A DNA stretch of 64,000 nucleotides, from the NCBI RefSeq assembly GCF_000214215.1, contig NC_015559.1:62001-126000 (forward strand), written 5' to 3'. Position numbers and translations under genes: made by a program. The DNA comes from Marinomonas posidonica IVIA-Po-181 (lineage in GTDB: Bacteria; Pseudomonadota; Gammaproteobacteria; Pseudomonadales; Marinomonadaceae). Shown piece by piece: positions 1 through 64,000 of the stretch. Every line of letters starts with the position of its first letter. Within the stretch, counting starts at the first letter, position 1. The notes under the pieces were generated by a model. That model made no database searches. It was not told the DNA's origin and was given only the letters and a program-made list of their open reading frames with translations.

Positions 1-37
1 TGTAAATTTGGTTTTAATAAATGGCTATATTTGCACA

Positions 38-43
38 TATAAT
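38..43 (+). promoter_or_regulatory. Candidate -10 box for the DUF2798 gene
   Basis: A perfect TATAAT lies about 100 bp before the first convincing start codon. The -35 region is poor (TAATAA at 17-bp spacing), so another factor may help recruit polymerase. Transcription from here would place the 18-nt tandem duplication inside the leader. Confidence 0.4.
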
Positions 44-59
44 AGTTTGCTAGGATGAG

Positions 60-95
60 ATCAAAGTCAACTAATACATCAAAGTCAACTAATAC
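60..95. repeat. Perfect 18-nt tandem duplication
   Basis: The unit ATCAAAGTCAACTAATAC occurs twice with no gap (60-77 and 78-95) and no mismatch. It lies between the TATAAT box and the DUF2798 start. It may be a duplicated regulator half-site or a recent slippage duplication; the sequence alone cannot decide. Confidence 0.9.
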
Positions 96-143
96 AATGG
101 TGCGATTCGGGGCAGACGAATGGTCCAGTATAAGGAGAGAAGA

Positions 144-359
144 ATGAAATTCCGTATTTATTTTGCATTGATCATGTCCTGTGTCTTGTCATTTTTGATG
201 TCGGGTTGGATTACTTACGTCAATCTTGGATTGCACCCAGATTTTGTGTTTTTTTGGATGACAGCTTGGCGTTTTGCTTGGCCTGCCGCAGCGGTTATTT
301 CCTTTGTATTCGCGCCGGAAATCCAACGATTAAGTGGTTGGTTAGCGAAAAAACTCTAA
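144..359 (+). CDS. DUF2798 family small membrane protein
   Basis: A 71-residue protein with two hydrophobic segments (about residues 5-24 and 38-57), matching the small two-helix DUF2798 family of unknown function. I start it at 144 rather than the upstream in-frame ATG at 120 because AAGGAG lies a normal distance before 144. A strong hairpin terminator follows 11 bp after the stop, so it looks monocistronic. DUF2798 proteins often sit beside regulators, but none is visible on this side of the window edge. The family call rests on length, topology and the F-x-x-x-M-S-x-x-M-S-x-W-I-T pattern. Confidence 0.7.
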   Translation: MKFRIYFALIMSCVLSFLMSGWITYVNLGLHPDFVFFWMTAWRFAWPAAAVISFVFAPEIQRLSGWLAKKL

Positions 360-369
360 TTTCTAAATA

Positions 370-404
370 ATGATAAAAGCACGCCATTGGCGTGCTTTTA
401 TCAT
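370..404. terminator. Strong bidirectional hairpin terminator
   Basis: Perfect 16-bp arms (370-385 and 389-404) enclose the loop ATT. The stem has a GC-rich core, AAAA on the left arm and TTTT on the right, so it can work in both directions. It ends the DUF2798 transcript. Any leftward transcript ending at 412 would also use it. Confidence 0.88.
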
Positions 405-411
405 AACCATT

Positions 412-615
412 CTAATGGACTAAATACGAAAGATTCCCTTCGTTGAGCACCAAATAAACGGCATTTTTGATGTCATTCGCCAAGGCGGTGGACACACTTT
501 GACTTGGATGACAAAGAAATAAACGTAGCAGTAAATTATTGTGGTTTTTATTCATGCCGAGCCGTTCTATGACTGCTTTGGGAAGTTGTTGATAAAGTAA
601 GTGTTTTGAGATCAA
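412..615 (-). pseudogene. Possible remnant of a leftward gene (weak)
   Basis: A 67-codon frame ends 8 bp before the bidirectional terminator, which is where a real leftward gene would end. Its only full-length start is TTG, without a ribosome binding site. In another frame just upstream (about 632-750, minus strand) a further protein-like stretch runs to a stop, as a frameshifted gene would. I recognise no family. It may be a decayed gene or chance. Confidence 0.2.
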
Positions 616-821
616 GCGAATCGCTTAATATTTGTTTATCTTCTACCTTGAGTCTTCGGCATTACGGCCCTGATGTCCAATTGATGAAGTTCTGCACAAT
701 ACCAGCTGTCAATGCAATTTCGACGATAGACTAAGCCGTGGCTTAACAGGGATAAACAGTCGGGTCTACTCCTCTCAATATTTTATGTACAAAGAATTTA
801 AAAAGTCGCTTTTTTAAAAAC

Positions 822-837
822 ATGGAAACGTTGCCAT
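822..837. promoter_or_regulatory. LacI-family operator O1
   Basis: ATGGAAACGTTGCCAT is a near-palindrome centred on AACGTT, the classic LacI/GalR-family operator form. It lies 7 bp upstream of the -35 box of the sugar operon. The reverse complement of its first 15 bases recurs at 900-914. The likely ligand is the LacI-family protein encoded at 8138-9142. Confidence 0.75.
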
Positions 838-844
838 ATTTTTC

Positions 845-873
845 TTGACAGTTTTTTAGATGGCGAGTACTAA
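845..873 (+). promoter_or_regulatory. Sigma-70 promoter of the sugar operon
   Basis: A perfect TTGACA (845-850) is followed after exactly 17 bp by TACTAA (868-873). It lies between two copies of the same LacI-type operator. That arrangement suits repression by looping or by blocking both sides of polymerase. Confidence 0.7.
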
Positions 874-899
874 TAAAAAATAAGAATTTCGCCATAATG

Positions 900-914
900 T
901 GGCAACGTTTCCAT
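900..914. promoter_or_regulatory. LacI-family operator O2
   Basis: TGGCAACGTTTCCAT is the exact reverse complement of bases 822-836 of O1. It lies downstream of the -10 box, in the early transcribed region. The two operator centres are 77 bp apart, a spacing compatible with DNA looping by a tetramer or two dimers. Confidence 0.75.
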
Positions 915-941
915 AATGATAAAAATAAGGAAAATATAAAA

Positions 942-1766
942 ATGAAAAGTGCTCGATTAAATCGTCTATTTGGCAAATCTGGTAACTGCTTTGATGTGGC
1001 TATTGATCATGGAATGTTCAATGAAAAAAGCTTTTTAAATGGTATTGAAAATATGGAAACAGCGGTTGATATCGTTGCCAATGCCGTGCCTGACGCTATT
1101 CAATTACCACCAGGCACTGCTCATCTATTACAAGAAAGAGCAGGTAAAGATCGCCCTGCATTTGTACTACGAACAGATATTGCCAATATATATGGTAATC
1201 CCCTTCCTTCCTTAGTTTTCTCGGAAATCATTGATAGACCTGTTGAACAGGCTATTCGTTTAGATGCCGCTTGTGTTGTGGTAAACCTTCTCAGCTTACC
1301 AAATGAACCAGAAGTTTATCGTCAATGTATTCGCAATATAAATGCTTTAAAGCATGAGTGTGATTTGGCCTCAATGCCATTAATGATAGAGCCTTTAGTT
1401 ATGCAGGATAATTCCAACGGTGGTTATATGGTGGATGGGGATTTAGAGAAAATCTTACCTCTTGTCCGTCAAGCCGTTGAATTAGGCGCTGATATTATCA
1501 AAGCAGATCCTTGTACTAACCCTTCTGAATATCATCGAGTTATTGAAATTGCGCAAGGTGTTCCTGTGTTGGTGCGTGGAGGGGGGAAAGTATCTGATGA
1601 AGAAATTCTTACTCGTACGAAGGAGCTGATGGATCAAGGAGCCCGCGGCATAGTCTATGGCCGTAATGTTATTCATCACGCCAATCCTGGAGCAATGACA
1701 AAAGCTCTTATGGCGATTGTTCATGATAATGCTTCTGTAGCTGACGCTTTGGCGATGGTGAAATAA
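942..1766 (+). CDS. Class I aldolase, DeoC/LacD (LsrF/YihT-like) family
   Basis: A 274-residue TIM-barrel aldolase of the DeoC/LacD superfamily, which includes LsrF, tagatose-bisphosphate aldolase LacD and YihT. Visible hallmarks are the N-terminal VAIDHG segment and Lys187 in the strand-end motif ADIIKADP, the expected Schiff-base lysine. GGGK and GIVYGRN near the C-terminus are typical phosphate-binding glycine loops. The start at 942 follows AAGGAAAATATAAAA. It is the first gene of the LacI-controlled operon and probably cleaves the phosphorylated ketose made by the downstream isomerase and kinase. The true substrate is unknown. Confidence 0.8.
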   Translation: MKSARLNRLFGKSGNCFDVAIDHGMFNEKSFLNGIENMETAVDIVANAVPDAIQLPPGTAHLLQERAGKDRPAFVLRTDIANIYGNPLPSLVFSEIIDRPVEQAIRLDAACVVVNLLSLPNEPEVYRQCIRNINALKHECDLASMPLMIEPLVMQDNSNGGYMVDGDLEKILPLVRQAVELGADIIKADPCTNPSEYHRVIEIAQGVPVLVRGGGKVSDEEILTRTKELMDQGARGIVYGRNVIHHANPGAMTKALMAIVHDNASVADALAMVK

Positions 1767-1768
1767 TC

Positions 1769-2911
1769 ATGAAAACGATACGTTTTGGCATCATTGGATG
1801 CGGCCTTATGGGGCGGGAGTTTGCTTCAGCTGCAGCTCGTTGGCTGCATTTGGTTAATAGTAATGCGCGCCCTGAAATTATTGGAATATGTGACACCAAT
1901 GAAGAGTTAATGAGTTGGTTTACTTCTAACCTGGCTAGTGTTTCGCAAACCACAACGGATTTTAAAGAGTTATTGTCTAACCCTGAAATTGACGCGATTT
2001 ATTGTGCTGTTCCTCATGTTTTACATGCGGATTTATACCCACAAATTTTGGCTGCAGGTAAGCATTTATTAGGTGAAAAACCATTTGGTATGGATGCTTC
2101 TCAGAACGCAATAATTGAAAAATCGATTGCTGTTCACCCTGATCTGTTGGTGCGTTGCTCTTCTGAAATGCCATTTTACCCAGGTGCTCAAAAAGTGATT
2201 GAGTTTGTTCAATCTGGTGCTTGTGGTGACATTTTAGAAGTGGAATCGGCATTTCTGCATTCATCAGATATCAACCCTGACAAGGTGATCAACTGGAAGC
2301 GCATGGTTGATGTGAATGGTGAGTATGGTTGCATGGGGGATCTTGGTATGCACGTGTGCCACGTTCCTTTACGTTTGGGTTGGAGACCCGAAAGTGTCTA
2401 TGCGAGTTTAGTAAATCGAGTCACCGTTCGACCTGATAGTTCTGGGGAGAATGTTCCTTGTGAAACTTGGGATAACGCTACTGTAATAGGCAATGTCGTG
2501 AATGAAACAGGGAATTTTCCGTTAGTTTTAAAAACGTGGCGGATTGCGCCTGGAGAGTCGAACACTTGGAGCATTCGAGTTCTGGGGATGAAAGGATCTG
2601 CTTATTTCACGACAAAATATCCTCGACAATGGCAGTTTATGGAATACCAAGCTGGCGGTAAGCAAACTTGGCAATCAGAAGATCTTGGTTACCAGTCTGT
2701 TTTTCCTGCAATTACAGGTGGAATTTTTGAGTTTGGTTTTACGGATGCTATTCAGCAAATGTGGGCCGCTTTTATTGATGAGCTAAGTGGTGGTGCAAAT
2801 GGTTTTAGTTGTGCAACTCCAACTGAAGCGAGAGATCATCATTCAATAATGTCTGCAGCACTAGCATCGGGTAAAACAGGTCAAACGCAAAAAGTGGAAT
2901 ATTTATCATGA
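1769..2911 (+). CDS. Gfo/Idh/MocA family oxidoreductase
   Basis: A 380-residue NAD(P)-dependent dehydrogenase. The N-terminal Rossmann fold opens with GCGLMG (about residues 10-15), and the EKP motif with Lys104 marks the end of the nucleotide domain. The C-terminal alpha/beta domain binds substrate. Family members oxidise sugars, inositols and sugar acids at one hydroxyl. It starts 2 bp after the aldolase stop and overlaps the next gene by ATGA, so it is translated within the operon. Its place beside an isomerase, kinase and aldolase suggests a side-chain or epimerising oxidation in the same pathway, but the step cannot be assigned. Confidence 0.85.
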   Translation: MKTIRFGIIGCGLMGREFASAAARWLHLVNSNARPEIIGICDTNEELMSWFTSNLASVSQTTTDFKELLSNPEIDAIYCAVPHVLHADLYPQILAAGKHLLGEKPFGMDASQNAIIEKSIAVHPDLLVRCSSEMPFYPGAQKVIEFVQSGACGDILEVESAFLHSSDINPDKVINWKRMVDVNGEYGCMGDLGMHVCHVPLRLGWRPESVYASLVNRVTVRPDSSGENVPCETWDNATVIGNVVNETGNFPLVLKTWRIAPGESNTWSIRVLGMKGSAYFTTKYPRQWQFMEYQAGGKQTWQSEDLGYQSVFPAITGGIFEFGFTDAIQQMWAAFIDELSGGANGFSCATPTEARDHHSIMSAALASGKTGQTQKVEYLS

Positions 2912-3564
2912 AACGCTCACAGATAAATCTGGCTTTGCGGCAAGCTGAGATGATGTTGAATCGATACTCTTGGGCTTTGCCTAATTGGGGCAAGTGGTCG
3001 ATGCTGGATCATTCAAAACACCCTATACAAAGCCGTTGGCTCAGAGAACGACAGCTTGGTTGGGACGTTACTGATTTTGGTTCTGGTGATTTTTTGAAAC
3101 GAGGATTAACTCTTTTTTGTATCCGCAATGGAAAACCAAATGTTGTTGGAGAGCGTCCTTATGCTGAAAAGGTGATGTTTGTTGGAATAAATCAAGAAAC
3201 GCCCTTTCATGCTCATAAAAATAAACTAGAAGACATCATTGTTCGCGGTGGCGGAACCTTGTGTGTTGAATTTAGTCGGGATGGCGCTGTTTTAGATAGT
3301 GGTACTGATATGGTGTATATCGATGGAAAAGCTGAGGTTTTATTTGGAAAAGTTCATCGGTTGGTAGCTGGACAAAGTATTACGATACCTAAAGGAATTC
3401 AGCATCGCTTTTGGGGAGAGCGTGAGGTTGTGTTTGCTGCTGAAGTTAGTCAGTGCAATGATGATATTACGGATAATCATTTTTTAGAGAAAATGGGACG
3501 TTTTTCAGAAATTGAAGAAGATGAAGCCCCTTATTTTCCTCTTTGGAATGAGGTGCTTCTATGA
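2908..3564 (+). CDS. Cupin sugar isomerase, D-lyxose isomerase-like
   Basis: A 218-residue cupin resembling the D-lyxose ketol-isomerase family (PF07385 type). The predicted metal ligands are His101, His103 and Glu108 in a HxHxxxxE run, plus His166 in PKGIQHRFW; together they complete a four-ligand Mn/Zn site. Family members interconvert D-lyxose/D-xylulose or D-mannose/D-fructose. The gene overlaps both neighbours by ATGA, so it is translationally coupled. In context it should turn the imported aldose into the ketose that the PfkB kinase phosphorylates. The exact sugar is not determined. Confidence 0.75.
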   Translation: MKRSQINLALRQAEMMLNRYSWALPNWGKWSMLDHSKHPIQSRWLRERQLGWDVTDFGSGDFLKRGLTLFCIRNGKPNVVGERPYAEKVMFVGINQETPFHAHKNKLEDIIVRGGGTLCVEFSRDGAVLDSGTDMVYIDGKAEVLFGKVHRLVAGQSITIPKGIQHRFWGEREVVFAAEVSQCNDDITDNHFLEKMGRFSEIEEDEAPYFPLWNEVLL

Positions 3565-4532
3565 GTAATAAGCAAGGAATAGTATGCGCTGGGAACTGGA
3601 TAGTCGATGTTGTTCATAATATTGGCTTCTGGCCTGCTAAATCGGATTTAGTCCATATTTTAGACGAAACGATTGGCGTAGGAGGAGGTGCTGCGAATGT
3701 TGCTTTTGATCTTAAAGCACTTGGAGTGGAGTATCCCCTATTTCCTGTCGGTGTATTGGGTAATGATAATCATGGTCAGGTCATTCTTGAGTTATGTTCT
3801 AGTGAAGGATTGTCTACAGAATACCTTTCTATTATCGCCAACCAATCTACTGCTCATACTCATGTTATGAATGTACCTGGTGATAGTAGAACTTTTTTTT
3901 ATCAACCAGGCGTTAATAATTATTTTAATACCCAATCCGTTCCAATTAATCGCATTGTGGAACAAAATCCTCGAATTTTTTATCTCGGATATTTAAATCT
4001 CTTACCTCTACTTGATGCGGTAAATGATGGCCGCTCGATGGCGGCAGAACTATTGGCACTAGTAAGCCAATCAGGAATGATAACCTGTGTAGATCTTGTA
4101 TCTTCTTCAAATATGAATTATCGGCAGACCGTTATGGGGACTCTTTCTGAGATCGATTGGCTTTTTTTGAATGAGGTTGAGGCAGAGCGAGCTACTGGTG
4201 TTTTATTAGGTGGTGAGAACAACCGGGAAAGCATCTCACATGCAGCAAACTTATTAATAGAAGGGGGTGTTAAAAAAGGATGCGTATTGCATACCCCTAC
4301 CTTGTCACTATGGAAAACGCCAACAGAGGAAATATGGACTGAAGTAGATGTGGTTCCAACATCTGAAATAGTCAGTCCTGTTGGGGCTGGTGATGCCTTT
4401 GCTGCAGGTTTGTTACATGGTTTACATGAAGACTGGTCTGCCAAAGATTGTATTCAGCTTGCTAATAAAATGGCTGCAGAATGCCTTCGCTCTGCGACTG
4501 CGACAGGAGGTATAAAGCCGTTGAGTTGTTAA
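3561..4532 (+). CDS. PfkB/ribokinase-family carbohydrate kinase
   Basis: A 323-residue ribokinase-fold kinase. The N-terminal GGGAANVAFDL signature and the C-terminal GAGDAFAAG motif with catalytic base Asp278 are both intact, so it should be active. It is expected to phosphorylate the ketose made by the upstream isomerase, giving the substrate for the LacD-type aldolase. The start overlaps the isomerase stop by ATGA. An 87-bp AT-rich gap separates it from the binding-protein gene, so a secondary promoter or processing site could lie there. Confidence 0.85.
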   Translation: MSNKQGIVCAGNWIVDVVHNIGFWPAKSDLVHILDETIGVGGGAANVAFDLKALGVEYPLFPVGVLGNDNHGQVILELCSSEGLSTEYLSIIANQSTAHTHVMNVPGDSRTFFYQPGVNNYFNTQSVPINRIVEQNPRIFYLGYLNLLPLLDAVNDGRSMAAELLALVSQSGMITCVDLVSSSNMNYRQTVMGTLSEIDWLFLNEVEAERATGVLLGGENNRESISHAANLLIEGGVKKGCVLHTPTLSLWKTPTEEIWTEVDVVPTSEIVSPVGAGDAFAAGLLHGLHEDWSAKDCIQLANKMAAECLRSATATGGIKPLSC

Positions 4533-4619
4533 TAGAAGCTCAACATAAAAAAAACAGGCAAAAAAGTGTAATAGATAGATTTTGTAAAATAAAAATAATA
4601 TTTCCGTGGAGAAAAACAA

Positions 4620-5582
4620 ATGAAACAGAATATAAAAGCTTTTTTAACCGTGTCTGCGATGGCCCTGACTTTAGCTGTACCTTTTAAGGCCGTAGCAAAT
4701 GATGAGCCTGTCATTGCTAGTATTGTTTTTCAGGGAGATCAGTTCTTTAAATCTTTGCAGCAAGGAATCCGAGAAGGAGCTGAAGCTAGGGGAGCAGAAG
4801 TTCTAGAACTCAATGTTGACGGTGATCAGGCAAGAGAAGCGCAAGCGATAGATACCTATATATCACGAGGTGTTGATGCCATCGTTATTGCGCCTTTATC
4901 TGCTACTAATTCAGCTGGTCCTTTAAAGCGAGCTCGAGCGGCGGGAATTAAAGTGATTGCGGTTAACGGAGGTTTAGAAGACAAGTCAATTGCGAATGCA
5001 ACTTTTTCAACAGCCAATTATGACTTAGGGGCATCAACGGGTGCCGCGGCTTCGGGCTTTATTCGTTCTAAACTGGATGGAAAAGCACATGTAGGTATTT
5101 TAGCATTTGCAAGTCTTTTGCCTGAACAAAGTGGTGCTAGAACAAGTGGTTTCAAGAGGGAAGCGAGCAGAGACAATTCAATAACTGTTGTTACTGAACA
5201 AGATGCTTGGATGCCAGAAAAAGCGGTTCAGGTTGCTACCGATATGTTAACTGCAAACCCTGAGATCAATATTTTATTTGCCGCAAATGAAGGCGGTACA
5301 GTTGGTGCAATGCAAGCTGTTCGTAATGCGGGAAAAGCTGGAAAAGTGTTTGTCTTTGGTATTGATGGATCTGAGCAGCTCGCTCGAGGTCTTATGTCGT
5401 CGGATAACGTATTGCAAGCCACTACAGCACAATCAGCTAAAGAGATGGGAGTAATGGGAGCGAATTCTGCTCTTGACCTTATTCAGGGGAAAGGGGTTCA
5501 AACCGAAGTCTCAGTTCCAGCCTTATTGCTAAGTCGCAATGATAAAGCCGGTATTACAAGCTTTGTTCAATCTCTAAAGTAA
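4620..5582 (+). CDS. Sugar ABC transporter periplasmic binding protein (RbsB-like)
   Basis: A 320-residue type I periplasmic binding protein of the ribose/galactose family. A clear signal peptide (MKQ..., hydrophobic core, cleavage near AVA-N at residue 26) precedes the mature domain, which opens with the VIASIVFQGDQFF strand. The family pattern DAIVIAPLSA...AGIKVIAVNGG is present, as is NILFAANEGG in the second lobe. GGAG precedes the start. A perfect hairpin directly after the stop probably protects the binding-protein message relative to the downstream transporter genes. Confidence 0.88.
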   Translation: MKQNIKAFLTVSAMALTLAVPFKAVANDEPVIASIVFQGDQFFKSLQQGIREGAEARGAEVLELNVDGDQAREAQAIDTYISRGVDAIVIAPLSATNSAGPLKRARAAGIKVIAVNGGLEDKSIANATFSTANYDLGASTGAAASGFIRSKLDGKAHVGILAFASLLPEQSGARTSGFKREASRDNSITVVTEQDAWMPEKAVQVATDMLTANPEINILFAANEGGTVGAMQAVRNAGKAGKVFVFGIDGSEQLARGLMSSDNVLQATTAQSAKEMGVMGANSALDLIQGKGVQTEVSVPALLLSRNDKAGITSFVQSLK

Positions 5583-5587
5583 AATTA

Positions 5588-5617
5588 TGTCACCCTGTCA
5601 TATTAGACAGGGTGACA
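5588..5617 (+). promoter_or_regulatory. Intercistronic stem-loop after the binding-protein gene
   Basis: Perfect 12-bp arms, TGTCACCCTGTC (5588-5599) and GACAGGGTGACA (5606-5617), enclose ATATTA. There is no following U-tract, so it is not a full terminator. Its place 5 bp after the binding-protein stop fits an mRNA-stabilising or attenuating element that gives more binding protein than ATPase and permease. Confidence 0.7.
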
Positions 5618-5628
5618 AAGGATTTCAT

Positions 5629-7134
5629 ATGAATGTTCTTCATTTTGATGCCTTGACTAAGCACTATGGGGAGGTCAGGGCTCTCGATAATTTTACCCAC
5701 AGTTTTGCTGAAGCCCAAGTTCACGCTCTAATTGGTAAAAATGGTTCAGGCAAAAGTACTTTTATAAAGATGTTGGCAGGCGTGATTAAACCGACATCTG
5801 GGAAGATGAAACTAGGGTCTTTGGATTTATCTTTTGACAATCCTGCTGATGCATTTGAAGCAGGTATTGTCACTGTTCACCAAGAGCTTTCTTTGGTTCC
5901 TGAGCAAAGTGTCGCTGAAAATATATATCTGGGGCGACTTCCAAAGCGAGGATTTTTGGTTAATTGGACTCAACTTTTTGAAGATGCTCGTTTACTACTT
6001 GATGAAATAGGTGCAAGTGGTGTAGATCCTAAAGCCAAAGTGAAAGATCTATCCGTTGGTTTACAGCAAATAGTAGAAATAACCAAAGCTATGAGTTTCT
6101 CTCCTAAAGTGTTGCTCTTGGATGAACCAACATCGGCTCTCGCACAGAGTGAAGTTAGACAGCTTTTCGCGTTAGTTGAAAGGCTGCGAGCGAAGGGTGT
6201 GACGATTATATACATATCTCACCGGCTGGCTGAACTTCCATTAATTGCTGATACAGTAACAGCAATTCGAGACGGTTCTTTTGTTGATTCCGTACCAATA
6301 TCTGAAGCTTCGCCACAAGCTATTGTGGATATGATGTTTGGTGAGCTATTGCCACTAGATCGTCCTATACGTGATTTTCCAAAGGAATTTCCGTCATTAA
6401 GCATTCGGGATCTGTGTCTAGTCCCATTCTTTCAAAATGTTTCTTTTGATTTATATCCCGGTGAAGTTATAGGAATAGCTGGCATGTTAGGCGCTGGCCG
6501 AACGGAGTTGCTTCATACCATTTTTGGTGCTCGTTCAGCTGACTCTGGTGATATTTTTATTAATGGAACTTTGATTGAGAATCCCAGTATTACTGTGATG
6601 AAAGCCGCAGGAATGGGATATGCCTCAGAGGATAGGAAAGCATCAGGGTTAGTCCAAAGTGCATCTTGTCATGCCAACCTATGTAGGGCAGCTCTTCAAA
6701 GAATTGCGCCATCAGGTTGGACTTCTATTAAAAAAGAGTCTTCTTTTGTTGATATCCAGATTCAGGATCTAAATATCAAATTAGGGAACCCAATGAATTC
6801 TGTGTCATCTCTTTCTGGTGGTAATCAACAGAAAATAGTTGTGGGAGGCTGGTTAAATAACGCACCAAGCATCTTATTATTTGATGAGCCAGGGAGAGGT
6901 GTCGATGTTCAAGCTAAACGTCAAATTTATCAAATAATTTGGGATATGGCCGCACAAGGCTTGTCTTGTATTGTTGTGTCAACTGAACTGGAGGACTTAA
7001 CAGAATGTTGTGATCGAATACTTGTACTCCACAATGGCTCTATTTCAGAAGAGTTTCTTAATGACGAACTTGACCCTAAAGACCTCTATGCTGCGTGTAT
7101 GGAAAATGATGATTCTACTGGAGAACCTGTATGA
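5629..7134 (+). CDS. Sugar ABC transporter ATP-binding protein (RbsA-like)
   Basis: A 501-residue double-NBD ATPase of the CUT2 monosaccharide family. The first domain has Walker A GKNGSGKST, a slightly altered signature LSVGLQQ and Walker B LLLDEPTSAL. The second has the family's degenerate Walker A (GMLGAGRTE), signature LSGGNQQK and LLFDEPGRGVD. I use the ATG at 5629, preceded by AAAGGA. The in-frame start at 5587 would lie inside the hairpin. The permease start overlaps its stop by ATGA. Confidence 0.88.
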   Translation: MNVLHFDALTKHYGEVRALDNFTHSFAEAQVHALIGKNGSGKSTFIKMLAGVIKPTSGKMKLGSLDLSFDNPADAFEAGIVTVHQELSLVPEQSVAENIYLGRLPKRGFLVNWTQLFEDARLLLDEIGASGVDPKAKVKDLSVGLQQIVEITKAMSFSPKVLLLDEPTSALAQSEVRQLFALVERLRAKGVTIIYISHRLAELPLIADTVTAIRDGSFVDSVPISEASPQAIVDMMFGELLPLDRPIRDFPKEFPSLSIRDLCLVPFFQNVSFDLYPGEVIGIAGMLGAGRTELLHTIFGARSADSGDIFINGTLIENPSITVMKAAGMGYASEDRKASGLVQSASCHANLCRAALQRIAPSGWTSIKKESSFVDIQIQDLNIKLGNPMNSVSSLSGGNQQKIVVGGWLNNAPSILLFDEPGRGVDVQAKRQIYQIIWDMAAQGLSCIVVSTELEDLTECCDRILVLHNGSISEEFLNDELDPKDLYAACMENDDSTGEPV

Positions 7135-8096
7135 ATAAACAACAACTTGTTGGGCTATCGAGACAGCATTCAATGCTTTTAATCTTGATATTGCTTTATA
7201 TCATCGTTGGTTTTACTGCTCGTGGTTTTATGACAGTGGATAATCAGTTAAATATTCTACGCAATATCGCAGTGCCCGGTATGATTGCGTTTGGTATGGC
7301 CTTAGTTATTATTGTCGGTGAAATTGATTTATCTGTTGGTTCAATGGTGGCTGTGTCGGCGTGCCTAACAGCTTGGATCGTTGAAAAGGCATCTGGTCAC
7401 GCTTTCGAACCTGCTTGGTATTATGTGGTGTTAGGGATCGTTACTACCTTGTGTTTTGCTGCTAGTGTTGGCTGGTTTAATGGCATGTTGCGTCACCGAG
7501 TGGGTGTGCCTACTTTTATCTCATCTTTAGCGATGATGGCAACATTGGCTGGAATGGCCAATATGATTACAAATGGTTCAGCTATAGAGGCATTTCCGTC
7601 GTGGTATTACATCATTGGCAGTGGACGCTTTTGGGGGATTCCTGTCCCAGTATACTTACTGGTGGTTGCTTTTATTTGTACTTTTATATTGGCAAATTTT
7701 ACAACGTTTGGACGTGCTGTTTATTCTGTTGGAGGCAATATGGAAGCGGCTCGTCTATCTGGTATTAACGTATGGCGAACAAAAACAATTTGTATGGTTA
7801 TTGTTGCAGTTTTCGCTGCAACGGGTGGGATTATTTATTCCTCTCTTATTAATTCTGGAAATCCAACCATTGCACGGGGAATGGAGCTTCAAGTTATTTC
7901 TGCTGTTATTATTGGTGGGGTGAGTTTATTTGGTGGGCGTGGTTCTATATGGGGGGCATTTATTGGTGTTTTGTTTTTAGGTGTGCTTATTAATGCTATG
8001 ACACTTTGGGGTTTTAACCCATATGCTCAGCAAGTGGTAAGTGGAGCCTTAATTCTAGGCGCTGTATTTATTAATTTCTATATTGATAGAAAGTGA
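7131..8096 (+). CDS. Sugar ABC transporter permease (RbsC-like)
   Basis: A 321-residue inner-membrane permease of the CUT2 family with about eight to ten hydrophobic segments. The family region VIIVGEIDLSVGS follows the second helix, and IGGVSLFGGRGS lies in the C-terminal third. It is translationally coupled to the ATPase by ATGA. It is the last gene of the operon; the convergent terminator begins 11 bp after the stop. It completes a one-binding-protein, one-ATPase, one-permease importer for a monosaccharide-like substrate. Confidence 0.88.
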   Translation: MNKQQLVGLSRQHSMLLILILLYIIVGFTARGFMTVDNQLNILRNIAVPGMIAFGMALVIIVGEIDLSVGSMVAVSACLTAWIVEKASGHAFEPAWYYVVLGIVTTLCFAASVGWFNGMLRHRVGVPTFISSLAMMATLAGMANMITNGSAIEAFPSWYYIIGSGRFWGIPVPVYLLVVAFICTFILANFTTFGRAVYSVGGNMEAARLSGINVWRTKTICMVIVAVFAATGGIIYSSLINSGNPTIARGMELQVISAVIIGGVSLFGGRGSIWGAFIGVLFLGVLINAMTLWGFNPYAQQVVSGALILGAVFINFYIDRK

Positions 8097-8106
8097 TCTA
8101 TTAGAG

Positions 8107-8150
8107 TAAACAATAGCGAGGGTTAGAAAAACTCTCGTTATTGTTTATTT
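8107..8150. terminator. Convergent terminator between permease and LacI regulator
   Basis: Arms TAAACAATAGCGAG (8107-8120) and CTCGTTATTGTTTA (8134-8147) pair with one G-U wobble and are followed by TTT. The right arm covers the stop codon of the leftward regulator gene, so one structure serves both convergent transcripts. Confidence 0.8.
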
Positions 8151-9142
8151 TGAATTGTAGATTTTCTTATTTTAAGGTTAACAGGAAGCATAATTTTCTG
8201 ATTTATATCGATGTTGGCTTTTTTTATAAAAGATATCATTGTTTTAATAGCCACTTCTGCAATCTCCTCTATTGGTTGGGCGATTGTAGTGATAGGAGGG
8301 AATACATAAGACGCCATTGGAGTATCATCAAAGCCTGTAACGGATAAGTCTTCTGGAATATTTATTCCTAATTCTCTTGCCGCGTGTAAAACACCAATAG
8401 CAGCAATGTCACTTGTTGCAATAATAGCAGTAGGACGAGGTGAAAAGCTGAGAGCCTCGTTTGCTAATGATTCACAAGCCCAAACGCTATGTTTTGAACC
8501 AAGAATAGTGTTTGGAACTTTTATACCCGCTTTCTTACAAGTTTCAATTGCGCCTTCAGTGCGTAATTTAACTGGCTCAGATTGATCTGGCGCTCCAATG
8601 ATAGAAATAGATTGATGTCCCAGGCTAATAAGATGCTCTGCGGCAAGCCTTCCGCCTTCGAAATGATCTGCTCTAACAAATGGAACATCTAATCCTATTA
8701 ATTGACGGTCTAATGCCAGAACTGGAATATTTGCATTTTGAAGCTTTGTAAATGCGGCACTCTCATTTCCAACTGAGGCGACCATTACACCAGCTACTTT
8801 TTGATTTAATAGCATTTCAATGTATTTTGCTTCGTGCTTCGTATCCTCCGCAGTTGAGCAAATCATTGTTTGATAGCCTTGAGCGAACAACATCTGTTCT
8901 AGTTTATGTGCTAGACGAGCAAAAAAGTCCACTTTAATCGATGGCACTAAAATACCAATAAGATTGCTTTTTCCGCTTCGTAGCGTTCTAGCGCCAATAT
9001 TGGGAGTATATCCTAACTCTATAATAGCTTTTTCGATCCGTAGCCGTGTTGTATTCGATACGTAGCCACTTTTGTTAATGACTCTAGATACGGTAGAAGC
9101 TCCAGCACCTGATAGGCGAGCAATGTCTTTTATAGTGGCCAT
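8138..9142 (-). CDS. LacI-family transcriptional regulator
   Basis: A 334-residue repressor. The N-terminal LacI helix-turn-helix (IKDIARLSGAGASTVSRVINKSG) and hinge (YTPNIGARTLRSGKSN) are followed by a periplasmic-binding-protein-like sensor domain opening with LIGILVPSI. It sits at the end of the sugar operon, convergent with it, and is the obvious ligand for the two operators at 822-837 and 900-914. The effector is probably the pathway's sugar or a phosphorylated intermediate. I see no copy of the operator in front of the gene itself, so autoregulation is not supported. Confidence 0.88.
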   Translation of the reverse strand: MATIKDIARLSGAGASTVSRVINKSGYVSNTTRLRIEKAIIELGYTPNIGARTLRSGKSNLIGILVPSIKVDFFARLAHKLEQMLFAQGYQTMICSTAEDTKHEAKYIEMLLNQKVAGVMVASVGNESAAFTKLQNANIPVLALDRQLIGLDVPFVRADHFEGGRLAAEHLISLGHQSISIIGAPDQSEPVKLRTEGAIETCKKAGIKVPNTILGSKHSVWACESLANEALSFSPRPTAIIATSDIAAIGVLHAARELGINIPEDLSVTGFDDTPMASYVFPPITTIAQPIEEIAEVAIKTMISFIKKANIDINQKIMLPVNLKIRKSTIQNKQ

Positions 9143-9353
9143 GAATCTTTATCCGAATAAATAACCCTACATTCTATCTTTTTGACAGCATACGTGCCAT
9201 TAGAACCTTACGGGAATACCTTAAACCACGAGCAGTCATATCCAGTCAGATCATAGATAATATCTTGGTTTTAAATCGAATCTTATTTGCATTCTCTTCT
9301 ATGCATTTTTAATGGAATGTTACCTCTGTCCAAGAATTAAGAAAGCCTTAGTG

Positions 9354-10001
9354 TTAGAAAGCCTTTGGTGGCTTTGCTGGGGCAAAGTTCTGTTGTTGAA
9401 TTGGGTCCGTCTGGGGAGCGCCCCAATGCCTTTCTAAAGGTACAACGCCAGCCCACACTGGCCAATCAATATCGGCTGCGTCGTCGATTGGTGGCTCAGC
9501 ACGGAATTTAACGGATGCTTCTTCTATTTTAATGCGTACTACCCCAGTGGCTTTAATTTCGCTTTCATTCACTGGTCGCAATTCTTCCCACCGTCCTGGG
9601 CTTACCTTGTCTAAGAAGAGTTTAAATTGACGCACTTTCTCTTCTTTATCATCAACTAACTCTGGGACACCAAATAAGGTAACGGAGCGATAGTTCACCG
9701 AGTGATGCATGGCAGAACGCGCTAATACCAAGCCATCTAATAAGCTAATATTGATACAAACCTTTTCTGGTTTGTCTATTGGTCCTTTGACATTGCGAGC
9801 TTTGGAATGAGCGTGCCAATAGAAGTAATCGCCTTCGCGCCAGTGGCTGGTGGGTGTCACAAATACTTGGCCATCTTTTGTTTGGCCAACATGGCACATT
9901 AATGCCGCATCAATAATGTCTAATGCTAGGTCTTTATCGTGTGAGGCTCTGTTCGGCCCTCTTTTTACTTTGCTTAATGGTGTTTCAAGTGTTTGGGTCA
10001 T
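9354..10001 (-). CDS. Pyridoxamine 5'-phosphate oxidase-family flavin-binding protein
   Basis: A 215-residue protein of the split-barrel FMN-binding superfamily (NimA-like, PF12900 type). Recognisable elements are the early strand CHVGQTKDGQVFVTPTSHWREGDYFYWH and the later block SVTLFGVPELV. The C-terminal WAGVVPLERHWG segment is shared by this subfamily. GAGGC precedes the start at a usable distance. Family members bind FMN, F420 or haem and reduce small molecules. It neighbours a GNAT and a MocR regulator, a grouping common around MocR genes, and may be a MocR target. Confidence 0.75.
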   Translation of the reverse strand: MTQTLETPLSKVKRGPNRASHDKDLALDIIDAALMCHVGQTKDGQVFVTPTSHWREGDYFYWHAHSKARNVKGPIDKPEKVCINISLLDGLVLARSAMHHSVNYRSVTLFGVPELVDDKEEKVRQFKLFLDKVSPGRWEELRPVNESEIKATGVVRIKIEEASVKFRAEPPIDDAADIDWPVWAGVVPLERHWGAPQTDPIQQQNFAPAKPPKAF

Positions 10002-10020
10002 GGCTGCCTCTTAACGTTGG

Positions 10021-10470
10021 TTAAAGGTCTAATGTGTAATAAAAACTGGGACTCTTAATAAAGCCGACTTTTTCATATAGAGCTTGTGCTGGTAAGTTCT
10101 TTGCTGAGGTTTCTAGCATTAACCCTCGTGCGCTAGTTTGTTGAGCTAGCGATTTGGCTGCCTCTATTAATTTTTCTGCAATACCTTGTTTTCTATAGCT
10201 TTCGTCAACAAATAGGTCGTTTAAAAGCCAGAGCTTTTTCATGCCGGTTGAGGTGAAAAGTGGGTAGAGCTGAACAAACCCTGCTATCTCTTTATTCTGC
10301 TTGCCCGTTTCAGCGATAAAAATAATGGACTCCTGTTGCTCCATGCGAGCCTTTATAAAGTCGGTGGCTAATACTGTGTTATTTTCGCATTGATAAAAGT
10401 GTCTATATTGCTCAAACATTGAGACAACAGCTGCTAGGTCTTCTAATTCTGCTTGGCGAATGTTGATCAC
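10021..10470 (-). CDS. GNAT family N-acetyltransferase
   Basis: A 149-residue GNAT protein. I start it at GTG 10470, after AAAGGAAATATTACC. The longer open frame to 10632 would add a hydrophobic stretch foreign to the family and run into the divergent regulator. The acetyl-CoA loop is visible as VDESYRKQGIAEKLI, and the C-terminal LPAQALYEKVGF is typical. The amine substrate is unknown. It is divergent from the MocR gene, which could regulate it from the shared 127-bp spacer. Confidence 0.8.
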   Translation of the reverse strand: MINIRQAELEDLAAVVSMFEQYRHFYQCENNTVLATDFIKARMEQQESIIFIAETGKQNKEIAGFVQLYPLFTSTGMKKLWLLNDLFVDESYRKQGIAEKLIEAAKSLAQQTSARGLMLETSAKNLPAQALYEKVGFIKSPSFYYTLDL

Positions 10471-10597
10471 GGTAATATTTCCTTTTAGTAAAAAGAGTTT
10501 TGAGTACGTCTGGGTACACTGGTATAAATAAGAATATGCAAATCTGGTCCTTTTAAAAATAGCCAGAATGATTATAAAAAATAAGGCCAGATATCGA

Positions 10598-12091
10598 ATG
10601 AAGTATGCTATTGCCAGTTTACGCTTATCCATAGAGGACGAAGGCGGACCTTACTACCAACAACTGATAAGTCAGATTCAGCAAGGCATTGCGTCTGGTG
10701 AATTGGCGGTTGGTGATAAGCTGCCCTCTTCGCGGCTACTGGCAACGTCTTTAGGGGTGTCCAGAAGCACCACATCCAGAGCTTATGATCAATTGATTGC
10801 GGAAGGCATTCTGGTCAGTGAATTAAAGCGTGGGGTATTTGTGGCCCCGCAATTGGCTTATCGAGCAGAGAGGAAGGTACCTCGAAGGGAGACGTCAACG
10901 CTGTCTAATAAAAACCATCTCGCACCTTCTCATAAGAGCCAATATGTTACATTTGATGCGGGTGTTGACGTTGAGGTTTTCCCCAGTAAAGAATGGGCGG
11001 CTAGTATGCGACGCAGCTGGCTTAAGCCGGATTATCATGTGATGCAAGGCGGTTATCTTACGGGCTACCCGCCGCTTAAAACGGCTTTAGTGGACTATCT
11101 ATACCGCGTTCGAGGGTTAGACTGTTGTGCAGAACAAATTATCATTACCGCCGGTAACCGAGATTCGCTGCAACTTCTGCAGCATGCTTTGTCATCGATT
11201 GATGGTGGTGCGGTGAATTGGTGGTTAGAAGAACCGACCTATCCACCGATTTGGCAAGCGTTTGGGCAACACTCAAACATACAATCAATTGCTACTGATC
11301 ATGAAGGCCCGTGTTTAGTTGAGCCCATTCAGGGCGAAAATGTCGCCATCCTGACGCCCAATCGCCAATACCCGCTTGGCACCTCGATTAGCTCCCAGCG
11401 TCGCCAAAAGTGGCTGCAAACATTGCAAGAAGAGTCTTCTCCTTGGTGGGTGATTGAGGATGATTACGACAACGAATTTGTCTATCAGGGGCGTATGGAA
11501 GTGCCTTTCATGCAAAGTGCACAGGCTCATGAAGCATCGAGAAATAAGGTGTTTTTCGTGGGGAGTTTCTCAAAAGTCTTGTTTCGAGGGCTGAGATTGG
11601 GATTCATCGTCGCACCGATGGCGCACGTCACATTACTGGAACAAATTCAATCTAGAATCGGTATGTCAGCTTCGTTGCCAATGCAACCTGTTGTTGCGGA
11701 TTTCTTGATCCAGGGCAATTTTGATCGACATTTAAATCGTATGCGTCGTCATTATCGACTTAAAAGAGATATGCTTTTAGCGCTTTTGTCTGAGTATTTG
11801 TCGGCTTGGTTTGATTGGAAGAAGCCAAGAGGCGGTATGCATGTGTTGATTGAGTTTAAGCCCGAGTGGCGTCGACCTCAAAATGGACAGCAAGCATTAG
11901 ACTGTATCGTCGCGGAACGATTGCAGCAAGATTCTATCAGCTTGTCGCCCTTGTCTTTGCATTATCGACATGTCATGAATGCGAAGGTGGGGTTTGTATT
12001 GGGGTTCAGTGGTATTGATGAATCGACCATGAAGCACCTTTTAATCACCATGCGGTCGGTTTTGTTAAAGATGTTTAAAAACGCCAGCTGA
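10598..12091 (+). CDS. MocR/PdxR-type regulator (GntR HTH fused to aminotransferase fold)
   Basis: A 497-residue fusion. An N-terminal GntR winged helix (GDKLPSSRLLATSLGVSRSTTSRAYDQL, about residues 43-70) is joined to a class I aminotransferase-like domain. Lys326 in SFSK is the expected PLP-binding lysine and is present; DDYDNEF supplies the aspartate that contacts the pyridine ring. The start at 10598 is a choice: an in-frame ATG at 10568 exists but neither has a strong ribosome site. MocR proteins often respond to PLP or amino acids and control adjacent divergent genes, here GNAT and the PPOX protein. Confidence 0.85.
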   Translation: MKYAIASLRLSIEDEGGPYYQQLISQIQQGIASGELAVGDKLPSSRLLATSLGVSRSTTSRAYDQLIAEGILVSELKRGVFVAPQLAYRAERKVPRRETSTLSNKNHLAPSHKSQYVTFDAGVDVEVFPSKEWAASMRRSWLKPDYHVMQGGYLTGYPPLKTALVDYLYRVRGLDCCAEQIIITAGNRDSLQLLQHALSSIDGGAVNWWLEEPTYPPIWQAFGQHSNIQSIATDHEGPCLVEPIQGENVAILTPNRQYPLGTSISSQRRQKWLQTLQEESSPWWVIEDDYDNEFVYQGRMEVPFMQSAQAHEASRNKVFFVGSFSKVLFRGLRLGFIVAPMAHVTLLEQIQSRIGMSASLPMQPVVADFLIQGNFDRHLNRMRRHYRLKRDMLLALLSEYLSAWFDWKKPRGGMHVLIEFKPEWRRPQNGQQALDCIVAERLQQDSISLSPLSLHYRHVMNAKVGFVLGFSGIDESTMKHLLITMRSVLLKMFKNAS

Positions 12092-12186
12092 CGTCTACTG
12101 GCGCAGCAGGCTCCCGATCTTGATTGTAGAATGTGATTTTTGTAAAAATTCGGTGAAGCAAGTGACAACAAAGGCTAAACTAGACT

Positions 12187-12215
12187 TTGTGTGATTGTTC
12201 GGTTTTTGGTATATT
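12187..12215 (+). promoter_or_regulatory. Candidate promoter of the cyo operon
   Basis: TTGTGT (12187-12192) and TATATT (12210-12215) are separated by 17 bp. Transcription would begin near 12222 and give a leader of about 520 nt before cyoA. No clear ANR/FNR dyad is visible next to it. Confidence 0.5.
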
Positions 12216-12317
12216 CCGCACACCGTAATTTGTGCTTAGTGGCTAAAACGTCGCTATCAAGGGTACGATAACGTGGAAATTGGATAATTAGATTGAGCCA
12301 GTTGCCTGGCGTGTTGC

Positions 12318-12359
12318 TCCTTTAAAATCTTAATAAACATAAGGCTTTAAAGGAATTTT
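12318..12359 (+). promoter_or_regulatory. Hairpin with U-tract in the cyo leader
   Basis: TCCTTTAAA (12318-12326) and TTTAAAGGA (12346-12354) pair across a 19-nt loop and are followed by ATTTTT. The stem is AU-rich and so weak as a terminator. It could be the end of a small leader RNA or part of a larger leader fold. Confidence 0.4.
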
Positions 12360-12670
12360 TGTATCTAAGGCACGCAGGAAAACAAACGGATATTAAGCTC
12401 TCTGTTATACAAGTTGACTATAGTATTACTGGTTAGATGTGGGTCTGCTATGACCGATATCAACCTTTGCTCGCCAAATTTGGCCATTCGCTGTCTTCGT
12501 GATTGCTTTGTGGGAAAGCAGTTAATCGAGTTGTGGCTCGATTCACGGAACGAATGTTGAGTACCTTTTTCAGATTTAGGTGATCCAAAAGAATCGTTAT
12601 TGCGTTAATTAACTTTAGCCAAGTAATGATTCTTATGCTGTTTTCAGTGTGGTGATCTTTACTGAAATAC

Positions 12671-12687
12671 CCGGCTAGGCCGGATTT
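12671..12687 (+). promoter_or_regulatory. Short GC-rich hairpin upstream of cyoA
   Basis: CCGGC-TAG-GCCGG followed by ATTTT. It is small (5 bp) but entirely GC and stands immediately before a second, longer hairpin. Together the two resemble a two-state leader. Confidence 0.4.
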
Positions 12688-12692
12688 TCGTT

Positions 12693-12721
12693 CTGTTACT
12701 TGATGGTCAAGTAGCAGTTTT
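12693..12721 (+). terminator. Terminator-like hairpin just before cyoA (possible attenuator)
   Basis: CTGTTACTTGA (12693-12703) and TCAAGTAGCAG (12707-12717) form an 11-bp stem with one G-U pair, a TGG loop and TTTT directly after. It ends about 20 bp before the cyoA start. Either it is a conditional attenuator of the oxidase operon, or the oxidase promoter lies downstream and the hairpin ends an upstream RNA. Confidence 0.5.
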
Positions 12722-12741
12722 GTGAACCTCGGGGTTAGAGG

Positions 12742-13803
12742 ATGATTCTCTTGTTAACTCGTATCCTAAGTAAAGTCGCTTTGGCGCTAATGGTGGGCTT
12801 GCTCGCCGGTTGTCAGGGTGGTGTGCTCGATCCAAAGGGGCAGGTTGGTATTGAAGAGAAGCAACTTATTATTGTTGCTACTCTATTAATGCTACTTGTG
12901 GTGATTCCTGTGATCTTCATGACATTGTATTTCGCTTGGAAATACCGTGAAGGTCGTGATGAAATCTACGAACCTAAGTGGTCGCACTCCACAAAAATTG
13001 AAACTATTGTTTGGGCCATTCCAATCGTAATTGTCATCGTTCTTGGTGTGATTACTTGGAAATCTACTCATGCATTGGACCCTTACAAGCCTTTGAAGTC
13101 GGATAAAGAACACATCAATGTCCAGGTTGTTTCGATGAACTGGAAATGGTTGTTTATCTATCCGGACCTTGGTATCGCTTCTGTGAACGAGCTGAGATTC
13201 CCAGCCAATGTTCCTGTTGCGTTCAAGATTTCTTCCGAAGGTACAATGAACTCATTCTTTATCCCTCAGTTGGGTAGCCAGATCTACTCAATGGCAGGCA
13301 TGGTGACAAAACTGCACTTGATTGCGAATGAGCCAGGTACATTTGATGGCATATCTTCAAACTACAGTGGTGCTGGGTTTACCGGCATGAAATTCAAAGC
13401 CATCGCGACTGAAACAGAAGCGGACTTTGATGCTTGGGTTGAAGGTGTGAAAGCTGAGTCAATTGCTGGGTCAATCAACAACGGCATATTGGATCAGGCT
13501 TCTTATGAAGCGCTTGCTGAATTCGATCTAGATGCTCATCATCACGAACCTACTCCAGTTCAATACTACAATTCAATTAAATCAAGTGTTTTCATGGACA
13601 ATGTAATGAAGTTCATGAAAGATCACGGCAAAGTTGAGTTGCTTAAAGGAACTGTTTTTGATTCTAAAATGATTCACGATAATTCGGCTCATGGCAACAT
13701 GAACCATGGTGAAATGAATCATGAGGAAATGGACCACAGTGATATGAATCATGACGAGTCTCAACACTCATCGCATGATATGCATACGGAGGCTGATAAA
13801 TAA
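12742..13803 (+). CDS. cyoA: Cytochrome bo3 ubiquinol oxidase subunit II, with Met/His-rich tail
   Basis: A 353-residue lipoprotein subunit. The signal peptide ends in LLAGC, so Cys24 should be lipidated. Two membrane helices follow (about residues 38-60 and 82-102), then a cupredoxin domain. The CuA cysteine motif is absent and the ubiquinol-oxidase pattern [12 protein letters not shown] is present, so the donor is quinol. Residues 313-353 are unusual: eight His and five Met, including four M-x-H-x-x units at 320-339, in a periplasm-facing tail that I do not know from E. coli CyoA. It is the first gene of cyoABCDE and overlaps cyoB by TAATG. Confidence 0.93.
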
Positions 13804-15782
13804 TGTCTGGTTTCTTAGGCAAACTTTCTATGGAAGCAATTCCACATGATCCTATTGTCATCACCACCTTGTGTGTTGTTGCTGTAGTCGCTTGTGTTGT
13901 CGCATTCCTGGTTCTAAAAAATAATTTGTTGGGCGTTCTGTGGCGCGATTGGTTGACCTCGGTTGACCATAAAAAGCTTGGTATCATGTACATTGTGTTG
14001 GCTTTGATCATGCTATTGCGTGGTTTTGCCGATGCCATCATGATGCGTTTGCAGCTTGCGCTCGCAACCAGCGGTGATCCAGGTTATCTACCGCCACACC
14101 ATTACGACCAGATCTTTACTGCTCACGGTGTCATTATGATCATCTTTATGGCTATGCCATTTATGATTGGTTTGATGAACATTGTCGTGCCACTACAGAT
14201 CGGTGCACGTGACGTTGCCTTCCCATTCTTGAACAACTTAAGTTTCTGGTTGGCTGCATCTGGTGCGATCTTGGTAAACATCTCTCTTGGCCTTGGTGAG
14301 TTCGCTAAGACAGGTTGGGTGGCTTATCCGCCTCTTGCTGGATTGGAATACAGTCCGGGTGTTGGGGTTGATTACTACATATGGGCGTTGCAGATATCTG
14401 GTATCGGTACGACCTTGACGGCAGTTAACTTCTTGGCAACTGTCTTCAAAATGCGTACTCCTGGTATGAAATTGATGGACATGCCGATCTTTACTTGGAC
14501 CTGTACTTGGGCCAACATTCTGATCGCTGCTTCGTTCCCAATTTTGACTGCTGTATTGGCGATGTTGACATTAGACCGTTACCTAGACTTCCACTTCTTT
14601 ACGAATGATGGCGGTGGTAACTCAATGATGTATATCAACCTGTTCTGGGCATGGGGTCACCCTGAGGTGTACATCCTAGTGCTGCCAGCGTTTGGTATCT
14701 TCTCTGAAGTCGTCTCTACCTTTACTGGTAAGCGTCTGTTTGGTTACAAATCAATGGTTTGGGCAACGGCTTCGATTTCCATTCTTGGATTTATCGTATG
14801 GTTGCACCACTTCTTTACCATGGGTTCAAGTGCCAATGTGAATGCCTTCTTTGGTGTGATGACAATGATCATTGCCGTACCAACGGGTGTGAAACTGTTT
14901 AACTGGTTGTTCACTATGTACCGTGGTCGTCTTCGTATGACGGTACCAGTTCTTTGGACACTGGGTTTCATGGTGACCTTCACCATTGGTGGGATGACAG
15001 GTGTTCTTCTAGCGGTTCCTGGTGCTGACTATGTGTTGCACAACAGCTTGTTCTTGATTGCTCACTTCCACAACACCATCATTGGTGGTGCGGTATTTGG
15101 CTACTTAGCTGGTTTTGCTTTCTGGTTCCCGAAAGCGATGGGCTTCCACTTGAACGTGAAATTGGGCAAAGCGGCATTCTGGTGCTGGTTGGTTGGTTTC
15201 TTCCTAGCCTTCATGCCTCTCTACGTATTGGGCTTCTTGGGAATGACTCGTCGTTTGAACCACACAGATAACCCAGACTGGAACATTTGGTTGTACATTG
15301 CTCTAGTGGGTGCGGTTGTTATCTTCGCCGGTATTGGTTGTCAGCTTCTGCAGTTGTTCGTGAGCTTCCGTGATCGCAAACAAAACCTTGATACAACGGG
15401 TGATCCTTGGGATGGTCATACACTTGAGTGGTCGACTTCATCGCCTCCACAGTACTACAACTTTGCTGAGCTGCCTGTTGTTTCCGATATCGATGCTTTC
15501 ACCGATATGAAAGAAAAAGGCACGGCTTACCAACGTAAAGCAAGCTATGCGCCAATCCACATGCCGAAAAATACCTCTGCTGGTATTATTATCGGTGGCC
15601 TAATTACCGCATTTGGTTTTGCGATGATCTGGCACATTTGGTGGTTAGCAATCCTAGGTTTTGCGGGTTCTATCGTAACCTTCATCATTCGTGCTTACAC
15701 GAAAGACGTTGACTACTACGTACAGCCTGATGAAATCGCTCAAATCGAAAATGAGCACCTAGATAACGTGGCTAAGGGGTAA
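13803..15782 (+). CDS. cyoB: Cytochrome bo3 ubiquinol oxidase subunit I
   Basis: The 659-residue catalytic subunit of the haem-copper oxidase, with about fifteen membrane helices. The metal ligands are all visible: His in TAHGVIM (low-spin haem), the WGHPEVY block (CuB His cross-linked to Tyr, with the proton-channel Glu), the HH pair in WLHHFFT (CuB), and HFHNT (high-spin and low-spin haem ligands). It reduces O2 to water and pumps protons. The length matches the family. Its start overlaps the cyoA stop by TAATG. Confidence 0.96.
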
Positions 15783-15784
15783 TC

Positions 15785-16408
15785 ATGAGTACTGCACATA
15801 TGAATACGCACGATGCTCACGAAGCGGGTGCACATCACGACGAGCACCATGATACTGGTGGCAACACGGTATTTGGGTTCTGGTTATACTTAATGACGGA
15901 CTGCTTGTTGTTCGCATCCGTCTTTGCGACTTACGCTGTGCTCTTTATGAACACAGCGGGAGGCGCATCTGGTAAAGAAATTTTTGAGTTGGACTTTGTT
16001 CTAGCGGAAACCGCAGCGCTACTTGTTTCAAGTATCACTTACGGTTTCGCTATGATCTGTGCGCACAACAAGAACAAGAAAGGCACACTAGGCTGGTTGC
16101 TAGTGACTTTCGTTTTGGGTGCCATGTTCATCGCAATGGAAATTTATGAGTTCCATCACCTGATTGTTCACGGTCATGGACCTCAGACGAGTGCTTTCTT
16201 GTCTGCCTTCTTTACTCTTGTGGGTACTCACGGTCTTCACGTAACCGCTGGTTTGATTTGGATGTTCGTAATGATCATCGAAGTCATAAAAACCGGTCTT
16301 ACTAGCCGTGCTGTAACACGTTTAAGCTGCCTAAGTTTGTTCTGGCATTTCTTAGACGTTGTTTGGATTTGTGTATTCACCGTTGTTTATCTGATGGGGG
16401 CGATCTAA
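15785..16408 (+). CDS. cyoC: Cytochrome bo3 ubiquinol oxidase subunit III
   Basis: A 207-residue membrane protein with five hydrophobic segments, the size and topology of CyoC. The N-terminal 25 residues are His-rich ([19 protein letters not shown]), more so than usual. The family signature [13 protein letters not shown] and the later GTHGLHV and WHFLDVVWI blocks are present. AAGGGGTAATC precedes the start, 2 bp after cyoB. The cyoD start overlaps its stop by TAATG. Confidence 0.94.
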
Positions 16409-16728
16409 TGAGCGATCATTCTTCTGAAGCACATTCACACGGTAGCGTTAAGTCTTACCTAACTGGCTTTATTTGGTCAGTGATCCTGACGGGTATTCCT
16501 TTCTGGATGGTGATGACGGAAGCGTTTGATAAAGGTCCAACTTACATCACGATCGTGGTGTTGGCTGTTATTCAGATTTTTGTACACTTGAAGTACTTCC
16601 TTCATTTGGACTTCTCTGATCAAGGCAAATTGGATACTTATTCATTTATCTTTTCAGCTGTCATCATTGTCATGGTTGTTGCGTTGTCCGTATGGATTAT
16701 CTACGCATCCAACGCCATGATGATGTAA
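16408..16728 (+). CDS. cyoD: Cytochrome bo3 ubiquinol oxidase subunit IV
   Basis: A 106-residue protein with three membrane helices, as in CyoD, which assists assembly of the CuB site. VHLKYFLHLDFS is the recognisable conserved block. I start it at 16408, overlapping the cyoC stop by TAATG; the frame is open further upstream, but the protein before this Met reads antiparallel to nothing known and lies within cyoC. Confidence 0.93.
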   Translation: MSDHSSEAHSHGSVKSYLTGFIWSVILTGIPFWMVMTEAFDKGPTYITIVVLAVIQIFVHLKYFLHLDFSDQGKLDTYSFIFSAVIIVMVVALSVWIIYASNAMMM

Positions 16729-16780
16729 GCCGAGTTGATTGTGATGATGCGGAAATTAAACCGCGAAGGGAGCCCTAAAG

Positions 16781-17671
16781 ATGTTTAAGCGTTACTTACA
16801 GGTAACTAAGCCTGGCATCATTATGGGCAACCTTATATCTGTTGCGGGTGGCTTTTTCTTAGCCGCTCGTGGCGATATCGATTGGATGCTGATGTTAATG
16901 ACGGTCATTGGCTTGTCGTTAGTTGTCGCCTCTGGTTGTGCCATCAACAATTACATCGATCGTGACATTGATGCCAAAATGAAGCGTACACGTAATCGTG
17001 TGACGGTGAATGGTGAAATGTCCGGTAAAGCCGCATTTTTTCACGGTGTGGTGCTGGGTGTGATTGGATTTGCTTTGTTGTCGTATTTCACTAACTGGGT
17101 AGCGGTTGCTTTTGCTGTCTTCGGTTACGTGGTCTACGTTGGCTTATATACCTTATACTTCAAGCGTAAGTCTGTTTACGGTACTTTCATTGGTAGTCTA
17201 TCTGGCGCTGTTCCTCCCGTGGTGGGATATTGCGCAGCAGCAGGCCAATTTGATGCCGGCGCAGCTATTTTGTTGACCATGTTCAGCATTTGGCAAATGC
17301 CACATTCTTATGCGATTGCGATTTTTCGTTTTGATGATTATAAAGCGGCTGGCATTCCTGTTCTGCCTGTTTCGCAAGGTATTGCCAAAGCGAAGCGTCA
17401 TATCATCTTGCACATAGCAGCGTTTGCTGTTGTCGCGGCATTATTGCCACTGGCGGGATACGTCGGTATTGGTTTTATGGTCGTGGCTTTGTCGACTAGC
17501 CTTTGGTGGTTGGCAATGGCATTAAGAGGATATCGTGCTGACATTGATTTAAACGGTTGGGCACGACAAGTGTTCTTCTTTTCAATCATTACTGTGACAG
17601 CCTTGAGCGTAACAATGGCGATTGATTTTAATGAAGTGTCACCAGATTTATTGGTGTTATCGGCACATTAA
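16781..17671 (+). CDS. cyoE: Protohaem IX farnesyltransferase (haem O synthase)
   Basis: A 296-residue UbiA-family prenyltransferase with about nine helices. It adds a farnesyl group to protohaem to make the haem O used by CyoB. The first Asp-rich motif [15 protein letters not shown] (polyprenyl diphosphate/Mg binding) is intact, as are R-T-R-N-R and the mid-protein [20 protein letters not shown] block. It follows cyoD after a 52-bp gap with AGGGAG before the start. A strong terminator closes the operon 13 bp after the stop. Confidence 0.95.
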
Positions 17672-17684
17672 ATTTGATTGATTG

Positions 17685-17713
17685 AAAACGGGCTCAAATG
17701 AGCCCGTTTTTAT
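17685..17713 (+). terminator. Rho-independent terminator of cyoABCDE
   Basis: Perfect 11-bp arms AAAACGGGCTC (17685-17695) and GAGCCCGTTTT (17700-17710) enclose AAAT and run into further T residues. Confidence 0.93.
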
Positions 17714-17851
17714 TTTCCCCTTCCCCAAGTTGATAACTTCCCATTTCCCACATTATTGGGTATTTTGAATACCACCTAAGTCGTTGTTTCAATATTAAAC
17801 AAGCCTTGTGCCAAGACGACGTTGATTGCTACTCCAATGAAGGACGAAGAA

Positions 17852-19516
17852 ATGAAGAGGTTTTTGATCAACTCTATCGCCTTAATGGCATTTGCTATGA
17901 GTAATCAAGTACTGGCAGACGCCATGCAATGTCAGGCACTTAGAGCTCAAGCAACGGATAAGCTTGAAATCAAGACCGCTATGTATGCTCCGACGGAACA
18001 AGTTCGAACTGCTTATTGTCTGGTCCAAGGTGTGGTGAGTCGACGTATTGGTAAAGATGGCACCTTCTATACAACTCGGTTTGAACTTCGTTTACCTTCT
18101 GGTTGGCAAGGTCGTCTTGCGTATCAATTTGATACGGCCTTTGGTGGTGAGCTTGCCCCTGCTGTTGGTAAAATCACGGGTTTAACGGTTAATCAATATG
18201 CAATAAATCAAGGCTTTGCCGTTGTCAGCTCAAATGAAGGTCATGACAATGAGGCGTTTAAAAAAGCGGCGGATGGTTTGTCTACCCCCTTCTTATTCGG
18301 TCGGGATGCGACCGCGAGAGAAGAATTTGCGTATCATGCGATGGAAAAAATTATGCCCGTCGCACAGGCTTTAACGGAACAGTATTATACGGCACCAGTG
18401 CAATATCGGTATGGTATTGGACAGGCAAACGGTGGTCGAACTGCCATGGTCGCCGCCAGCCGTTTTCCAAAGATGTTTCATGGTTTATTGATTGCTTCTC
18501 CTGGTTTAAATGCCCCCAAAGCGGCCTTACAACACCCTTGGGATTATCAAGCATTGCAAGCCATTAATTCGGATATTCGCGCGTCTTTTACCGAAAGAGA
18601 TTTAGAATTCATTACACGTCAACTGATCCAACAATGTGATGACTTAGATGGCATCAGCGATGATTTGATCTTTGCGATAGACGCCTGTCAGAAACGCTTT
18701 AAACCTACAGCCTTAGCTTGTAAGAGTGAGTTTGATCGGAATTGCCTGCCACTGGTGAAAGTTGGCGCTCTAGTACGCATGCACCAAGGTCCGCACAATT
18801 CAAAAAATCAGGCACTTTATACTGGCTGGCCTTATGACACTGGCCTGCAATCGAACAATTGGCGTGGCTGGAAAATTGCCAGTAAATTGGATGCTTGGCA
18901 CCGCATGCCAGCCAGTGTGGTAATAGGCGCAAGTGCGTTAGCGAATCTATACAGTACGCCTTATCAAGCCATTAAAGGGGATGTTTTTGCTTTAACCGAT
19001 TTTCTACAATCCTTTGATTTTGACCACGCTGCCAACAAAATTTTTGCCACGAATGATGAGTTTACAGAATCCTCGATGTCATTGATGACCCCACCTGATG
19101 CAGCCAAGCCAACACTGACTCAATTCAAGCAAGCTGGCGGTAAATTGATTGTGTTTCATGGTAACAGTGACCCGGTATTTTCAGTTCAAGACACGGTGCG
19201 TTGGTATGATTTTCTGGATTTCGGTTTAGCGGGTAAAGCTGCTGACTTTGTGCGTTTTTACCGGGTGCCGGGCATGCCACATCAACAAGGTGGATTGTCG
19301 GCTGATCAGTTTGATATGTTGCAACCCTTGGTAAATTGGGTGGAGCAACAACGTCCTCCAAGGGAGGTGATCGCAGCCACACGAGCCAATAATCCAGAAC
19401 TGACCGCTAGAATGGCGGGGTTAAAGCGTCCTTTATGCCCTTACCCAAGCTACGCTCGCTATCGTCAAGGGGACTTGAATTTGGCCAGTTCCTTTCAATG
19501 TGTGGTCGCGCAATAA
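17852..19516 (+). CDS. Tannase/feruloyl esterase-family protein lacking the catalytic serine
   Basis: A 554-residue secreted protein. AAGGACGAAGAA precedes the start, and a signal peptide ends near VLA-D (residue 23). It resembles tannase/feruloyl esterases (PF07519), whose CS-D-HC motif holds the nucleophile, the acid and a linking disulfide. Here the nucleophile elbow reads GQANGGR: Ala192 replaces Ser and Gln191 replaces Cys. Asp440 (GNSDPVF) and His477 (GMPHQQ) remain, but the Cys after His is Gln478. The nucleophile and both disulfide cysteines are lost together, as in a pseudo-enzyme or a changed activity rather than random decay. It appears monocistronic. Confidence 0.75.
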   Translation: MKRFLINSIALMAFAMSNQVLADAMQCQALRAQATDKLEIKTAMYAPTEQVRTAYCLVQGVVSRRIGKDGTFYTTRFELRLPSGWQGRLAYQFDTAFGGELAPAVGKITGLTVNQYAINQGFAVVSSNEGHDNEAFKKAADGLSTPFLFGRDATAREEFAYHAMEKIMPVAQALTEQYYTAPVQYRYGIGQANGGRTAMVAASRFPKMFHGLLIASPGLNAPKAALQHPWDYQALQAINSDIRASFTERDLEFITRQLIQQCDDLDGISDDLIFAIDACQKRFKPTALACKSEFDRNCLPLVKVGALVRMHQGPHNSKNQALYTGWPYDTGLQSNNWRGWKIASKLDAWHRMPASVVIGASALANLYSTPYQAIKGDVFALTDFLQSFDFDHAANKIFATNDEFTESSMSLMTPPDAAKPTLTQFKQAGGKLIVFHGNSDPVFSVQDTVRWYDFLDFGLAGKAADFVRFYRVPGMPHQQGGLSADQFDMLQPLVNWVEQQRPPREVIAATRANNPELTARMAGLKRPLCPYPSYARYRQGDLNLASSFQCVVAQ

Positions 19517-19523
19517 GCCTTCC

Positions 19524-20267
19524 CTAGCGGCCTCCTGCCACGTCTAGGAAGCTGCCAGTACAGTAGCTGGCTTTCTCACTCAACAGCCAGACAATGGCTT
19601 CTGCCACCTCTTCTGCTTGCCCACCGCGTTGCATGGGAATGTTGGGAGCCAATCGATCAACACGATTGGCTTCACCGCCATCGGCATGCATCTCCGTATA
19701 AATGCTACCCGGTCTGACGCAGTTAACACGTATCCCTTGTGCGGCCATTTCTTTTGCCAGACCTTTTGTAAAGCTGTCTATCGCGCCTTTACTGGCGGCG
19801 TAATCCACGTATTCATGTGGTGAGCCAAAGACAGACGCCAAAGAAGACACATTAACGATACTGCCTTTTAAATGGTGATCGCGCATGTGCGTAATGGCGT
19901 GCTGGCAACACAACATAGTGCCAAAGACATTGGTAGCAAAGACTCGGTGCCATCGTTCGGGCGTAATGTCGATAAAATCACTTTGCTGTTCTAAGATACC
20001 GGCGTTATTAACGAGCGCGCTAATAGGCCCCCATTGTTCAAGAATGGTGTCGAACAGCTGCTGAGCGTCTTGTTGATTGCTGATGTCGGCTTGTAGACAC
20101 TCTGCTAAGCCGTTTGTTGCTCGAATCTCATTCACCAATTGCTCCGCTCTGGCTTGATTGTGTTGGTAATTAATCACGACATGAAAGCCTTGTCGTGCTG
20201 CCAATCGAGCAGTGGCCGCGCCTATGCCACGGCTACCGCCAGTGATTAATACAATGGGTGTCGACAT
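19524..20267 (-). CDS. SDR-family NAD(P)-dependent oxidoreductase
   Basis: A 247-residue classical short-chain dehydrogenase. TGGSRGIG is the cofactor loop, NNAG lies in the middle, and YAASK carries the catalytic Tyr and Lys with the upstream Ser in NVSSLAS. The C-terminal CVRPGSIYTEM and FLDVAGGR are typical of the YgfF/glucose dehydrogenase-like group. I start it at 20267 after AAGGAGAGAAGT; the frame extends to 20321 without a better site. It converges on the tannase-family gene with a 7-bp gap and no visible terminator between. The substrate is unknown. Confidence 0.88.
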   Translation of the reverse strand: MSTPIVLITGGSRGIGAATARLAARQGFHVVINYQHNQARAEQLVNEIRATNGLAECLQADISNQQDAQQLFDTILEQWGPISALVNNAGILEQQSDFIDITPERWHRVFATNVFGTMLCCQHAITHMRDHHLKGSIVNVSSLASVFGSPHEYVDYAASKGAIDSFTKGLAKEMAAQGIRVNCVRPGSIYTEMHADGGEANRVDRLAPNIPMQRGGQAEEVAEAIVWLLSEKASYCTGSFLDVAGGR

Positions 20268-20493
20268 ACTTCTCTCCTTATCCGTTTCCTCAAGATTAAC
20301 GTTTATGGTTGGGAATTGCATTGATAGGATGGCGATGAAACGGAATCATTAGCTTGATGAGGAGTAGGAATGCCGTCTATCTGGAAGAAAATCGACCATC
20401 AGTGAGTGGTTTCGTTCGAGGTTGAGGCTGGTATGCCTTGGCTTGCCGAGCTATCATGCGTGCTTTCAAGCAAATGCAGCGATGGAGACAAGA

Positions 20494-21102
20494 GTGAGCC
20501 TATCTGAGCGACATTTTATTTTAGGCTATGGCAGCCTAATTAACGGTGAAAGTCGATCAAAAACTGGTGAGACTGGACAAGTTTGGCCGGTTAAATTGCA
20601 AGGTTATGAACGTCATTGGTCAGTCATGTCGTCTGAATTTGGTATGAGTTCTGTGGCGGTTGTACCGGCTTCTCACGCGAGTTGTAATGGTGTATTAGTC
20701 GAAGTTGCTTATGATCAATTTACCTTGTTTGATGAACGAGAGCGAGGGTATCAACGAAGTCAGGTTCAAGCTGAGAATCTAATGCCATACCATGATACCT
20801 GCTTACCGGAAGGTACCTATTGGATTTATCACATAGATCAAGTGACGCCTCCTCATGCGGATTGCCCAATTGCATTGAGTTATCTCGATGTGATTCTGTC
20901 AGGGTGTCTTGAACACAGCGCTGATTTCGCGGACGATTTTTTATCCCTCACACAAGGTTGGCATTATCCAACGCTGAATGATCGTCATCAACCTCGTTAT
21001 CCGAGAGTACAGCCAGACTTATCCATCACCAGTTTAAATCCTTTGCTGGAGTCTGTTACCACATTATCTATTAAAGAGCTTTCTGTAACTTATGAATCTT
21101 AA
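20494..21102 (+). CDS. Gamma-glutamylcyclotransferase-like protein
   Basis: A roughly 202-residue protein with the FILGYGSLING opening of the GGCT/AIG2-like fold and the acidic loop DERERGYQR, where family members keep a catalytic Glu. I prefer GTG at 20494 because GGAG lies 6 bp before it; ATG at 20482 and 20422 are alternatives without ribosome sites. The fold cleaves gamma-glutamyl amines to 5-oxoproline, but many bacterial members are uncharacterised. The 3' end overlaps the RsmC start by 11 bp, so the two are probably co-transcribed. Confidence 0.7.
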   Translation: MSLSERHFILGYGSLINGESRSKTGETGQVWPVKLQGYERHWSVMSSEFGMSSVAVVPASHASCNGVLVEVAYDQFTLFDERERGYQRSQVQAENLMPYHDTCLPEGTYWIYHIDQVTPPHADCPIALSYLDVILSGCLEHSADFADDFLSLTQGWHYPTLNDRHQPRYPRVQPDLSITSLNPLLESVTTLSIKELSVTYES

Positions 21103-22153
21103 TTCAACCAGCCAATTATTGGTTCGTAGCGAACCCCAACTTGTTGGTAATGTAATGTTCGCTAATCCTGAAGATACGTACCCGCAAACCTTAATAGGGC
21201 AAGCTTCTGTATACGCCTGGTGTCAATCTAAGACCCGTTATGATGCGCTTCTTCAGCTTGGGTTTAAGGAAGACAATCTGGTGTTTTCGGAGCAGTGGCC
21301 AGCGGATCATGCGGTCGAATTTGATCATGTGGTGATTTATCAACCTAAAGCCAAAGAACTATTGGATTACCTATTGGCTTCGGTATTGCCGCATGTGAAA
21401 GAAGGCGGACAAGTTTGGTTAGTTGGTGATAATAAAAGCGGCGTGAAATCCTCTATGAAGCGTCTAGAGCCAAGTTTAGACGATGTAGGTAAGGTAGACA
21501 GTGCGAAACATTGCCTGCTTTTCTCAGGCTACAAGCGTCGTCCTGCTAAGCCGTTTGTGTTTGAGGATTGGATTATGTCTTGGACATTAACGGTAGCTGG
21601 TCAGGACATGACCTTGTGCAGCCTGCCAGGGGTGTTTGGCCACGGCAAGTTGGATAAAGGCACTGAGTTGCTGTTGAATCAATTGCAGCAACATCGTTTC
21701 ATGAGTGATGTGAGTCAGGCCCGCTTATTAGACTTTGGTTGTGGTGACGGCATTATTAGCTTGTGGTTACATGGTCACACGAAAGCCAAGGTAACGGCGT
21801 TAGACGACAGTGCTTTGGCGCTTAAGGCAACGGCCCTGACGTTTGCTGAAAATAACGCCAGTGAAGCGTTAACCTTGATTGCTTCCAATGGTCTTACCAA
21901 TGTGAAGGGGCGCTTTAACTATGTGGTGACGAATCCACCTTTTCACACTGGTGTGAGTACGGATTATAGCGTCGCTGAAAGTTTTTTCATTGGTGTTAAA
22001 AATCATTTAACCTTGAATGGTGAGTTGTTTGTTGTGGCCAATGATTTCTTACGCTATCCGCCTATTTTAGACGCGGCGTTAGGTACTCACACTCGTTTAC
22101 TCAGAGACAAAGGGTTTGCGGTGTATCATGGCCGTCAAATCAAGAAGAAGTAA
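21092..22153 (+). CDS. rsmC: 16S rRNA (guanine-N2) methyltransferase RsmC
   Basis: A 353-residue class I SAM methyltransferase with the RsmC two-domain layout. A degenerate N-terminal methyltransferase-like domain (about 1-160) precedes a catalytic domain with the SAM loop LLDFGCGDGIIS and the NPPFHTG motif that contacts the guanine amine. Family members methylate G1207 of 16S rRNA. GVFGHGKLDKGTELL is a typical linker to the catalytic domain. It overlaps the GGCT-like gene. Confidence 0.88.
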   Translation: MNLNSTSQLLVRSEPQLVGNVMFANPEDTYPQTLIGQASVYAWCQSKTRYDALLQLGFKEDNLVFSEQWPADHAVEFDHVVIYQPKAKELLDYLLASVLPHVKEGGQVWLVGDNKSGVKSSMKRLEPSLDDVGKVDSAKHCLLFSGYKRRPAKPFVFEDWIMSWTLTVAGQDMTLCSLPGVFGHGKLDKGTELLLNQLQQHRFMSDVSQARLLDFGCGDGIISLWLHGHTKAKVTALDDSALALKATALTFAENNASEALTLIASNGLTNVKGRFNYVVTNPPFHTGVSTDYSVAESFFIGVKNHLTLNGELFVVANDFLRYPPILDAALGTHTRLLRDKGFAVYHGRQIKKK

Positions 22154-22173
22154 CGCAGACCAAGCGGCTAATA

Positions 22174-22209
22174 TTCTGTACCTATATAAATTATATTATG
22201 GGTACAGAA
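22174..22209. terminator. Inverted repeat between convergent rsmC and AraC-type gene
   Basis: TTCTGTACC (22174-22182) and GGTACAGAA (22201-22209) form a 9-bp stem with an AT-rich loop. It lacks a U-tract, so it is a weak terminator at best. Its place between converging genes is the main support. Confidence 0.4.
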
Positions 22210-22213
22210 ATAG

Positions 22214-23248
22214 CTAATACGCTAACCAACGTTTAAATGAACGACGAAAGTTGCTGACATCATAGAAATTTAAATAGTCCGCTACTTGACCCTCATCGTA
22301 CCCCTGTTCATTGATTAATTGCATCGAGACTTTTTTTCGCACCTGATCACACAGTTTTTGATAGTGAGTATGGTGATGTTTTAACTTGCGTTTGAGTGTT
22401 GCTGGACTCATTTCAAGCACTTTCGCCAATTGCTCCAAGCTGGGTAGATTCTTAACCTGCAGGTAGAGCATTTCCTCAATCATCGAGAGTAAGCTCTGCG
22501 GTGACCCCATGTTGATAAAGGTGTCACGTGACGCTTCTAGAGAGAGTTGATAAATGGTTTGTGATGCCATTTGACAGGGTGCAGATATATGCCCTTTGGC
22601 AATACTCATGCTCAGTGTTGCTTGCTCAAAGGTTCGTTGTGAACCAATAAATACCTCGTATTCAGCTTGATGATCGGGAGCGGGATAATCAAATTTCACC
22701 GACCAGGGTAAGTGAGTGTTTGCTAACCAATTGCTAAAGGAAATAATCGCTGATACGGTCATTTCTTTTACAAATCGTGCCGCCCTGTTTTGCTCCGAAC
22801 TGAGTAATAAACTGGGCGCAATGGGGCCGAATGGCTTGTGAAAATCAAGGTATACGTGGCTTGGACTTTCTCTCAATGTTGGGGTCAGTAATGGAAATAA
22901 AAGCGCGGCAAATTCCACCATCACATCGAGTGCCTGCCTTACGCTCGTTGCGTTTTGAAGGCAGCTAGAAACATGGCCAAAATACCCAGGCAACATACGT
23001 TGGCCAAACACAAATGCCAGCTCATTAGCCAAAGGCGGCTGACTGGCGTTATCACACAATTGGGCAAATTGTTCAGCGCTTAAGGTGCGGTTACCACGGC
23101 ACACATCATCGTAAAATAACCCAGTTTTGCGTAGAAAGTAGTTAGGCTCTATCTGACGAGAGATAAGCAAGTCCATCAAAATAACAGACTGCTGATGAGC
23201 ATAAAGATAAGCATCATGACGTTCTAGCCAGCGCTTTTTCATGGTCAT
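22214..23248 (-). CDS. AraC-family transcriptional regulator
   Basis: A 344-residue regulator with an N-terminal Arabinose_bd-type sensor domain (PF12625 class; FGQRMLPGYFGHVSSCLQNATSVRQALDVM is typical). The C-terminal AraC HTH pair lies at about 260-344 (LEQLAKVLEMSPATLKRKLK, then VADYLNFYDVSNFRRSFKRW). OruR/ArgR-like members of this class respond to small metabolites. The start overlaps the stop of the upstream GGDEF gene by TAATG, so the pair is translationally coupled and probably functionally linked. The target genes are not evident. Confidence 0.85.
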   Translation of the reverse strand: MTMKKRWLERHDAYLYAHQQSVILMDLLISRQIEPNYFLRKTGLFYDDVCRGNRTLSAEQFAQLCDNASQPPLANELAFVFGQRMLPGYFGHVSSCLQNATSVRQALDVMVEFAALLFPLLTPTLRESPSHVYLDFHKPFGPIAPSLLLSSEQNRAARFVKEMTVSAIISFSNWLANTHLPWSVKFDYPAPDHQAEYEVFIGSQRTFEQATLSMSIAKGHISAPCQMASQTIYQLSLEASRDTFINMGSPQSLLSMIEEMLYLQVKNLPSLEQLAKVLEMSPATLKRKLKHHHTHYQKLCDQVRKKVSMQLINEQGYDEGQVADYLNFYDVSNFRRSFKRWLAY

Positions 23249-24210
23249 TACTCGTAAGCGTTATTCAAAACGTGTTGGTTTTGCTGTGACAAAGCAAAGG
23301 AAGCACGGCCGAGTAGATCTTCAGGAGAATCCCCTTCTGCCTGTGCCATAACCATGACCATGGAGGCACCTAAATGGATGCTGTTATCGACGCCTTCAAT
23401 ACGATAACGGAATTGTTTGATCAGTTGTTCTAACTCTTGGGCAGAGGTCTTGGCGGTATGTACATTGACATCATGGAGCACAATGGCAAAACGCCCACCG
23501 GCCAAATGGAACAATGTGTCTTCATTTTTTAACGTTAAGCTAATCAATTCGCTAATGATGATTAGAAAGCGATCGGCTTCGCGCCCACCATGGCGATAAC
23601 TGATATCGGCAAAAGGCACGACATCAATTAAGATCAGCGCATGTTGTTGCCAGTTGGCTTGGCCTTTTGCAAAGGCTTGCTCAAGCTTGCAGCTAAGATG
23701 ATTGGATTTGGGTAAACAGGTGGTTTCATCTAATGGTGCGGTGTCTTGATAAATGGCTTTACGCTTTGTCAAATAGCGATCAATTTGAACTTGCTCTTTT
23801 CGCTTGAGCCAAATGGCCACGGTCAAAGCGAGTAAACCCAAAGGCAAGGATTCCACCCAGCTATCCCATTGGCTACCGAGTGGCAGGTGTACCCACTCAT
23901 CTAATAGATCTTGGAAGCTGGACGCAAAAATGCCGATAAAGCCAAGAGCAAACCAATTGGTGACTGGGCCTGGTTGGCGCATCGACAGGACCAGCAGTAG
24001 CCAAATGACAATACAAAGTGCCGACGAGCCTTCGCCTATGATATCAATCCACACCCACTGATGGGCGGGCTTTAATTGGCCTTGAGAAAAGTTTAAGAAC
24101 ACTAGCATGGCGCACGTCACGCTGAGTACCACTAACCATATTCGGTGACGAAGGATTTTATGAAAATTGTCATTGATTGCATATTGCCAGCGGTCTAACC
24201 AGTGACCCAT
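23248..24210 (-). CDS. Membrane protein with degenerate GGDEF domain
   Basis: A 320-residue protein with about four N-terminal helices (residues 22-125) and a C-terminal GGDEF fold. The signature that should read GGDEF is AGGRF (about 237-241), and the upstream nucleotide-binding aspartate region is altered (SYRHGGREAD). A diguanylate cyclase needs both acidic residues there, so it is probably inactive and may bind c-di-GMP, GTP or a partner. AGGAGAGCGGT precedes the start. It is coupled to the AraC-type regulator downstream, suggesting a membrane signal passed to transcription. A possible Pho box lies 50 bp upstream. Confidence 0.8.
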   Translation of the reverse strand: MGHWLDRWQYAINDNFHKILRHRIWLVVLSVTCAMLVFLNFSQGQLKPAHQWVWIDIIGEGSSALCIVIWLLLVLSMRQPGPVTNWFALGFIGIFASSFQDLLDEWVHLPLGSQWDSWVESLPLGLLALTVAIWLKRKEQVQIDRYLTKRKAIYQDTAPLDETTCLPKSNHLSCKLEQAFAKGQANWQQHALILIDVVPFADISYRHGGREADRFLIIISELISLTLKNEDTLFHLAGGRFAIVLHDVNVHTAKTSAQELEQLIKQFRYRIEGVDNSIHLGASMVMVMAQAEGDSPEDLLGRASFALSQQNQHVLNNAYE

Positions 24211-24259
24211 ACCGCTCTCCTATTTAGTTGATGTCGGTGTGTGGTAGAGCTTCTATTAT

Positions 24260-24277
24260 GTGACGTCTTTATGACAG
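24260..24277 (-). promoter_or_regulatory. Possible Pho box facing the GGDEF/AraC operon
   Basis: On the minus strand the site reads CTGTCATAAAGACGTCAC, 15 of 18 matches by eye to the PhoB consensus CTGTCATAWAWCTGTCAY. The first half-site is perfect. It ends 50 bp before the GGDEF gene start. I do not see a convincing -10 at the canonical distance, so this site is weaker than the one facing the phytase. Confidence 0.4.
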
Positions 24278-24476
24278 ATTTAGGTCAGTTAGTCCGATCA
24301 GCTCACATAAGCTGTCAACACAATTCAAAAATACACCTCCTTATTCTCTTAATGTTTTTATCTTATTGAATAATAGACATTAATTTTATTTAAAAGGGTT
24401 TCGAATGAGCTCAAAATTAAAATTATCGGGTCGTTTAAGAGAGTAAACTGAGGCATCACATCGACCGTTTTTATCA

Positions 24477-24510
24477 TTGTCATAAAAGTGACACTCACCC
24501 TGACTAGGGT
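24477..24510 (+). promoter_or_regulatory. Pho box and -10 region of the phytase gene
   Basis: TTGTCATAAAAGTGACAC (24477-24494) matches the PhoB box consensus at about 15 of 18 positions. TAGGGT follows 10 bp later (24505-24510), the usual spacing when the Pho box replaces the -35 element. The phytase start lies 43 bp further on. Induction by phosphate starvation is the natural reading. Confidence 0.6.
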
Positions 24511-24553
24511 GGCCTCACTGAGTAAATTGATTCCATTCTTAGGAGAGCGCAGG

Positions 24554-26593
24554 ATGAATGTAAAACTGACGATGATGGCGGTGGTGATTGGTGCAGTGAG
24601 CGTTGCTGCACACGCAACCACAGTGATGCCAACTAAGGTTAAAACACAAGCGAGTTATGAGGACATTGCCGATGCTGCGGTTTGGGTAAGCCCAATAAAC
24701 GCCGCAAAAGATTTATTGATTGCCTCACTGGAAGGGGATGGCCTGGCGGTGTTTGATCAATCAGGACGGCTTCTGCTGACGGATTCATCCAAAGAGATTT
24801 TGGGTGCGGATATTCGTTATGGTCTAAAAGACGGCGGAAGCAGCATGGATGTCTTAGCGGTCGGTTTACCCGATGAAGAGGCTTTTGCTTTCTATCGTAT
24901 TGATCCAATGGCAACGCCGATTCTACAGCAGGTCGGACGTATCGATACCTTCATCGCGCCAGAAGCTGTTTGCCTTTACCAGAACGTCACTACGGGTGAA
25001 ACCACTGTTACTGGTCTTTCAGATGAAGGCGATGTGGTGCAATACAAGATACGTCATCGTAATGGCCAGATAGAAAGTGCGGTTGTCGACAAAAAAGGTG
25101 AGCCGATTGCGGTTCGTCATGCTCAGGTAGGTGGGAAATTAAGTGCTTGTGTGGCCGATGATGAAACCGGCTCCTTGTATGTTGCGGAACAGGATGTTGG
25201 TATTTGGGTGTACGGTGCTGATGCTGAGAATGTAAAAGATCGCCGATTGATGGATGTGGTTGCGCCTTTGGGGCATTTAGAAGAAATCGAAAGCATGGAT
25301 ATGGTCTATCAAGCTAATGGCAAAGGCTATTTATTGATTGCCGATGAAGGTGCCGGTTTCTTGGTGTATGACCGAGAAGGTGAACAGTCTTTCAAAGCCA
25401 AGTTTGATGTCACCGGTGTGGAAGAGGCAAAAATCCTTGCGGCATCGCCAAATGGCTTGTGGATTGGTAATACCGAAATAGAAGAACCTGTTTATGAAAG
25501 AATGGCACTGTCTTCACTTACCAATCAGTTGAGAGGCGTGGCGTTTAATGATTTGCAAAGTCATCGTCATTTATCCCTTGAAGGTGTGAAGTTAGTCAAA
25601 GCCTCAGGCGAGACGGAAGAAGTGAGTAAGAGTGGCGATGCGGCGGATGATCCTGCCTTTTGGTTGAACCCAGAAGACGCTTCCAAAAGCTTGATTATTG
25701 CGACCAACAAGAAAGGCGGCTTAATGGCGTATGACTTGAAGGGCAAGGAAGTTCAATTTCTAAAAGAAGGTGAGCCCAACAACGTAGACATTCGTACCAT
25801 GACGGACTGGGATGGGTCTCAGATGGCATTAGCAACGGCGACGAATCGTGATTTGAATACCTTAGCCTTATATAAAATTGTGGGAGGGGATGAGCCAATA
25901 CAACCGGTGAAAGCCGTGGGTAAACGTGTTCATGAAGAGGCACCAGAACTTGTTTCTGATGTTGATGAAGTGTATGGCTTGTGCATGTATCAAGCGAAAA
26001 ATGGCCAAGTCTATTCGTTCTTAAATGGGAAAAACGGGGTCATCGAACAGTGGCGTTTAACGCCAACAAAAGCGGGGATTAAAGGTGACATTGTGCGTCG
26101 TTTAAAGGTCGACTCTCAACCTGAGGGCTGTGTTGCCGACGATGATGCAGGCATTCTGTATGTCGGTGAAGAAGATGTGGCTATTTGGACCTTTGAAGCG
26201 GATGAAAAGGCGAGTACAGAGGCACATTTGTTCGCTGCGGTAGACGGTAAGCAGTTGGTGGATGACATCGAAGGCTTAACCCTTTATCAAAACGGCAAAG
26301 ACAACTATCTGATTGCGTCTAGCCAAGGCAATAACACCTATGCCGTGTATGACCTAGATAACGACAATCGTTATCTTGCTAGCTTCGCGATTATTGGTGA
26401 TGATGAAAAAGGCATTGATGGCAGCAGTGATACCGATGGAATTCATGCGGTATCCATTAACTTAGGCGATGCCTATCCGAATGGTCTATTTTTAGCCCAA
26501 GATTGGTACAACCTTGATGCTGAATATAATGCTGAAAAGCAGAACTTTAAAATAGTAGATTGGCGAAATATCGAGCGAATTTTACAGCCATAA
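24554..26593 (+). CDS. Two-domain beta-propeller phytase
   Basis: A 679-residue secreted protein. AGGAGAGCGCAGG precedes the start and a signal peptide ends near AHA-T. It contains two beta-propeller phytase domains in tandem. The C-terminal one (about 360-679) keeps DDPAFW, the TNKKGGLMAYDLKG block, NNVDIR, and EGCVADDDAG...VGEEDVAIW, which supply the Ca2+ and phosphate sites. The N-terminal one has IADAAVW in place of DDPAxW and looks degenerate, as in other dual-domain phytases where it assists binding. It releases phosphate from phytate outside the cytoplasm. The upstream Pho box fits this role. Confidence 0.87.
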   Translation: MNVKLTMMAVVIGAVSVAAHATTVMPTKVKTQASYEDIADAAVWVSPINAAKDLLIASLEGDGLAVFDQSGRLLLTDSSKEILGADIRYGLKDGGSSMDVLAVGLPDEEAFAFYRIDPMATPILQQVGRIDTFIAPEAVCLYQNVTTGETTVTGLSDEGDVVQYKIRHRNGQIESAVVDKKGEPIAVRHAQVGGKLSACVADDETGSLYVAEQDVGIWVYGADAENVKDRRLMDVVAPLGHLEEIESMDMVYQANGKGYLLIADEGAGFLVYDREGEQSFKAKFDVTGVEEAKILAASPNGLWIGNTEIEEPVYERMALSSLTNQLRGVAFNDLQSHRHLSLEGVKLVKASGETEEVSKSGDAADDPAFWLNPEDASKSLIIATNKKGGLMAYDLKGKEVQFLKEGEPNNVDIRTMTDWDGSQMALATATNRDLNTLALYKIVGGDEPIQPVKAVGKRVHEEAPELVSDVDEVYGLCMYQAKNGQVYSFLNGKNGVIEQWRLTPTKAGIKGDIVRRLKVDSQPEGCVADDDAGILYVGEEDVAIWTFEADEKASTEAHLFAAVDGKQLVDDIEGLTLYQNGKDNYLIASSQGNNTYAVYDLDNDNRYLASFAIIGDDEKGIDGSSDTDGIHAVSINLGDAYPNGLFLAQDWYNLDAEYNAEKQNFKIVDWRNIERILQP

Positions 26594-26631
26594 TGGTTTA
26601 ATTTGCTGATCAATAAGTGGTTTTAACAATA

Positions 26632-26671
26632 AAAAAATGCCAAGTCATCAGAGGATGACTTGGCATTTTTT
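26632..26671. terminator. Bidirectional terminator between phytase and chemoreceptor
   Basis: Perfect 18-bp arms (26632-26649 and 26654-26671) enclose AGAG. The left arm starts with six A and the right ends with six T, so it serves both converging genes. Confidence 0.95.
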
Positions 26672-26684
26672 GTCACTTATAAGG

Positions 26685-28268
26685 TTATACTTTGAAATAA
26701 CTTACGCTTTGGTGAAGTTCTGCTGCCAAGGTATCCAGATCTGCTACGCTGTTTCTTGAACTTTCAACGGCTTTTGCAGTTTCATTGACCATATTTGAAA
26801 TTTCTTCAACGTGTTGAGCAAGACTCTCAGTTGCTTTGTTTTGTTCATCAGAGGAATGAGAAACTTCGCGAATTCGATTGAGTGTCTTATCTGTACCCGT
26901 TCGAATATTGGTTAGCATTTGAGATACCTCATCCGAGCTATTAACACTTTCTTCCACTTTAGGAAGAATGGCTTGCATAGTTTTAGCGACGCCTTCGGTT
27001 TCTGTTTGCACAATATTAATGGTTTCGGTGATCTCTGAGGTGGCTGTGGCTGTGCGAGAAGCAAGGGTACGAACTTCATCTGCAACAACCGCAAAACCAC
27101 GACCTTGCTCACCGGCACGAGCGGCTTCAATCGCTGCATTAAGGGCCAATAGATTTGTTTGTTCAGCAATGTCTCGGATCACATCAACAATGTTACCAAT
27201 TTGCAGAGAACGCTTTTGCAAACTGTCGATTTCTTCAGTAGAACGGGTAATCTGATTTGAAATGTCATTGATGCTTTGTGCCGATTGCTTAACGACTTCC
27301 TCACCATGAAGAGACAGCTTGGAAGATTCTTCTGAATCACTTTCTGTGTTTCGAGCACTGTTGGCAATTTCTTCAATGCATGCTGATAGCTCTTGAATGG
27401 CGGAAGCTGTCGAATAAGAAGCATCGGAAGATTTCTGAGACGCAGAAGAAATCTGCTGCATTTGTTCGTTCAATGAGTTGGTTGAGCGTGTTAGTAATGC
27501 TGAGCCATTGTTGATGTTACGGACCATCTCTTGTAAAGACTTTTGCATTCGAGCAATGGAACCGAGAAGGCTGTTTTCTGTAAATTTACCTTCAATCGTT
27601 TCATTTAAATAACCATCGGCAATACTACTGGTAACGGACATCGCATAGCTTGGCTCGCCACCAATGCTTTTAAGTATGGATCTGGCAATGTAGACAGCAA
27701 CGATAATAATAGCCGCTAAAATCAGCAGGCCTATTAGGCCGAACGAGATCGCTGAATTGACAAAAACAGCGTTCACATCATCCATATAGATACCAAAACC
27801 AATGACCCAATTCCAGTGAGGAAGCTTGGTCATGCCGTTAATTTTTAGCACTTGAACCGTTGTGCCTGGCTTGAAATTTTCACTGATTTTTATAGCGAAA
27901 TCAACAGATTGAAGCTTTGCTATATCAGACTTGTAGGACTCTTGGAAGGTACCAATTTTTTCAGACTTTGGGTGCACTCGAGAAAGTGAGTTATTATCGT
28001 TTGCCCAAATATAGGAAGCGTCATATCGTATGTGTGAAAGTGTCTCAACAACTTTTTCTTCTGCTTCCTCTCTCGACAGCTTGCCTGCTTGTTCCAGGTC
28101 AATGTAGTGAGCGACTTGCTCTTTAGCGAGAGTCAAAATGGTTTGTATTTCGTGCTTCCCACTGTCAATCAAACTGGTTCGAAGGGTTTGTAATGCCACT
28201 GCTCCGAGAATGATCAGACCGATGGCCGCACAAGTAATAATAATACTGAGTTGTCGAGATAATTTCAT
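26685..28268 (-). CDS. Methyl-accepting chemotaxis protein with sCache sensor
   Basis: A 527-residue chemoreceptor. A first membrane helix (residues 7-29) precedes a periplasmic sCache-type domain of about 145 residues containing [15 protein letters not shown], the pattern of small-cache sensors for short organic acids. A second helix (about 175-198), a HAMP-like linker and a long cytoplasmic coiled coil follow. The signalling tip [37 protein letters not shown] is intact. AGGAAGGAATACC precedes the start at 28268. No cheB/cheR pentapeptide is seen at the C-terminus. The ligand is unknown. Confidence 0.92.
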
Positions 28269-28432
28269 GGTATTCCTTCCTATTAACCAGCAAAAGCAGT
28301 GCACTGATGCTTGAAAAAATTTGAGCTATAAAATGATGCCCTTTTATAAAGTAAAGAAGCAAGACTTGGAACATTTTTCATCAATAAAAAGACAAAAAAA
28401 TACAATTATTTTTCTCAAAAACTAAATAGATC

Positions 28433-28480
28433 ATTTTTTAATTTTTTTAAGTTTTTTTAAGTTTTTTTAAGTTTTTTAAG
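28433..28480. repeat. Short A/T tandem repeat at the 3' end of the MFS gene
   Basis: About four copies of a 10-nt unit (TTTTTTTAAG, last copy one T shorter) run in phase from 28441. The leftmost bases of the array carry the TAA stop of the leftward MFS gene (28476-28478). Such a tract is prone to slippage; copy number could change the distance to downstream DNA but not the coding sequence much. Confidence 0.8.
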
Positions 28481-29702
28481 AAACTTTTATAGAATGTTTT
28501 CTTATGGATTTCAAAACGATCAAGGCGATTGGTAGAGCATGAAAAAGCAAGATCACCACATTTAAGTCAAAAAGCGCATAAAATGGACTGACTAGCAAAG
28601 CCCCGATGGCACTGGCGACCATTTTCATAAAAGCCAAAGCGCTAAATAAGATCAAATGTAAGGATTTAGATTCGAGTTGAATGCTGGATGTTAAACTGAC
28701 TTCCGCCCCGCCTTCGCCAATACCTGCTAAACACACTAAGACAATAGCCCAACTTAATAGTGATTGTTGGAAGGTCAACACAAAGCCACATGACATGATC
28801 AGGCAGGATATGCAGAATCCATTTTCCAGTGACAATAACGCTTTGTCTTTCAGATAAAATCCAGCCTTACTTGCACCAATAAATTTGCCAATGCCCCATG
28901 CAGACATTAAGAGCCCCATGGCATAGCTAATATTATGAGGTGTGAGATTTTGTGATAATACCGGGAACCCTACTTGTTGTGCCGCGCAGGCTAAACTGCT
29001 AGCAGTCGAAATGGCGAATAACCAGCCTAAAAAAGGTGACTGCAAGGGACGATCGAACAGTCTAAAAGGGTGAATTCGCTGAGCGTCAGGGGCGTTTTGA
29101 TGATCAGGTATTGGTTGAATGGTAGAGAGTGTCAGTAGGCTAAGGCCAACCAATGAATACAAAACAATATTGAAAATAAAGATGCCTTCGTAACCTCCGA
29201 CAGCCACCAGTAAACCTATGCTTAGTCCAGCGATGACAGACGCGATGGCGGACAATGCTGTCAGCCAAGCATTGGTGCTGATGCGTTTCGATTTTTCGAC
29301 CCAAAGTGGAATCTGGCTGTTTAACGTAATCATAAAGAGGGCGTTACAAAAGCCGCCTATTAAGGCGATCCAAGGTAAAACGTTAATTTGTTGGTGCGTA
29401 GGAATCAGTACTAAGATAAGGAGCAGAATGAGTCGAATGGTATTTAATAAGCTCAAGGTATGCTTATGTGGCTTTATTGAAAAAAAGCTGACTAGACTCG
29501 CGAGGATTCCGCCTGCAACACTTGAAGCCATGAATAAGCTGAGCGTAAAGACATTTTGGCTGATGAAGAAAACATAGCTGGACAATAAGATGAGATTCAA
29601 CACCCCAGCAAAGTCGGATATCACACGAGTGAAAATAATCCAAATCGTGGCATGTTGAATAAAGGAGTGAGTTTGCTGAGCCTGTTCTAGCTTTGTGTTC
29701 AT
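28476..29702 (-). CDS. MFS transporter (EntS/MFS_3-like)
   Basis: A 408-residue major facilitator protein with about twelve helices in two bundles. The central cytoplasmic loop at about 205-230 is hydrophilic (DHQNAPDAQRIHPF), as expected. The layout resembles MFS_3 exporters such as EntS, but no substrate motif decides. AAAGGATAGGCAGA precedes the start. It follows the peptide-transporter operon in the same direction, from which it is separated by that operon's terminator, so it has its own promoter. Confidence 0.82.
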   Translation of the reverse strand: MNTKLEQAQQTHSFIQHATIWIIFTRVISDFAGVLNLILLSSYVFFISQNVFTLSLFMASSVAGGILASLVSFFSIKPHKHTLSLLNTIRLILLLILVLIPTHQQINVLPWIALIGGFCNALFMITLNSQIPLWVEKSKRISTNAWLTALSAIASVIAGLSIGLLVAVGGYEGIFIFNIVLYSLVGLSLLTLSTIQPIPDHQNAPDAQRIHPFRLFDRPLQSPFLGWLFAISTASSLACAAQQVGFPVLSQNLTPHNISYAMGLLMSAWGIGKFIGASKAGFYLKDKALLSLENGFCISCLIMSCGFVLTFQQSLLSWAIVLVCLAGIGEGGAEVSLTSSIQLESKSLHLILFSALAFMKMVASAIGALLVSPFYALFDLNVVILLFHALPIALIVLKSIRKHSIKVS

Positions 29703-29798
29703 TCTGCCTATCCTTTGGCTGAAAAAAATCGTCCTGATTTATTGACACTGTCTTTTGGTTATACGCTGTTTTAGTCTCTCTTATCAAACTGTTTGATC

Positions 29799-29822
29799 AA
29801 AAAAAAGCGCCCTTACGGACGC
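29799..29822 (-). terminator. Terminator of the dpp operon
   Basis: On the minus strand GCGTCC-GTAA-GGGCGC forms a 6-bp stem with one G-U pair, a GNRA tetraloop, and eight U after it. It lies 33 bp beyond the stop of the last transporter gene. Confidence 0.9.
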
Positions 29823-29855
29823 AAATACTCGGTGGGAGTTCAGTGCTAAGCCAAG

Positions 29856-30857
29856 CTATACCGCATGACTGAATTCAATACGTTGCTCTTCGACAGCATG
29901 ACAGGCAATCAAATGACCTGTTTGATCATCTCGAAGTTCTGGCACTTCCTGATGGCAACGTTCATTTGCATATTGACAACGACCATGGAAAGCACAGCCA
30001 GAAGGTGGGTTCAGTGGCGAGGGCAATTCCCCTTGCAATTTAATGCGTTGACGGCGCTTGTCTGGAGACAATTGTGGCGTACTGGACAGTAGCGCTAAGG
30101 TATATGGATGCTTAGGGTTATTGAAAAGGTCTTCTTTCGAACCTTGTTCGACGACTTTGCCTAAATACATTACCATCACGTTATCGGCAATGTGTTCGAC
30201 CACAGATAAGTCGTGAGAGATAAAGACATAGCTTAACCCCAGTTCAGTTTGCAGATCCATCATTAGGTTAAGCACTTGCGCCTGTACTGAAACGTCCAAG
30301 GCGGAGACAGGCTCATCGGCGACAATGATGCTTGGGTCTAACATCAGGCCTCGAGCAATGGCGATACGTTGACGTTGCCCCCCAGAAAACATGTGTGGGT
30401 AACGATCATAATGTTCCGTCTTTAGCCCCACTTTTGCCATGATACTAAGCGCTTTTGCTTTGCGTTCGGCTTTAGAAAGTTGGCTGTTAATGACTAGCGG
30501 TTCTTCTAAGATGCTGCCAATTTTTTTGCGTGGGTTTAGAGATCCGTAAGGATTCTGGAAGATAATTTGAATTTTCTGCCGTAACGTCGCTTGCGCGGCT
30601 TTACTGAGACTTAATAGATCTTCTCCTAAATGTTCAAGGCGGCCTGAAGTCGGTGTTTCTATCATGGTTAACATGCGGCCTAATGTGGATTTGCCACAGC
30701 CCGATTCGCCAACTATGGCAAGGGTCTTCCCCTTCTCCAACTGAAAACTGATGCCATCTACAGCTTTCACAACCGCGTCGGGTTTAAAGATTCCTTGCTT
30801 AACATGATAGTGCTGCTTCAGCGCTTGAGCGTCGAGAATTAAATTGTTGCTACTCAT
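29856..30857 (-). CDS. dppF: Peptide ABC transporter ATP-binding protein DppF-like
   Basis: A 333-residue ATPase of the oligo/dipeptide family. Walker A is GESGCGKST, the signature is FSGGQRQR, and Walker [11 protein letters not shown] is followed by the switch His in ISHDLSVV. The C-terminal oligopeptide-family extension with [18 protein letters not shown] carries the cysteines that bind a 4Fe-4S cluster in related transporters. The start at 30857 overlaps the DppD stop by ATGA. It pairs with DppD to drive import. Confidence 0.88.
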
Positions 30858-31822
30858 GCGACAGGTCTCCCTTCTGTATCTAAAGGTGTGTGGCATTTTA
30901 CCTGACGATGCAGGTCGCCTTGGTTATCCGGTTCTACTTGACGGCATTGCTCTGTGGCATAAGGACAACGAGGGCTGAGCAAACAGCCGAGGGGTCTATC
31001 ATATTGCCCTGGGACTACACCAGATAAAGCATCAAGCCGAGATTTACCGGCCGCAGACTCAGGTAAAGAGGCCAGTAAGGCCTGGGTATAAGGGTGCTTA
31101 GGCGTCGCAAAGACTTCCGCTGCTGGACCTGATTCGACGATTTGACCGGCGTACATCACAATCACTCGATCAGCCACTTCGGCAACCAAGGCAAGATCAT
31201 GGGTAATGAGTACTAAGCCCATTCTTTGTTTACGTTGTAGCTCGATCAACAAGTCGATGATTTGAGCTTGGATGGTGACGTCTAATGCCGTGGTGGGCTC
31301 ATCAGCAATTAATAGCTTAGGGTCACATGCAATCGCAATGGCAATCATCACACGCTGACTCATCCCGCCGGATAGCTGGTGGGGGTAATTGTCTAAACGG
31401 GATTCAGGGGCAGGTATCCCCACTTGTGTCAGCAATTCAACAGCCCGAGTTTTAAGTTCTTTTTTACTACCACCTTGGTGTGTTTTCAAAGCTTCGATGA
31501 TTTGATAACCCACGGTAAAACATGGGTTTAAGCTGGTCATTGGATCTTGGAATATCATCGCAATGTCTGAGCCAGTTAGCTTACGACGTTGTTTTTCAGG
31601 CATGGCCTGTAGATCTTGTCCATTGAAAGACAGGCGTTCTGCGCTGACGTTACCTGGATAATCGATCAGTCCCATAATGGAAAGAGAACTGACACTTTTT
31701 CCGGAACCGGACTCGCCCACTATACCAAGTACTTCGCCTTCCTCCACTTGATAGCTGATCTTATCGACGGCTTGGAAAGGACCAAATTGGACGCTTAAAT
31801 TATTGAGTTCTAATAATGACAT
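30854..31822 (-). CDS. dppD: Peptide ABC transporter ATP-binding protein DppD-like
   Basis: A 322-residue ATPase with Walker A GESGSGKS, signature LSGGMSQR, Walker [11 protein letters not shown] and ITHDLALV. The C-terminal [18 protein letters not shown] holds the Cys cluster typical of DppD/OppD. AGGAGAGGCC precedes the start. It lies 10 bp after dppC. It is co-transcribed with the permeases and DppF. Confidence 0.88.
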
Positions 31823-31832
31823 TTGGCCTCTC

Positions 31833-32723
31833 CTATTGCTTTAACTTAGGGTCAAGGGCATCACGTAAACCGTCGCCCATTAAGTTAAATGCCAGAACGG
31901 TAATGAGGATCATCAAACCGGGAAAGGTGACAACCCACCAAGCGCGTTGTACGAATTGCAATGCATCGGACAGCATTGAGCCCCACTCTGGTGTTGGTGG
32001 TTGAGCGCCTAACCCTAGGAAGCCTAAGGCTGCCATGTCGAGAATGGCACTGGAAAAGCCTAGTGTCGCCTGAACGATTAGAGGCGCCAGACAGTTTGGA
32101 AGAATACAAATAAACATCAATCTAAGCGGCCCTGCACCGATAACGCGTGAGGAAGTGACATAGTCTTTTGACATTTCCGCCATGGTGGCAGCTCGAGTCA
32201 AACGAACATAATGCGGTAAGGAAACAATGGAGATGGCTAATGCGGCATTGATGATGCTCGGTCCTAAGATGGCCACAATTGCAATCGCCAGTAGCAAGCT
32301 TGGCATTGCCAACATGATATCAACAATGCGCATGATTATCGTGTCGATCACACCTTTGAAGTAGCCGGCAATGAGTCCGAGTAATATTCCCATGATGAGT
32401 GATGCGGTCACGGCGACAATACCCACTGAGATAGACAAACGAGAGCCGTGAATTAAGCGAGACAGAATGTCTCGGCCCACATCATCTGTTCCCAAAATGA
32501 AGGACCAGTTACCTCCTTGTAACCATGCTGGAGGTAAAAGGAGTGCATCACGATATTGTTGTGACGGAGAATGTGGTGCGACAAAATCGGCAAAAATGGC
32601 CATAAAAACAATCAGCACAATAAAACCAAGGCCCGCCACAGCGCCTTTATTTGTACTGAAATAATACCAAAATTCTTGCAGTGGTGTTTTCGGTAATGGC
32701 GCAGTAATGGTTTGAGAAGACAT
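31833..32723 (-). CDS. dppC: Peptide ABC transporter permease DppC-like
   Basis: A 296-residue inner-membrane permease with an N-terminal helix after the [18 protein letters not shown] segment and five further helices. The typical [20 protein letters not shown] block precedes the transport domain, and the EAA loop facing the ATPases is recognisable around [18 protein letters not shown]. Gap to dppB is 14 bp. Confidence 0.88.
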
Positions 32724-32737
32724 AAATCGGCGCCCTT

Positions 32738-33748
32738 TTATTTACTGTGTCTAATGCGAGGATTAACAATGCCATAGGCAATGTCGACTAATAGATTCAC
32801 CACTATGATGATACAAGCCACAATTAAGATACCGCCTTGTACCACTGGGTAGTCTCGACGTCCGATGGACTCAATTAACCATTTACCAATACCAGGCCAA
32901 GCAAACACGGTTTCAGTGAGAATGGCCCCGGACAGCAAGATACCAACTTGCAGACCAATCACGGTAATCACAGGGATCAGAGCATTACGTAAGGCATGGA
33001 TGATGATAACGCGCCAAGGAGCGATGCCTTTGGCTCGTGCAGTCCGAATGTAGTCTTCACTGAGGACTTCTAACATGGAAGAGCGTGTCATACGAGCGAT
33101 AACCGCCATTGGAATGGTGCCAAGTACAATGCTGGGCAGAATCAAATGTGCGGCAGCGGAGCGGAATGCGCCTACTTCATCGGAAAGTAACGTATCAATG
33201 AGCATAAATCCGGTGACATCATCGATCCAATAGACCACATCAATTCGTCCTGATACGGGTGTCCATCCAAGGTTAACTGAAAACACCAGCATTAGGAGCA
33301 AGGCCCACCAAAAAACAGGCATAGAATAACCGGTTAAGGAAAAAGTCATAACAGAGTGATCTAAAACCGTCCCCCGTTTGACCGCCGCGAAGATACCTGC
33401 AGGTAAGCCGACTAAGATTGAAAACAGTACCGCGCATATGGCAAGTTCTATTGTCGCTGGAAAGAGGGTTAGAAACTCTTGCATAACGGGCTCTTTGGTG
33501 ATTAAGGAGTTGCCCAAGTCACCTTGCAAAACACCTGTTACATAGTGAAAGTATTGAATGTAAATTGGCTGGTCAAAGCCTAACTGAGCGCTTAACTCGG
33601 CATGGCGCTCTGCACTAACACCACGTTCACCTGCCATGACTTCGATAGGGTCACCAGGGATCAGGCGAATCAGCGTGAAAGTCAGTAAGGTGATGCCAAT
33701 AAAGGTAGGCACGACCAGACTTAAACGGCGAAAAATAAACTGGAACAT
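32738..33748 (-). CDS. dppB: Peptide ABC transporter permease DppB-like
   Basis: A 336-residue permease with six helices. The N-terminal FRRLSLVVPTFIGITLLTFTLIRLIPGDP is the hallmark of DppB/OppB, and the EAA-type loop DYIRTARAKGIAPWRVIIIHALRNA is clear. It is separated from dppA by 119 bp holding a long stem-loop. No strong ribosome site is seen before the start. Confidence 0.9.
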   Translation of the reverse strand: MFQFIFRRLSLVVPTFIGITLLTFTLIRLIPGDPIEVMAGERGVSAERHAELSAQLGFDQPIYIQYFHYVTGVLQGDLGNSLITKEPVMQEFLTLFPATIELAICAVLFSILVGLPAGIFAAVKRGTVLDHSVMTFSLTGYSMPVFWWALLLMLVFSVNLGWTPVSGRIDVVYWIDDVTGFMLIDTLLSDEVGAFRSAAAHLILPSIVLGTIPMAVIARMTRSSMLEVLSEDYIRTARAKGIAPWRVIIIHALRNALIPVITVIGLQVGILLSGAILTETVFAWPGIGKWLIESIGRRDYPVVQGGILIVACIIIVVNLLVDIAYGIVNPRIRHSK

Positions 33749-33804
33749 AATAGGATGGGCTCTCTCGGGGTACGAATTGATCGAGGACTCACTCGCTCAA
33801 CAGA

Positions 33805-33844
33805 ATGCCTACTTGCTGACTTTCCCTCATCAACAAGCAGGCAT
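33805..33844 (-). promoter_or_regulatory. Intercistronic stem-loop after dppA
   Basis: A 15-bp stem (33805-33819 with 33830-33844, two G-U pairs on the minus-strand RNA) with a 10-nt loop. It lies just after the binding-protein gene and before the permeases, like the hairpin in the sugar operon at 5588-5617. There is no U-tract. It probably stabilises the dppA message. Confidence 0.7.
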
Positions 33845-33867
33845 CATTTTGTCCAGGCTAGGACAAT

Positions 33868-35460
33868 TTATTTGCTAACGTTATAGAAGTAATGACCGCC
33901 AAGAGGGTCTATTTTATAACCTTTAACGTCTTTGCTGATTGGTTCATAGACAACAGAGTGTGCCAACGTAATCCAAGGTGCTTCGCGCTTGAAGACAACT
34001 TGGGCTTGTTCGTAATCCTTGGTACGTTCAGCTTTGTCAGAAGTCCGTTTTGCAGCCAACAGTAAGTCGTTGAACTCTTTGTTACACCATTGTGCACGGT
34101 TTGAACCTCCTACAGCATCACACCCCAACAAAACGTATAGGAAGTTATCTGGGTCACCGTTATCACCTGTCCAACCCAATAGTACTGTTTCGTGCTCACC
34201 TTTCTTAGAACGGTTTAGATATTCACCCCACTCATAAGAAACGATCTCAGCTTTAACACCGACTTTTGACCAGTCTTCTTGCATGATTTCCGCCATACGA
34301 CGGGCATTTGGGTTGTAAGGACGCTGTACTGGCATTGCCCAAATATTGGTTGAGAAGCCATCTGGATAACCCGCTTCTGCTAATAGCTTTTTCGCTTTAA
34401 CAGGGTCATATGGGTAATCTACAACATTGTTGTTGTAAGACCACATGGTGGGTGGAATAGGGTTTTTAGCGGCCTTACCTGCACCTTGGAAAACCGCATC
34501 AATGATGGCGCTCTTGTCCGTCGCTAGGTTAAGGGCTTGGCGGACTCGAATGTCATCAAATGGTTTCTTCTTCGTATTGAAGGCTAGATAACCCACGTTT
34601 AGACCTTCTTGACTCATTAGATTGATGTTCGGGTCCTGATCCATTTGCTCAAGATCTGCAGGATTTGGGTACGGCATCACATCACACTCACCGGCTTTCA
34701 ATTTTGCATAGCGAACGGAAGCATCTGGTGTGATAGAGAACACTAAACGATCGACTTTGGCTTTGCCTTTCCAGTAATCTTTAAAGGCTGTGTAGCGAAT
34801 CAAAGAGTCTTTCTGATATTGAACTTTCTGGAACGGACCTGTTGCAACCGGGTTGATATCAAGCTGCTCTGGTGTGCCTTTCTTCATTAGGTAATCAGCT
34901 TGTTCTTTCGAGAAGATAGAGGCAAAGTCCATCGCCAAGTTGGCAATGAAAGGTGCTTCTGGATGATTCAGAACAAACGTCACAGTGTAGTCATCTACTT
35001 TCACTATGTCTTTGATTAGGTCGCCCATGCCCATACCGTTGAAGTATTCGTATGATCCACCGGAAACACTGTGATATGGGTTATTTTTGTTCCATTGACG
35101 GTCAAATGTAAAGACCACATCGTCTGCGTTAAAATCACGTGTCGGTTTGAACGATTTAGAAGAATGGAACTTCACACCTTTACGCAAATGGAAAGTGTAC
35201 TCAAGGCCATCAGCAGAAACATCGTAGCTGGTTGCCAAGCCCGGCTCAGTTTCCGTGGTACCGAGTTTGAACTCCATCAAGCGGTTGAACATGTTTTTAG
35301 ATGTCGCATCAAACGTCGTACCAGCCGTATAAAAAGCAGGGTTAAAGCCTTCAGGACTGCCTTCTGAGCAGTAAACCAAAGTAGTAGCTGCATGAGCTGT
35401 AGTACTAATGGCACCGGCGGTCATCAGCGCGAGCGTTAGTTTTGCTAGCCCTTTTTTCAT
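33868..35460 (-). CDS. dppA: Dipeptide-binding periplasmic protein DppA-like
   Basis: A 530-residue SBP_bac_5 family protein. A signal peptide ends near AHA-A (residue 24). The mature protein opens TTLVYCSEGSPEGFNPAFYTAGTTFD, close to E. coli DppA, and conserved DVVFTFDRQ and GWTGDNGDPDNFL follow. It delivers di- or tripeptides (or haem, or 5-aminolevulinate, in some species) to DppBCDF. GGAGAG precedes the start. It heads the operon dppABCDF. A terminator-like hairpin lies about 110 bp upstream and may attenuate transcription. Confidence 0.92.
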   Translation of the reverse strand: MKKGLAKLTLALMTAGAISTTAHAATTLVYCSEGSPEGFNPAFYTAGTTFDATSKNMFNRLMEFKLGTTETEPGLATSYDVSADGLEYTFHLRKGVKFHSSKSFKPTRDFNADDVVFTFDRQWNKNNPYHSVSGGSYEYFNGMGMGDLIKDIVKVDDYTVTFVLNHPEAPFIANLAMDFASIFSKEQADYLMKKGTPEQLDINPVATGPFQKVQYQKDSLIRYTAFKDYWKGKAKVDRLVFSITPDASVRYAKLKAGECDVMPYPNPADLEQMDQDPNINLMSQEGLNVGYLAFNTKKKPFDDIRVRQALNLATDKSAIIDAVFQGAGKAAKNPIPPTMWSYNNNVVDYPYDPVKAKKLLAEAGYPDGFSTNIWAMPVQRPYNPNARRMAEIMQEDWSKVGVKAEIVSYEWGEYLNRSKKGEHETVLLGWTGDNGDPDNFLYVLLGCDAVGGSNRAQWCNKEFNDLLLAAKRTSDKAERTKDYEQAQVVFKREAPWITLAHSVVYEPISKDVKGYKIDPLGGHYFYNVSK

Positions 35461-35953
35461 TTGAACTCTCCATTAACATAATTATATTCGTGCTCTGCAC
35501 GTGGGAAGTCGAACTAAGGTATTCGTTACTTTTGTGATCAGGTGGGAAAGAGCCTTCTCATTGATAAAACAAGCCCCATTTAAACTCCAAGTTTAAATGG
35601 GGCTGTTCTGCCTCATCCTTGAGCCCCCTTTAGCCATATGACAAGTCTGCTGAGCAGACAGTCACAACAGCGTTATTGAAGAGTACTGAAGCAATGAGCA
35701 ATGACCAATCGAAATAACGATATGACCTATACGTCTAATGAATAGAGATTTTCGATAATAAGGGGAAAGGCTTGTTGTTTCTGGCTTGACGCACTAAAGC
35801 GCTGAAACTGAAAAAGGCAAAAAAAGTGTAAATTCATTTCGTCAGTTGAGAAAAGTGATAGGCAAAGGCCATCAAAATATGCATAAAGAGGCGGTTAGCT
35901 TCGAACCTTGCCAGAGAGGTATAGCCTCTCTAGCTCAGGAAAGGGAAAGCGTT
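35461..35953. other. 493-bp intergenic region upstream of dppA
   Basis: No credible gene. Besides the large hairpin at 35572-35604 it holds a small palindrome GTCTGC-TGA-GCAGAC near 35653-35667 and AGAGAGG-TATAG-CCTCTCT at 35913-35931. The latter may be a weak terminator for the leftward dehydrogenase gene. The dppA promoter must lie here, but I could not place it with confidence. Confidence 0.5.
35572..35604 (-). terminator. Terminator-like hairpin in the dppA leader region
   Basis: Perfect 15-bp arms AGCCCCATTTAAACT (35572-35586) and AGTTTAAATGGGGCT (35590-35604) enclose a 3-nt loop. On the minus strand the stem is followed by TTGTTTTATC, so leftward transcripts toward dppA could terminate here. 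It may be an attenuator, or the end of a small RNA made from 35605-35950. Confidence 0.6.
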
Positions 35954-36814
35954 TTAATCAAGCGCTTTTATTAAAACTGAAGTGTCTTGGCGGCCACGAC
36001 CTGCCTTGATTAGTTGCTGATATTTTTCGTCGACTTCTAGCGTCAGTGGTAAGCTCAGTCCCATTTTTTCTGCCTGCGCCAAGCAAAGTCCAAGGTCTTT
36101 ATGCATCCATTCAATGGCAAAGCCAAAATCAAATTCATCGTTGGCCATGGTTTCCCCACGGTTTTCTAATTGCCAAGAGCCGGCGGCGCCGTGTTTGAGA
36201 GTATCGACTAAGGTTGCTATGTCCAATCCAGCTTGTTGGGCAAAACGAATGCCTTCAGAGAGCCCTGATAAAACACCAGCAATGAGAATTTGATTCACCA
36301 TCTTGGCCACTTGGCCTTGACCCACATCGCCCATTAGACTGGTGGCTTTGGCATAAGAGTCTAAAACTGGCTTGGCTTTTTCTAGGTGAGCGGGCTCGCC
36401 TCCTATCATAACCGTCAACACACCATTTTCGGCGCCCGCTTGACCGCCGGACACAGGCGCATCCATAAAGTCATACCCTTTTTCATTAGCAGCTTGATGC
36501 AGTTCTTTAGCAACCTCAGCTGAAGCGGTCGTGTGGTCAATGAATAAGGTGCCAGGTTTGGCCTGCTGAAAGGCACCATTCTGACCTAAGTAAACGGCTT
36601 TAAGGTCGTTGTCATTGCCAACACAGGTGAGCACAATGTCAGCATCTTGTGCTGCATCTGCTGGTGTGTCTGCATAGGATCCGACAAAAGAATCGCACCA
36701 TAATTGCGCCTTTTCGACTGAACGGTTGTAAACCACAACCGAATGACCTGCCTTACTTAAATGTCCGGCCATTGGAAATCCCATGGTACCGAGTCCAATG
36801 AAGCTAACCTTCAT
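35954..36814 (-). CDS. NAD(P)-dependent oxidoreductase, 3-hydroxyisobutyrate dehydrogenase family
   Basis: A 286-residue beta-hydroxyacid dehydrogenase. GLGTMGFPMA is the Rossmann loop, DAPVSGGQAGAENG is the family substrate-binding signature, and KMVNQI carries the catalytic Lys. The final DTSVLIKALD matches tartronate semialdehyde reductase/GarR-type members. AAGGACGTTGAAT precedes the start at 36814; the frame to 36883 lacks a better site. The substrate could be tartronate semialdehyde, 3-hydroxyisobutyrate or succinic semialdehyde. It appears to be a single-gene unit. Confidence 0.88.
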   Translation of the reverse strand: MKVSFIGLGTMGFPMAGHLSKAGHSVVVYNRSVEKAQLWCDSFVGSYADTPADAAQDADIVLTCVGNDNDLKAVYLGQNGAFQQAKPGTLFIDHTTASAEVAKELHQAANEKGYDFMDAPVSGGQAGAENGVLTVMIGGEPAHLEKAKPVLDSYAKATSLMGDVGQGQVAKMVNQILIAGVLSGLSEGIRFAQQAGLDIATLVDTLKHGAAGSWQLENRGETMANDEFDFGFAIEWMHKDLGLCLAQAEKMGLSLPLTLEVDEKYQQLIKAGRGRQDTSVLIKALD

Positions 36815-37215
36815 ATTCAACGTCCTTTTTCTAGCAAATGTAGTTTGTATCATACGTCGAAAATCCGAAAAATTGAGGTACAAAATGCACTAAATTCTGA
36901 CATACAGACAGTATTATTGGGTTTTATCGGTTTATTTGAAGCACAAGATTAGCGCACCACACCTTGTGGATAACTTTGTGAAAGAAATTAAGGGATGACG
37001 GATTCTTTCATCTAAATCGAAAAAAGAGCGGATAATCGTGCATATTTCGTACAAAAATTCACTTTTCATCACTATTGCGAATAGGGCTGTGGTTTTGTCA
37101 AGATCTAATCCCTAATTAATTTCAGTCAACTTCCCTATCCGTTACGGAGGAAGTGGGCGATAAAGAAACCAATCAGTTAGATTGAATTTGTTTAAAACTC
37201 TTTAAAAACAATGAA
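36815..37215. other. 401-bp AT-rich intergenic region
   Basis: Nothing I can support as a gene or RNA. It must contain the promoter of the leftward dehydrogenase gene. No strong hairpin or repeat was seen; the SGNH gene ending at 37216 has no obvious terminator here. Confidence 0.4.
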
Positions 37216-37842
37216 TTAAAAACTTATTTTGTCGCTAATCAATTCAAAAATAGCTTTTGCAAGTTGTTCATTTCCTTGCGTATCTAGGTGTACGCCATCG
37301 ACATCACTGGGTTGTAATACACCAGCTGAATTTAAGAAGAGACATTGATTTTGTGAGGTAATATCTTGGTAATGTTGATGAAAGTATTGGGATTTTTCGG
37401 TTGCACCACTGAAACTTTCTGACATTGCTCCTTTTGGGGATAAAATATTTGGTGGCGCAATGACCAATAAGTTTGGACTTGGAAATCCGTGGTCACTTGG
37501 CATTCTTGACTTTTGGATCAGTTTTTCAACACCTTTTGCTGCTTCGTAGGCCCCAACATTGAAATGACGCTTTAAATCATTGGTCCCTAGCATGATGATC
37601 AGCAGGTCGACAGGCCCGAAGGTTTCCAATGCCGCTTGCAGATAGGCTAAGCCGTTACGCCCTTCTAAAAAGGGGTCGTTCCAAATTGTCGTTCGTCCAG
37701 GTAAGCCAAAATTAATCACTTGGTGTTGTGAACCAAGTAAAGTATTTAGCACGGATGGCCAGCGTAAATGTTTAGGATAACGTCCGCCGTTTGGTACGCT
37801 GCCCCAAGTGAGAGAATCGCCGTAGCAGAGTATGGTTGCCAT
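37216..37842 (-). CDS. SGNH/GDSL hydrolase (arylesterase-like)
   Basis: A 208-residue cytoplasmic SGNH hydrolase. The nucleophile block is YGDSLTWG (Ser10), the Gly block is FGLPGRTT, the Asn block is LGTND, and the acid/base pair is DGVHLD near the C-terminus. All catalytic blocks are intact. The YGDSLTWG...RWPSVL opening resembles the Mycobacterium smegmatis acyltransferase/arylesterase group. AAGGAG precedes the start and there is no signal peptide. It is divergent from the aldehyde dehydrogenase across a 152-bp spacer. Confidence 0.88.
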   Translation of the reverse strand: MATILCYGDSLTWGSVPNGGRYPKHLRWPSVLNTLLGSQHQVINFGLPGRTTIWNDPFLEGRNGLAYLQAALETFGPVDLLIIMLGTNDLKRHFNVGAYEAAKGVEKLIQKSRMPSDHGFPSPNLLVIAPPNILSPKGAMSESFSGATEKSQYFHQHYQDITSQNQCLFLNSAGVLQPSDVDGVHLDTQGNEQLAKAIFELISDKISF

Positions 37843-37994
37843 AATACGCTCCTTGCTCTTATTCTTGGTAGATTACAGTACAGTGTAGCCAACCGCCGTG
37901 GGTTAGGAAACGATATTGATCAATTAATGGTCAATGTTTTTTTGTCAGGTGAGTTTGGATTAACAATAAAACTTATAAACCATTCGAGGCCAAC

Positions 37995-39419
37995 ATGACC
38001 AGTACACCTATTGATTCGGAAGCGCAACTTAACTCGGCTTTCTCTCGTTTAAAATCGGTGACTCGAACGAAGCCTTATCCTTCTGAAGAGGCTCGACGAC
38101 AGCTATTATTGGGACTAAAGACGGCCATATTAGAGTATGAAATACCATTGTTGGCGGCATTACAGCAAGACTTTGGATGCCGTGCCCATGCAGAGTCGCG
38201 CTTGATTGAGTTGGTGCCGCTATTTGGTGAAATTAAACACGCTTTAAAGCATCTACATAAATGGATGAAGCCCACTCGACGGGCTCTGCACATTACCAGT
38301 TTGCCTGCCAGTGGTAAGGTGTTTTATCAGCCTAAAGGGTTGGTTGGGGTCATTGCGCCTTGGAATTACCCTGTGTTGTTATCTCTTGGCCCTATCGTTG
38401 GCGCCATCGCGGCAGGTAATCGAGTGATGTTGAAGGTATCTGAGTTTTGTCCGGCGACCAACAAAGTATTAGGTCAAATTGTGCAAACCGCTTTCGGTGA
38501 TGAATGGGTCGAAGTGATTGAAGGTGAGGCGAATATTGCCAATCAATTTAGCCAATTGGCATTTGACCACTTGCTGTTTACGGGCTCGACCAATGTTGGT
38601 CGAATTGTCATGAAAAATGCCGCTCAACATCTTACGCCAGTCACATTGGAATTGGGCGGTAAGTCGCCTCTCTTGATAGCGCCATCGGCCGATTTGGCGG
38701 ATACCGCGAAAAAATTGGTGTTTGCTAAGCTAATGAATGCAGGGCAAACCTGTGTCGCACCGGATTATGTGTTGTGCCATGAGTCACAAAAATCCGAGTT
38801 GATTGAGCACATTAAACAGGTATTAGCAGATCAATATCCGCAAGGCATTGCCAGTCCAGATTACACCAGCATTATCAATGATCGACAGCTCGAGCGTTTG
38901 CAAGGCTACCTAGAAGAGGCGAAAGCGTCTGGGGTCCAATGTGACAATCTTTTACCACAAGGGCCAGACACCATAGAAGGAAAGCTCGCGCTGCATGTTC
39001 TGCATGAGGCTGAGGATGAACTCATGGTGATGCAAGATGAAATCTTTGGGCCGATATTGCCTATACAAACTTACCAGGCCATAGACGAAGCGTTTAAATA
39101 CATTCAGCAACGTCCTCGTCCTTTGGCTATGTATTTATTTACACAACACAAAGAAGACGAACAAGGTTGTGAACAAGGCATTGCTAGCGGCGGTTTGGTG
39201 ATCAATCATGCTTTGATTCACGTGGCTCAGTCTGATTTGCCTTTTGGTGGAGTAGGTGATTCAGGAATGGGTGCCTATCATGCGGAAGAGGGCTTTCGAA
39301 CCTTTTCACATAATAAAGCGGTTTTGCGAAAGTCGGGTGTGAATTTGGTGACTCTCATTGCGCCACCTTATGATAATTGGCTGCATCGCATTGTGGCGAA
39401 GTTTTGGCCGTATTTGTGA
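37995..39419 (+). CDS. Coniferyl-aldehyde-dehydrogenase-type ALDH
   Basis: A 474-residue class 3-like aldehyde dehydrogenase. The NAD site motifs are VIAPWNYP and FTGSTNVG, followed by the catalytic ELGGKSP with Glu and NAGQTCVAPDYVL with the nucleophilic Cys. The C-terminal tail LIAPPYDNWLHRIVAKF is the usual one for CalB-like enzymes. It oxidises medium or aromatic aldehydes to acids. GAGGCCAAC precedes the start. A terminator for the convergent chemoreceptor lies just after it. Confidence 0.88.
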   Translation: MTSTPIDSEAQLNSAFSRLKSVTRTKPYPSEEARRQLLLGLKTAILEYEIPLLAALQQDFGCRAHAESRLIELVPLFGEIKHALKHLHKWMKPTRRALHITSLPASGKVFYQPKGLVGVIAPWNYPVLLSLGPIVGAIAAGNRVMLKVSEFCPATNKVLGQIVQTAFGDEWVEVIEGEANIANQFSQLAFDHLLFTGSTNVGRIVMKNAAQHLTPVTLELGGKSPLLIAPSADLADTAKKLVFAKLMNAGQTCVAPDYVLCHESQKSELIEHIKQVLADQYPQGIASPDYTSIINDRQLERLQGYLEEAKASGVQCDNLLPQGPDTIEGKLALHVLHEAEDELMVMQDEIFGPILPIQTYQAIDEAFKYIQQRPRPLAMYLFTQHKEDEQGCEQGIASGGLVINHALIHVAQSDLPFGGVGDSGMGAYHAEEGFRTFSHNKAVLRKSGVNLVTLIAPPYDNWLHRIVAKFWPYL

Positions 39420-39439
39420 CTTGTATTTTAGCGTGAAAA

Positions 39440-39471
39440 GCCCCATGAACCTAAGGTAGCGCGCATGGGGC
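39440..39471 (-). terminator. Terminator of the dCache chemoreceptor gene
   Basis: GCCCCATG (39440-39447) and CATGGGGC (39464-39471) pair. On the minus strand the stem is followed by TTTTC. The loop is 16 nt, so it is of moderate strength. Confidence 0.6.
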
Positions 39472-39498
39472 CGGATCTAAATCACTTGTTAAGCGCTT

Positions 39499-41484
39499 TT
39501 ATTTTAACGTATCGAGACGTTTCGCAATGGCATCAATTTCCTGACTCATGCTACTAAGCTGACTGGAGTCTGCGGCATTACTGCCGGTTAATTCCTGAAG
39601 TCTCGCGACAAACATACTTAACTCTTGCGACACTTTTTGTTGTTCACTGGCCGCCACGGAAATTTGAGTGGCTTGGTCGGTAATTTGTGAGAACGCACTC
39701 ACCACTTGTTGTAAATGAGTAGCGGTAGATTCAGCGGTAACAACCGCTCTTTCGGTCTCGTTGTGCCCTAGCTCCATAGCACTGACGGATTGTTTTGACG
39801 TCACTTGTAAGCGGCTTAAGACTTGTTCTATTTCCACGGCAGAGCTTTCACTTTTCGCAGCTAGGTTACGCACCTCATCCGCCACGACGGCGAAACCTCG
39901 ACCCGTTTCTCCAGCACGAGCCGCTTCAATGGCCGCGTTTAGAGCCAGTAAATTGGTTTGCTCTGCAATGTCACGGATCACACTCAACATACCATTTGCC
40001 TGACGACTGTCATCATCCAGTTTTAATATGCTGTTTTGAGCATTGGTCATGGCAGTCATTAAGCTGCGCATGGTGGTGATGACAGTATTCATTTCTTCGC
40101 CGCTGCTGCGCACATCTTGGTGAATGCGTTCGACTGTTTCTTTTGTTTCATTGGCGTACATGGCAACATCGTGAGAAGTCGCCCCTAGCTCTTCTGTGGC
40201 AGCCGCTAAGGTCGTATTTTCGTCACTTAAACTATTGGCTTTAGCGAGAAAATTGTTACTAAAGTCATTTAAACTTCCGGCATCTTTCACTAAGTTGGCC
40301 GATTCAATGTGAATTTGAGCCAATAGTTGTTTGAGCTTATCACCATATGCATTAACGGCTTGACGTAGTTCACCCAGTTCATTGAGTTTGCCAACGGTCA
40401 GTGCTTGGCTACTGCCGCCATCCGCTAATTCTTGAATTTGCGCTTTGGTCTGGTTGATCTTACTTAATAAACTTCTAAAGAAGGTGCCAGCGATGAGACT
40501 GACGACAATTAATAATGCACCAATGACTAGCATTAGGAAGAGTCCCATGCTTTGGGCAATTTCTGTCATGCGAGCTTTTGGCACCACAAGACCAATGGTC
40601 CAGCCTGTTTCTGGATGACGGACTAGGTCTACATAGGCGGCCCCGTTGAGTATGTTATCGTGGCTTAATGAAATGACAGTTTCTTTGTCTGTTACCTTGA
40701 TTAACGCCGGTTTTAGCCAAGGCAGCTGTTCCCCCAACTCTTGACTGGTCAGCATGCTACCATCACTTTTGACCAACTCAGCCTGTCCTTTCGGAAAGCT
40801 TAAGACTTGCCCTGTTTGGTCAATTGCGAACACATAACCTTGGTTTTCTTTACCATATTGCTCGAGTGTTTGTGTGACACCATCTAGCATCATGTCAACT
40901 GTGGTCACCCCAGTAAATTGGTTGTGCTCTTTCATTGGGATGGTACAGGTTACCATTGGAATTTGCGTCACAGGGTCAATGTAAGCTTCTGACCAAGCAC
41001 ACAGATCAACTGAGGTTGTTTTTCCCACGGCATACCAGCCCTCATTGTGATAGCCTGACCCTGTCGGATCATTGTAATCGTCTAAATAGGTCATCTTGGA
41101 ACCATCACGACCCCAGAAAAAGCTGCGACGCTCCACGCCTTTCGCAAACGCTGAGGGCTCTGGCCAAATACCACCTCCGGCAATGCTTTTATCATTATGG
41201 TTATTAATAATACTGGGAAAGAGCTTCTTAAAAAGACTTTCTTCTTTGGGCAACTGAGCACCCGCCAAGGCCAGGGTACTGGTCAGTAATTGAATTTTTT
41301 CTAATTTCGCATCGAGCAAATCCGTTAAAGCTTTTTGGTTAACCGAAATTTGGTGTTGGCGTTCAGCTGTGAGGTCTGGTTTGACTTTTATTTCAATGAC
41401 TAGATAAATACTAATGAGTGCAAGTAGTAATATAGCGATAAGGCCAATATTAATTTGCTGGCGAATCTTGATAGGGGATTTCAT
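39499..41484 (-). CDS. Methyl-accepting chemotaxis protein with dCache sensor
   Basis: A 661-residue chemoreceptor. An N-terminal helix (about 12-32) precedes a periplasmic double-cache domain of roughly 290 residues ([36 protein letters not shown] is the membrane-distal pocket region). The second helix lies near 325-347, followed by a HAMP-like segment and the signalling domain with [37 protein letters not shown] intact. The canonical amino-acid motif arginine before WY is not evident (NEGWY), so the ligand may not be an amino acid. GAGGT precedes the start. Confidence 0.92.
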
Positions 41485-41645
41485 AGTAACCTCAACCTGC
41501 TTACGGCAACGAATAGGAGTAATTTGAGCCAGCGTTCCTTGCTTTTCTAAGCCGAGAGCGACCTGTTCAAATTCTTAATATGACACAACATAATCTGTTG
41601 TTGTGCCAGTATATTCACCTTGCAACCATAGTGCCAATACTGACA

Positions 41646-42395
41646 CTAGAATAATAAGTTAACACCTTGATAATGAAGTTGACTTAAAAGAGAGGCGCTA
41701 GGTTCTACGTCTGTGATGACGCAATCATAATCACTTATTTTCCCTGATAAACAACGTGATTCCATTTCAAACTTTGTACTGTCTATTAAAAGGATTCGAT
41801 AATGGCAGTGCTCTATTAGTGCTTCTCTTGCCATGACCTCTTCATCTGTGAAATCGAATAATTGCCCACTTTTATTGACGGCAGCCACAGAAAAAATACC
41901 AATATCCGCACGATAATGTTGAAAGAAACGCATGGCGTCACCGCCAATAATATCTTGATCTCGCATTCGGACCCGACCACCAGAGATGGTCAGTTCACAA
42001 TCAGGGTGTTCGCATAAGTTTCTAGCAGCATGAAGGTTTGTGGTCATCACTTGCAAACCTTGTAACCCCGTTAATTGATTGGCCACCTCAGACACACTCG
42101 AGCCACTGCCGAGAAAAATCGTTTGATAATCTGCCAGTTTGGTTCTACAGAGTGCGGCGATGTGTTGTTTACCGAATGCGTTACGAATACGTCTTTGGTC
42201 AAAACTAATGTTTTCTCTATGTGGAAAAGGGATGACTTCACCATGGCTGCGAAGAATTAAGCCTTTTTCCGTTAGCAGCCTAATATCCGCACGAATGGTT
42301 TGAACTGAAACACTGAATTTCTCTGCGACGGTTTGTAGGCTTTGTCTACCATTCGCATTAACCCATTGAACGATATCATGATGGCGTTGGTTCAT
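41646..42395 (-). CDS. DeoR-family transcriptional regulator
   Basis: A 249-residue DeoR/GlpR-type regulator. The N-terminal winged helix includes LQTVAEKFSVSVQTIRADIRLL and the C-terminal sensor has the isomerase-like GSGSSVSEVANQL loop that binds a phosphorylated sugar. The family typically senses sugar phosphates. It is divergent from the ABC/phosphoesterase locus, with a CTTTCG-AAA-CGAAAG dyad in the spacer, so it is the likely controller. Its effector may be a product of the hydrolases in that locus. No strong ribosome site is visible. Confidence 0.88.
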   Translation of the reverse strand: MNQRHHDIVQWVNANGRQSLQTVAEKFSVSVQTIRADIRLLTEKGLILRSHGEVIPFPHRENISFDQRRIRNAFGKQHIAALCRTKLADYQTIFLGSGSSVSEVANQLTGLQGLQVMTTNLHAARNLCEHPDCELTISGGRVRMRDQDIIGGDAMRFFQHYRADIGIFSVAAVNKSGQLFDFTDEEVMAREALIEHCHYRILLIDSTKFEMESRCLSGKISDYDCVITDVEPSASLLSQLHYQGVNLLF

Positions 42396-42607
42396 TGATT
42401 GAGAGCTCGCATTTTATTTGGTCATTAACCTAGGGAAGGTGCGAATAAGTCTTCTGAAAGACCCGAAGGGCGTGGGCTAAGCTCTCTTTATTCTTTGTTA
42501 AGCTTATTGCCAATATATTCATATTGGAAGGCGAAACTTGCCTCGAATAAAAGAGAGTGATTCCCACGTTGCCGTAGCCAGTGAACTTGCTCGTACCTTC
42601 CCTAGCT

Positions 42608-42642
42608 CTTTCGAAACGAAAGAAAAACATCATTAAACGAAA
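42608..42642. promoter_or_regulatory. Candidate DeoR operator region
   Basis: CTTTCG-AAA-CGAAAG (42608-42622) is a perfect dyad. The octamer AAACGAAA occurs twice in the same orientation, at 42614-42621 and 42635-42642, exactly 21 bp apart (two helical turns). DeoR-family operators commonly use such repeated CGAAA elements. The region lies just upstream of the putative promoter of the ABC locus. Confidence 0.55.
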
Positions 42643-42654
42643 ATATTTGGTCAC

Positions 42655-42660
42655 TATAGT
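42655..42660 (+). promoter_or_regulatory. Candidate -10 box of the ABC/phosphoesterase operon
   Basis: TATAGT inside the palindrome CACTATAGTG, 55 bp before the binding-protein start. The -35 (ATTAAA at 42632-42637) is weak and overlaps the operator repeats, consistent with a regulated promoter. Confidence 0.4.
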
Positions 42661-42714
42661 GTCAAATTATTGCGCTATTGTTTCAACTCCTTAATCAAAA
42701 TGAGAGTTGCTCCA

Positions 42715-43692
42715 ATGATGCTTAAGAAAACGTTATTAATGTGTGTTGCATTAACCTTTCCTCTAATGGTTCAAGCTCAAGATACCTTGACACTGTATAC
42801 CAGCCAACCAAACAAAGATGCTCAAATGACGGTAGATGCTTTTGAAAAGGCAAATCCTGATATCAAAGTGGATTGGGTTAGAGATGGTACGACGAAGTTA
42901 ATGGTTAAGTTGCGAGCAGAATTGTCTTCAGGAGTGGTAAAACCAGACGTACTGTTAATCGCAGATAGTGTCACAATGGAATCTATGGTGGCAGATGACT
43001 ACTTATATCCCTACTTGAGCCCTTATCGAAAACGCTACGAATCAAGTCTTTATAACTCGAAGGGCTATTACTATGGCACTAAGCTCATTACAACGGGTTT
43101 AGTTCGTCATCTAAAAGCACCTCAGACGCCAGTTGATTGGTCTGATTTAGTGAAACCTGAATATAACAATCAGGTCGCCATGCCAAGCCCGTTATATTCC
43201 GGAGCTGCCTTGATTCATTTGGCAACTTTAACTGCAGCTCCGTCTTTAGGTTGGCACTATTATGAGCAGCTTCATCAAAACAAAGTGCGCGCCCAAGGCG
43301 GTAATGGTGGAGTGTTGAAAGCCGTTGCCTCAGGCACTAAACCGTATGGGGTGATTGTTGATTTTTTAGCCATTCGTGAAGCCGCTAAAGGTTCCCCAAT
43401 AGAGTTTATTTTCCCAAAGACGGGCGTCAGCATGGTGACTGAGCCGGTTGCGATTATGAAGGGCGCTAAGAACAAGCAGGCTGCCAAGCGTTTTGTTGAT
43501 TTTGTGTTATCTGACGTTGGCCAAGAACTTGTTCTTAAACAAGGTTATTTACCCGCACTTGATGGCATTGGTGTTCCTGCAGGATTCCCAAAACGAGAGA
43601 ACATACGTTTAATGCCATTTGATGCAGCTCAGACGCTTAAAAATAATGCGTCAAATAAAGCGCGTTTCAGTGACATCTTTGAAGGCAAATGA
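42715..43692 (+). CDS. ABC transporter substrate-binding protein, FbpA/AfuA-like
   Basis: A roughly 325-residue periplasmic binding protein. The signal peptide (MMLKKTLLMCVALTFPLMVQA-Q) is clear; the start is 42715 or the adjacent ATG at 42718. The mature part opens DTLTLYTSQPNKDAQMTVDAFEK, as in the ferric/2-aminoethylphosphonate/hexose-phosphate group (SBP_bac_6/8 type). I do not see the adjacent tyrosines expected for ferric binding in FbpA, so iron is not supported. AfuA, in the same family, binds hexose phosphates. The stop overlaps the permease start by ATGA. Confidence 0.82.
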   Translation: MMLKKTLLMCVALTFPLMVQAQDTLTLYTSQPNKDAQMTVDAFEKANPDIKVDWVRDGTTKLMVKLRAELSSGVVKPDVLLIADSVTMESMVADDYLYPYLSPYRKRYESSLYNSKGYYYGTKLITTGLVRHLKAPQTPVDWSDLVKPEYNNQVAMPSPLYSGAALIHLATLTAAPSLGWHYYEQLHQNKVRAQGGNGGVLKAVASGTKPYGVIVDFLAIREAAKGSPIEFIFPKTGVSMVTEPVAIMKGAKNKQAAKRFVDFVLSDVGQELVLKQGYLPALDGIGVPAGFPKRENIRLMPFDAAQTLKNNASNKARFSDIFEGK

Positions 43693-45422
43693 GTATGACG
43701 TTTGCATCGATAAAAATGGGTTTTGTCTTCGGAGGAAACATGGATAACCAACTTCGTTGGTTATCCACTGGGCTTTTTATTCTCATTGTGTCTTTAAGTG
43801 TTTTACCAAGTGTTCGATTATTACTTGAAGCTCTGAGCCAATTGACTTTTTCTGCTTCCTCACCTCTCGCACAAGTGTTGCAAAGTGAGCGTACTTGGGG
43901 GGCGTTAAAGAACAGTTTTTATACCTCAGGTTTAGGGGCTTTCATTGCCGTCATACTTGGTGCGGGCTTTAGTTTTATCGTCACCTTAACAAACGTAAGA
44001 GGACGCGGCATTTGGGTCTTCTTTTTTATGCTGCCGATGATGATTCCACCACAAGTGACTGCGCTCAGTTGGGTGCAACTGTTCGGTCCAGCAAGCCCAA
44101 TGTTAAATACCTTTGGCATTGCTCCTGCTATAGGCAGTCCGCAACCCATGTACTCAGCAAATGGTATTGCATTGCTGTTGGGCATTCAGAGCGCGCCTTT
44201 GGTTTTTTTGACGATGCGGACTCAACTTGTGTCATTGCCTCAAGATTTGATCGAGGCCGCTCAATTGGCGAAAGCGTCTTCTTTTCAAATTTGGTTAGAT
44301 ATTATTTTTCCTTTGTGTCGTAGCGCCTTGGTCGCTGGGGGCGCATTGGCGTTTGTATCCTCGCTTGGAAACTTTGGTATTCCTGCCATGTTAGGCATTC
44401 CAGCTGGTTATATTGTGTTGCCGACATTGATTTATCAGCAAATGGCAGGGTTTGGTAACCAAATGTTGAGTCAAGTCGCTGGTTTATCGATGATCATTGC
44501 CTTACTGGTACTGATGGGCATGCTATTACAACAATGGCTACAGCAGCGAAGTCGTTATGCTCTGCTAGGGCACAGCACACATTCCATCGCGTTTTCATTA
44601 AAAAACTGGCGTATACCGCTCGAAATATTATTGGCCACCATATTGAGCTTTATTTTAGTGATTCCTTTATTGGCATTGGTAGTCAGTTCAATGGTACCTG
44701 CGCTTGGCATGCCGTTAACATTAAATACGTTTACCTTATCTGCATTTGAAGAAATGATTAGCCGTCAGAGTGTGACCTTCAGAGCATTTGAAAATAGCAC
44801 TTGGTTGGCGTTTTTTAGTGCACTTGTACTGATGTTGGTATCATTACCATTAGGCTATTTATTAATGCGCATGCCGTTGCGCCTTCGTTCCGTGATCGCA
44901 AGTTTGATTGAAGTGCCCTATGCCATCCCTGGCATTGTCCTCGCGATTGCTTTCATACTGTTGTTTGCTAAGCCTTTACCTTTCATTGGCATTTCTCTTT
45001 ACGGTACGTTAAGCATCATCTTTCTGGCGTACTTGTCCTGTTTCTTAAGCGTTTGTTTAAAACCCGTGTTGATGGCCATGTCTCAACTGGATCCGGCCTT
45101 AGAGGAAGCGGCACAGCTGGCAGGAGCTAAGTCCATTCGCCGCTTAATTGACATTATCTTGCCTTTAACCGCGCCCGCCTTTTTTGCTGGTGGCTTGTTG
45201 GTCTTTCTGATTGCCATTAATGAGCTGACAGTGTCAGCCCTACTCTGGAGTGCGGGAAACGAGACGTTAGGGGTACTGATTTTTAATTTAGATGAAAGTG
45301 GTGACAGTGTTATGGCGTCGGCCATTGCGGTATTGGTTGTTGTATTAGTAGCGGGTGTGATGGGGTTATTAAACCTTTGTGCGTCACGCCTGCCAAAAGG
45401 AGTGATTCCATGGCACGACTAG
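43689..45422 (+). CDS. ABC transporter permease, fused two-domain (FbpB/AfuB-like)
   Basis: A 577-residue inner-membrane protein with about twelve helices, formed by two permease domains in one chain. Each has an EAA-type loop: LIEAAQLAKASSFQIWLDIIFP in the first half and LEEAAQLAGAKSIRRLIDIILP in the second. This layout is usual in the ferric/phosphonate/hexose-phosphate ABC family. The start overlaps the binding-protein stop; an internal ATG at 43740 after GGAGGAAAC is a plausible alternative start. It is co-transcribed with the ATPase. Confidence 0.85.
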   Translation: MSMTFASIKMGFVFGGNMDNQLRWLSTGLFILIVSLSVLPSVRLLLEALSQLTFSASSPLAQVLQSERTWGALKNSFYTSGLGAFIAVILGAGFSFIVTLTNVRGRGIWVFFFMLPMMIPPQVTALSWVQLFGPASPMLNTFGIAPAIGSPQPMYSANGIALLLGIQSAPLVFLTMRTQLVSLPQDLIEAAQLAKASSFQIWLDIIFPLCRSALVAGGALAFVSSLGNFGIPAMLGIPAGYIVLPTLIYQQMAGFGNQMLSQVAGLSMIIALLVLMGMLLQQWLQQRSRYALLGHSTHSIAFSLKNWRIPLEILLATILSFILVIPLLALVVSSMVPALGMPLTLNTFTLSAFEEMISRQSVTFRAFENSTWLAFFSALVLMLVSLPLGYLLMRMPLRLRSVIASLIEVPYAIPGIVLAIAFILLFAKPLPFIGISLYGTLSIIFLAYLSCFLSVCLKPVLMAMSQLDPALEEAAQLAGAKSIRRLIDIILPLTAPAFFAGGLLVFLIAINELTVSALLWSAGNETLGVLIFNLDESGDSVMASAIAVLVVVLVAGVMGLLNLCASRLPKGVIPWHD

Positions 45423-46453
45423 TATTGGACCAAGTGCAAAAGTCTTTTCAAGGAGAAAAGGTCATTAATAGCTTGAGTTTAAATATTGAAGCAGGTGCAT
45501 TTGTGGCACTGCTTGGGCCAAGTGGTTGTGGAAAATCTACAATTTTGAGGATGTTGGCAGGCTTTGAAAATGTGTCGGCAGGAGAAATACGACACGGCGA
45601 CCAATGTCTCTCCAATGTTGAAGTCCATGTCTCAACGGAAGCGCGCCCCTTTGGTATGGTGTTTCAATCCTATGCCTTGTGGCCTCACATGACTGTTGAG
45701 GAAAACATTGGTTACCCTTTGAAAGTACAAAAAATCAATAACAAGGAAAGAGTTAAGCGGATTGCAGAAGCATTAGACATTGTTCAGTTGAATGATTATG
45801 CCAAACGTCTACCTGCACAGTTGAGTGGCGGACAGCGCCAACGTGTGGCTTTAGCTCGTAGTTTGGTCACGGAACCGGATGTTATTTTGTTCGATGAGCC
45901 TTTGGCAAATTTAGATAAGCATCTGAGATCCTCTATGGAGGAAACCTTTAGAGCGTTCCATCAAAGAACGGGCGCGACCATGGTTTATGTGACACATGAT
46001 CAAGCCGAAGCCATGTCTCTTGCTGATCAGGTAGCCGTGCTAAAACAAGGAGAATTAGTTCAATGGGGCACACCTCAAGAAATATACAATAATCCTAAGA
46101 CCGCATGGCTTGCTAATTTCATAGGGCGAGGCTCTGTCCTGAACATTGCTGAAGTGCCGCCATCAAAATATATATATCAAGACGAATTACATGAAAGACT
46201 ACAGGGTAGTGATCGTGCTGGGGTGACAAGCCATGTTTTAGTTCGTCCACAAGATATTACATTCAGTGATTCTTCGATGTTTGGCTTACCTGTTGTCGTT
46301 AAACAATGCATTTATCGTGGTGAACGTTATGACATTGAATTGTTACTCAGCAACGGACAAGCTTTGTTGGCGTATTCAGATGTACCGTTAATGCAGGGCA
46401 GCTCGCATTTTGTGGTGTTGCATCAGGCTTGGTCGTTAGAGAGCAAATCATGA
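45410..46453 (+). CDS. ABC transporter ATP-binding protein, FbpC/AfuC-like
   Basis: A 347-residue ATPase. Walker A GPSGCGKST, signature LSGGQRQR, Walker B ILFDEPLANLD and switch VTHDQAEA are intact. A C-terminal TOBE-like domain (about 280-347, SHVLVRPQDITF) is present. I start it at 45410 after AAAGGAGTGATTCC. Its start lies inside the permease 3' end, and the MBL gene overlaps its stop by ATGA, so the locus is tightly coupled. Confidence 0.88.
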   Translation: MARLVLDQVQKSFQGEKVINSLSLNIEAGAFVALLGPSGCGKSTILRMLAGFENVSAGEIRHGDQCLSNVEVHVSTEARPFGMVFQSYALWPHMTVEENIGYPLKVQKINNKERVKRIAEALDIVQLNDYAKRLPAQLSGGQRQRVALARSLVTEPDVILFDEPLANLDKHLRSSMEETFRAFHQRTGATMVYVTHDQAEAMSLADQVAVLKQGELVQWGTPQEIYNNPKTAWLANFIGRGSVLNIAEVPPSKYIYQDELHERLQGSDRAGVTSHVLVRPQDITFSDSSMFGLPVVVKQCIYRGERYDIELLLSNGQALLAYSDVPLMQGSSHFVVLHQAWSLESKS

Positions 46454-47574
46454 GGTTATCGGTAGATATTTTGAGTGGTGGAGGCCGTAAGACCGCGGCA
46501 GCAATCTTACTGGTCTGCGACATACCAGAGCAAAATACGTCAGTGCGATTTTTACTGGATGCCGGTGGTGCGCTCGAACTGGATGAGGATAAGGGTTGGC
46601 AACAGCCAGACAATTTAGACGCCATTTTTATTTCCCATGACCATCAAGATCATATGGGTGGTTTAGTTGACATAGAAGGGCAAGTTCCTGTTTATGCAAC
46701 GAAAGCCGTTCAGCCGCAATTACCCAATCATTTAAACTTAAAGGACTTATCTGTTTGTGGTAGCCAAATAGTTTCGGGCATTAAGGTGACGACTGGTTCT
46801 GCAGGGCATTCTTTTGGTGGTGTTTGGATGCATTTCGATATAGCGGGAGGAGTATTTTATAGCGGTGATTTTAGTCTTGAATCCAGCCTATTTCGTTTTA
46901 CGCCGCCACCTACTGCACAATTAGCTTTATTAGATGCATCTTATGGCTTGTATGAGCATTCGTTACAACAGAGTAAGCAAAAGTTAGAGCAGTACCTTCT
47001 TCGGAGTGAGTCACTGCTTATGCCGGTTCCGCAGACCGGTCGAGCACTCGAAATAGCCTGTTGGCTAACTTCAATAGGCTTTGATGATTGGAGTTTAGGA
47101 AATGACTGTGTCAGTCCTGAACTTGCACTATCTGGACCTGATATGGGGATTTCTGAAGATTCCCAACGCATTTTAGCTGGCATGCCAAGCCATGATTTTA
47201 ATCCTAATGCCAAAGTGTTGCTGTGTGGTGACCCTGATGGACTAGGGGGAGACTCTGCGCGACTACTGAGCCAAGCTGAACGTTATTTTCCTCTTTACAC
47301 AGGCCATTTACCTGCTCATGCAAGGCAAGCGGTGGCGATAGGTGAAGCGGATTTTGTACGTTGGAACGTTCACCCTCGTATTCAGGATTTGCAGTTACTT
47401 AGTAGCATGTTGTCTTGTCAGATATGTGTTCCTCTGTTTCACGAATTCAAAGATAAAGCGTCTTGGCATGTGGCCTTGGGAAAGTGTTTTTCATCGGATT
47501 CTTATATTGAGTATGACTATGATATTGATCAGAAAGCCCTTTGTCTTTGCTCGTCACGCACAGAGTACATTTAA
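46450..47574 (+). CDS. MBL-fold metallohydrolase
   Basis: A 374-residue metallo-beta-lactamase-fold protein. The metal motif HDHQDH is complete (His63, His65, Asp67, His68), a further His lies in TGSAGHSFGG, and a bridging Asp in YSGDF. The fold resembles RNase Z/PhnP-like phosphodiesterases more than lactamases. The start overlaps the ATPase stop by ATGA, tying it to the importer. In context it is best read as a phosphodiesterase or other phosphoester hydrolase acting on the imported compound. The substrate is not known. Its 3' end overlaps the next gene by about 60 bp. Confidence 0.75.
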   Translation: MRLSVDILSGGGRKTAAAILLVCDIPEQNTSVRFLLDAGGALELDEDKGWQQPDNLDAIFISHDHQDHMGGLVDIEGQVPVYATKAVQPQLPNHLNLKDLSVCGSQIVSGIKVTTGSAGHSFGGVWMHFDIAGGVFYSGDFSLESSLFRFTPPPTAQLALLDASYGLYEHSLQQSKQKLEQYLLRSESLLMPVPQTGRALEIACWLTSIGFDDWSLGNDCVSPELALSGPDMGISEDSQRILAGMPSHDFNPNAKVLLCGDPDGLGGDSARLLSQAERYFPLYTGHLPAHARQAVAIGEADFVRWNVHPRIQDLQLLSSMLSCQICVPLFHEFKDKASWHVALGKCFSSDSYIEYDYDIDQKALCLCSSRTEYI

Positions 47575-48073
47575 TCAAGCGTATTTAATTGGTGGCGCGA
47601 CAGACAGTCCATTGAGTCCGTTAGGGGTTAAGCAGGCCAAAGCTGCTCAGCCAACCTTGGCAAGAGTCCAATGGAGTCAGGTGGTTACGAGTACACTTAA
47701 AAGAACACAACAGACCGCTCAGTTTGCTGTTCCTGATCAGTCTTTGTTGCCGTTAGCGGCGCTGTGCGAGCGAAACTGGGGAGTACTTGAAGGCCAGCCA
47801 ATCGAAGCACAACTTCCTTATGAAAGAACTCCTGAACAGGGAGAGTCGTGGCGAACATTTGAACTGCGAATTTTAGAAGGCTTAAACCAGGTATTGGAAG
47901 TGTATGAATGGCCGTTAATTATTGCTCATTCAGGTGTTTATAGAGTGTTGAATAATTACATAAACGGAACGCCTTATTGTCCGAGGATTGGCAATGTGGT
48001 CCCTATTTCTTTTATCCCCAACCAAAACGACAGTGGTTGGGTAATCAGTTCATTTGAAGGAACGTTTGTATGA
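47513..48073 (+). CDS. Histidine phosphatase family protein
   Basis: A protein of 186 residues (184 if it starts at 47519) of the phosphoglycerate mutase-like histidine phosphatase superfamily. FARHAQSTFN carries the catalytic Arg-His pair, with RHA replacing the usual RHG. ERNWGVLEG matches the central block, and IIAHSGVYRVL holds the second His. The long upstream open frame lies inside the MBL gene and is not used. It overlaps the MBL gene and, by ATGA, the HAD gene. It probably removes a phosphate from an intermediate of this locus. Confidence 0.82.
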   Translation: MTMILIRKPFVFARHAQSTFNQAYLIGGATDSPLSPLGVKQAKAAQPTLARVQWSQVVTSTLKRTQQTAQFAVPDQSLLPLAALCERNWGVLEGQPIEAQLPYERTPEQGESWRTFELRILEGLNQVLEVYEWPLIIAHSGVYRVLNNYINGTPYCPRIGNVVPISFIPNQNDSGWVISSFEGTFV

Positions 48074-48522
48074 GTCCAAATGCGGTTATTGTTGATTTAG
48101 ATGGCACATTAGCTGAGTTCGATCCACAGCAAGTTGCTCATTGGGTATTAGGGGCAGAAAAGCATTGGGATCCATTTTTTGATCATATGAAAGAGGCGCC
48201 TGTCATTGAAAATATTCTTCGTTTGGTCAAGATATTAAAACAGCAGGGACAAAATATTTTGATTTGTAGTGGGCGACCAACATCACATGAAGAGCACTCA
48301 ATCACTTGGCTCAAAAGACATAATATTCCTTTTGATGGGATCTATTTAAGACCGGATGGTGTCGATGGTATGCCTGATGAAGAAGTCAAAAAATTCCTTT
48401 TGGAAAAAATTGAAGCAGATGGTTTTGAGCCTTGGTTAGTACTTGATGATCGAGATGCGGTGGTGGCTGGCTGGCGCCAATTAGGCTTAACTTGCTTACA
48501 GTGCGCACCGGGAAATTTTTAG
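48070..48522 (+). CDS. HAD-family phosphatase resembling T4 PNKP 3'-phosphatase domain
   Basis: A 150-residue HAD protein. VDLDGT carries the nucleophile Asp9 and acid Asp11. The C-terminal block LVLDDRDAVVAGWRQLGLTCLQCAPGNF aligns by eye with the end of the phosphatase domain of T4 polynucleotide kinase-phosphatase (DDR, then VV..WR..G..C.Q.A.G.F), and ICSGRP matches its second motif. PNKP domains remove 3'- and 2',3'-cyclic phosphates from nucleic acid ends. No kinase domain is present here. The start overlaps the histidine phosphatase by ATGA. Confidence 0.78.
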   Translation: MSPNAVIVDLDGTLAEFDPQQVAHWVLGAEKHWDPFFDHMKEAPVIENILRLVKILKQQGQNILICSGRPTSHEEHSITWLKRHNIPFDGIYLRPDGVDGMPDEEVKKFLLEKIEADGFEPWLVLDDRDAVVAGWRQLGLTCLQCAPGNF

Positions 48523-48589
48523 TATGACGTGTGTGGCTATTCATTTAGTCACACGTTAGCATGTGGAAAATTTCGTTGGGAGTAATGCA

Positions 48590-49744
48590 ATGTTTCAACT
48601 GGTTTTGTTGAGTCAGAAACAGCAGGTTGATGTGGCAAATTTGTCGTTAAACGCTGAGTTAATGGGGTTGCCTAAAGAGATCCCGATACAGGTAGAACAG
48701 ACGTGTTTGGTCGGTGGTAAACAAGCGGGTTCGCGTGTGATTCGACTAACGGTGGGGGATACTGTGGTGCGAGTGGTGCCGACTCGTGGTATGGCAATTC
48801 TCGAAGCCACTCGTCATGGCGTGCGCTTTGGCTGGGATTCTCCCGTGAAAGAAGTCGTGCATCCTAGCTTTATTAATCAGGAAGCGTCTGGTGGTCTTGG
48901 CTGGTTAGATGGGTTTAATGAAATGCTGGTACGTTGTGGTTATCAATGGGCTGGGCATCCAGGCCAAGATGGCGATGAATTCCTAACCTTGCATGGACGT
49001 ATTCAAAATACTCCTGCCGATGAGGTGGTTCTAGAAGTGGAACAAGTGCCTCCGTATCGAGTGACTTTGCGTGGTCGAGTGGATGAGAAACGTTTCAAAT
49101 TCACCAATTTTGAGCTGCATACTGAGCTGTCATTGACACCCGATCAAGCTTATCTTGACGTCAAAGATCGATTGGTCAATAAGGGAAGTTATCCTCGTGA
49201 GTACCAAGCCATTTACCATAATAATTTTGCCCAACCCATCTTAGAAAAAGGGGCGCGTTTGCATGTGCCTGTGGCTGAGTTATCGCCTTTTAATGACTAT
49301 GCTGCAAATGGTTTAAAAGACTGGTCAGAAATGCCTGCGCCGACCACCGACTTTGATGAAATGGTGTTTAATATTCGCCCTTTAAGTGACTCGGATGGCT
49401 TGTCGTATGCTCTGATGCAGAATGCCCAAGCAAATCAAGGCATCGAGGTGTGTTATTCAACCGATACCTTGCCTTTGTTAACGGTGTGGAAAAATACCGA
49501 TTCATTAGAACAGGGTTATGTTGTTGGCATTGAACCCGGTACCAGTTTTGCCTACAACCGTGCTTACCAGCGACCACTTGGTTTAGTGCCGACCATTGAG
49601 GCCGGAGAATCAAAACAGTTTGTGGTGCGTTTTGGTCTATTCACGAGTGAAAAAGAAGTCACTGAGAGTCGTTTACGCATTGAGCAATTGCAGGCTCAAA
49701 CTTCTCCTCAAGTCTTGTCTAAGCCGGTAGTGGTGTTGGATTAG
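48590..49744 (+). CDS. DUF4432 family aldose epimerase-like protein
   Basis: A 384-residue protein of the galactose-mutarotase-like fold (DUF4432). Family cues are VVPTRGMAILEATRHGVRFGWDSP, GGLGWLDGFNEMLVRCG, LHGRIQNTPA and YHNNFAQP. Enzymes of this fold act at a sugar C1, but many DUF4432 members have no assigned function. GGGAG precedes the start, 67 bp after the HAD gene with only a weak hairpin between, so it may be the last gene of the same operon. Its 3' end overlaps the convergent GGCT-like gene by 26 bp. Confidence 0.8.
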   Translation: MFQLVLLSQKQQVDVANLSLNAELMGLPKEIPIQVEQTCLVGGKQAGSRVIRLTVGDTVVRVVPTRGMAILEATRHGVRFGWDSPVKEVVHPSFINQEASGGLGWLDGFNEMLVRCGYQWAGHPGQDGDEFLTLHGRIQNTPADEVVLEVEQVPPYRVTLRGRVDEKRFKFTNFELHTELSLTPDQAYLDVKDRLVNKGSYPREYQAIYHNNFAQPILEKGARLHVPVAELSPFNDYAANGLKDWSEMPAPTTDFDEMVFNIRPLSDSDGLSYALMQNAQANQGIEVCYSTDTLPLLTVWKNTDSLEQGYVVGIEPGTSFAYNRAYQRPLGLVPTIEAGESKQFVVRFGLFTSEKEVTESRLRIEQLQAQTSPQVLSKPVVVLD

Positions 49745-50126
49745 ATTGTTCTTTCAGGAAGCGGGTCCAATCCCCCGCTTCCATATAGGGCGCATTGCCT
49801 AATGTTTGATTATAAATGTAAATCCAGCCTTTACCGTAAGGGGTGAAGATCCTTTTGCGAGTATGAATAGAATGGCTTAAGGTGGTTTCATCTAAGCCCT
49901 GTAATTGGTCCAGCTCGGCCAATAATTCATCACCTACCTGATACCATTCCACGCGGATACGCCCACTTTCGTCTAGGGTAGGGACAATGGCAGGGAAGTC
50001 TCCAAGATTGTGCATACGAAAGCCGGTGAGCCAACCCAAACCAATGCGCTTACAATTGGCGATTAGGCCATGATCAGACAAGCCTTCGCGAAGCGTTCCA
50101 TATACGGCAACTATGTGTGTAGACAT
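49719..50126 (-). CDS. Gamma-glutamylcyclotransferase-like (YtfP/AIG2 type) protein
   Basis: A 135-residue protein with the family opening VAVYGTLREG and the acidic loop LDQLQGLDE, where the catalytic Glu is expected. It is shorter than the GGCT-like protein at 20494 and closer to YtfP. GGAAT precedes the start. The function in bacteria is not settled. Its 3' end overlaps that of the DUF4432 gene by 26 bp on opposite strands. Confidence 0.8.
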   Translation of the reverse strand: MSTHIVAVYGTLREGLSDHGLIANCKRIGLGWLTGFRMHNLGDFPAIVPTLDESGRIRVEWYQVGDELLAELDQLQGLDETTLSHSIHTRKRIFTPYGKGWIYIYNQTLGNAPYMEAGDWTRFLKEQSNPTPLPA

Positions 50127-50281
50127 GGTTGAATTCCATCTTTAGCTGTAAAAGCGCACAAAATGGCCTTATTACAGAGGAAATTCAAGCGACTGGAAAA
50201 AGCTTTGCTGAAAAATTACCTTGCTATGACGCATCCTTGAAAAGGGTACTGAAAACCTTGCAGTGAGATACAAAAGGTAAC

Positions 50282-51334
50282 TTAAGCGTGTGCCTTCTCG
50301 TGTTCAAGTAACCATTTTTTTCGTTCTAAACCACCTGCATAACCCACTAAGCTGCCGTCCTTGCCGATGACCCTATGACAAGGAATGACAATAGCAATGC
50401 GATTCATGCCATTGGCTCTGGCGACCGCTCGAACAGCCTTGGGGTTATCCAGCTTGATGGCCTGTTCTTGGTAACTGGCTGTTTGGCCATATGGGATGGT
50501 CTGCAGGATCTGCCACACTTGGTTTTGAAAGTCGGTGCCGGGGCTATGCAAAGGCACGGTGAAGTGCTGACGTTGGCCAGCGAAATATTCGTTTAGTTCC
50601 GTTTTTAATTGGATGATGTGCTGATTTTCACCATTGATGATGGTGGTTTTTAGACGTCGTTGTAAGTCTTCAAATTCCGTTTCCAGCATACGGCGATCAA
50701 CGAACTCCAGAAGGCAAATACCTTGATCAGTTGCGCAGACGAACATAGGGCCAATAGGGGTGGTAAGTCGGTCAATTAAAATCACAGATTGCTCCCGGCT
50801 GAGTGTGGGGGAATGACCCAACAGTTTTTTATAGGTGTAGCCAAAGCCACTTAAGGAATCATAACCTGAATCCAAGGCTGCATGAGTCGCTGTTTTGCCA
50901 CTTTTTAGTTCATGGTAAGCGAAGTTGATGCGATACATACGCTGAAAAGCTTGGAATGTCATGCCGTAATGCTGATTAAACCAGCGTCGGACAAAAATCG
51001 GCCGAATCCCTGCTTCTCGTAATTGTTGATCGCTGATCTTGGCTTTCGTACAGTCTCTAACTAGGTTCATGGCCGCTTCGACTTCTTGCGGTGCTTGATG
51101 GCTGTTTTCTGTTGGACGACAGACTTTACAAGGGCGAAAACCTGCGTCCATGGCGTCTTTGAAGTGAGTGTAGAAGTTAACATTCTCACGTTTTGGCTTG
51201 CGAGCACGGCAGGTAGAAATGCAAAAAATAGACGTGGTTTTAACGCCTACAAAGAAGCAACCCACATAGTTTGAGTCTCGTTCTATCAGAGCTTGGTAAT
51301 ATTCGTCGGCTTGTTGACGGTTGGTGATTAGCAT
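50282..51334 (-). CDS. ada: Ada: bifunctional DNA repair methyltransferase and transcriptional activator
   Basis: A 350-residue protein with the full Ada layout. The N-terminal zinc domain has four cysteines, Cys38, Cys42, Cys69 and Cys72, at the same numbers as in E. coli Ada; Cys38 accepts methyl groups from phosphotriesters. An AraC-type HTH (about 85-180) follows. The C-terminal O6-methylguanine methyltransferase domain carries IPCHRV with acceptor Cys319. It repairs alkylation damage and activates its own regulon. It appears monocistronic; the ribosome site is weak. Confidence 0.94.
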   Translation of the reverse strand: MLITNRQQADEYYQALIERDSNYVGCFFVGVKTTSIFCISTCRARKPKRENVNFYTHFKDAMDAGFRPCKVCRPTENSHQAPQEVEAAMNLVRDCTKAKISDQQLREAGIRPIFVRRWFNQHYGMTFQAFQRMYRINFAYHELKSGKTATHAALDSGYDSLSGFGYTYKKLLGHSPTLSREQSVILIDRLTTPIGPMFVCATDQGICLLEFVDRRMLETEFEDLQRRLKTTIINGENQHIIQLKTELNEYFAGQRQHFTVPLHSPGTDFQNQVWQILQTIPYGQTASYQEQAIKLDNPKAVRAVARANGMNRIAIVIPCHRVIGKDGSLVGYAGGLERKKWLLEHEKAHA

Positions 51335-51486
51335 ACTCAGGTGTCTCTTTTTCTCATTATGGAGAACAGAGTAGCGTTAATGTCAGAATGGGAACAACCG
51401 AAAACTGAACAAGTATTTTTATTAGGATTAATTTTTTACAACACTATATGATAAGTGCCCTTTTGTAGTGCTCTTAAGGATGCAGT

Positions 51487-52248
51487 ATGGACTACAGTGT
51501 GTTTACGATTAGTTTGTTAATTGGCACCGGATTTATAGCGGGCATTATTAATACCTTGGCAGGCGGCGGTTCCAACCTTACCTTACCCGCTTTAATGGTA
51601 ATGGGGATGCCGGCGGACATTGCTAATGCTACCAATCGAGTGGGCGTTTTTTTACAGAATGTTGCGGCTACCATGGGTTTTCGCAAAGCCAAGAAATTGG
51701 ATAATGCTGATATCCTACCTGTTATGGTGCCGTCGTTATTAGGTGGTGTTGTCGGTGCCTTTGCGGCCAGTTATGCCCCCGAAGTCTGGCTAAAACCCTT
51801 ATTACTCAGTGCCATGATTGGCATGACTTTACTGATGATTATTCGTCCTGCTTTGGTTGCACCACCAGAAGGTACGGTGCCGTTTAAGGTGTCACAAAAG
51901 CCAAGTGCCTGGGTCGCCTTGTTTGTCGCTGGTGTGTATGGCGGCTTCGTACAAGCGGGTGTGGGGTTTATTCTAATTGCCGCTTTGGCCGGCACATTGC
52001 GCTATGATTTGGTGCGCACTAATGCGCTGAAGATGGTGTGTACCCTTGGTTTTACGGCGTTGGCTCTGGGGGTCTTCATTTGGAACGATCAGATTTTATG
52101 GCTGCCGGGTTTGATCCTAGCGTCAGGCACCATGTTGGGCTCTCACCTCGCGGTTAAATTTGCTTTAAAGGCCAATCCAAATCATTTGAAATGGTTTTTA
52201 TTTGTGATGACGGTTTGTGGCAGTGCGGCAGCTTTATTGAGCGATTGA
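51487..52248 (+). CDS. TauE/SafE-family sulfite exporter-like membrane protein
   Basis: A 253-residue membrane protein with about eight helices. The duplicated family motif is visible: AGIINTLAGGGSNLTLPALMVMGMP in the first half and GVYGGFVQAGVGFILIAAL in the second. The family (PF01925) moves sulfonates, sulfite or other anions, but substrates of most members are unproved. AAGGATGCAGT precedes the start. Confidence 0.87.
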   Translation: MDYSVFTISLLIGTGFIAGIINTLAGGGSNLTLPALMVMGMPADIANATNRVGVFLQNVAATMGFRKAKKLDNADILPVMVPSLLGGVVGAFAASYAPEVWLKPLLLSAMIGMTLLMIIRPALVAPPEGTVPFKVSQKPSAWVALFVAGVYGGFVQAGVGFILIAALAGTLRYDLVRTNALKMVCTLGFTALALGVFIWNDQILWLPGLILASGTMLGSHLAVKFALKANPNHLKWFLFVMTVCGSAAALLSD

Positions 52249-52335
52249 AGGTGGATGAAAGAAGCCTTATGTTTAACCTTTATCAAAAGGTGCTCAGGGG
52301 TCAGTTTTGTTAATGCTAAACTTTAAGGAAGGCTT

Positions 52336-53109
52336 ATGGATTATTTAACGGTAAACAAAACTGCATGGGATAAGCGAACCAAGCTTCATGTTGCATCCAA
52401 GTTTTATGATGTTGAAGGTTTTCTGAAAGGTAAATCTTCTCTTAATCCAATTGAGCTTGATCAAGTCGGCAATGTTGCTGGTAAAAGCTTACTTCATTTA
52501 CAGTGTCATTTTGGGCAGGACACCCTTTCTTGGGCGAGATTGGGCGCCAAGGTAACGGGCGTCGACTTATCGTCTGAAGCAGTAGCACAAGCCAAAAATT
52601 TAGCAGTAAGATCCGGATTGGAAGCGACCTTTATTGAGGCCGATATCTATCAATTTGGCGATGAGAATAGTGAACAGTTTGATCTGGTCTTTACCTCTTA
52701 TGGGGCTTTATGTTGGTTGCCCGATTTGACTAAGTGGGCGCAAACCATTGCTCGCGCGTTGAAGGTAGGTGGCGAGTTTCATCTTGTGGAGTTTCATCCG
52801 ATTAATGAGTTACTTCCAGCAGGTTATTCTTATTTTTCGCAAGATCAGCCAGATATAGAAGATGGCGGCACTTATACCGAAAATTGTGATGGGCAACAGT
52901 CCACTATGATGACTTGGGCTCATCCTTTAAGTGAAGTCATTAACTCGCTCATTACAGCCGGTTTGTCACTTCAAGCGGTTCATGAATATCCATTTAGTCC
53001 ATATGACTGCTTTGATGGGCTTGAGTTGGTGGAAGGTCATGGTTATCAAATGCTATACAAAGAGCAGCAAGTTCCCCTTGTTTATTCAATTAAAGCGAGT
53101 AAAAGCTGA
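52336..53109 (+). CDS. Class I SAM-dependent methyltransferase
   Basis: A 257-residue methyltransferase. The SAM-binding stretch LLHLQCHFGQDTLSWARLGAKVTGVDLS is complete, with the acidic end of the second strand and EADIY of the third. The opening NKTAWDKRTKLHVASKFYDVEGF and FHPINELLP in the middle are shared with a group of uncharacterised small-molecule methyltransferases. AAGGAAGGCTT precedes the start. The substrate is unknown. Confidence 0.85.
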   Translation: MDYLTVNKTAWDKRTKLHVASKFYDVEGFLKGKSSLNPIELDQVGNVAGKSLLHLQCHFGQDTLSWARLGAKVTGVDLSSEAVAQAKNLAVRSGLEATFIEADIYQFGDENSEQFDLVFTSYGALCWLPDLTKWAQTIARALKVGGEFHLVEFHPINELLPAGYSYFSQDQPDIEDGGTYTENCDGQQSTMMTWAHPLSEVINSLITAGLSLQAVHEYPFSPYDCFDGLELVEGHGYQMLYKEQQVPLVYSIKASKS

Positions 53110-53498
53110 TCGAAGAGGTTGGTTACTTTTAAATCATTTTGATGTTCATCTAAGACGATCAAGTTATTTTCTAAAGTGTCACCATAGTATCTATGTGATG
53201 CGTATGCATCGTTAGGATAGGTTTCTTAAAGTGGTAGTAAAAAGGTCTGTGCGATGGCATGTTTAAATTCAGAAGCACAGCAATAAAGTGGTTTGGCTTC
53301 AAGTTTCAGAAAACGCATTATCATAATAAATAAAACATCGTTTTATTTATTTCATTTCCCCTGCTAATCTATTCTCTTGAGTAGAAAGCTTCTTATCGGC
53401 TTTCTGCTTATTCCAAGTAATAAAAATAAAAAATTGATTTTCAAATACACGTGGTGAACTCGCTGAGTGTATTTATTTTCAATACATTGGAGAAACAG
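53110..53498. other. Intergenic region upstream of the pectate lyase
   Basis: It carries the KdgR-like box (53329-53347) and, further on, a GTAGAAAGC/GCTTTCTGC hairpin near 53382-53408 in the leader. No gene is supported; a 94-codon frame starting at 52931 is a shadow of the methyltransferase. Confidence 0.5.
53329..53347. promoter_or_regulatory. KdgR-like operator
   Basis: AATAAAACATCGTTTTATT fits the enterobacterial KdgR consensus AATRAAAYRNTGTTTYATT at all but one position. It is the core of a longer 12-bp inverted repeat (53325-53336 and 53340-53351). KdgR (IclR family) represses pectin-degrading genes, and the next gene is a pectate lyase. No kdgR gene is in the window. Confidence 0.65.
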
Positions 53499-54980
53499 AT
53501 GAATAGAAAAATGTTAGCGGCGTCATGCCTAGTTGCCAGTTTCATCATGGGATGTTCAAACTTTGGCTCGGGTGGCCTCTATGCAGATATCTCTCAACAA
53601 GTCTTACCGCCTAGCGATGGCTGGGCGGCTGCTGAGGGAGGCGTAACAGGTGGGGCGAATGCATCTGATGTGCATATTTATACTGTCAGCAGTCGAAAAG
53701 CATTGGTAGACGCTTTAAAAATCGCGGGCGATTCACCGAAAATCCTTAAAATTAGTGGCACAGTTAACCTATCGTCCGATGATCAAGGTCGTGAACTCAA
53801 AGAAGAGGATTACACCGTTGCACCTTATAACTTCGAAGATTATAAAAATACCTACGCCCCATCAGTTTGGAACATTAAGCCGCTTATCAAGAAGCGTCCA
53901 AACAGAAAGCTAACCGGGCCGTTAGAAGAGGCACGTTTGGCTTCTGTCGATAAGCAAAGATCTCAGATCGTCATCGAGATTCCACCCAATACCAGTTTGA
54001 TCGGCTTGGGAGACGATGCAAAAATTGTCAAAGGCATGCTTTATCTCAGTGCTGGTGTAGAGAATGTCATCATTCGTAATATTCATTTTGAAGATGCCTT
54101 TGACTATTTCCCAGGTTGGGATCCTGGTGACAGTTTTAAAATCGATACCAGTTACCCAGGTTGTCAGGCTGAGTATGTGAATGCCAATGTTGGGCCACAA
54201 AAATGTCGTGGTGGTCGTTGGAATGCAGAATACGATTTGATCTCTATCAGTGGTGCTAAACGCATCTGGGTTGACCATTGCACTTTTTCTGATGGCGATC
54301 GACCTGATGCCTTGTTTCCTCCTGTTTACCCTTTCCCGCAGAATGAAATTACTCAGAAAGTCCAGCATCATGATGGTTTGATCGACATTACAAATCAAGC
54401 GGATTTGGTAACCATATCAAACAGTTACTTCCATGATCATGATAAAGCTATGCTCATAGGAAACAGTGACAAAAAGACAAAAGATACCGGCTATTTACGA
54501 GTAACACTACATAGTAATTACTTTAGTAATGTTGGTCAGCGTATGCCAAGGGTACGTTACGGACAAGTTCACAGTTACAACAATTACTTTGTGGGAGACG
54601 CCTCTGGTGATGGTCAGGGTGACAATAATTATGAGCGCCATGTGGATTCGTTAAAGGATAAACCTACACATAATATCTTACGTCAAGCATTAGGTGCGGG
54701 GAAACATTCTGCGATTTTCTCAGAAGCAAATGTATTCGAAATTGCGAATGGCACGCCGGCGAATGCGATTGGTCATATGAAAGGTGACGTGGCGTTTGAT
54801 CGAGGTTCTATGTTCAACGGTGAGATGCTCGATATCATTGAAGAGGCGAACCGAGTCAGTGGTAAGTCTCTATCAAAAGACGTGGGTTGGCAGCCAAACT
54901 TGTATGGCCCTGCTCCGGTTTTACCTGCCAGTGAGGTCATTGAGTATGTAACAGCCAACGCTGGAGCGGGTAAGTTGTAG
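53499..54980 (+). CDS. Pectate lyase, polysaccharide lyase family 1, lipoprotein
   Basis: A 493-residue PL1 enzyme. GGAGAAACAG precedes the start. The signal peptide ends at IMGC, so Cys18-19 is probably lipidated and the enzyme tethered to the outer membrane. The parallel beta-helix has the family blocks WVDHCTFSDG (Ca2+ region), DGLIDITNQADLVTISNSYFHDHDKAMLIG and NVGQRMPRVRYGQVHSYNNYF with the catalytic Arg. It cleaves polygalacturonate by beta-elimination. The upstream KdgR-like box predicts induction by pectin breakdown products. Confidence 0.9.
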   Translation: MNRKMLAASCLVASFIMGCSNFGSGGLYADISQQVLPPSDGWAAAEGGVTGGANASDVHIYTVSSRKALVDALKIAGDSPKILKISGTVNLSSDDQGRELKEEDYTVAPYNFEDYKNTYAPSVWNIKPLIKKRPNRKLTGPLEEARLASVDKQRSQIVIEIPPNTSLIGLGDDAKIVKGMLYLSAGVENVIIRNIHFEDAFDYFPGWDPGDSFKIDTSYPGCQAEYVNANVGPQKCRGGRWNAEYDLISISGAKRIWVDHCTFSDGDRPDALFPPVYPFPQNEITQKVQHHDGLIDITNQADLVTISNSYFHDHDKAMLIGNSDKKTKDTGYLRVTLHSNYFSNVGQRMPRVRYGQVHSYNNYFVGDASGDGQGDNNYERHVDSLKDKPTHNILRQALGAGKHSAIFSEANVFEIANGTPANAIGHMKGDVAFDRGSMFNGEMLDIIEEANRVSGKSLSKDVGWQPNLYGPAPVLPASEVIEYVTANAGAGKL

Positions 54981-54997
54981 GATGCTTAAATAAAAAA

Positions 54998-55039
54998 ACA
55001 TAACCGTCGAGATAATACCGTCGGCGGTTATGTCTTTTT
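54998..55039 (+). terminator. Terminator of the pectate lyase gene
   Basis: ACATAACCG (54998-55006) and CGGTTATGT (55025-55033) pair and are followed by CTTTTT. A-rich sequence on the left may let it also serve the convergent MFS gene. Confidence 0.85.
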
Positions 55040-55067
55040 GAGATTGTCAGAATGACGTTATGGACTT

Positions 55068-56231
55068 TTATGCCAATACTTGAGTTTCCTGACGTCGTCG
55101 ATTTAAGAAGACTGTCATCATTAGCCCTAAGATGGCGGTTGCAGCACCGGCAATGGAAACCGCAGGTAAACCGAGTCCCGCACTGATCACCGCACCGCCA
55201 AGAGCCGCGCCGATTGCATTACCCAGATTGAATGCGCCAATGTTCATAGCGGAGGCCAAATTAGGTGCCTCGCTGGCTTCCTGTACAACAAGGGATTGTA
55301 ATGGCGGCACCACTGCAAAGCTGCCGACACCCCAGAAAAAGATCAGCGGAGCGGTAATCCAAGCCGATGTCATGGAGGTGGAGAAAAGCAGTAACAATAC
55401 AGTGACGCTTACCAGAGACACAATTAAGGTACCGTACAGAGATTTATCAGCAAAGCGTCCCCCCAATACATTCCCTACTGATAACCCTACACCGTAGAGC
55501 ACTAACATCGCGGTAACAAAGGTGGTTGATGCTAATGTTTCTTGCTGCAAAATCGGCACAATGTAAGTGAACACGGTAAACATCGAGCTGGCGCCAACCA
55601 CGGTAAGCAATAATGCCGCTAGCACTGGGCCGCGAGTTAATACACTCAACTCATGACGTATGTTTGCTTTCTCCGTGTTGGCCAGTGGCGGTAAGCTGAA
55701 TCTGAGTGCCAGCATGGTAATTACGCCAATGGCGGCAATTCCGAAGAAAGCAATGCGCCAACCTATGGTACTGCCAATAAAACTGGCTAAAGGCACACCG
55801 CCAATGGTGGCAAGGGTCAGGCCTGAAAACATAGCAGCTACCGCCCCTGCCCGTTTATTGGCTGGTACTATGCTGGTGGCGACCACAGCACCAACCCCAA
55901 AGAAGGCGCCATGATTGAATGACGTAATGATACGACCGATCAATAAGGTTGCGTAACTGTCTGCAAGTGCGCTGATTAAGTTACCCAAGGTAAAAATTGC
56001 CATGGATAACAGGAGTAAACGTCTGCGGGGCATGTTGGCAAAAGCCAAGGTCATGATAGGCGCGCCGACCAATACACCAAAAGCATAAGCACTGATTAAA
56101 ATGCCTGCGGTTGGAATGGAGACGCCTAGGTCATTTGCAATGACAGGCAGCATTCCCATGGGCGAAAACTCGGTCACACCTATGCCAAATGCACCAATGG
56201 CTAACGTCAATAGAGGTAAGTTAATTTTCAT
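55068..56231 (-). CDS. MFS transporter, DHA1 (AraJ-like) family
   Basis: A 387-residue major facilitator protein with twelve helices. The N-terminal ALAIGAFGIGVTEFSPMGMLPVIANDLGVS and the loop PMTLAFANMPRRRLLL (family motif A region) are typical of AraJ/arabinose-efflux and chloramphenicol-resistance relatives. It probably exports a small molecule. GGAAA precedes the start. It is divergent from a LysR gene across a 69-bp spacer, the usual arrangement for a regulator and its efflux target. Confidence 0.87.
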   Translation of the reverse strand: MKINLPLLTLAIGAFGIGVTEFSPMGMLPVIANDLGVSIPTAGILISAYAFGVLVGAPIMTLAFANMPRRRLLLLSMAIFTLGNLISALADSYATLLIGRIITSFNHGAFFGVGAVVATSIVPANKRAGAVAAMFSGLTLATIGGVPLASFIGSTIGWRIAFFGIAAIGVITMLALRFSLPPLANTEKANIRHELSVLTRGPVLAALLLTVVGASSMFTVFTYIVPILQQETLASTTFVTAMLVLYGVGLSVGNVLGGRFADKSLYGTLIVSLVSVTVLLLLFSTSMTSAWITAPLIFFWGVGSFAVVPPLQSLVVQEASEAPNLASAMNIGAFNLGNAIGAALGGAVISAGLGLPAVSIAGAATAILGLMMTVFLNRRRQETQVLA

Positions 56232-56300
56232 CTTAATTTCCGTTGATTTATGATTGTGGGGAATATAACCAGAGATGCTTCCTTTGAATAGATAGGGGTT

Positions 56301-57230
56301 ATGTCAATCTCTTTTGCATTGGATTCACAAATGAAACAGTTGAAAGTCGATAAAACCACTGAAATGGAAACCTTTCTAAAGGTGGCAACCACTGGCAGTT
56401 TGAGTGCTGCTGGTAAACAAATGGGATTAACCCCTTCTGCGGTGAGTCGCATGATGACGCGACTGGAAACACGTCTTGGTGTACGACTTATTGTAAGAAC
56501 GACGCGTCATTTGCATTTGACCAGTGAGGGAGAAGCTTATGCCTTGGCAGCACGGCGCATTCTAAATGACCTTGAAGAGACAGAGTCGGCCATTGCCAAT
56601 CGAGCACGTCCGAGCGGTTTACTTAAAATAAGTACCGCTGCCGCGCACAGTCGATTGACTATGGTTCCCTTATATCAGGAATTTTTAGCGCGCTATCCAG
56701 ACATTAAGCTAGAAATCGAAGTCAGTGATCTGATCAGTGACGTAGAAGGGGGACACATCGATGTTGCGATTCGCTTTGGTCAGTTGCCCGATAGCAATTT
56801 GAGTGCCCGCCGTTTAGGGGAAACGGGGCGAACCATAGTGGCCACACCGAACTATCTGGCAAAGGCTGGTATACCGAAAACGCCAGCCGACCTTGAGCAG
56901 CATAATTGCTTGGATTTCAGTTTTAACCGCCTAGAACCTGGTTGGCCAATGTGCGATGAAGGACAACATTATATTTTGCCGATTTCAGGCAATATGATTG
57001 CCAATAATGGTGAAACCTTAGTGGAGCTTGCGATGCAGGATATTGGCATCACACGAGTGGGTAATTTTCACATTGAGCATGCATTGAAATCCGGGCAATT
57101 AGTGCCCTTATTAGAAGACTATAATCCACAGGATAAAGAGCTGATTCATGCGGTTTTCATTGGCGGACAACATATGCCTGAGCGTGTGCGAGTCTTTATT
57201 GATTACCTAGTGGAAAAGCTGTCATCATAA
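56301..57230 (+). CDS. LysR-family transcriptional regulator
   Basis: A 309-residue regulator (299 if it starts at the ATG at 56331). The N-terminal HTH is FLKVATTGSLSAAGKQMGLTPSAVSRMMTRLETRLGVRLIVRTTR, and the C-terminal sensor has the usual two-lobe pattern opening LLKISTAAAHSRLTMVPLY. It is the CrgA/PA0477-like group by eye. It is divergent from the MFS gene and probably controls it. The start is uncertain; AGGGG is only 2 bp before 56301. Confidence 0.88.
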   Translation: MSISFALDSQMKQLKVDKTTEMETFLKVATTGSLSAAGKQMGLTPSAVSRMMTRLETRLGVRLIVRTTRHLHLTSEGEAYALAARRILNDLEETESAIANRARPSGLLKISTAAAHSRLTMVPLYQEFLARYPDIKLEIEVSDLISDVEGGHIDVAIRFGQLPDSNLSARRLGETGRTIVATPNYLAKAGIPKTPADLEQHNCLDFSFNRLEPGWPMCDEGQHYILPISGNMIANNGETLVELAMQDIGITRVGNFHIEHALKSGQLVPLLEDYNPQDKELIHAVFIGGQHMPERVRVFIDYLVEKLSS

Positions 57231-57278
57231 CATCGGCGGTGATCTATCCCTCCATCCAGAACGAAAAGGAAGCGCACT

Positions 57279-57632
57279 ATGCAAGAAAAGGAATATTTAG
57301 GACGTTGTCATTGTGGAAGCGTAGAATTCAAAATCATTACCGATGCCCCAGAGTTGACGACCTGTGATTGTTCTATTTGCATTCGAAAAAATGCACTCAT
57401 GGTAAAAGTCCATGAAAGCAAATTCCAACTCATCAAAGGCGAAGATAGTCTGACTGAATATCAATTTCATACTAAAACAGCGCGGCATTTTTTCTGCAAA
57501 ACTTGCGGAATTTACCCTTTTCACCGTAAACGCGTCTCCCCCGATTTCTTTGGTATCAATGTTTATTGTTTGGCGGGTTTCGAGATTGAAGGCATTCCAG
57601 TAAGAGCAACCCTAGGTGCGGGGATGGCGTGA
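57279..57632 (+). CDS. GFA family (CENP-V/GFA) zinc protein
   Basis: A 117-residue protein with the GFA cysteine set: CHCGSV (two Cys), CDCSIC (three Cys) and CKTCG. It should bind two zinc ions. The family is named for glutathione-dependent formaldehyde activation, but most members have no proved reaction. AAAAGGAAGCGC precedes the start. Its stop overlaps the GTG start of the next gene by GTGA, so the two are co-expressed. Confidence 0.85.
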   Translation: MQEKEYLGRCHCGSVEFKIITDAPELTTCDCSICIRKNALMVKVHESKFQLIKGEDSLTEYQFHTKTARHFFCKTCGIYPFHRKRVSPDFFGINVYCLAGFEIEGIPVRATLGAGMA

Positions 57633-58093
57633 AAATCCGACACTACAAAACTTCCGATGCAAAAGGCATCGCGAATCTTTTTCATGATTCAGTGCATGCA
57701 ATCAGCCCAGACATCTATTCACAAGAGCAGTTAGATGCATGGTCGCCTTCACCGCCAGATTACAATATGTGGGAAGCGCGGTTAGAAAGAACCAGACCAT
57801 TTTTGGCAACCATAGATGGTGTCATTGTCGGATTTATTGAGCTGGAGCTAGATGGTCATATAGATTGTCTGTACATCCATCCTGATTACCAAGGTCAAGG
57901 TGTTGCTAAGACGCTTTTTCATTATGCGAGAAACACCGCGATAGAAAATGGCTGCCAAACCATGTATGTGGAAGCGAGTAAAATCGCTAAGGCCTTCTTC
58001 CTCAAAAGGGGCTTTGAAATCCAAGCAGAAAACAGAGTGATCAAGAACCACCAAGAATTGATCAATTACTCAATGAGCGGCTCACTGAGGTAA
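57629..58093 (+). CDS. GNAT family N-acetyltransferase
   Basis: A 154-residue GNAT protein starting at GTG 57629, coupled to the GFA gene by a 4-bp overlap. The acetyl-CoA loop is HPDYQGQGVAKTLF, and the preceding strand is IDCLYI. The C-terminal FFLKRGFEI is typical. The substrate is unknown. Coupling to a GFA protein suggests a shared stress or detoxification role, which is inference only. Confidence 0.85.
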   Translation: MKIRHYKTSDAKGIANLFHDSVHAISPDIYSQEQLDAWSPSPPDYNMWEARLERTRPFLATIDGVIVGFIELELDGHIDCLYIHPDYQGQGVAKTLFHYARNTAIENGCQTMYVEASKIAKAFFLKRGFEIQAENRVIKNHQELINYSMSGSLR

Positions 58094-58134
58094 ATGTGCA
58101 GAGGTTGAGCTAGAGAGTATTGTTCGAAAAGATT

Positions 58135-58461
58135 TTAATCTTTCGATTTTTGAATTTTAATTTTGGCTCTCTCATAGCACTCGCTAATTTCAGACAAATT
58201 TACTTGTTGATCGCACAAAAGAAGGATCTGTAATAATAGTTGGCCATCCACTGTGCCTTGACTAAATTTTGAACGTAAGTTAGTCGTTTTCTGACGCACA
58301 TGAAATTGCTCCCAGAGCTGATTAGAAAGTGTTTCATGATCAAGTCCAGCTCTTTTAATATAAGCGGGTAACCAGCTTTTCAGGGTTTCTTTCCACTCCA
58401 TTTTACTGACGACAAGAAGGTTATCCAATTCTTGGTTTATTGATGGGGCTTTTTTAGGCAT
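58135..58461 (-). CDS. DUF6471 domain protein
   Basis: A 108-residue protein. The middle (EWKETLKSWLPAYIKRAGLDHETLSNQLWE...TTNLRSKFSQGTVDGQLLLQILLLC) matches the compact HTH-like DUF6471 fold by pattern. Such proteins occur in phage and island contexts and may bind nucleic acid, but the function is unknown. GAGAAG precedes the start. It is divergent from the DUF2170-PspA-flotillin operon, so it could regulate that operon through the inverted repeat at 58518-58555. Confidence 0.65.
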   Translation of the reverse strand: MPKKAPSINQELDNLLVVSKMEWKETLKSWLPAYIKRAGLDHETLSNQLWEQFHVRQKTTNLRSKFSQGTVDGQLLLQILLLCDQQVNLSEISECYERAKIKIQKSKD

Positions 58462-58517
58462 TGTGACTTCTCATTTCGTTTATTGCATTGTACAGAGCAT
58501 AGCGGAAGGGAGAATAT

Positions 58518-58555
58518 TTTCAACTAAAATTAAATATTATTAATTTTAGTTGAAA
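58518..58555. promoter_or_regulatory. Perfect 16-bp inverted repeat between DUF6471 and the PspA operon
   Basis: Arms TTTCAACTAAAATTAA (58518-58533) and TTAATTTTAGTTGAAA (58540-58555) enclose ATATTA. It is too AT-rich and badly placed for a terminator: it lies 57 bp upstream of both gene starts, between divergent genes. It looks like an operator for a dimeric regulator. I saw no sigma-54 GG-N10-GC element nearby. Confidence 0.7.
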
Positions 58556-58614
58556 GTTATTAATTAGTGTTTTATCTTTTCCATAACTTAGTAACTAATT
58601 AGGGAAACATTATT

Positions 58615-59043
58615 ATGGATTGGACATTGGAACGTATACACGAGAGTTTTGATGAAAGAGGGTTCTATGATGCGAATAACGTATCCTTTGACCTAGAGAG
58701 TACATCCCTCTTACTTACTTTTCATAATTTTGGTGAACTTCCTATCGTAATTGCAGTGAGTGATAAGCAAGTTCTTGTTGAGGTTGCGCTAGTGGAGCGT
58801 CATGAGTTTGATAATCCATCTGAGATTGATTATTTATTATTGACGACACACAAATATCTTCCTTTAAGTACTATTGCAATCCAATCAATAAATAGCGTCG
58901 ATTGGTACGTTTTATTTGGTGCTTTATCTACCCAATCTAGAATTGAAGTAATTATTGAAGAACTAATGCAGTTAGTAAGCAATACATTTAATGTAATTGA
59001 TACATTAGAGCCATTGTATAAGTTCAATGCTAAAGCAATTTGA
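58615..59043 (+). CDS. DUF2170 family protein (YjfI-like)
   Basis: A 142-residue protein matching the YjfI/DUF2170 family by length and by the blocks LPIVIAVSDKQVLVEVALVER and LTTHKYLPLSTIAIQSI. In E. coli yjfI is followed by the PspA-like yjfJ; the same order is kept here. The function is unknown but linked by context to membrane stress. AGGGAAACATTATT precedes the start. It overlaps the open frame of PspA but not the chosen PspA start. Confidence 0.78.
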   Translation: MDWTLERIHESFDERGFYDANNVSFDLESTSLLLTFHNFGELPIVIAVSDKQVLVEVALVERHEFDNPSEIDYLLLTTHKYLPLSTIAIQSINSVDWYVLFGALSTQSRIEVIIEELMQLVSNTFNVIDTLEPLYKFNAKAI

Positions 59044-59072
59044 ATGTCTATCTAAAGGTAAAGGAGTGTGAA

Positions 59073-59759
59073 ATGACAATTTTTAGGAAGCTATTTACTG
59101 CCTTAAAAGGTGGTGCTAATGAGATAGGTGAAGCTGTTGTTGATGCGAATGCAATTCGTATACTTGAACAAGAGCTTAGAGATTCTAGAGAGTCAGTAAC
59201 TAAAGCCAAAGAAAGTGAGATTTCGTTATTGGCTCGTCAAAAGCAAGCTGTTGCAAAATCAGCCGCGTTAACAGAGCAAATAGAAGATTACGAGCGCAAT
59301 GTTGTAATGGCATTAAAGAAAGAAAATGAAAATCTTGCTCTCGAAATTGCAGATCGTATTGCAATATTGCAATCAGAGCGAGATCAGCAAAAGAGCCAAG
59401 CTCAGAGCTTTGGTAAAAGTGCTTTGAAAATCAGAACACAGATTCAAACTGCAGAGGCTCAAATCAATGACCTCACAACACAGCTTGAGCAAGTGAAAGC
59501 GACAGACTCTGTACAAAAAGCCCAAGAAACGATTCATGCGAATATTCTTGCAGGCAAATCTTCTGTTTCATCAGCTAAAGAAAGCTTAGAACGTATTAAA
59601 AATAAACAAGAATATTTTGAAGCACGTATTGAAGCAGCCCAGGAAATGGAAACGCAATTTGATCTGGATAAAAAGCTTGAAGAGGCTGGTATTTCATCTC
59701 CTCAAACCTCAGCAGTCAGTATTTTAGAAGAGATTAAATCTCGTTCGAATTATAAATAA
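59073..59759 (+). CDS. PspA/IM30 family protein (YjfJ-like)
   Basis: A 228-residue, nearly all-helical protein with long coiled coils (about 25-175), typical of PspA/Vipp1. These proteins bind membranes and assemble into rods or rings that preserve the membrane. The N-terminal amphipathic segment TIFRKLFTALKGGANEIGEAVVDANAIRILEQELRDSRE is the family opening. AAAGGAGTGTGAA precedes the start at 59073. It is the second gene of the operon. Confidence 0.85.
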   Translation: MTIFRKLFTALKGGANEIGEAVVDANAIRILEQELRDSRESVTKAKESEISLLARQKQAVAKSAALTEQIEDYERNVVMALKKENENLALEIADRIAILQSERDQQKSQAQSFGKSALKIRTQIQTAEAQINDLTTQLEQVKATDSVQKAQETIHANILAGKSSVSSAKESLERIKNKQEYFEARIEAAQEMETQFDLDKKLEEAGISSPQTSAVSILEEIKSRSNYK

Positions 59760-59777
59760 TAAGTTTGGAGTGAATGG

Positions 59778-60410
59778 ATGCTGAGTTTCTTTTTGGCTGA
59801 TGGGAATTCGCCTTATTTAATCATGGTTGGTATTGTCATTGTCATTGCATTTTTGGAAGGCATTGGGTTGCTGATTGGAATAAGTATCTCATCTTTTCTT
59901 GATGATATGCTTTCAATCGATATGGATATTCCAGACGGTTTTTTAACGAAAATATTAGGTTGGATGTGCTTCGGTCAGCTTCCTGTTCTGATTTGGTTAG
60001 TTCTCTTATTCGTTAATTTTTCTTTATCGGGCCTCGTTGCGAATTATGTTTCTGAAATTTTATTTTCAGCATTACTCCCTCTGATAGTTTCTTTGCCTAT
60101 AGCGGTGTTTCTGGGAGTATTTTTGTCAAAAACTATAGGTATTAAGCTCGCACTGGTACTACCAAAGAATGAGTCATCAGCCATCAAAACGGATTCATTT
60201 GAAGGTGGTATTGCCACAATTACTATAGGTATAGCTTCTGTAGGTTCACCTGCTGAAGCTAGTATTATAGATGTATTTCAGCAAAAGCATTATCTCATGG
60301 TCGAACCTCTAACAACGAAAGAGACCTTTCATAAAGGACAGAGAGTCGTACTAATCCAAAAAGCTGAAGGGCATTGGAAAGCGACTTTAGTTGATACTTC
60401 GTTTATCTAA
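59778..60410 (+). CDS. yqiJ: YqiJ-like inner-membrane OB-fold protein
   Basis: A 210-residue protein with three to four N-terminal helices (about residues 13-36, 65-90 and 95-118) and a C-terminal OB-fold-like domain (about 145-210, ITIGIASVGSPAEASIIDVFQQKHYLMVEPL). E. coli YqiJ has this layout and is encoded beside the flotillin YqiK, as here. It belongs to the NfeD-related group that partners flotillins. GGAGTGAATGG precedes the start. Confidence 0.82.
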   Translation: MLSFFLADGNSPYLIMVGIVIVIAFLEGIGLLIGISISSFLDDMLSIDMDIPDGFLTKILGWMCFGQLPVLIWLVLLFVNFSLSGLVANYVSEILFSALLPLIVSLPIAVFLGVFLSKTIGIKLALVLPKNESSAIKTDSFEGGIATITIGIASVGSPAEASIIDVFQQKHYLMVEPLTTKETFHKGQRVVLIQKAEGHWKATLVDTSFI

Positions 60411-60425
60411 ATTAAGGAATATAAT

Positions 60426-62147
60426 ATGGAATTTTTAAATGATACAGCCGTCAGTTTTACGTTGACTATTATCGGTATTGTGTTGGTTGGTCTTATTACA
60501 ATTGGATTAATTTTTGCAAAACTTTATGTGAGAGCCACTAAAGAAACTGCGTTCGTAAGAACGGGACTAGGTGGCGAAAAAGTGGTAAAAGATGGCGGTG
60601 TTATCGTATTACCTGTACTACATGAAACGATACCTGTGAACATGAATACTTTGCGTATCGAAGTGGAAAAGATACAAAAAGATGCACTTATTACAAAAGA
60701 TCGTATGCGAGTAGATGTGAGAGCAGATTTTTATTTACGGGTCGCTCCGAATGCTGAAGGTATTTCAATGGCAGCACAAACACTTGGTATGCGAACAACA
60801 CGTGTTGATGAACTCAAAAAATTAATGGAGTCCAAATTTGTCGATGTACTACGTGCAGTAGCAGCAGAAATGAGCATGACTGAAATGCATGAGCAGCGTA
60901 CTGACTTTGTGCAAAAGGTACAGCAAAGTGTTGCCAATGATTTAGAAAAAAATGGATTGGAGCTTGAGTCTGTCTCGCTTACAGGGTTCGACCAAACGGA
61001 TTTAATTTACTTCAATGAAAATAATGCTTTCGATGCGGAAGGCCGAGCGCGATTAGCTAAAATCATCGAAGAAAAACGTAAAGAAACAAATGATATTCAG
61101 CAAGAGAATCGTATCAAAATAGAGCAGCGTAACCTTGAAGCTGAAAAACTTTCTTTGGATGTGAAGCGAAATGAAGAAGAAGCCCGTTTGACGCAAGAGC
61201 AAATACTAGCGTTTAAGCGTCAAGAACAAAAAGCAGAAATTGCGAAACAAAGAGAACAAAAAGAGCAAGAAGAACAAGTTGCTATCATTTCAAAGCAAAG
61301 AACGATTGAAACAGCAGAAATCGAAAAATCAAAAGAAATTGAAACTCGTGAAATTGCTAAACAACAGGCCTTAGATGAGTCGACAATAATGCAACAGCAA
61401 GCAGTAGAAGTTGCTGAGCAAGTGAAACAAATTGCTATCGCTCAAAAATCGGAAGAAGAGTCAGCAGCTAGAGCTAAAGCGGCGGAGGCTGAAAAACTTA
61501 AAGCGGAAAAAGAAGAAGAAGTAATAACCGTTAGACAGTTGGCGGAAGCGAATCGTCGTAAACAAACAGAAGTAATTGATGCTAAAAAAGAAGCCGAGCG
61601 TGAGGCTGTTGGTATCACCATTGAAGCGTCTGCTAAGAAAGAAGCTGCTCAATACATGGCAGAGGCTATTCTTACCGAAGCAAAAGCGAATTCAGATGCC
61701 AAAATCTTACAAGCTGAGGCAGATGAAAAAGTGCTTGCAGTGGAAGCTTCTGGTAAAGAAGCTCTATATGCTGCTGAAAACATCTTGAAAGATGAGCAAA
61801 TTGGTTTACAGAAAACATTAGCCATCCTGAAAGTACTACCTGAAATGATTTTGAATTCTGTAAAACCGCTTGAAAATATTGACGGGATCAAAATTCTTCA
61901 AGGATATGGTAGTCAATCCATTGCTGGTCAAGGTGATGAATCAAAGTCGTCTAATATTGCAGACCAAGTGACAAACGCTGCACTTAATTATCGTGCGAAT
62001 GCGCCAGTTGTAGATTCTCTTCTTCGGGAATTAGGTATGGTAGATACACAAAATGGAAACTTAAGTGACTTAATCAGTGGTAACAGTTCACTTGTACAAA
62101 GTTTAAATGTTGCATCGGTCTCTCCTGACTCTAGACTAGAAGAATAG
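60426..62147 (+). CDS. yqiK: Flotillin-family protein (YqiK-like)
   Basis: A 573-residue flotillin. An N-terminal helix (about residues 9-32) is followed by an SPFH domain opening KETAFVRTGLGGEKVV and closing with EKNGLELESVSLTGFDQT. A long Glu/Ala/Lys-rich coiled coil (about 210-460) and a C-terminal tail complete the family layout. Flotillins form large oligomeric cages that organise membrane microdomains. AAGGAATATAAT precedes the start, 15 bp after yqiJ. It ends the operon. Confidence 0.9.
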   Translation: MEFLNDTAVSFTLTIIGIVLVGLITIGLIFAKLYVRATKETAFVRTGLGGEKVVKDGGVIVLPVLHETIPVNMNTLRIEVEKIQKDALITKDRMRVDVRADFYLRVAPNAEGISMAAQTLGMRTTRVDELKKLMESKFVDVLRAVAAEMSMTEMHEQRTDFVQKVQQSVANDLEKNGLELESVSLTGFDQTDLIYFNENNAFDAEGRARLAKIIEEKRKETNDIQQENRIKIEQRNLEAEKLSLDVKRNEEEARLTQEQILAFKRQEQKAEIAKQREQKEQEEQVAIISKQRTIETAEIEKSKEIETREIAKQQALDESTIMQQQAVEVAEQVKQIAIAQKSEEESAARAKAAEAEKLKAEKEEEVITVRQLAEANRRKQTEVIDAKKEAEREAVGITIEASAKKEAAQYMAEAILTEAKANSDAKILQAEADEKVLAVEASGKEALYAAENILKDEQIGLQKTLAILKVLPEMILNSVKPLENIDGIKILQGYGSQSIAGQGDESKSSNIADQVTNAALNYRANAPVVDSLLRELGMVDTQNGNLSDLISGNSSLVQSLNVASVSPDSRLEE

Positions 62148-62188
62148 AAACAATAGTTTAATTTGCTATTCATTGGAGCTATTTGTGA

Positions 62189-62206
62189 GGGAGGCTCAAA
62201 CCTCCC
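62189..62206. terminator. Short hairpin between flotillin and MalK-like genes
   Basis: GGGAGG-CTCAAA-CCTCCC, a 6-bp GC stem covering the end of the leftward ATPase gene. There is no good U-tract in either direction (TCACAAAT on the minus side), so termination is uncertain. Confidence 0.35.
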
Positions 62207-63305
62207 CCGCGTTCAGCAACATGCCTTGTGTGCTGGTGTCGAACAGTAAGACTCGGTTTAGATCCACGGACAAGGAAATGTGTTGTTGGCGTTTGACGTG
62301 GGAGCGTAAATCCAGTCTGGCTTTCGCATCTTCGCCGCCGAGTTTGAAGAGAATTTCTTTGTCGAAGCCGAGGTTTTCAACAAGGTTTACTTCTATGTTG
62401 TTGAATTCAAATAGATTGTCGCTTGGTGATGATAAGGTGCTGTCTTCAAAAAAGTCAGGACGAATGCCGACTAAGACAGTGTCGTGAGCACTGAGAGAGT
62501 GCATGTCGACATTGGCGATTTTTGTCGCAGGCAGTCGATAATTGTCGAATACCAGCTCTTCTCCTTCTAGCTTGGCTTCGATCAGATTCATCGCAGGGGA
62601 ACCAATAAAGGTCGCCACAAAGGTGTTGGTGGGTTGCAGATAAATGTCCATCGGCGTGCCGACCTGTTCTACGATGCCGTCACGCATTACCACGACGCGA
62701 TCACCCAGCGTCATGGCTTCGATCTGGTCATGGGTCACGTAAATGGCCGTCATGTTGTACTGATGTTGTATACGCGCGATCTCAGTACGCATGTGATGGC
62801 GCAGTTTGGCGTCTAGGTTGGAAAGCGGTTCGTCAAACAGGTAAACGTCAGCGTCACGAGCCAGTGCTCGTCCCATAGCGACGCGTTGGCGCTGTCCACC
62901 GGACAAGTCCGCAGGTTTGCGATCCAAATACTCGTTGAGTTTGAGCATGTCCGACACATCCGCCAGTTTGTTCTTTATGGTTTCAGCATCGGCACCGGAT
63001 TTTTTCAGGCCAAAGATGATGTTTTCCCGAACGGACATATGCGGATACAGAGCATAGTTTTGAAACACCATGGCAATGTTGCGTTTATGAGGCGGCAAAT
63101 CGTTAATGGTTTTATTACCAATCTGAATGTCTCCTTGGGTAATGTCTTCTAACCCGGCGACCATGCGTAAGGTTGTGCTTTTTCCGCAGCCACTTGGACC
63201 AACCAAGACCACAAACTCACCGTCTTTTACGTCTAAATTGAGGTTCTTCACTATCGGTAAATTACCGTAGGATTTGTTGACGTTTCTTAAAATCACGGAA
63301 CTCAT
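62196..63305 (-). CDS. Sugar ABC transporter ATP-binding protein (UgpC/MalK-like)
   Basis: A 369-residue CUT1-family ATPase. Walker A GPSGCGKST, signature LSGGQRQR, Walker B YLFDEPLSNLD and switch VTHDQIEA are intact. A C-terminal regulatory domain with tandem OB/TOBE folds (from about residue 235, YLQPTNTFVATFIGSPAMNL) is complete. The start at 63305 follows AAGGAATACGATT. It follows the permease gene in the same operon; the substrate-binding protein lies outside the window. It probably energises uptake of a di- or oligosaccharide, glycoside or polyol. Confidence 0.9.
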   Translation of the reverse strand: MSSVILRNVNKSYGNLPIVKNLNLDVKDGEFVVLVGPSGCGKSTTLRMVAGLEDITQGDIQIGNKTINDLPPHKRNIAMVFQNYALYPHMSVRENIIFGLKKSGADAETIKNKLADVSDMLKLNEYLDRKPADLSGGQRQRVAMGRALARDADVYLFDEPLSNLDAKLRHHMRTEIARIQHQYNMTAIYVTHDQIEAMTLGDRVVVMRDGIVEQVGTPMDIYLQPTNTFVATFIGSPAMNLIEAKLEGEELVFDNYRLPATKIANVDMHSLSAHDTVLVGIRPDFFEDSTLSSPSDNLFEFNNIEVNLVENLGFDKEILFKLGGEDAKARLDLRSHVKRQQHISLSVDLNRVLLFDTSTQGMLLNAGEV

Positions 63306-63458
63306 AATCGTATTCCTTATTTTTAAAATATCTCTATCTAGGAAGTGCTGAGCGACGCAAAGACGAGGCAAAAATGGGTGAGAAGGCGGAGTTTATAGTT
63401 ATAAATGAGCACTTCGAGTCCATTTTTAACAAAGTATTTGCAAGCTCAGTCTTCATAG
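63306..63458. other. Gap within the CUT1 transporter operon
   Basis: The gap contains the 8-bp inverted pair GAAGTGCT (63342-63349) and AGCACTTC (63408-63415) and no gene. The distance is long for a tightly coupled operon, so processing or an internal promoter is possible. Confidence 0.4.
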
Positions 63459-64000
63459 TTAGCCTTTCACTCCACCGTCGGTTAGCCCGCCGGACAAATG
63501 TCGATTGGCCAACATAAAGCAAATAATGACGGGCAACAGAGTCAGCATGGAGGCCGCCATAATGCGATCCCAGATGGCATTTTTTGAGGTAAATAAGGTT
63601 TGTAATGCCAAGGGCAAAGTGTGGAAATCTTGATACTGTTTTAGAAACACCGAGGCGAATAAATACTCGTTCCAAGCGATGACAAAACAGTAGATAAACA
63701 CGGTAAACAACATGGGTTTGGATAAGGGCATGATAATTCGCCAAAAGGCTTCCACTCTTGAGCAACCGTCCATCATGGCGGCTTCTTCCAATGAAAAGGG
63801 AATAGTGCGGAAATAATTGCCCAGCATGTACATGGCGACGGGTAAGGTTTGAATCAGATAGATTAAAAACAAACTGAAAATCGTACCGCCTGCGCTGGAC
63901 GCCAATCCCACGTTAACGCTCATTTGGTAGAGCGGCACCATCAGCAAAACCCCACCTACCATGTAGACAAAGAGCACACCGTTAGCCATCAGCGATTGGG
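63459..64000 (-). CDS. Sugar ABC transporter permease (MalG-like), truncated by the window edge
   Basis: The C-terminal 180 or so residues of a CUT1 permease; the frame stays open through base 64000 on the minus strand, so the N-terminus is missing. The EAA loop SLEEAAMMDGCSRVEAFWRIIMPLSKPM is complete, and the last helix ends in RHLSGGLTDGGVKG, the standard MalG-type C-terminus. It is upstream of the MalK-like ATPase in the same operon with a 153-bp gap. Confidence 0.88.
   Translation of the reverse strand, partial: QSLMANGVLFVYMVGGVLLMVPLYQMSVNVGLASSAGGTIFSLFLIYLIQTLPVAMYMLGNYFRTIPFSLEEAAMMDGCSRVEAFWRIIMPLSKPMLFTVFIYCFVIAWNEYLFASVFLKQYQDFHTLPLALQTLFTSKNAIWDRIMAASMLTLLPVIICFMLANRHLSGGLTDGGVKG

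Follow-up and report, generated by a model that had tools for sequence, protein, structure and literature searches.

A conserved operon of Marinomonas posidonica predicted to take up and break down an organophosphate ester

An operon of Marinomonas posidonica IVIA-Po-181, in which a three-protein ABC importer is tightly coupled to an MBL hydrolase, a histidine phosphatase and a PNKP-type HAD phosphatase, probably serves the uptake and catabolism of an organophosphate ester, a phosphodiester, perhaps a cyclic one, being the likeliest. Judging from the genes, the import of an organophosphate followed by its dephosphorylation in the cytoplasm is likely, and the cleavage of a diester by the MBL could go either way. 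Few organophosphate esters are known to be imported directly and intact and then dephosphorylated in the cytoplasm, and behind the iron-transport annotation of so widespread a cassette there would lie an overlooked source of phosphorus and carbon for marine and host-associated bacteria; its constant importer-MBL core with swapped phosphatases makes the question of the ligand directly testable.

Gene arrangement and conservation

The operon lies within the window, that is, the whole stretch of 64,000 nucleotides that was analysed (Table 1). Open reading frame positions and Pfam matches bear out the initial annotation in all the genes it had named, in their order and strands, and in the divergent position of the DeoR regulator. 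The coupling by stop-start overlaps that it had described holds from the permease onward through the HAD gene: the ATPase start overlaps the permease end by 13 bp, the ATPase/MBL and histidine phosphatase/HAD junctions are ATGA overlaps, and the histidine phosphatase (start ATG 47513 or 47519) overlaps the MBL gene by about 56–62 bp. It need not extend to the SBP and the permease, as of the two permease start candidates, ATG 43740 and 43689 (stop 45422), the better is GGAGGAAAC-ATG, 47 bp past the SBP stop, so that no overlap is required there. The DUF4432 gene, starting at 48563 or 48590, does follow the HAD gene, 40–67 bp past its stop and without overlap, but is patchy, being found at the end of the operon in some Marinomonas only; it was rejected as a core member and probably stands outside the core set. 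In the whole M. posidonica genome, HAD_PNKP is present as a single copy, the one in the operon, and His_Phos_1 has only 4 matches.

Table 1. Features of the operon and its surroundings, in window positions
Feature	Position	Strand	Basis
DeoR/GlpR-family regulator	41646..42395	-	DeoRC 5.3e-36, HTH_DeoR 3.4e-13 (Pfam); divergent from SBP
Candidate DeoR operator	42617..42643		CGAAAG (42617) and CGAAAA (42638), spacing 21 bp
Substrate-binding protein (SBP), SBP_bac_6 class	42715..43692	+	SBP_bac_6 3e-22 (Pfam)
Permease, two TM domains in one chain	43740..45422	+	BPD_transp_1 5e-24, two stretches (Pfam)
ABC ATPase	45410..46453	+	ABC_tran 1.3e-34, TOBE_2 (Pfam)
MBL hydrolase, compact β-CASP type, predicted phosphodiesterase	46450..47574	+	Lactamase_B_2 9.8e-9 (Pfam)
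Histidine phosphatase, branch 1, predicted phosphomonoesterase	47513..48073	+	His_Phos_1 6.6e-27 (Pfam)
PNKP-type HAD phosphatase, stand-alone	48070..48522	+	HAD_PNKP 3.9e-27 (Pfam)
DUF4432 aldose-epimerase-like protein, optional follower	48563..49744	+	DUF4432 1.4e-102 (Pfam)

The gene set is real and far beyond chance, as the identical order recurs across many genera. The cassette is kept in more than 100 loci of Marinomonas, Halomonas, enterobacteria, roseobacters, Devosia, Azospirillum and others, and the neighbourhood comparison finds the hydrolases beside the transporter in related genomes, as had been expected. SBP, permease and ATPase are present in 97 of about 100 distinct MBL loci, many of which were collected through the SBP, the MBL-led searches being the fairer test: in a phylum-wide survey led by the MBL, this was found in 16 of 399 genomes, all 16 among the 27 that have the SBP, and two alphaproteobacterial groups searched with the MBL gave 36 loci, in all but two of which the transporter adjoins it. 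The partner phosphatase varies across the MBL tree between unrelated types (histidine phosphatase, HAD, both, dual-specificity phosphatase or the nucleotidase SurE, by Pfam, SurE being the partner in one clade), and some phosphomonoesterase accompanies 94 of the about 100 loci (HPH+HAD 54, HPH 15, HAD 15, DSP 6, SurE 4); none was recognised nearby in 6 of 100, nor in about 8 of the 36 of the MBL-led alphaproteobacterial set. What is constant is not the trio of phosphoesterases named in the initial annotation but the importer together with the MBL, to which one or more exchangeable phosphomonoesterases are usually added. The regulator is likewise exchanged between DeoR, LacI and SorC.

The transporter is found without the MBL in some loci, in some of which it adjoins EEP phosphodiesterases, and an MBL without the transporter, in Falsirhodobacter, has lost the metal motif. 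Na/Pi cotransporter-PhoU genes adjoin some members of the family, an SBP-permease pair adjoins phnF, and a contiguous string phnE-DUF1045-phnM-phnN-SBP-permease-ATPase-MBL is also seen in genomes that carry PhnJ at a distance of 12 kb. PhnP above the cut-off was found in none of 8 genomes, but DUF1045 is present in the phn-linked operon (L288/L289), so that the loss of PhnP may or may not account for this MBL. No sugar or nucleoside enzyme recurs downstream as a clue to the ligand, the clusters of flanking genes reflecting lineage-specific synteny only, and E. coli RefSeq genomes hold no near match to the cassette of Escherichia sp. The cassette usually goes under an iron-transporter annotation, many records reading ‘iron ABC transporter permease’, and the open-access literature yielded no description of the gene set, in agreement with the earlier remark that no described pathway with exactly these genes was known.

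Catalytic sites, binding pocket and candidate operator

The predicted structure of the MBL (AlphaFold, pLDDT 93.2) resembles the nucleases CPSF73 and RNase J, and its top 50 Foldseek matches in the PDB all belong to the β-CASP family (E about 1e-19, TMq about 0.7). The β-CASP motif set is complete (HxHxDH, motif 3 His, motif 4 Asp and the C-terminal His), and H63, H65, D67, H68, H120, D140, D162 and H308 are invariant in 63 homologues. A PhnP-like or UlaG-like MBL was rejected on this fold, and the PhnP model TIGR03307 gave no match to the MBL, so that the analogy with PhnP once drawn is lost. Because the predicted fold is that of a β-CASP nuclease with all metal ligands invariant, the favoured ligand is a phosphodiester, possibly nucleotide-like. 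Characterised β-CASP enzymes work on nucleic acids; the import of nucleic acids by a small SBP of the SBP_bac_6 class is not expected, which counts against the pathway proposed below, as do the MBL loci with no recognised phosphatase nearby and the transporters found without the MBL.

The histidine phosphatase has the branch 1 catalytic set R11, H12, R61, E83 and H136 (numbering counted from 47522), invariant in 17 homologues. The HAD protein, at 95.6 bits against a cut-off of 27.6, has Pnkp1 and T4 PNK as its closest solved structures, and keeps DxDGT and the downstream catalytic residues (D9, D11, G12, T13, S67, K107, D126 and D127, invariant or nearly so); the kinase domain is absent.

For the SBP (AlphaFold, pLDDT 91.8) the best Foldseek matches are the G6P-binding protein VcA0625 and AfuA, FbpA-type folds being matched also, and R56, G58, T59, D84, K123, S158, S162, G163, N197 and G198 are invariant in 66 homologues. 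By HMM alignment, from which all the pocket assignments derive, the phosphate-coordinating S37, S148-G149 and G185 of AfuA correspond to the invariant T59, S162-G163 and G198, and Thr150 to A164. The sugar-coordinating H205, D206 and E229 align with F217, L218 and T236 (PMC4546632), positions that hold F/Y/A, L/M/D/N and E/T/D across the 66 homologues; orthology with AfuA was accordingly rejected, and the initial analogy with it fails. The His and Tyr-Tyr iron ligands of the FbpA class are not kept either, the SBP having P32 and F217/L218 where it aligns with those of C. jejuni 1y4t. Since solved relatives bind hexose phosphates, PLP, aminoethylphosphonate, metal-citrate or iron, the ligand is not fixed by the fold alone.

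DeoR is divergent next to the SBP in most relatives, and 77 deoR-SBP spacers contain 214 CGAAA-type sites against 25.5 in mononucleotide shuffles. The 21-bp spacing of CGAAAG-type sites recurs in Marinomonas, Halomonas, Vreelandella, Nitrincola and Marinobacterium, and the aligned Marinomonas spacers share a conserved CACTATAGTG, just downstream of which TATAGT is a possible -10; the tandem CGAAAG repeats are likely the DeoR operator.

A proposed pathway and its alternatives

The exchangeable phosphatases and regulators, the constant MBL-transporter pair and the C-P lyase and Na/Pi contexts argue for the import of an organophosphate ester. The inference of phosphate removal in the cytoplasm after import thus outlives the AfuA and PhnP analogies that had been called on to support it. 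The SBP would hold the organophosphate through its phosphate-binding half-pocket and the importer would carry it in intact, after which, in the order we infer, the β-CASP-type MBL would convert the diester to a phosphomonoester, and the histidine phosphatase, the PNKP-type HAD or both would release Pi and a usable carbon moiety. DeoR would repress the operon through the tandem CGAAAG boxes, being released presumably by a phosphorylated intermediate. It is conceivable, and we advance it tentatively, that an enzyme of β-CASP nuclease fold has been turned into a phosphodiesterase for small molecules, working in an ABC-import route dedicated to an organophosphate nutrient so far unrecognised, and that across the Proteobacteria the last phosphatase of this route is freely exchanged between four or more unrelated families. 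We know of no β-CASP enzyme with a small-molecule substrate, and such an enzyme would be novel within the family.

A specifically nucleotide-like ligand, such as a 3′- or cyclic nucleotide or a dinucleotide, has perhaps one chance in a few: the β-CASP fold of the MBL, the kinship of the HAD with the Pnkp1 and T4 PNK 3′-phosphatases and the SurE partner of one clade are all nucleotide-directed tools, but the histidine phosphatase and DSP partners bear no nucleotide signature, the regulator families are of sugar type, and flanking-gene clustering found no nucleoside phosphorylase, kinase or deaminase recurring beside the cassette. An AfuABC-like hexose-phosphate importer whose hydrolases act on sugar monophosphates, with no diester involved, is unlikely; the closest solved SBPs and regulators of families usual for sugar (phosphate) genes speak for it, but the sugar residues of AfuA are not conserved, the MBL would be superfluous, and imported hexose phosphates require no dephosphorylation.

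Uptake of a phosphonate resembling 2-aminoethylphosphonate is improbable. The PhnS2, U2 and T2 models are best or near best for SBP, permease and ATPase, the Pfam family of the SBP is shared by AepX, AepS and PhnS (PMC8316502), and C-P lyase operons house some of the relatives; however, the scores are far under the curated cut-offs (PhnS2 140.6 against 392.75 bits, PhnT2 315.2 against 457.7, PhnU2 171.8 against 593.25), PhnJ is absent from M. posidonica and from 9 of the 32 SBP/cassette-family genomes, and the phosphatases of the operon are phosphate-ester enzymes. That the importer carries ferric iron or metal-citrate, as the record annotations and FbpA-type fold matches would have it, and the hydrolases serve some other end, is very improbable given the absent iron ligands and the recurrence of phosphatases in place of iron genes. 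It is equally improbable that the transporter has no functional tie to the hydrolases next to it, which might for instance repair RNA, as the pairing of β-CASP and PNKP recalls RNA processing enzymes; this reading is opposed by the translational coupling, the co-occurrence across classes, the presence of the SBP in all 16 MBL-bearing genomes of the phylum-wide survey, and the loss of the metal motif in the Falsirhodobacter MBL.

Relation to known systems

The aminoethylphosphonate importers PhnS2/T2/U2 and AepX/AepS are the NCBIfam models to which the three ABC proteins come closest, but the operon contains neither phosphonatase nor C-P lyase. AfuABC and VcA0625 represent the closest solved SBP class, with the Ser/Gly/Thr phosphate-binding positions largely kept, although identity is about 22% and AfuABC is described without coupled hydrolases. 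In the SBP of the pyridoxal-phosphate importer P5PAB, of the same family, phosphate is held by Thr/Ser/Gly helix ends (PMC8427247); its ring-binding Tyr103 and His203 are not recognisable in the Marinomonas SBP, and P5PAB also lacks hydrolases. The MBL shares predicted fold and metal motifs with CPSF73, RNase J and TTHA0252, but is compact (374 aa), translationally coupled to an importer and probably directed at a small molecule. PhnP, the 5-phosphoribosyl 1,2-cyclic phosphate phosphodiesterase, is likewise an MBL phosphodiesterase, and one MBL branch follows phnN in a phn operon, whereas the M. posidonica protein gives no match to the PhnP model and differs from PhnP in predicted fold.

Among working systems, agrocinopine catabolism by accR-accABCDEFG of Agrobacterium Ti plasmids comes closest as a precedent; it comprises an importer, the phosphodiesterase AccF, the phosphatase AccG and the repressor AccR, the latter binding arabinose-2-phosphate and not agrocinopine (PMC4526662). 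Both systems would join an ABC importer of a phosphodiester, of a sugar in acc, to a cytoplasmic phosphodiesterase, a phosphatase and a product-sensing repressor, these roles being predicted from the genes in the present case. To our knowledge, AccF and AccG belong to families other than those of the phosphodiesterase and phosphatases of the Marinomonas cassette, and the Marinomonas-type cassette is far more widespread.

Conservation of the unit and exchange of its phosphatases

The genes named in the initial annotation were all found in the window, in the order and on the strands that it gave, in a host genome of 3.9 Mb whose closest kin is Marinomonas. ATGA overlaps occur at two junctions (ATPase-MBL and histidine phosphatase-HAD), and longer ones join the permease to the ATPase (13 bp) and the MBL to the histidine phosphatase (about 60 bp); between the binding protein (SBP) and the permease a gap of 47 bp is the better reading, with a good ribosome site ahead of the ATG at 43740, and DUF4432 starts 40-67 bp past the HAD with no overlap.

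When the MBL was the only query, against plasmid records and same-order genomes, it was found adjoining the same importer; scanning GTDB contigs with the SBP added 80 loci, and a phylum-wide sample of 399 genomes gave 27 with the SBP. In the gene maps the order DeoR, SBP, permease, ATPase, MBL, then histidine phosphatase, HAD or both, recurs in Marinomonas, Marinobacterium, Nitrincola, Halomonas, Vreelandella, Escherichia, Siccibacter, roseobacters, Devosia, Thalassospira and Maritalea. All three ABC genes are present at 97 of 100 distinct MBLs and a phosphomonoesterase at 94. Since many of these loci had been obtained through the SBP, MBL-led tests were added: the MBL occurs in 16 of the 399 genomes, all among the 27 with the SBP, and in searches of two alphaproteobacterial groups the transporter lies beside it in all but two of 36 loci, a recognised phosphatase being absent at about eight.

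Importer and MBL are the constant part, and the phosphatase varies: the HAD without histidine phosphatase is mostly the state in Halomonas and Vreelandella, the converse is found in Billgrantia, Enterobacter and some Paracoccus, one clade carries a dual-specificity phosphatase with LacI, and another SurE with a SorC-type regulator. On a quick MBL tree with flagged long branches, the partner (six states) changes 15 times, against 43 in shuffles, and SurE forms a single supported clade, by the same quick method and with the same flag. That unrelated phosphomonoesterases replace one another while the core stays the same speaks for phosphate removal as what the operon needs. The Enterobacter hormaechei plasmid p48880_VIM_4 carries the cassette next to an IS5-like element, and plasmid copies in Salmonella and Kosakonia have the transporter only.

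Coordinates in the window and in compared loci (L-numbers) from other genomes and plasmids
Feature	Position	Strand
Chemoreceptor, PDC/dCache sensor	39499-41484	-
DeoR	41646-42395	-
CTAG duplications	42430-42433; 42602-42605	
168-bp hairpin, ends GGAAGGTGCGAATAAGT	42434-42601	
CGAAAG-type repeats, directly ahead of conserved CACTATAGTG	42617; 42638	
SBP	42715-43692	+
MBL	46450-47574	+
Histidine phosphatase	47513-48073	+
PNKP-type HAD	48070-48522	+
p48880_VIM_4, SBP through histidine phosphatase	L032:8210-13613	
Falsirhodobacter MBL homologue, no transporter	L059:8893-9966	
Cassette, MBL last after phnN, C-P lyase region	L288:1123-8455; L289:195-8363	
MBL-less transporters adjoining PLD or EEP-family genes	L038:13805-17019; L150:7695-8693; L179:9186-10292	

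Upstream region and neighbours

Across 77 loci the spacers between deoR and the SBP gene contain 214 CGAAA-type sites in total, where simple shuffles give 25.5; the typical arrangement is CGAAAG recurring at 21 bp in gammaproteobacteria and a CTTTCG/CGAAAG pair in roseobacters. In the window a hairpin resembling an IS5-type MITE lies between deoR and the likely operator, flanked by the CTAG duplications; the genome has some 25 or more copies of it, many with YTAR-like sites at their flanks, and it is absent from that position in other Marinomonas. The chemoreceptor adjoining deoR is retained in several Marinomonas and might be a sensor for the imported nutrient; in Nitrincola and Vreelandella, too, chemoreceptors of the Cache type are found close to the cassette.

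Na/Pi cotransporters adjoin some members, and could export excess phosphate. In one genus the cassette ends the string phnE-DUF1045-phnM-phnN-SBP-permease-ATPase-MBL, with PhnJ 12 kb off, and at other loci phnF stands next to the SBP-permease pair; at L288 and L289 the MBL may also act on cyclic ribosyl phosphate. Of 32 SBP/cassette-family genomes 9 have no PhnJ, nor does the window genome, and therefore C-P lyase is not required. EEP-family phosphodiesterases stand beside some transporters without MBL, where the PLD or EEP genes are possibly another phosphodiesterase exchange.

Predicted ligand and chemistry

Among solved structures the SBP is closest to VcA0625 and AfuA, which both bind glucose-6-phosphate, and next to P5PA. 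R56, G58, T59, D84, K123, S158, S162, G163, N197 and G198 are invariant in a 66-sequence alignment, and by HMM alignment T59, S162-G163 and G198 correspond to the AfuA phosphate positions S37, S148-G149 and G185, whereas F217, L218 and T236 stand where AfuA has its critical sugar residues H205, D206 and E229 (PMC4546632); P32 and F217/L218 align with the positions at which the C. jejuni ferric-binding protein has its iron ligands. To judge from these residues, the ligand probably bears phosphate, and is probably neither an AfuA-type hexose phosphate nor iron. At the sequence level the pocket is invariant across loci with differing phosphatases, which suggests one ligand class.

The MBL model is confident (pLDDT 93.2), and beta-CASP-family proteins, CPSF73, RNase J and TTHA0252 among them, make up its best 50 PDB matches, an assignment also backed by sequence searches; all of 63 homologues keep H63, H65, D67, H68, H120, D140, D162 and H308. 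Phosphodiester hydrolysis is thus, on model and alignment, the likely chemistry, as initially proposed, but the analogy with PhnP behind that proposal gives way to beta-CASP. In the Falsirhodobacter homologue the HxHxDH metal motif is gone, as though the protein decays once uncoupled from the transporter.

Comparison with known systems

Public records name these genes 'iron ABC transporter' and 'MBL fold metallo-hydrolase', which suggests that the cassette has so far gone unrecognised, and no description of the gene set was found in the open-access literature. As defining features tested for AfuABC, FbpABC, PhnP and AEP systems were lacking, it is not assigned to any of them. The nearest precedent for how it would work is agrocinopine catabolism, with the importer AccA-BCDE, the phosphodiesterase AccF, the phosphatase AccG and the repressor AccR, whose ligand is the product arabinose-2-phosphate and not the imported diester (PMC4526662). 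The cassette would follow the same logic with different enzymes; the proposed likeness concerns how the system works, and the cassette is not assigned to acc either.
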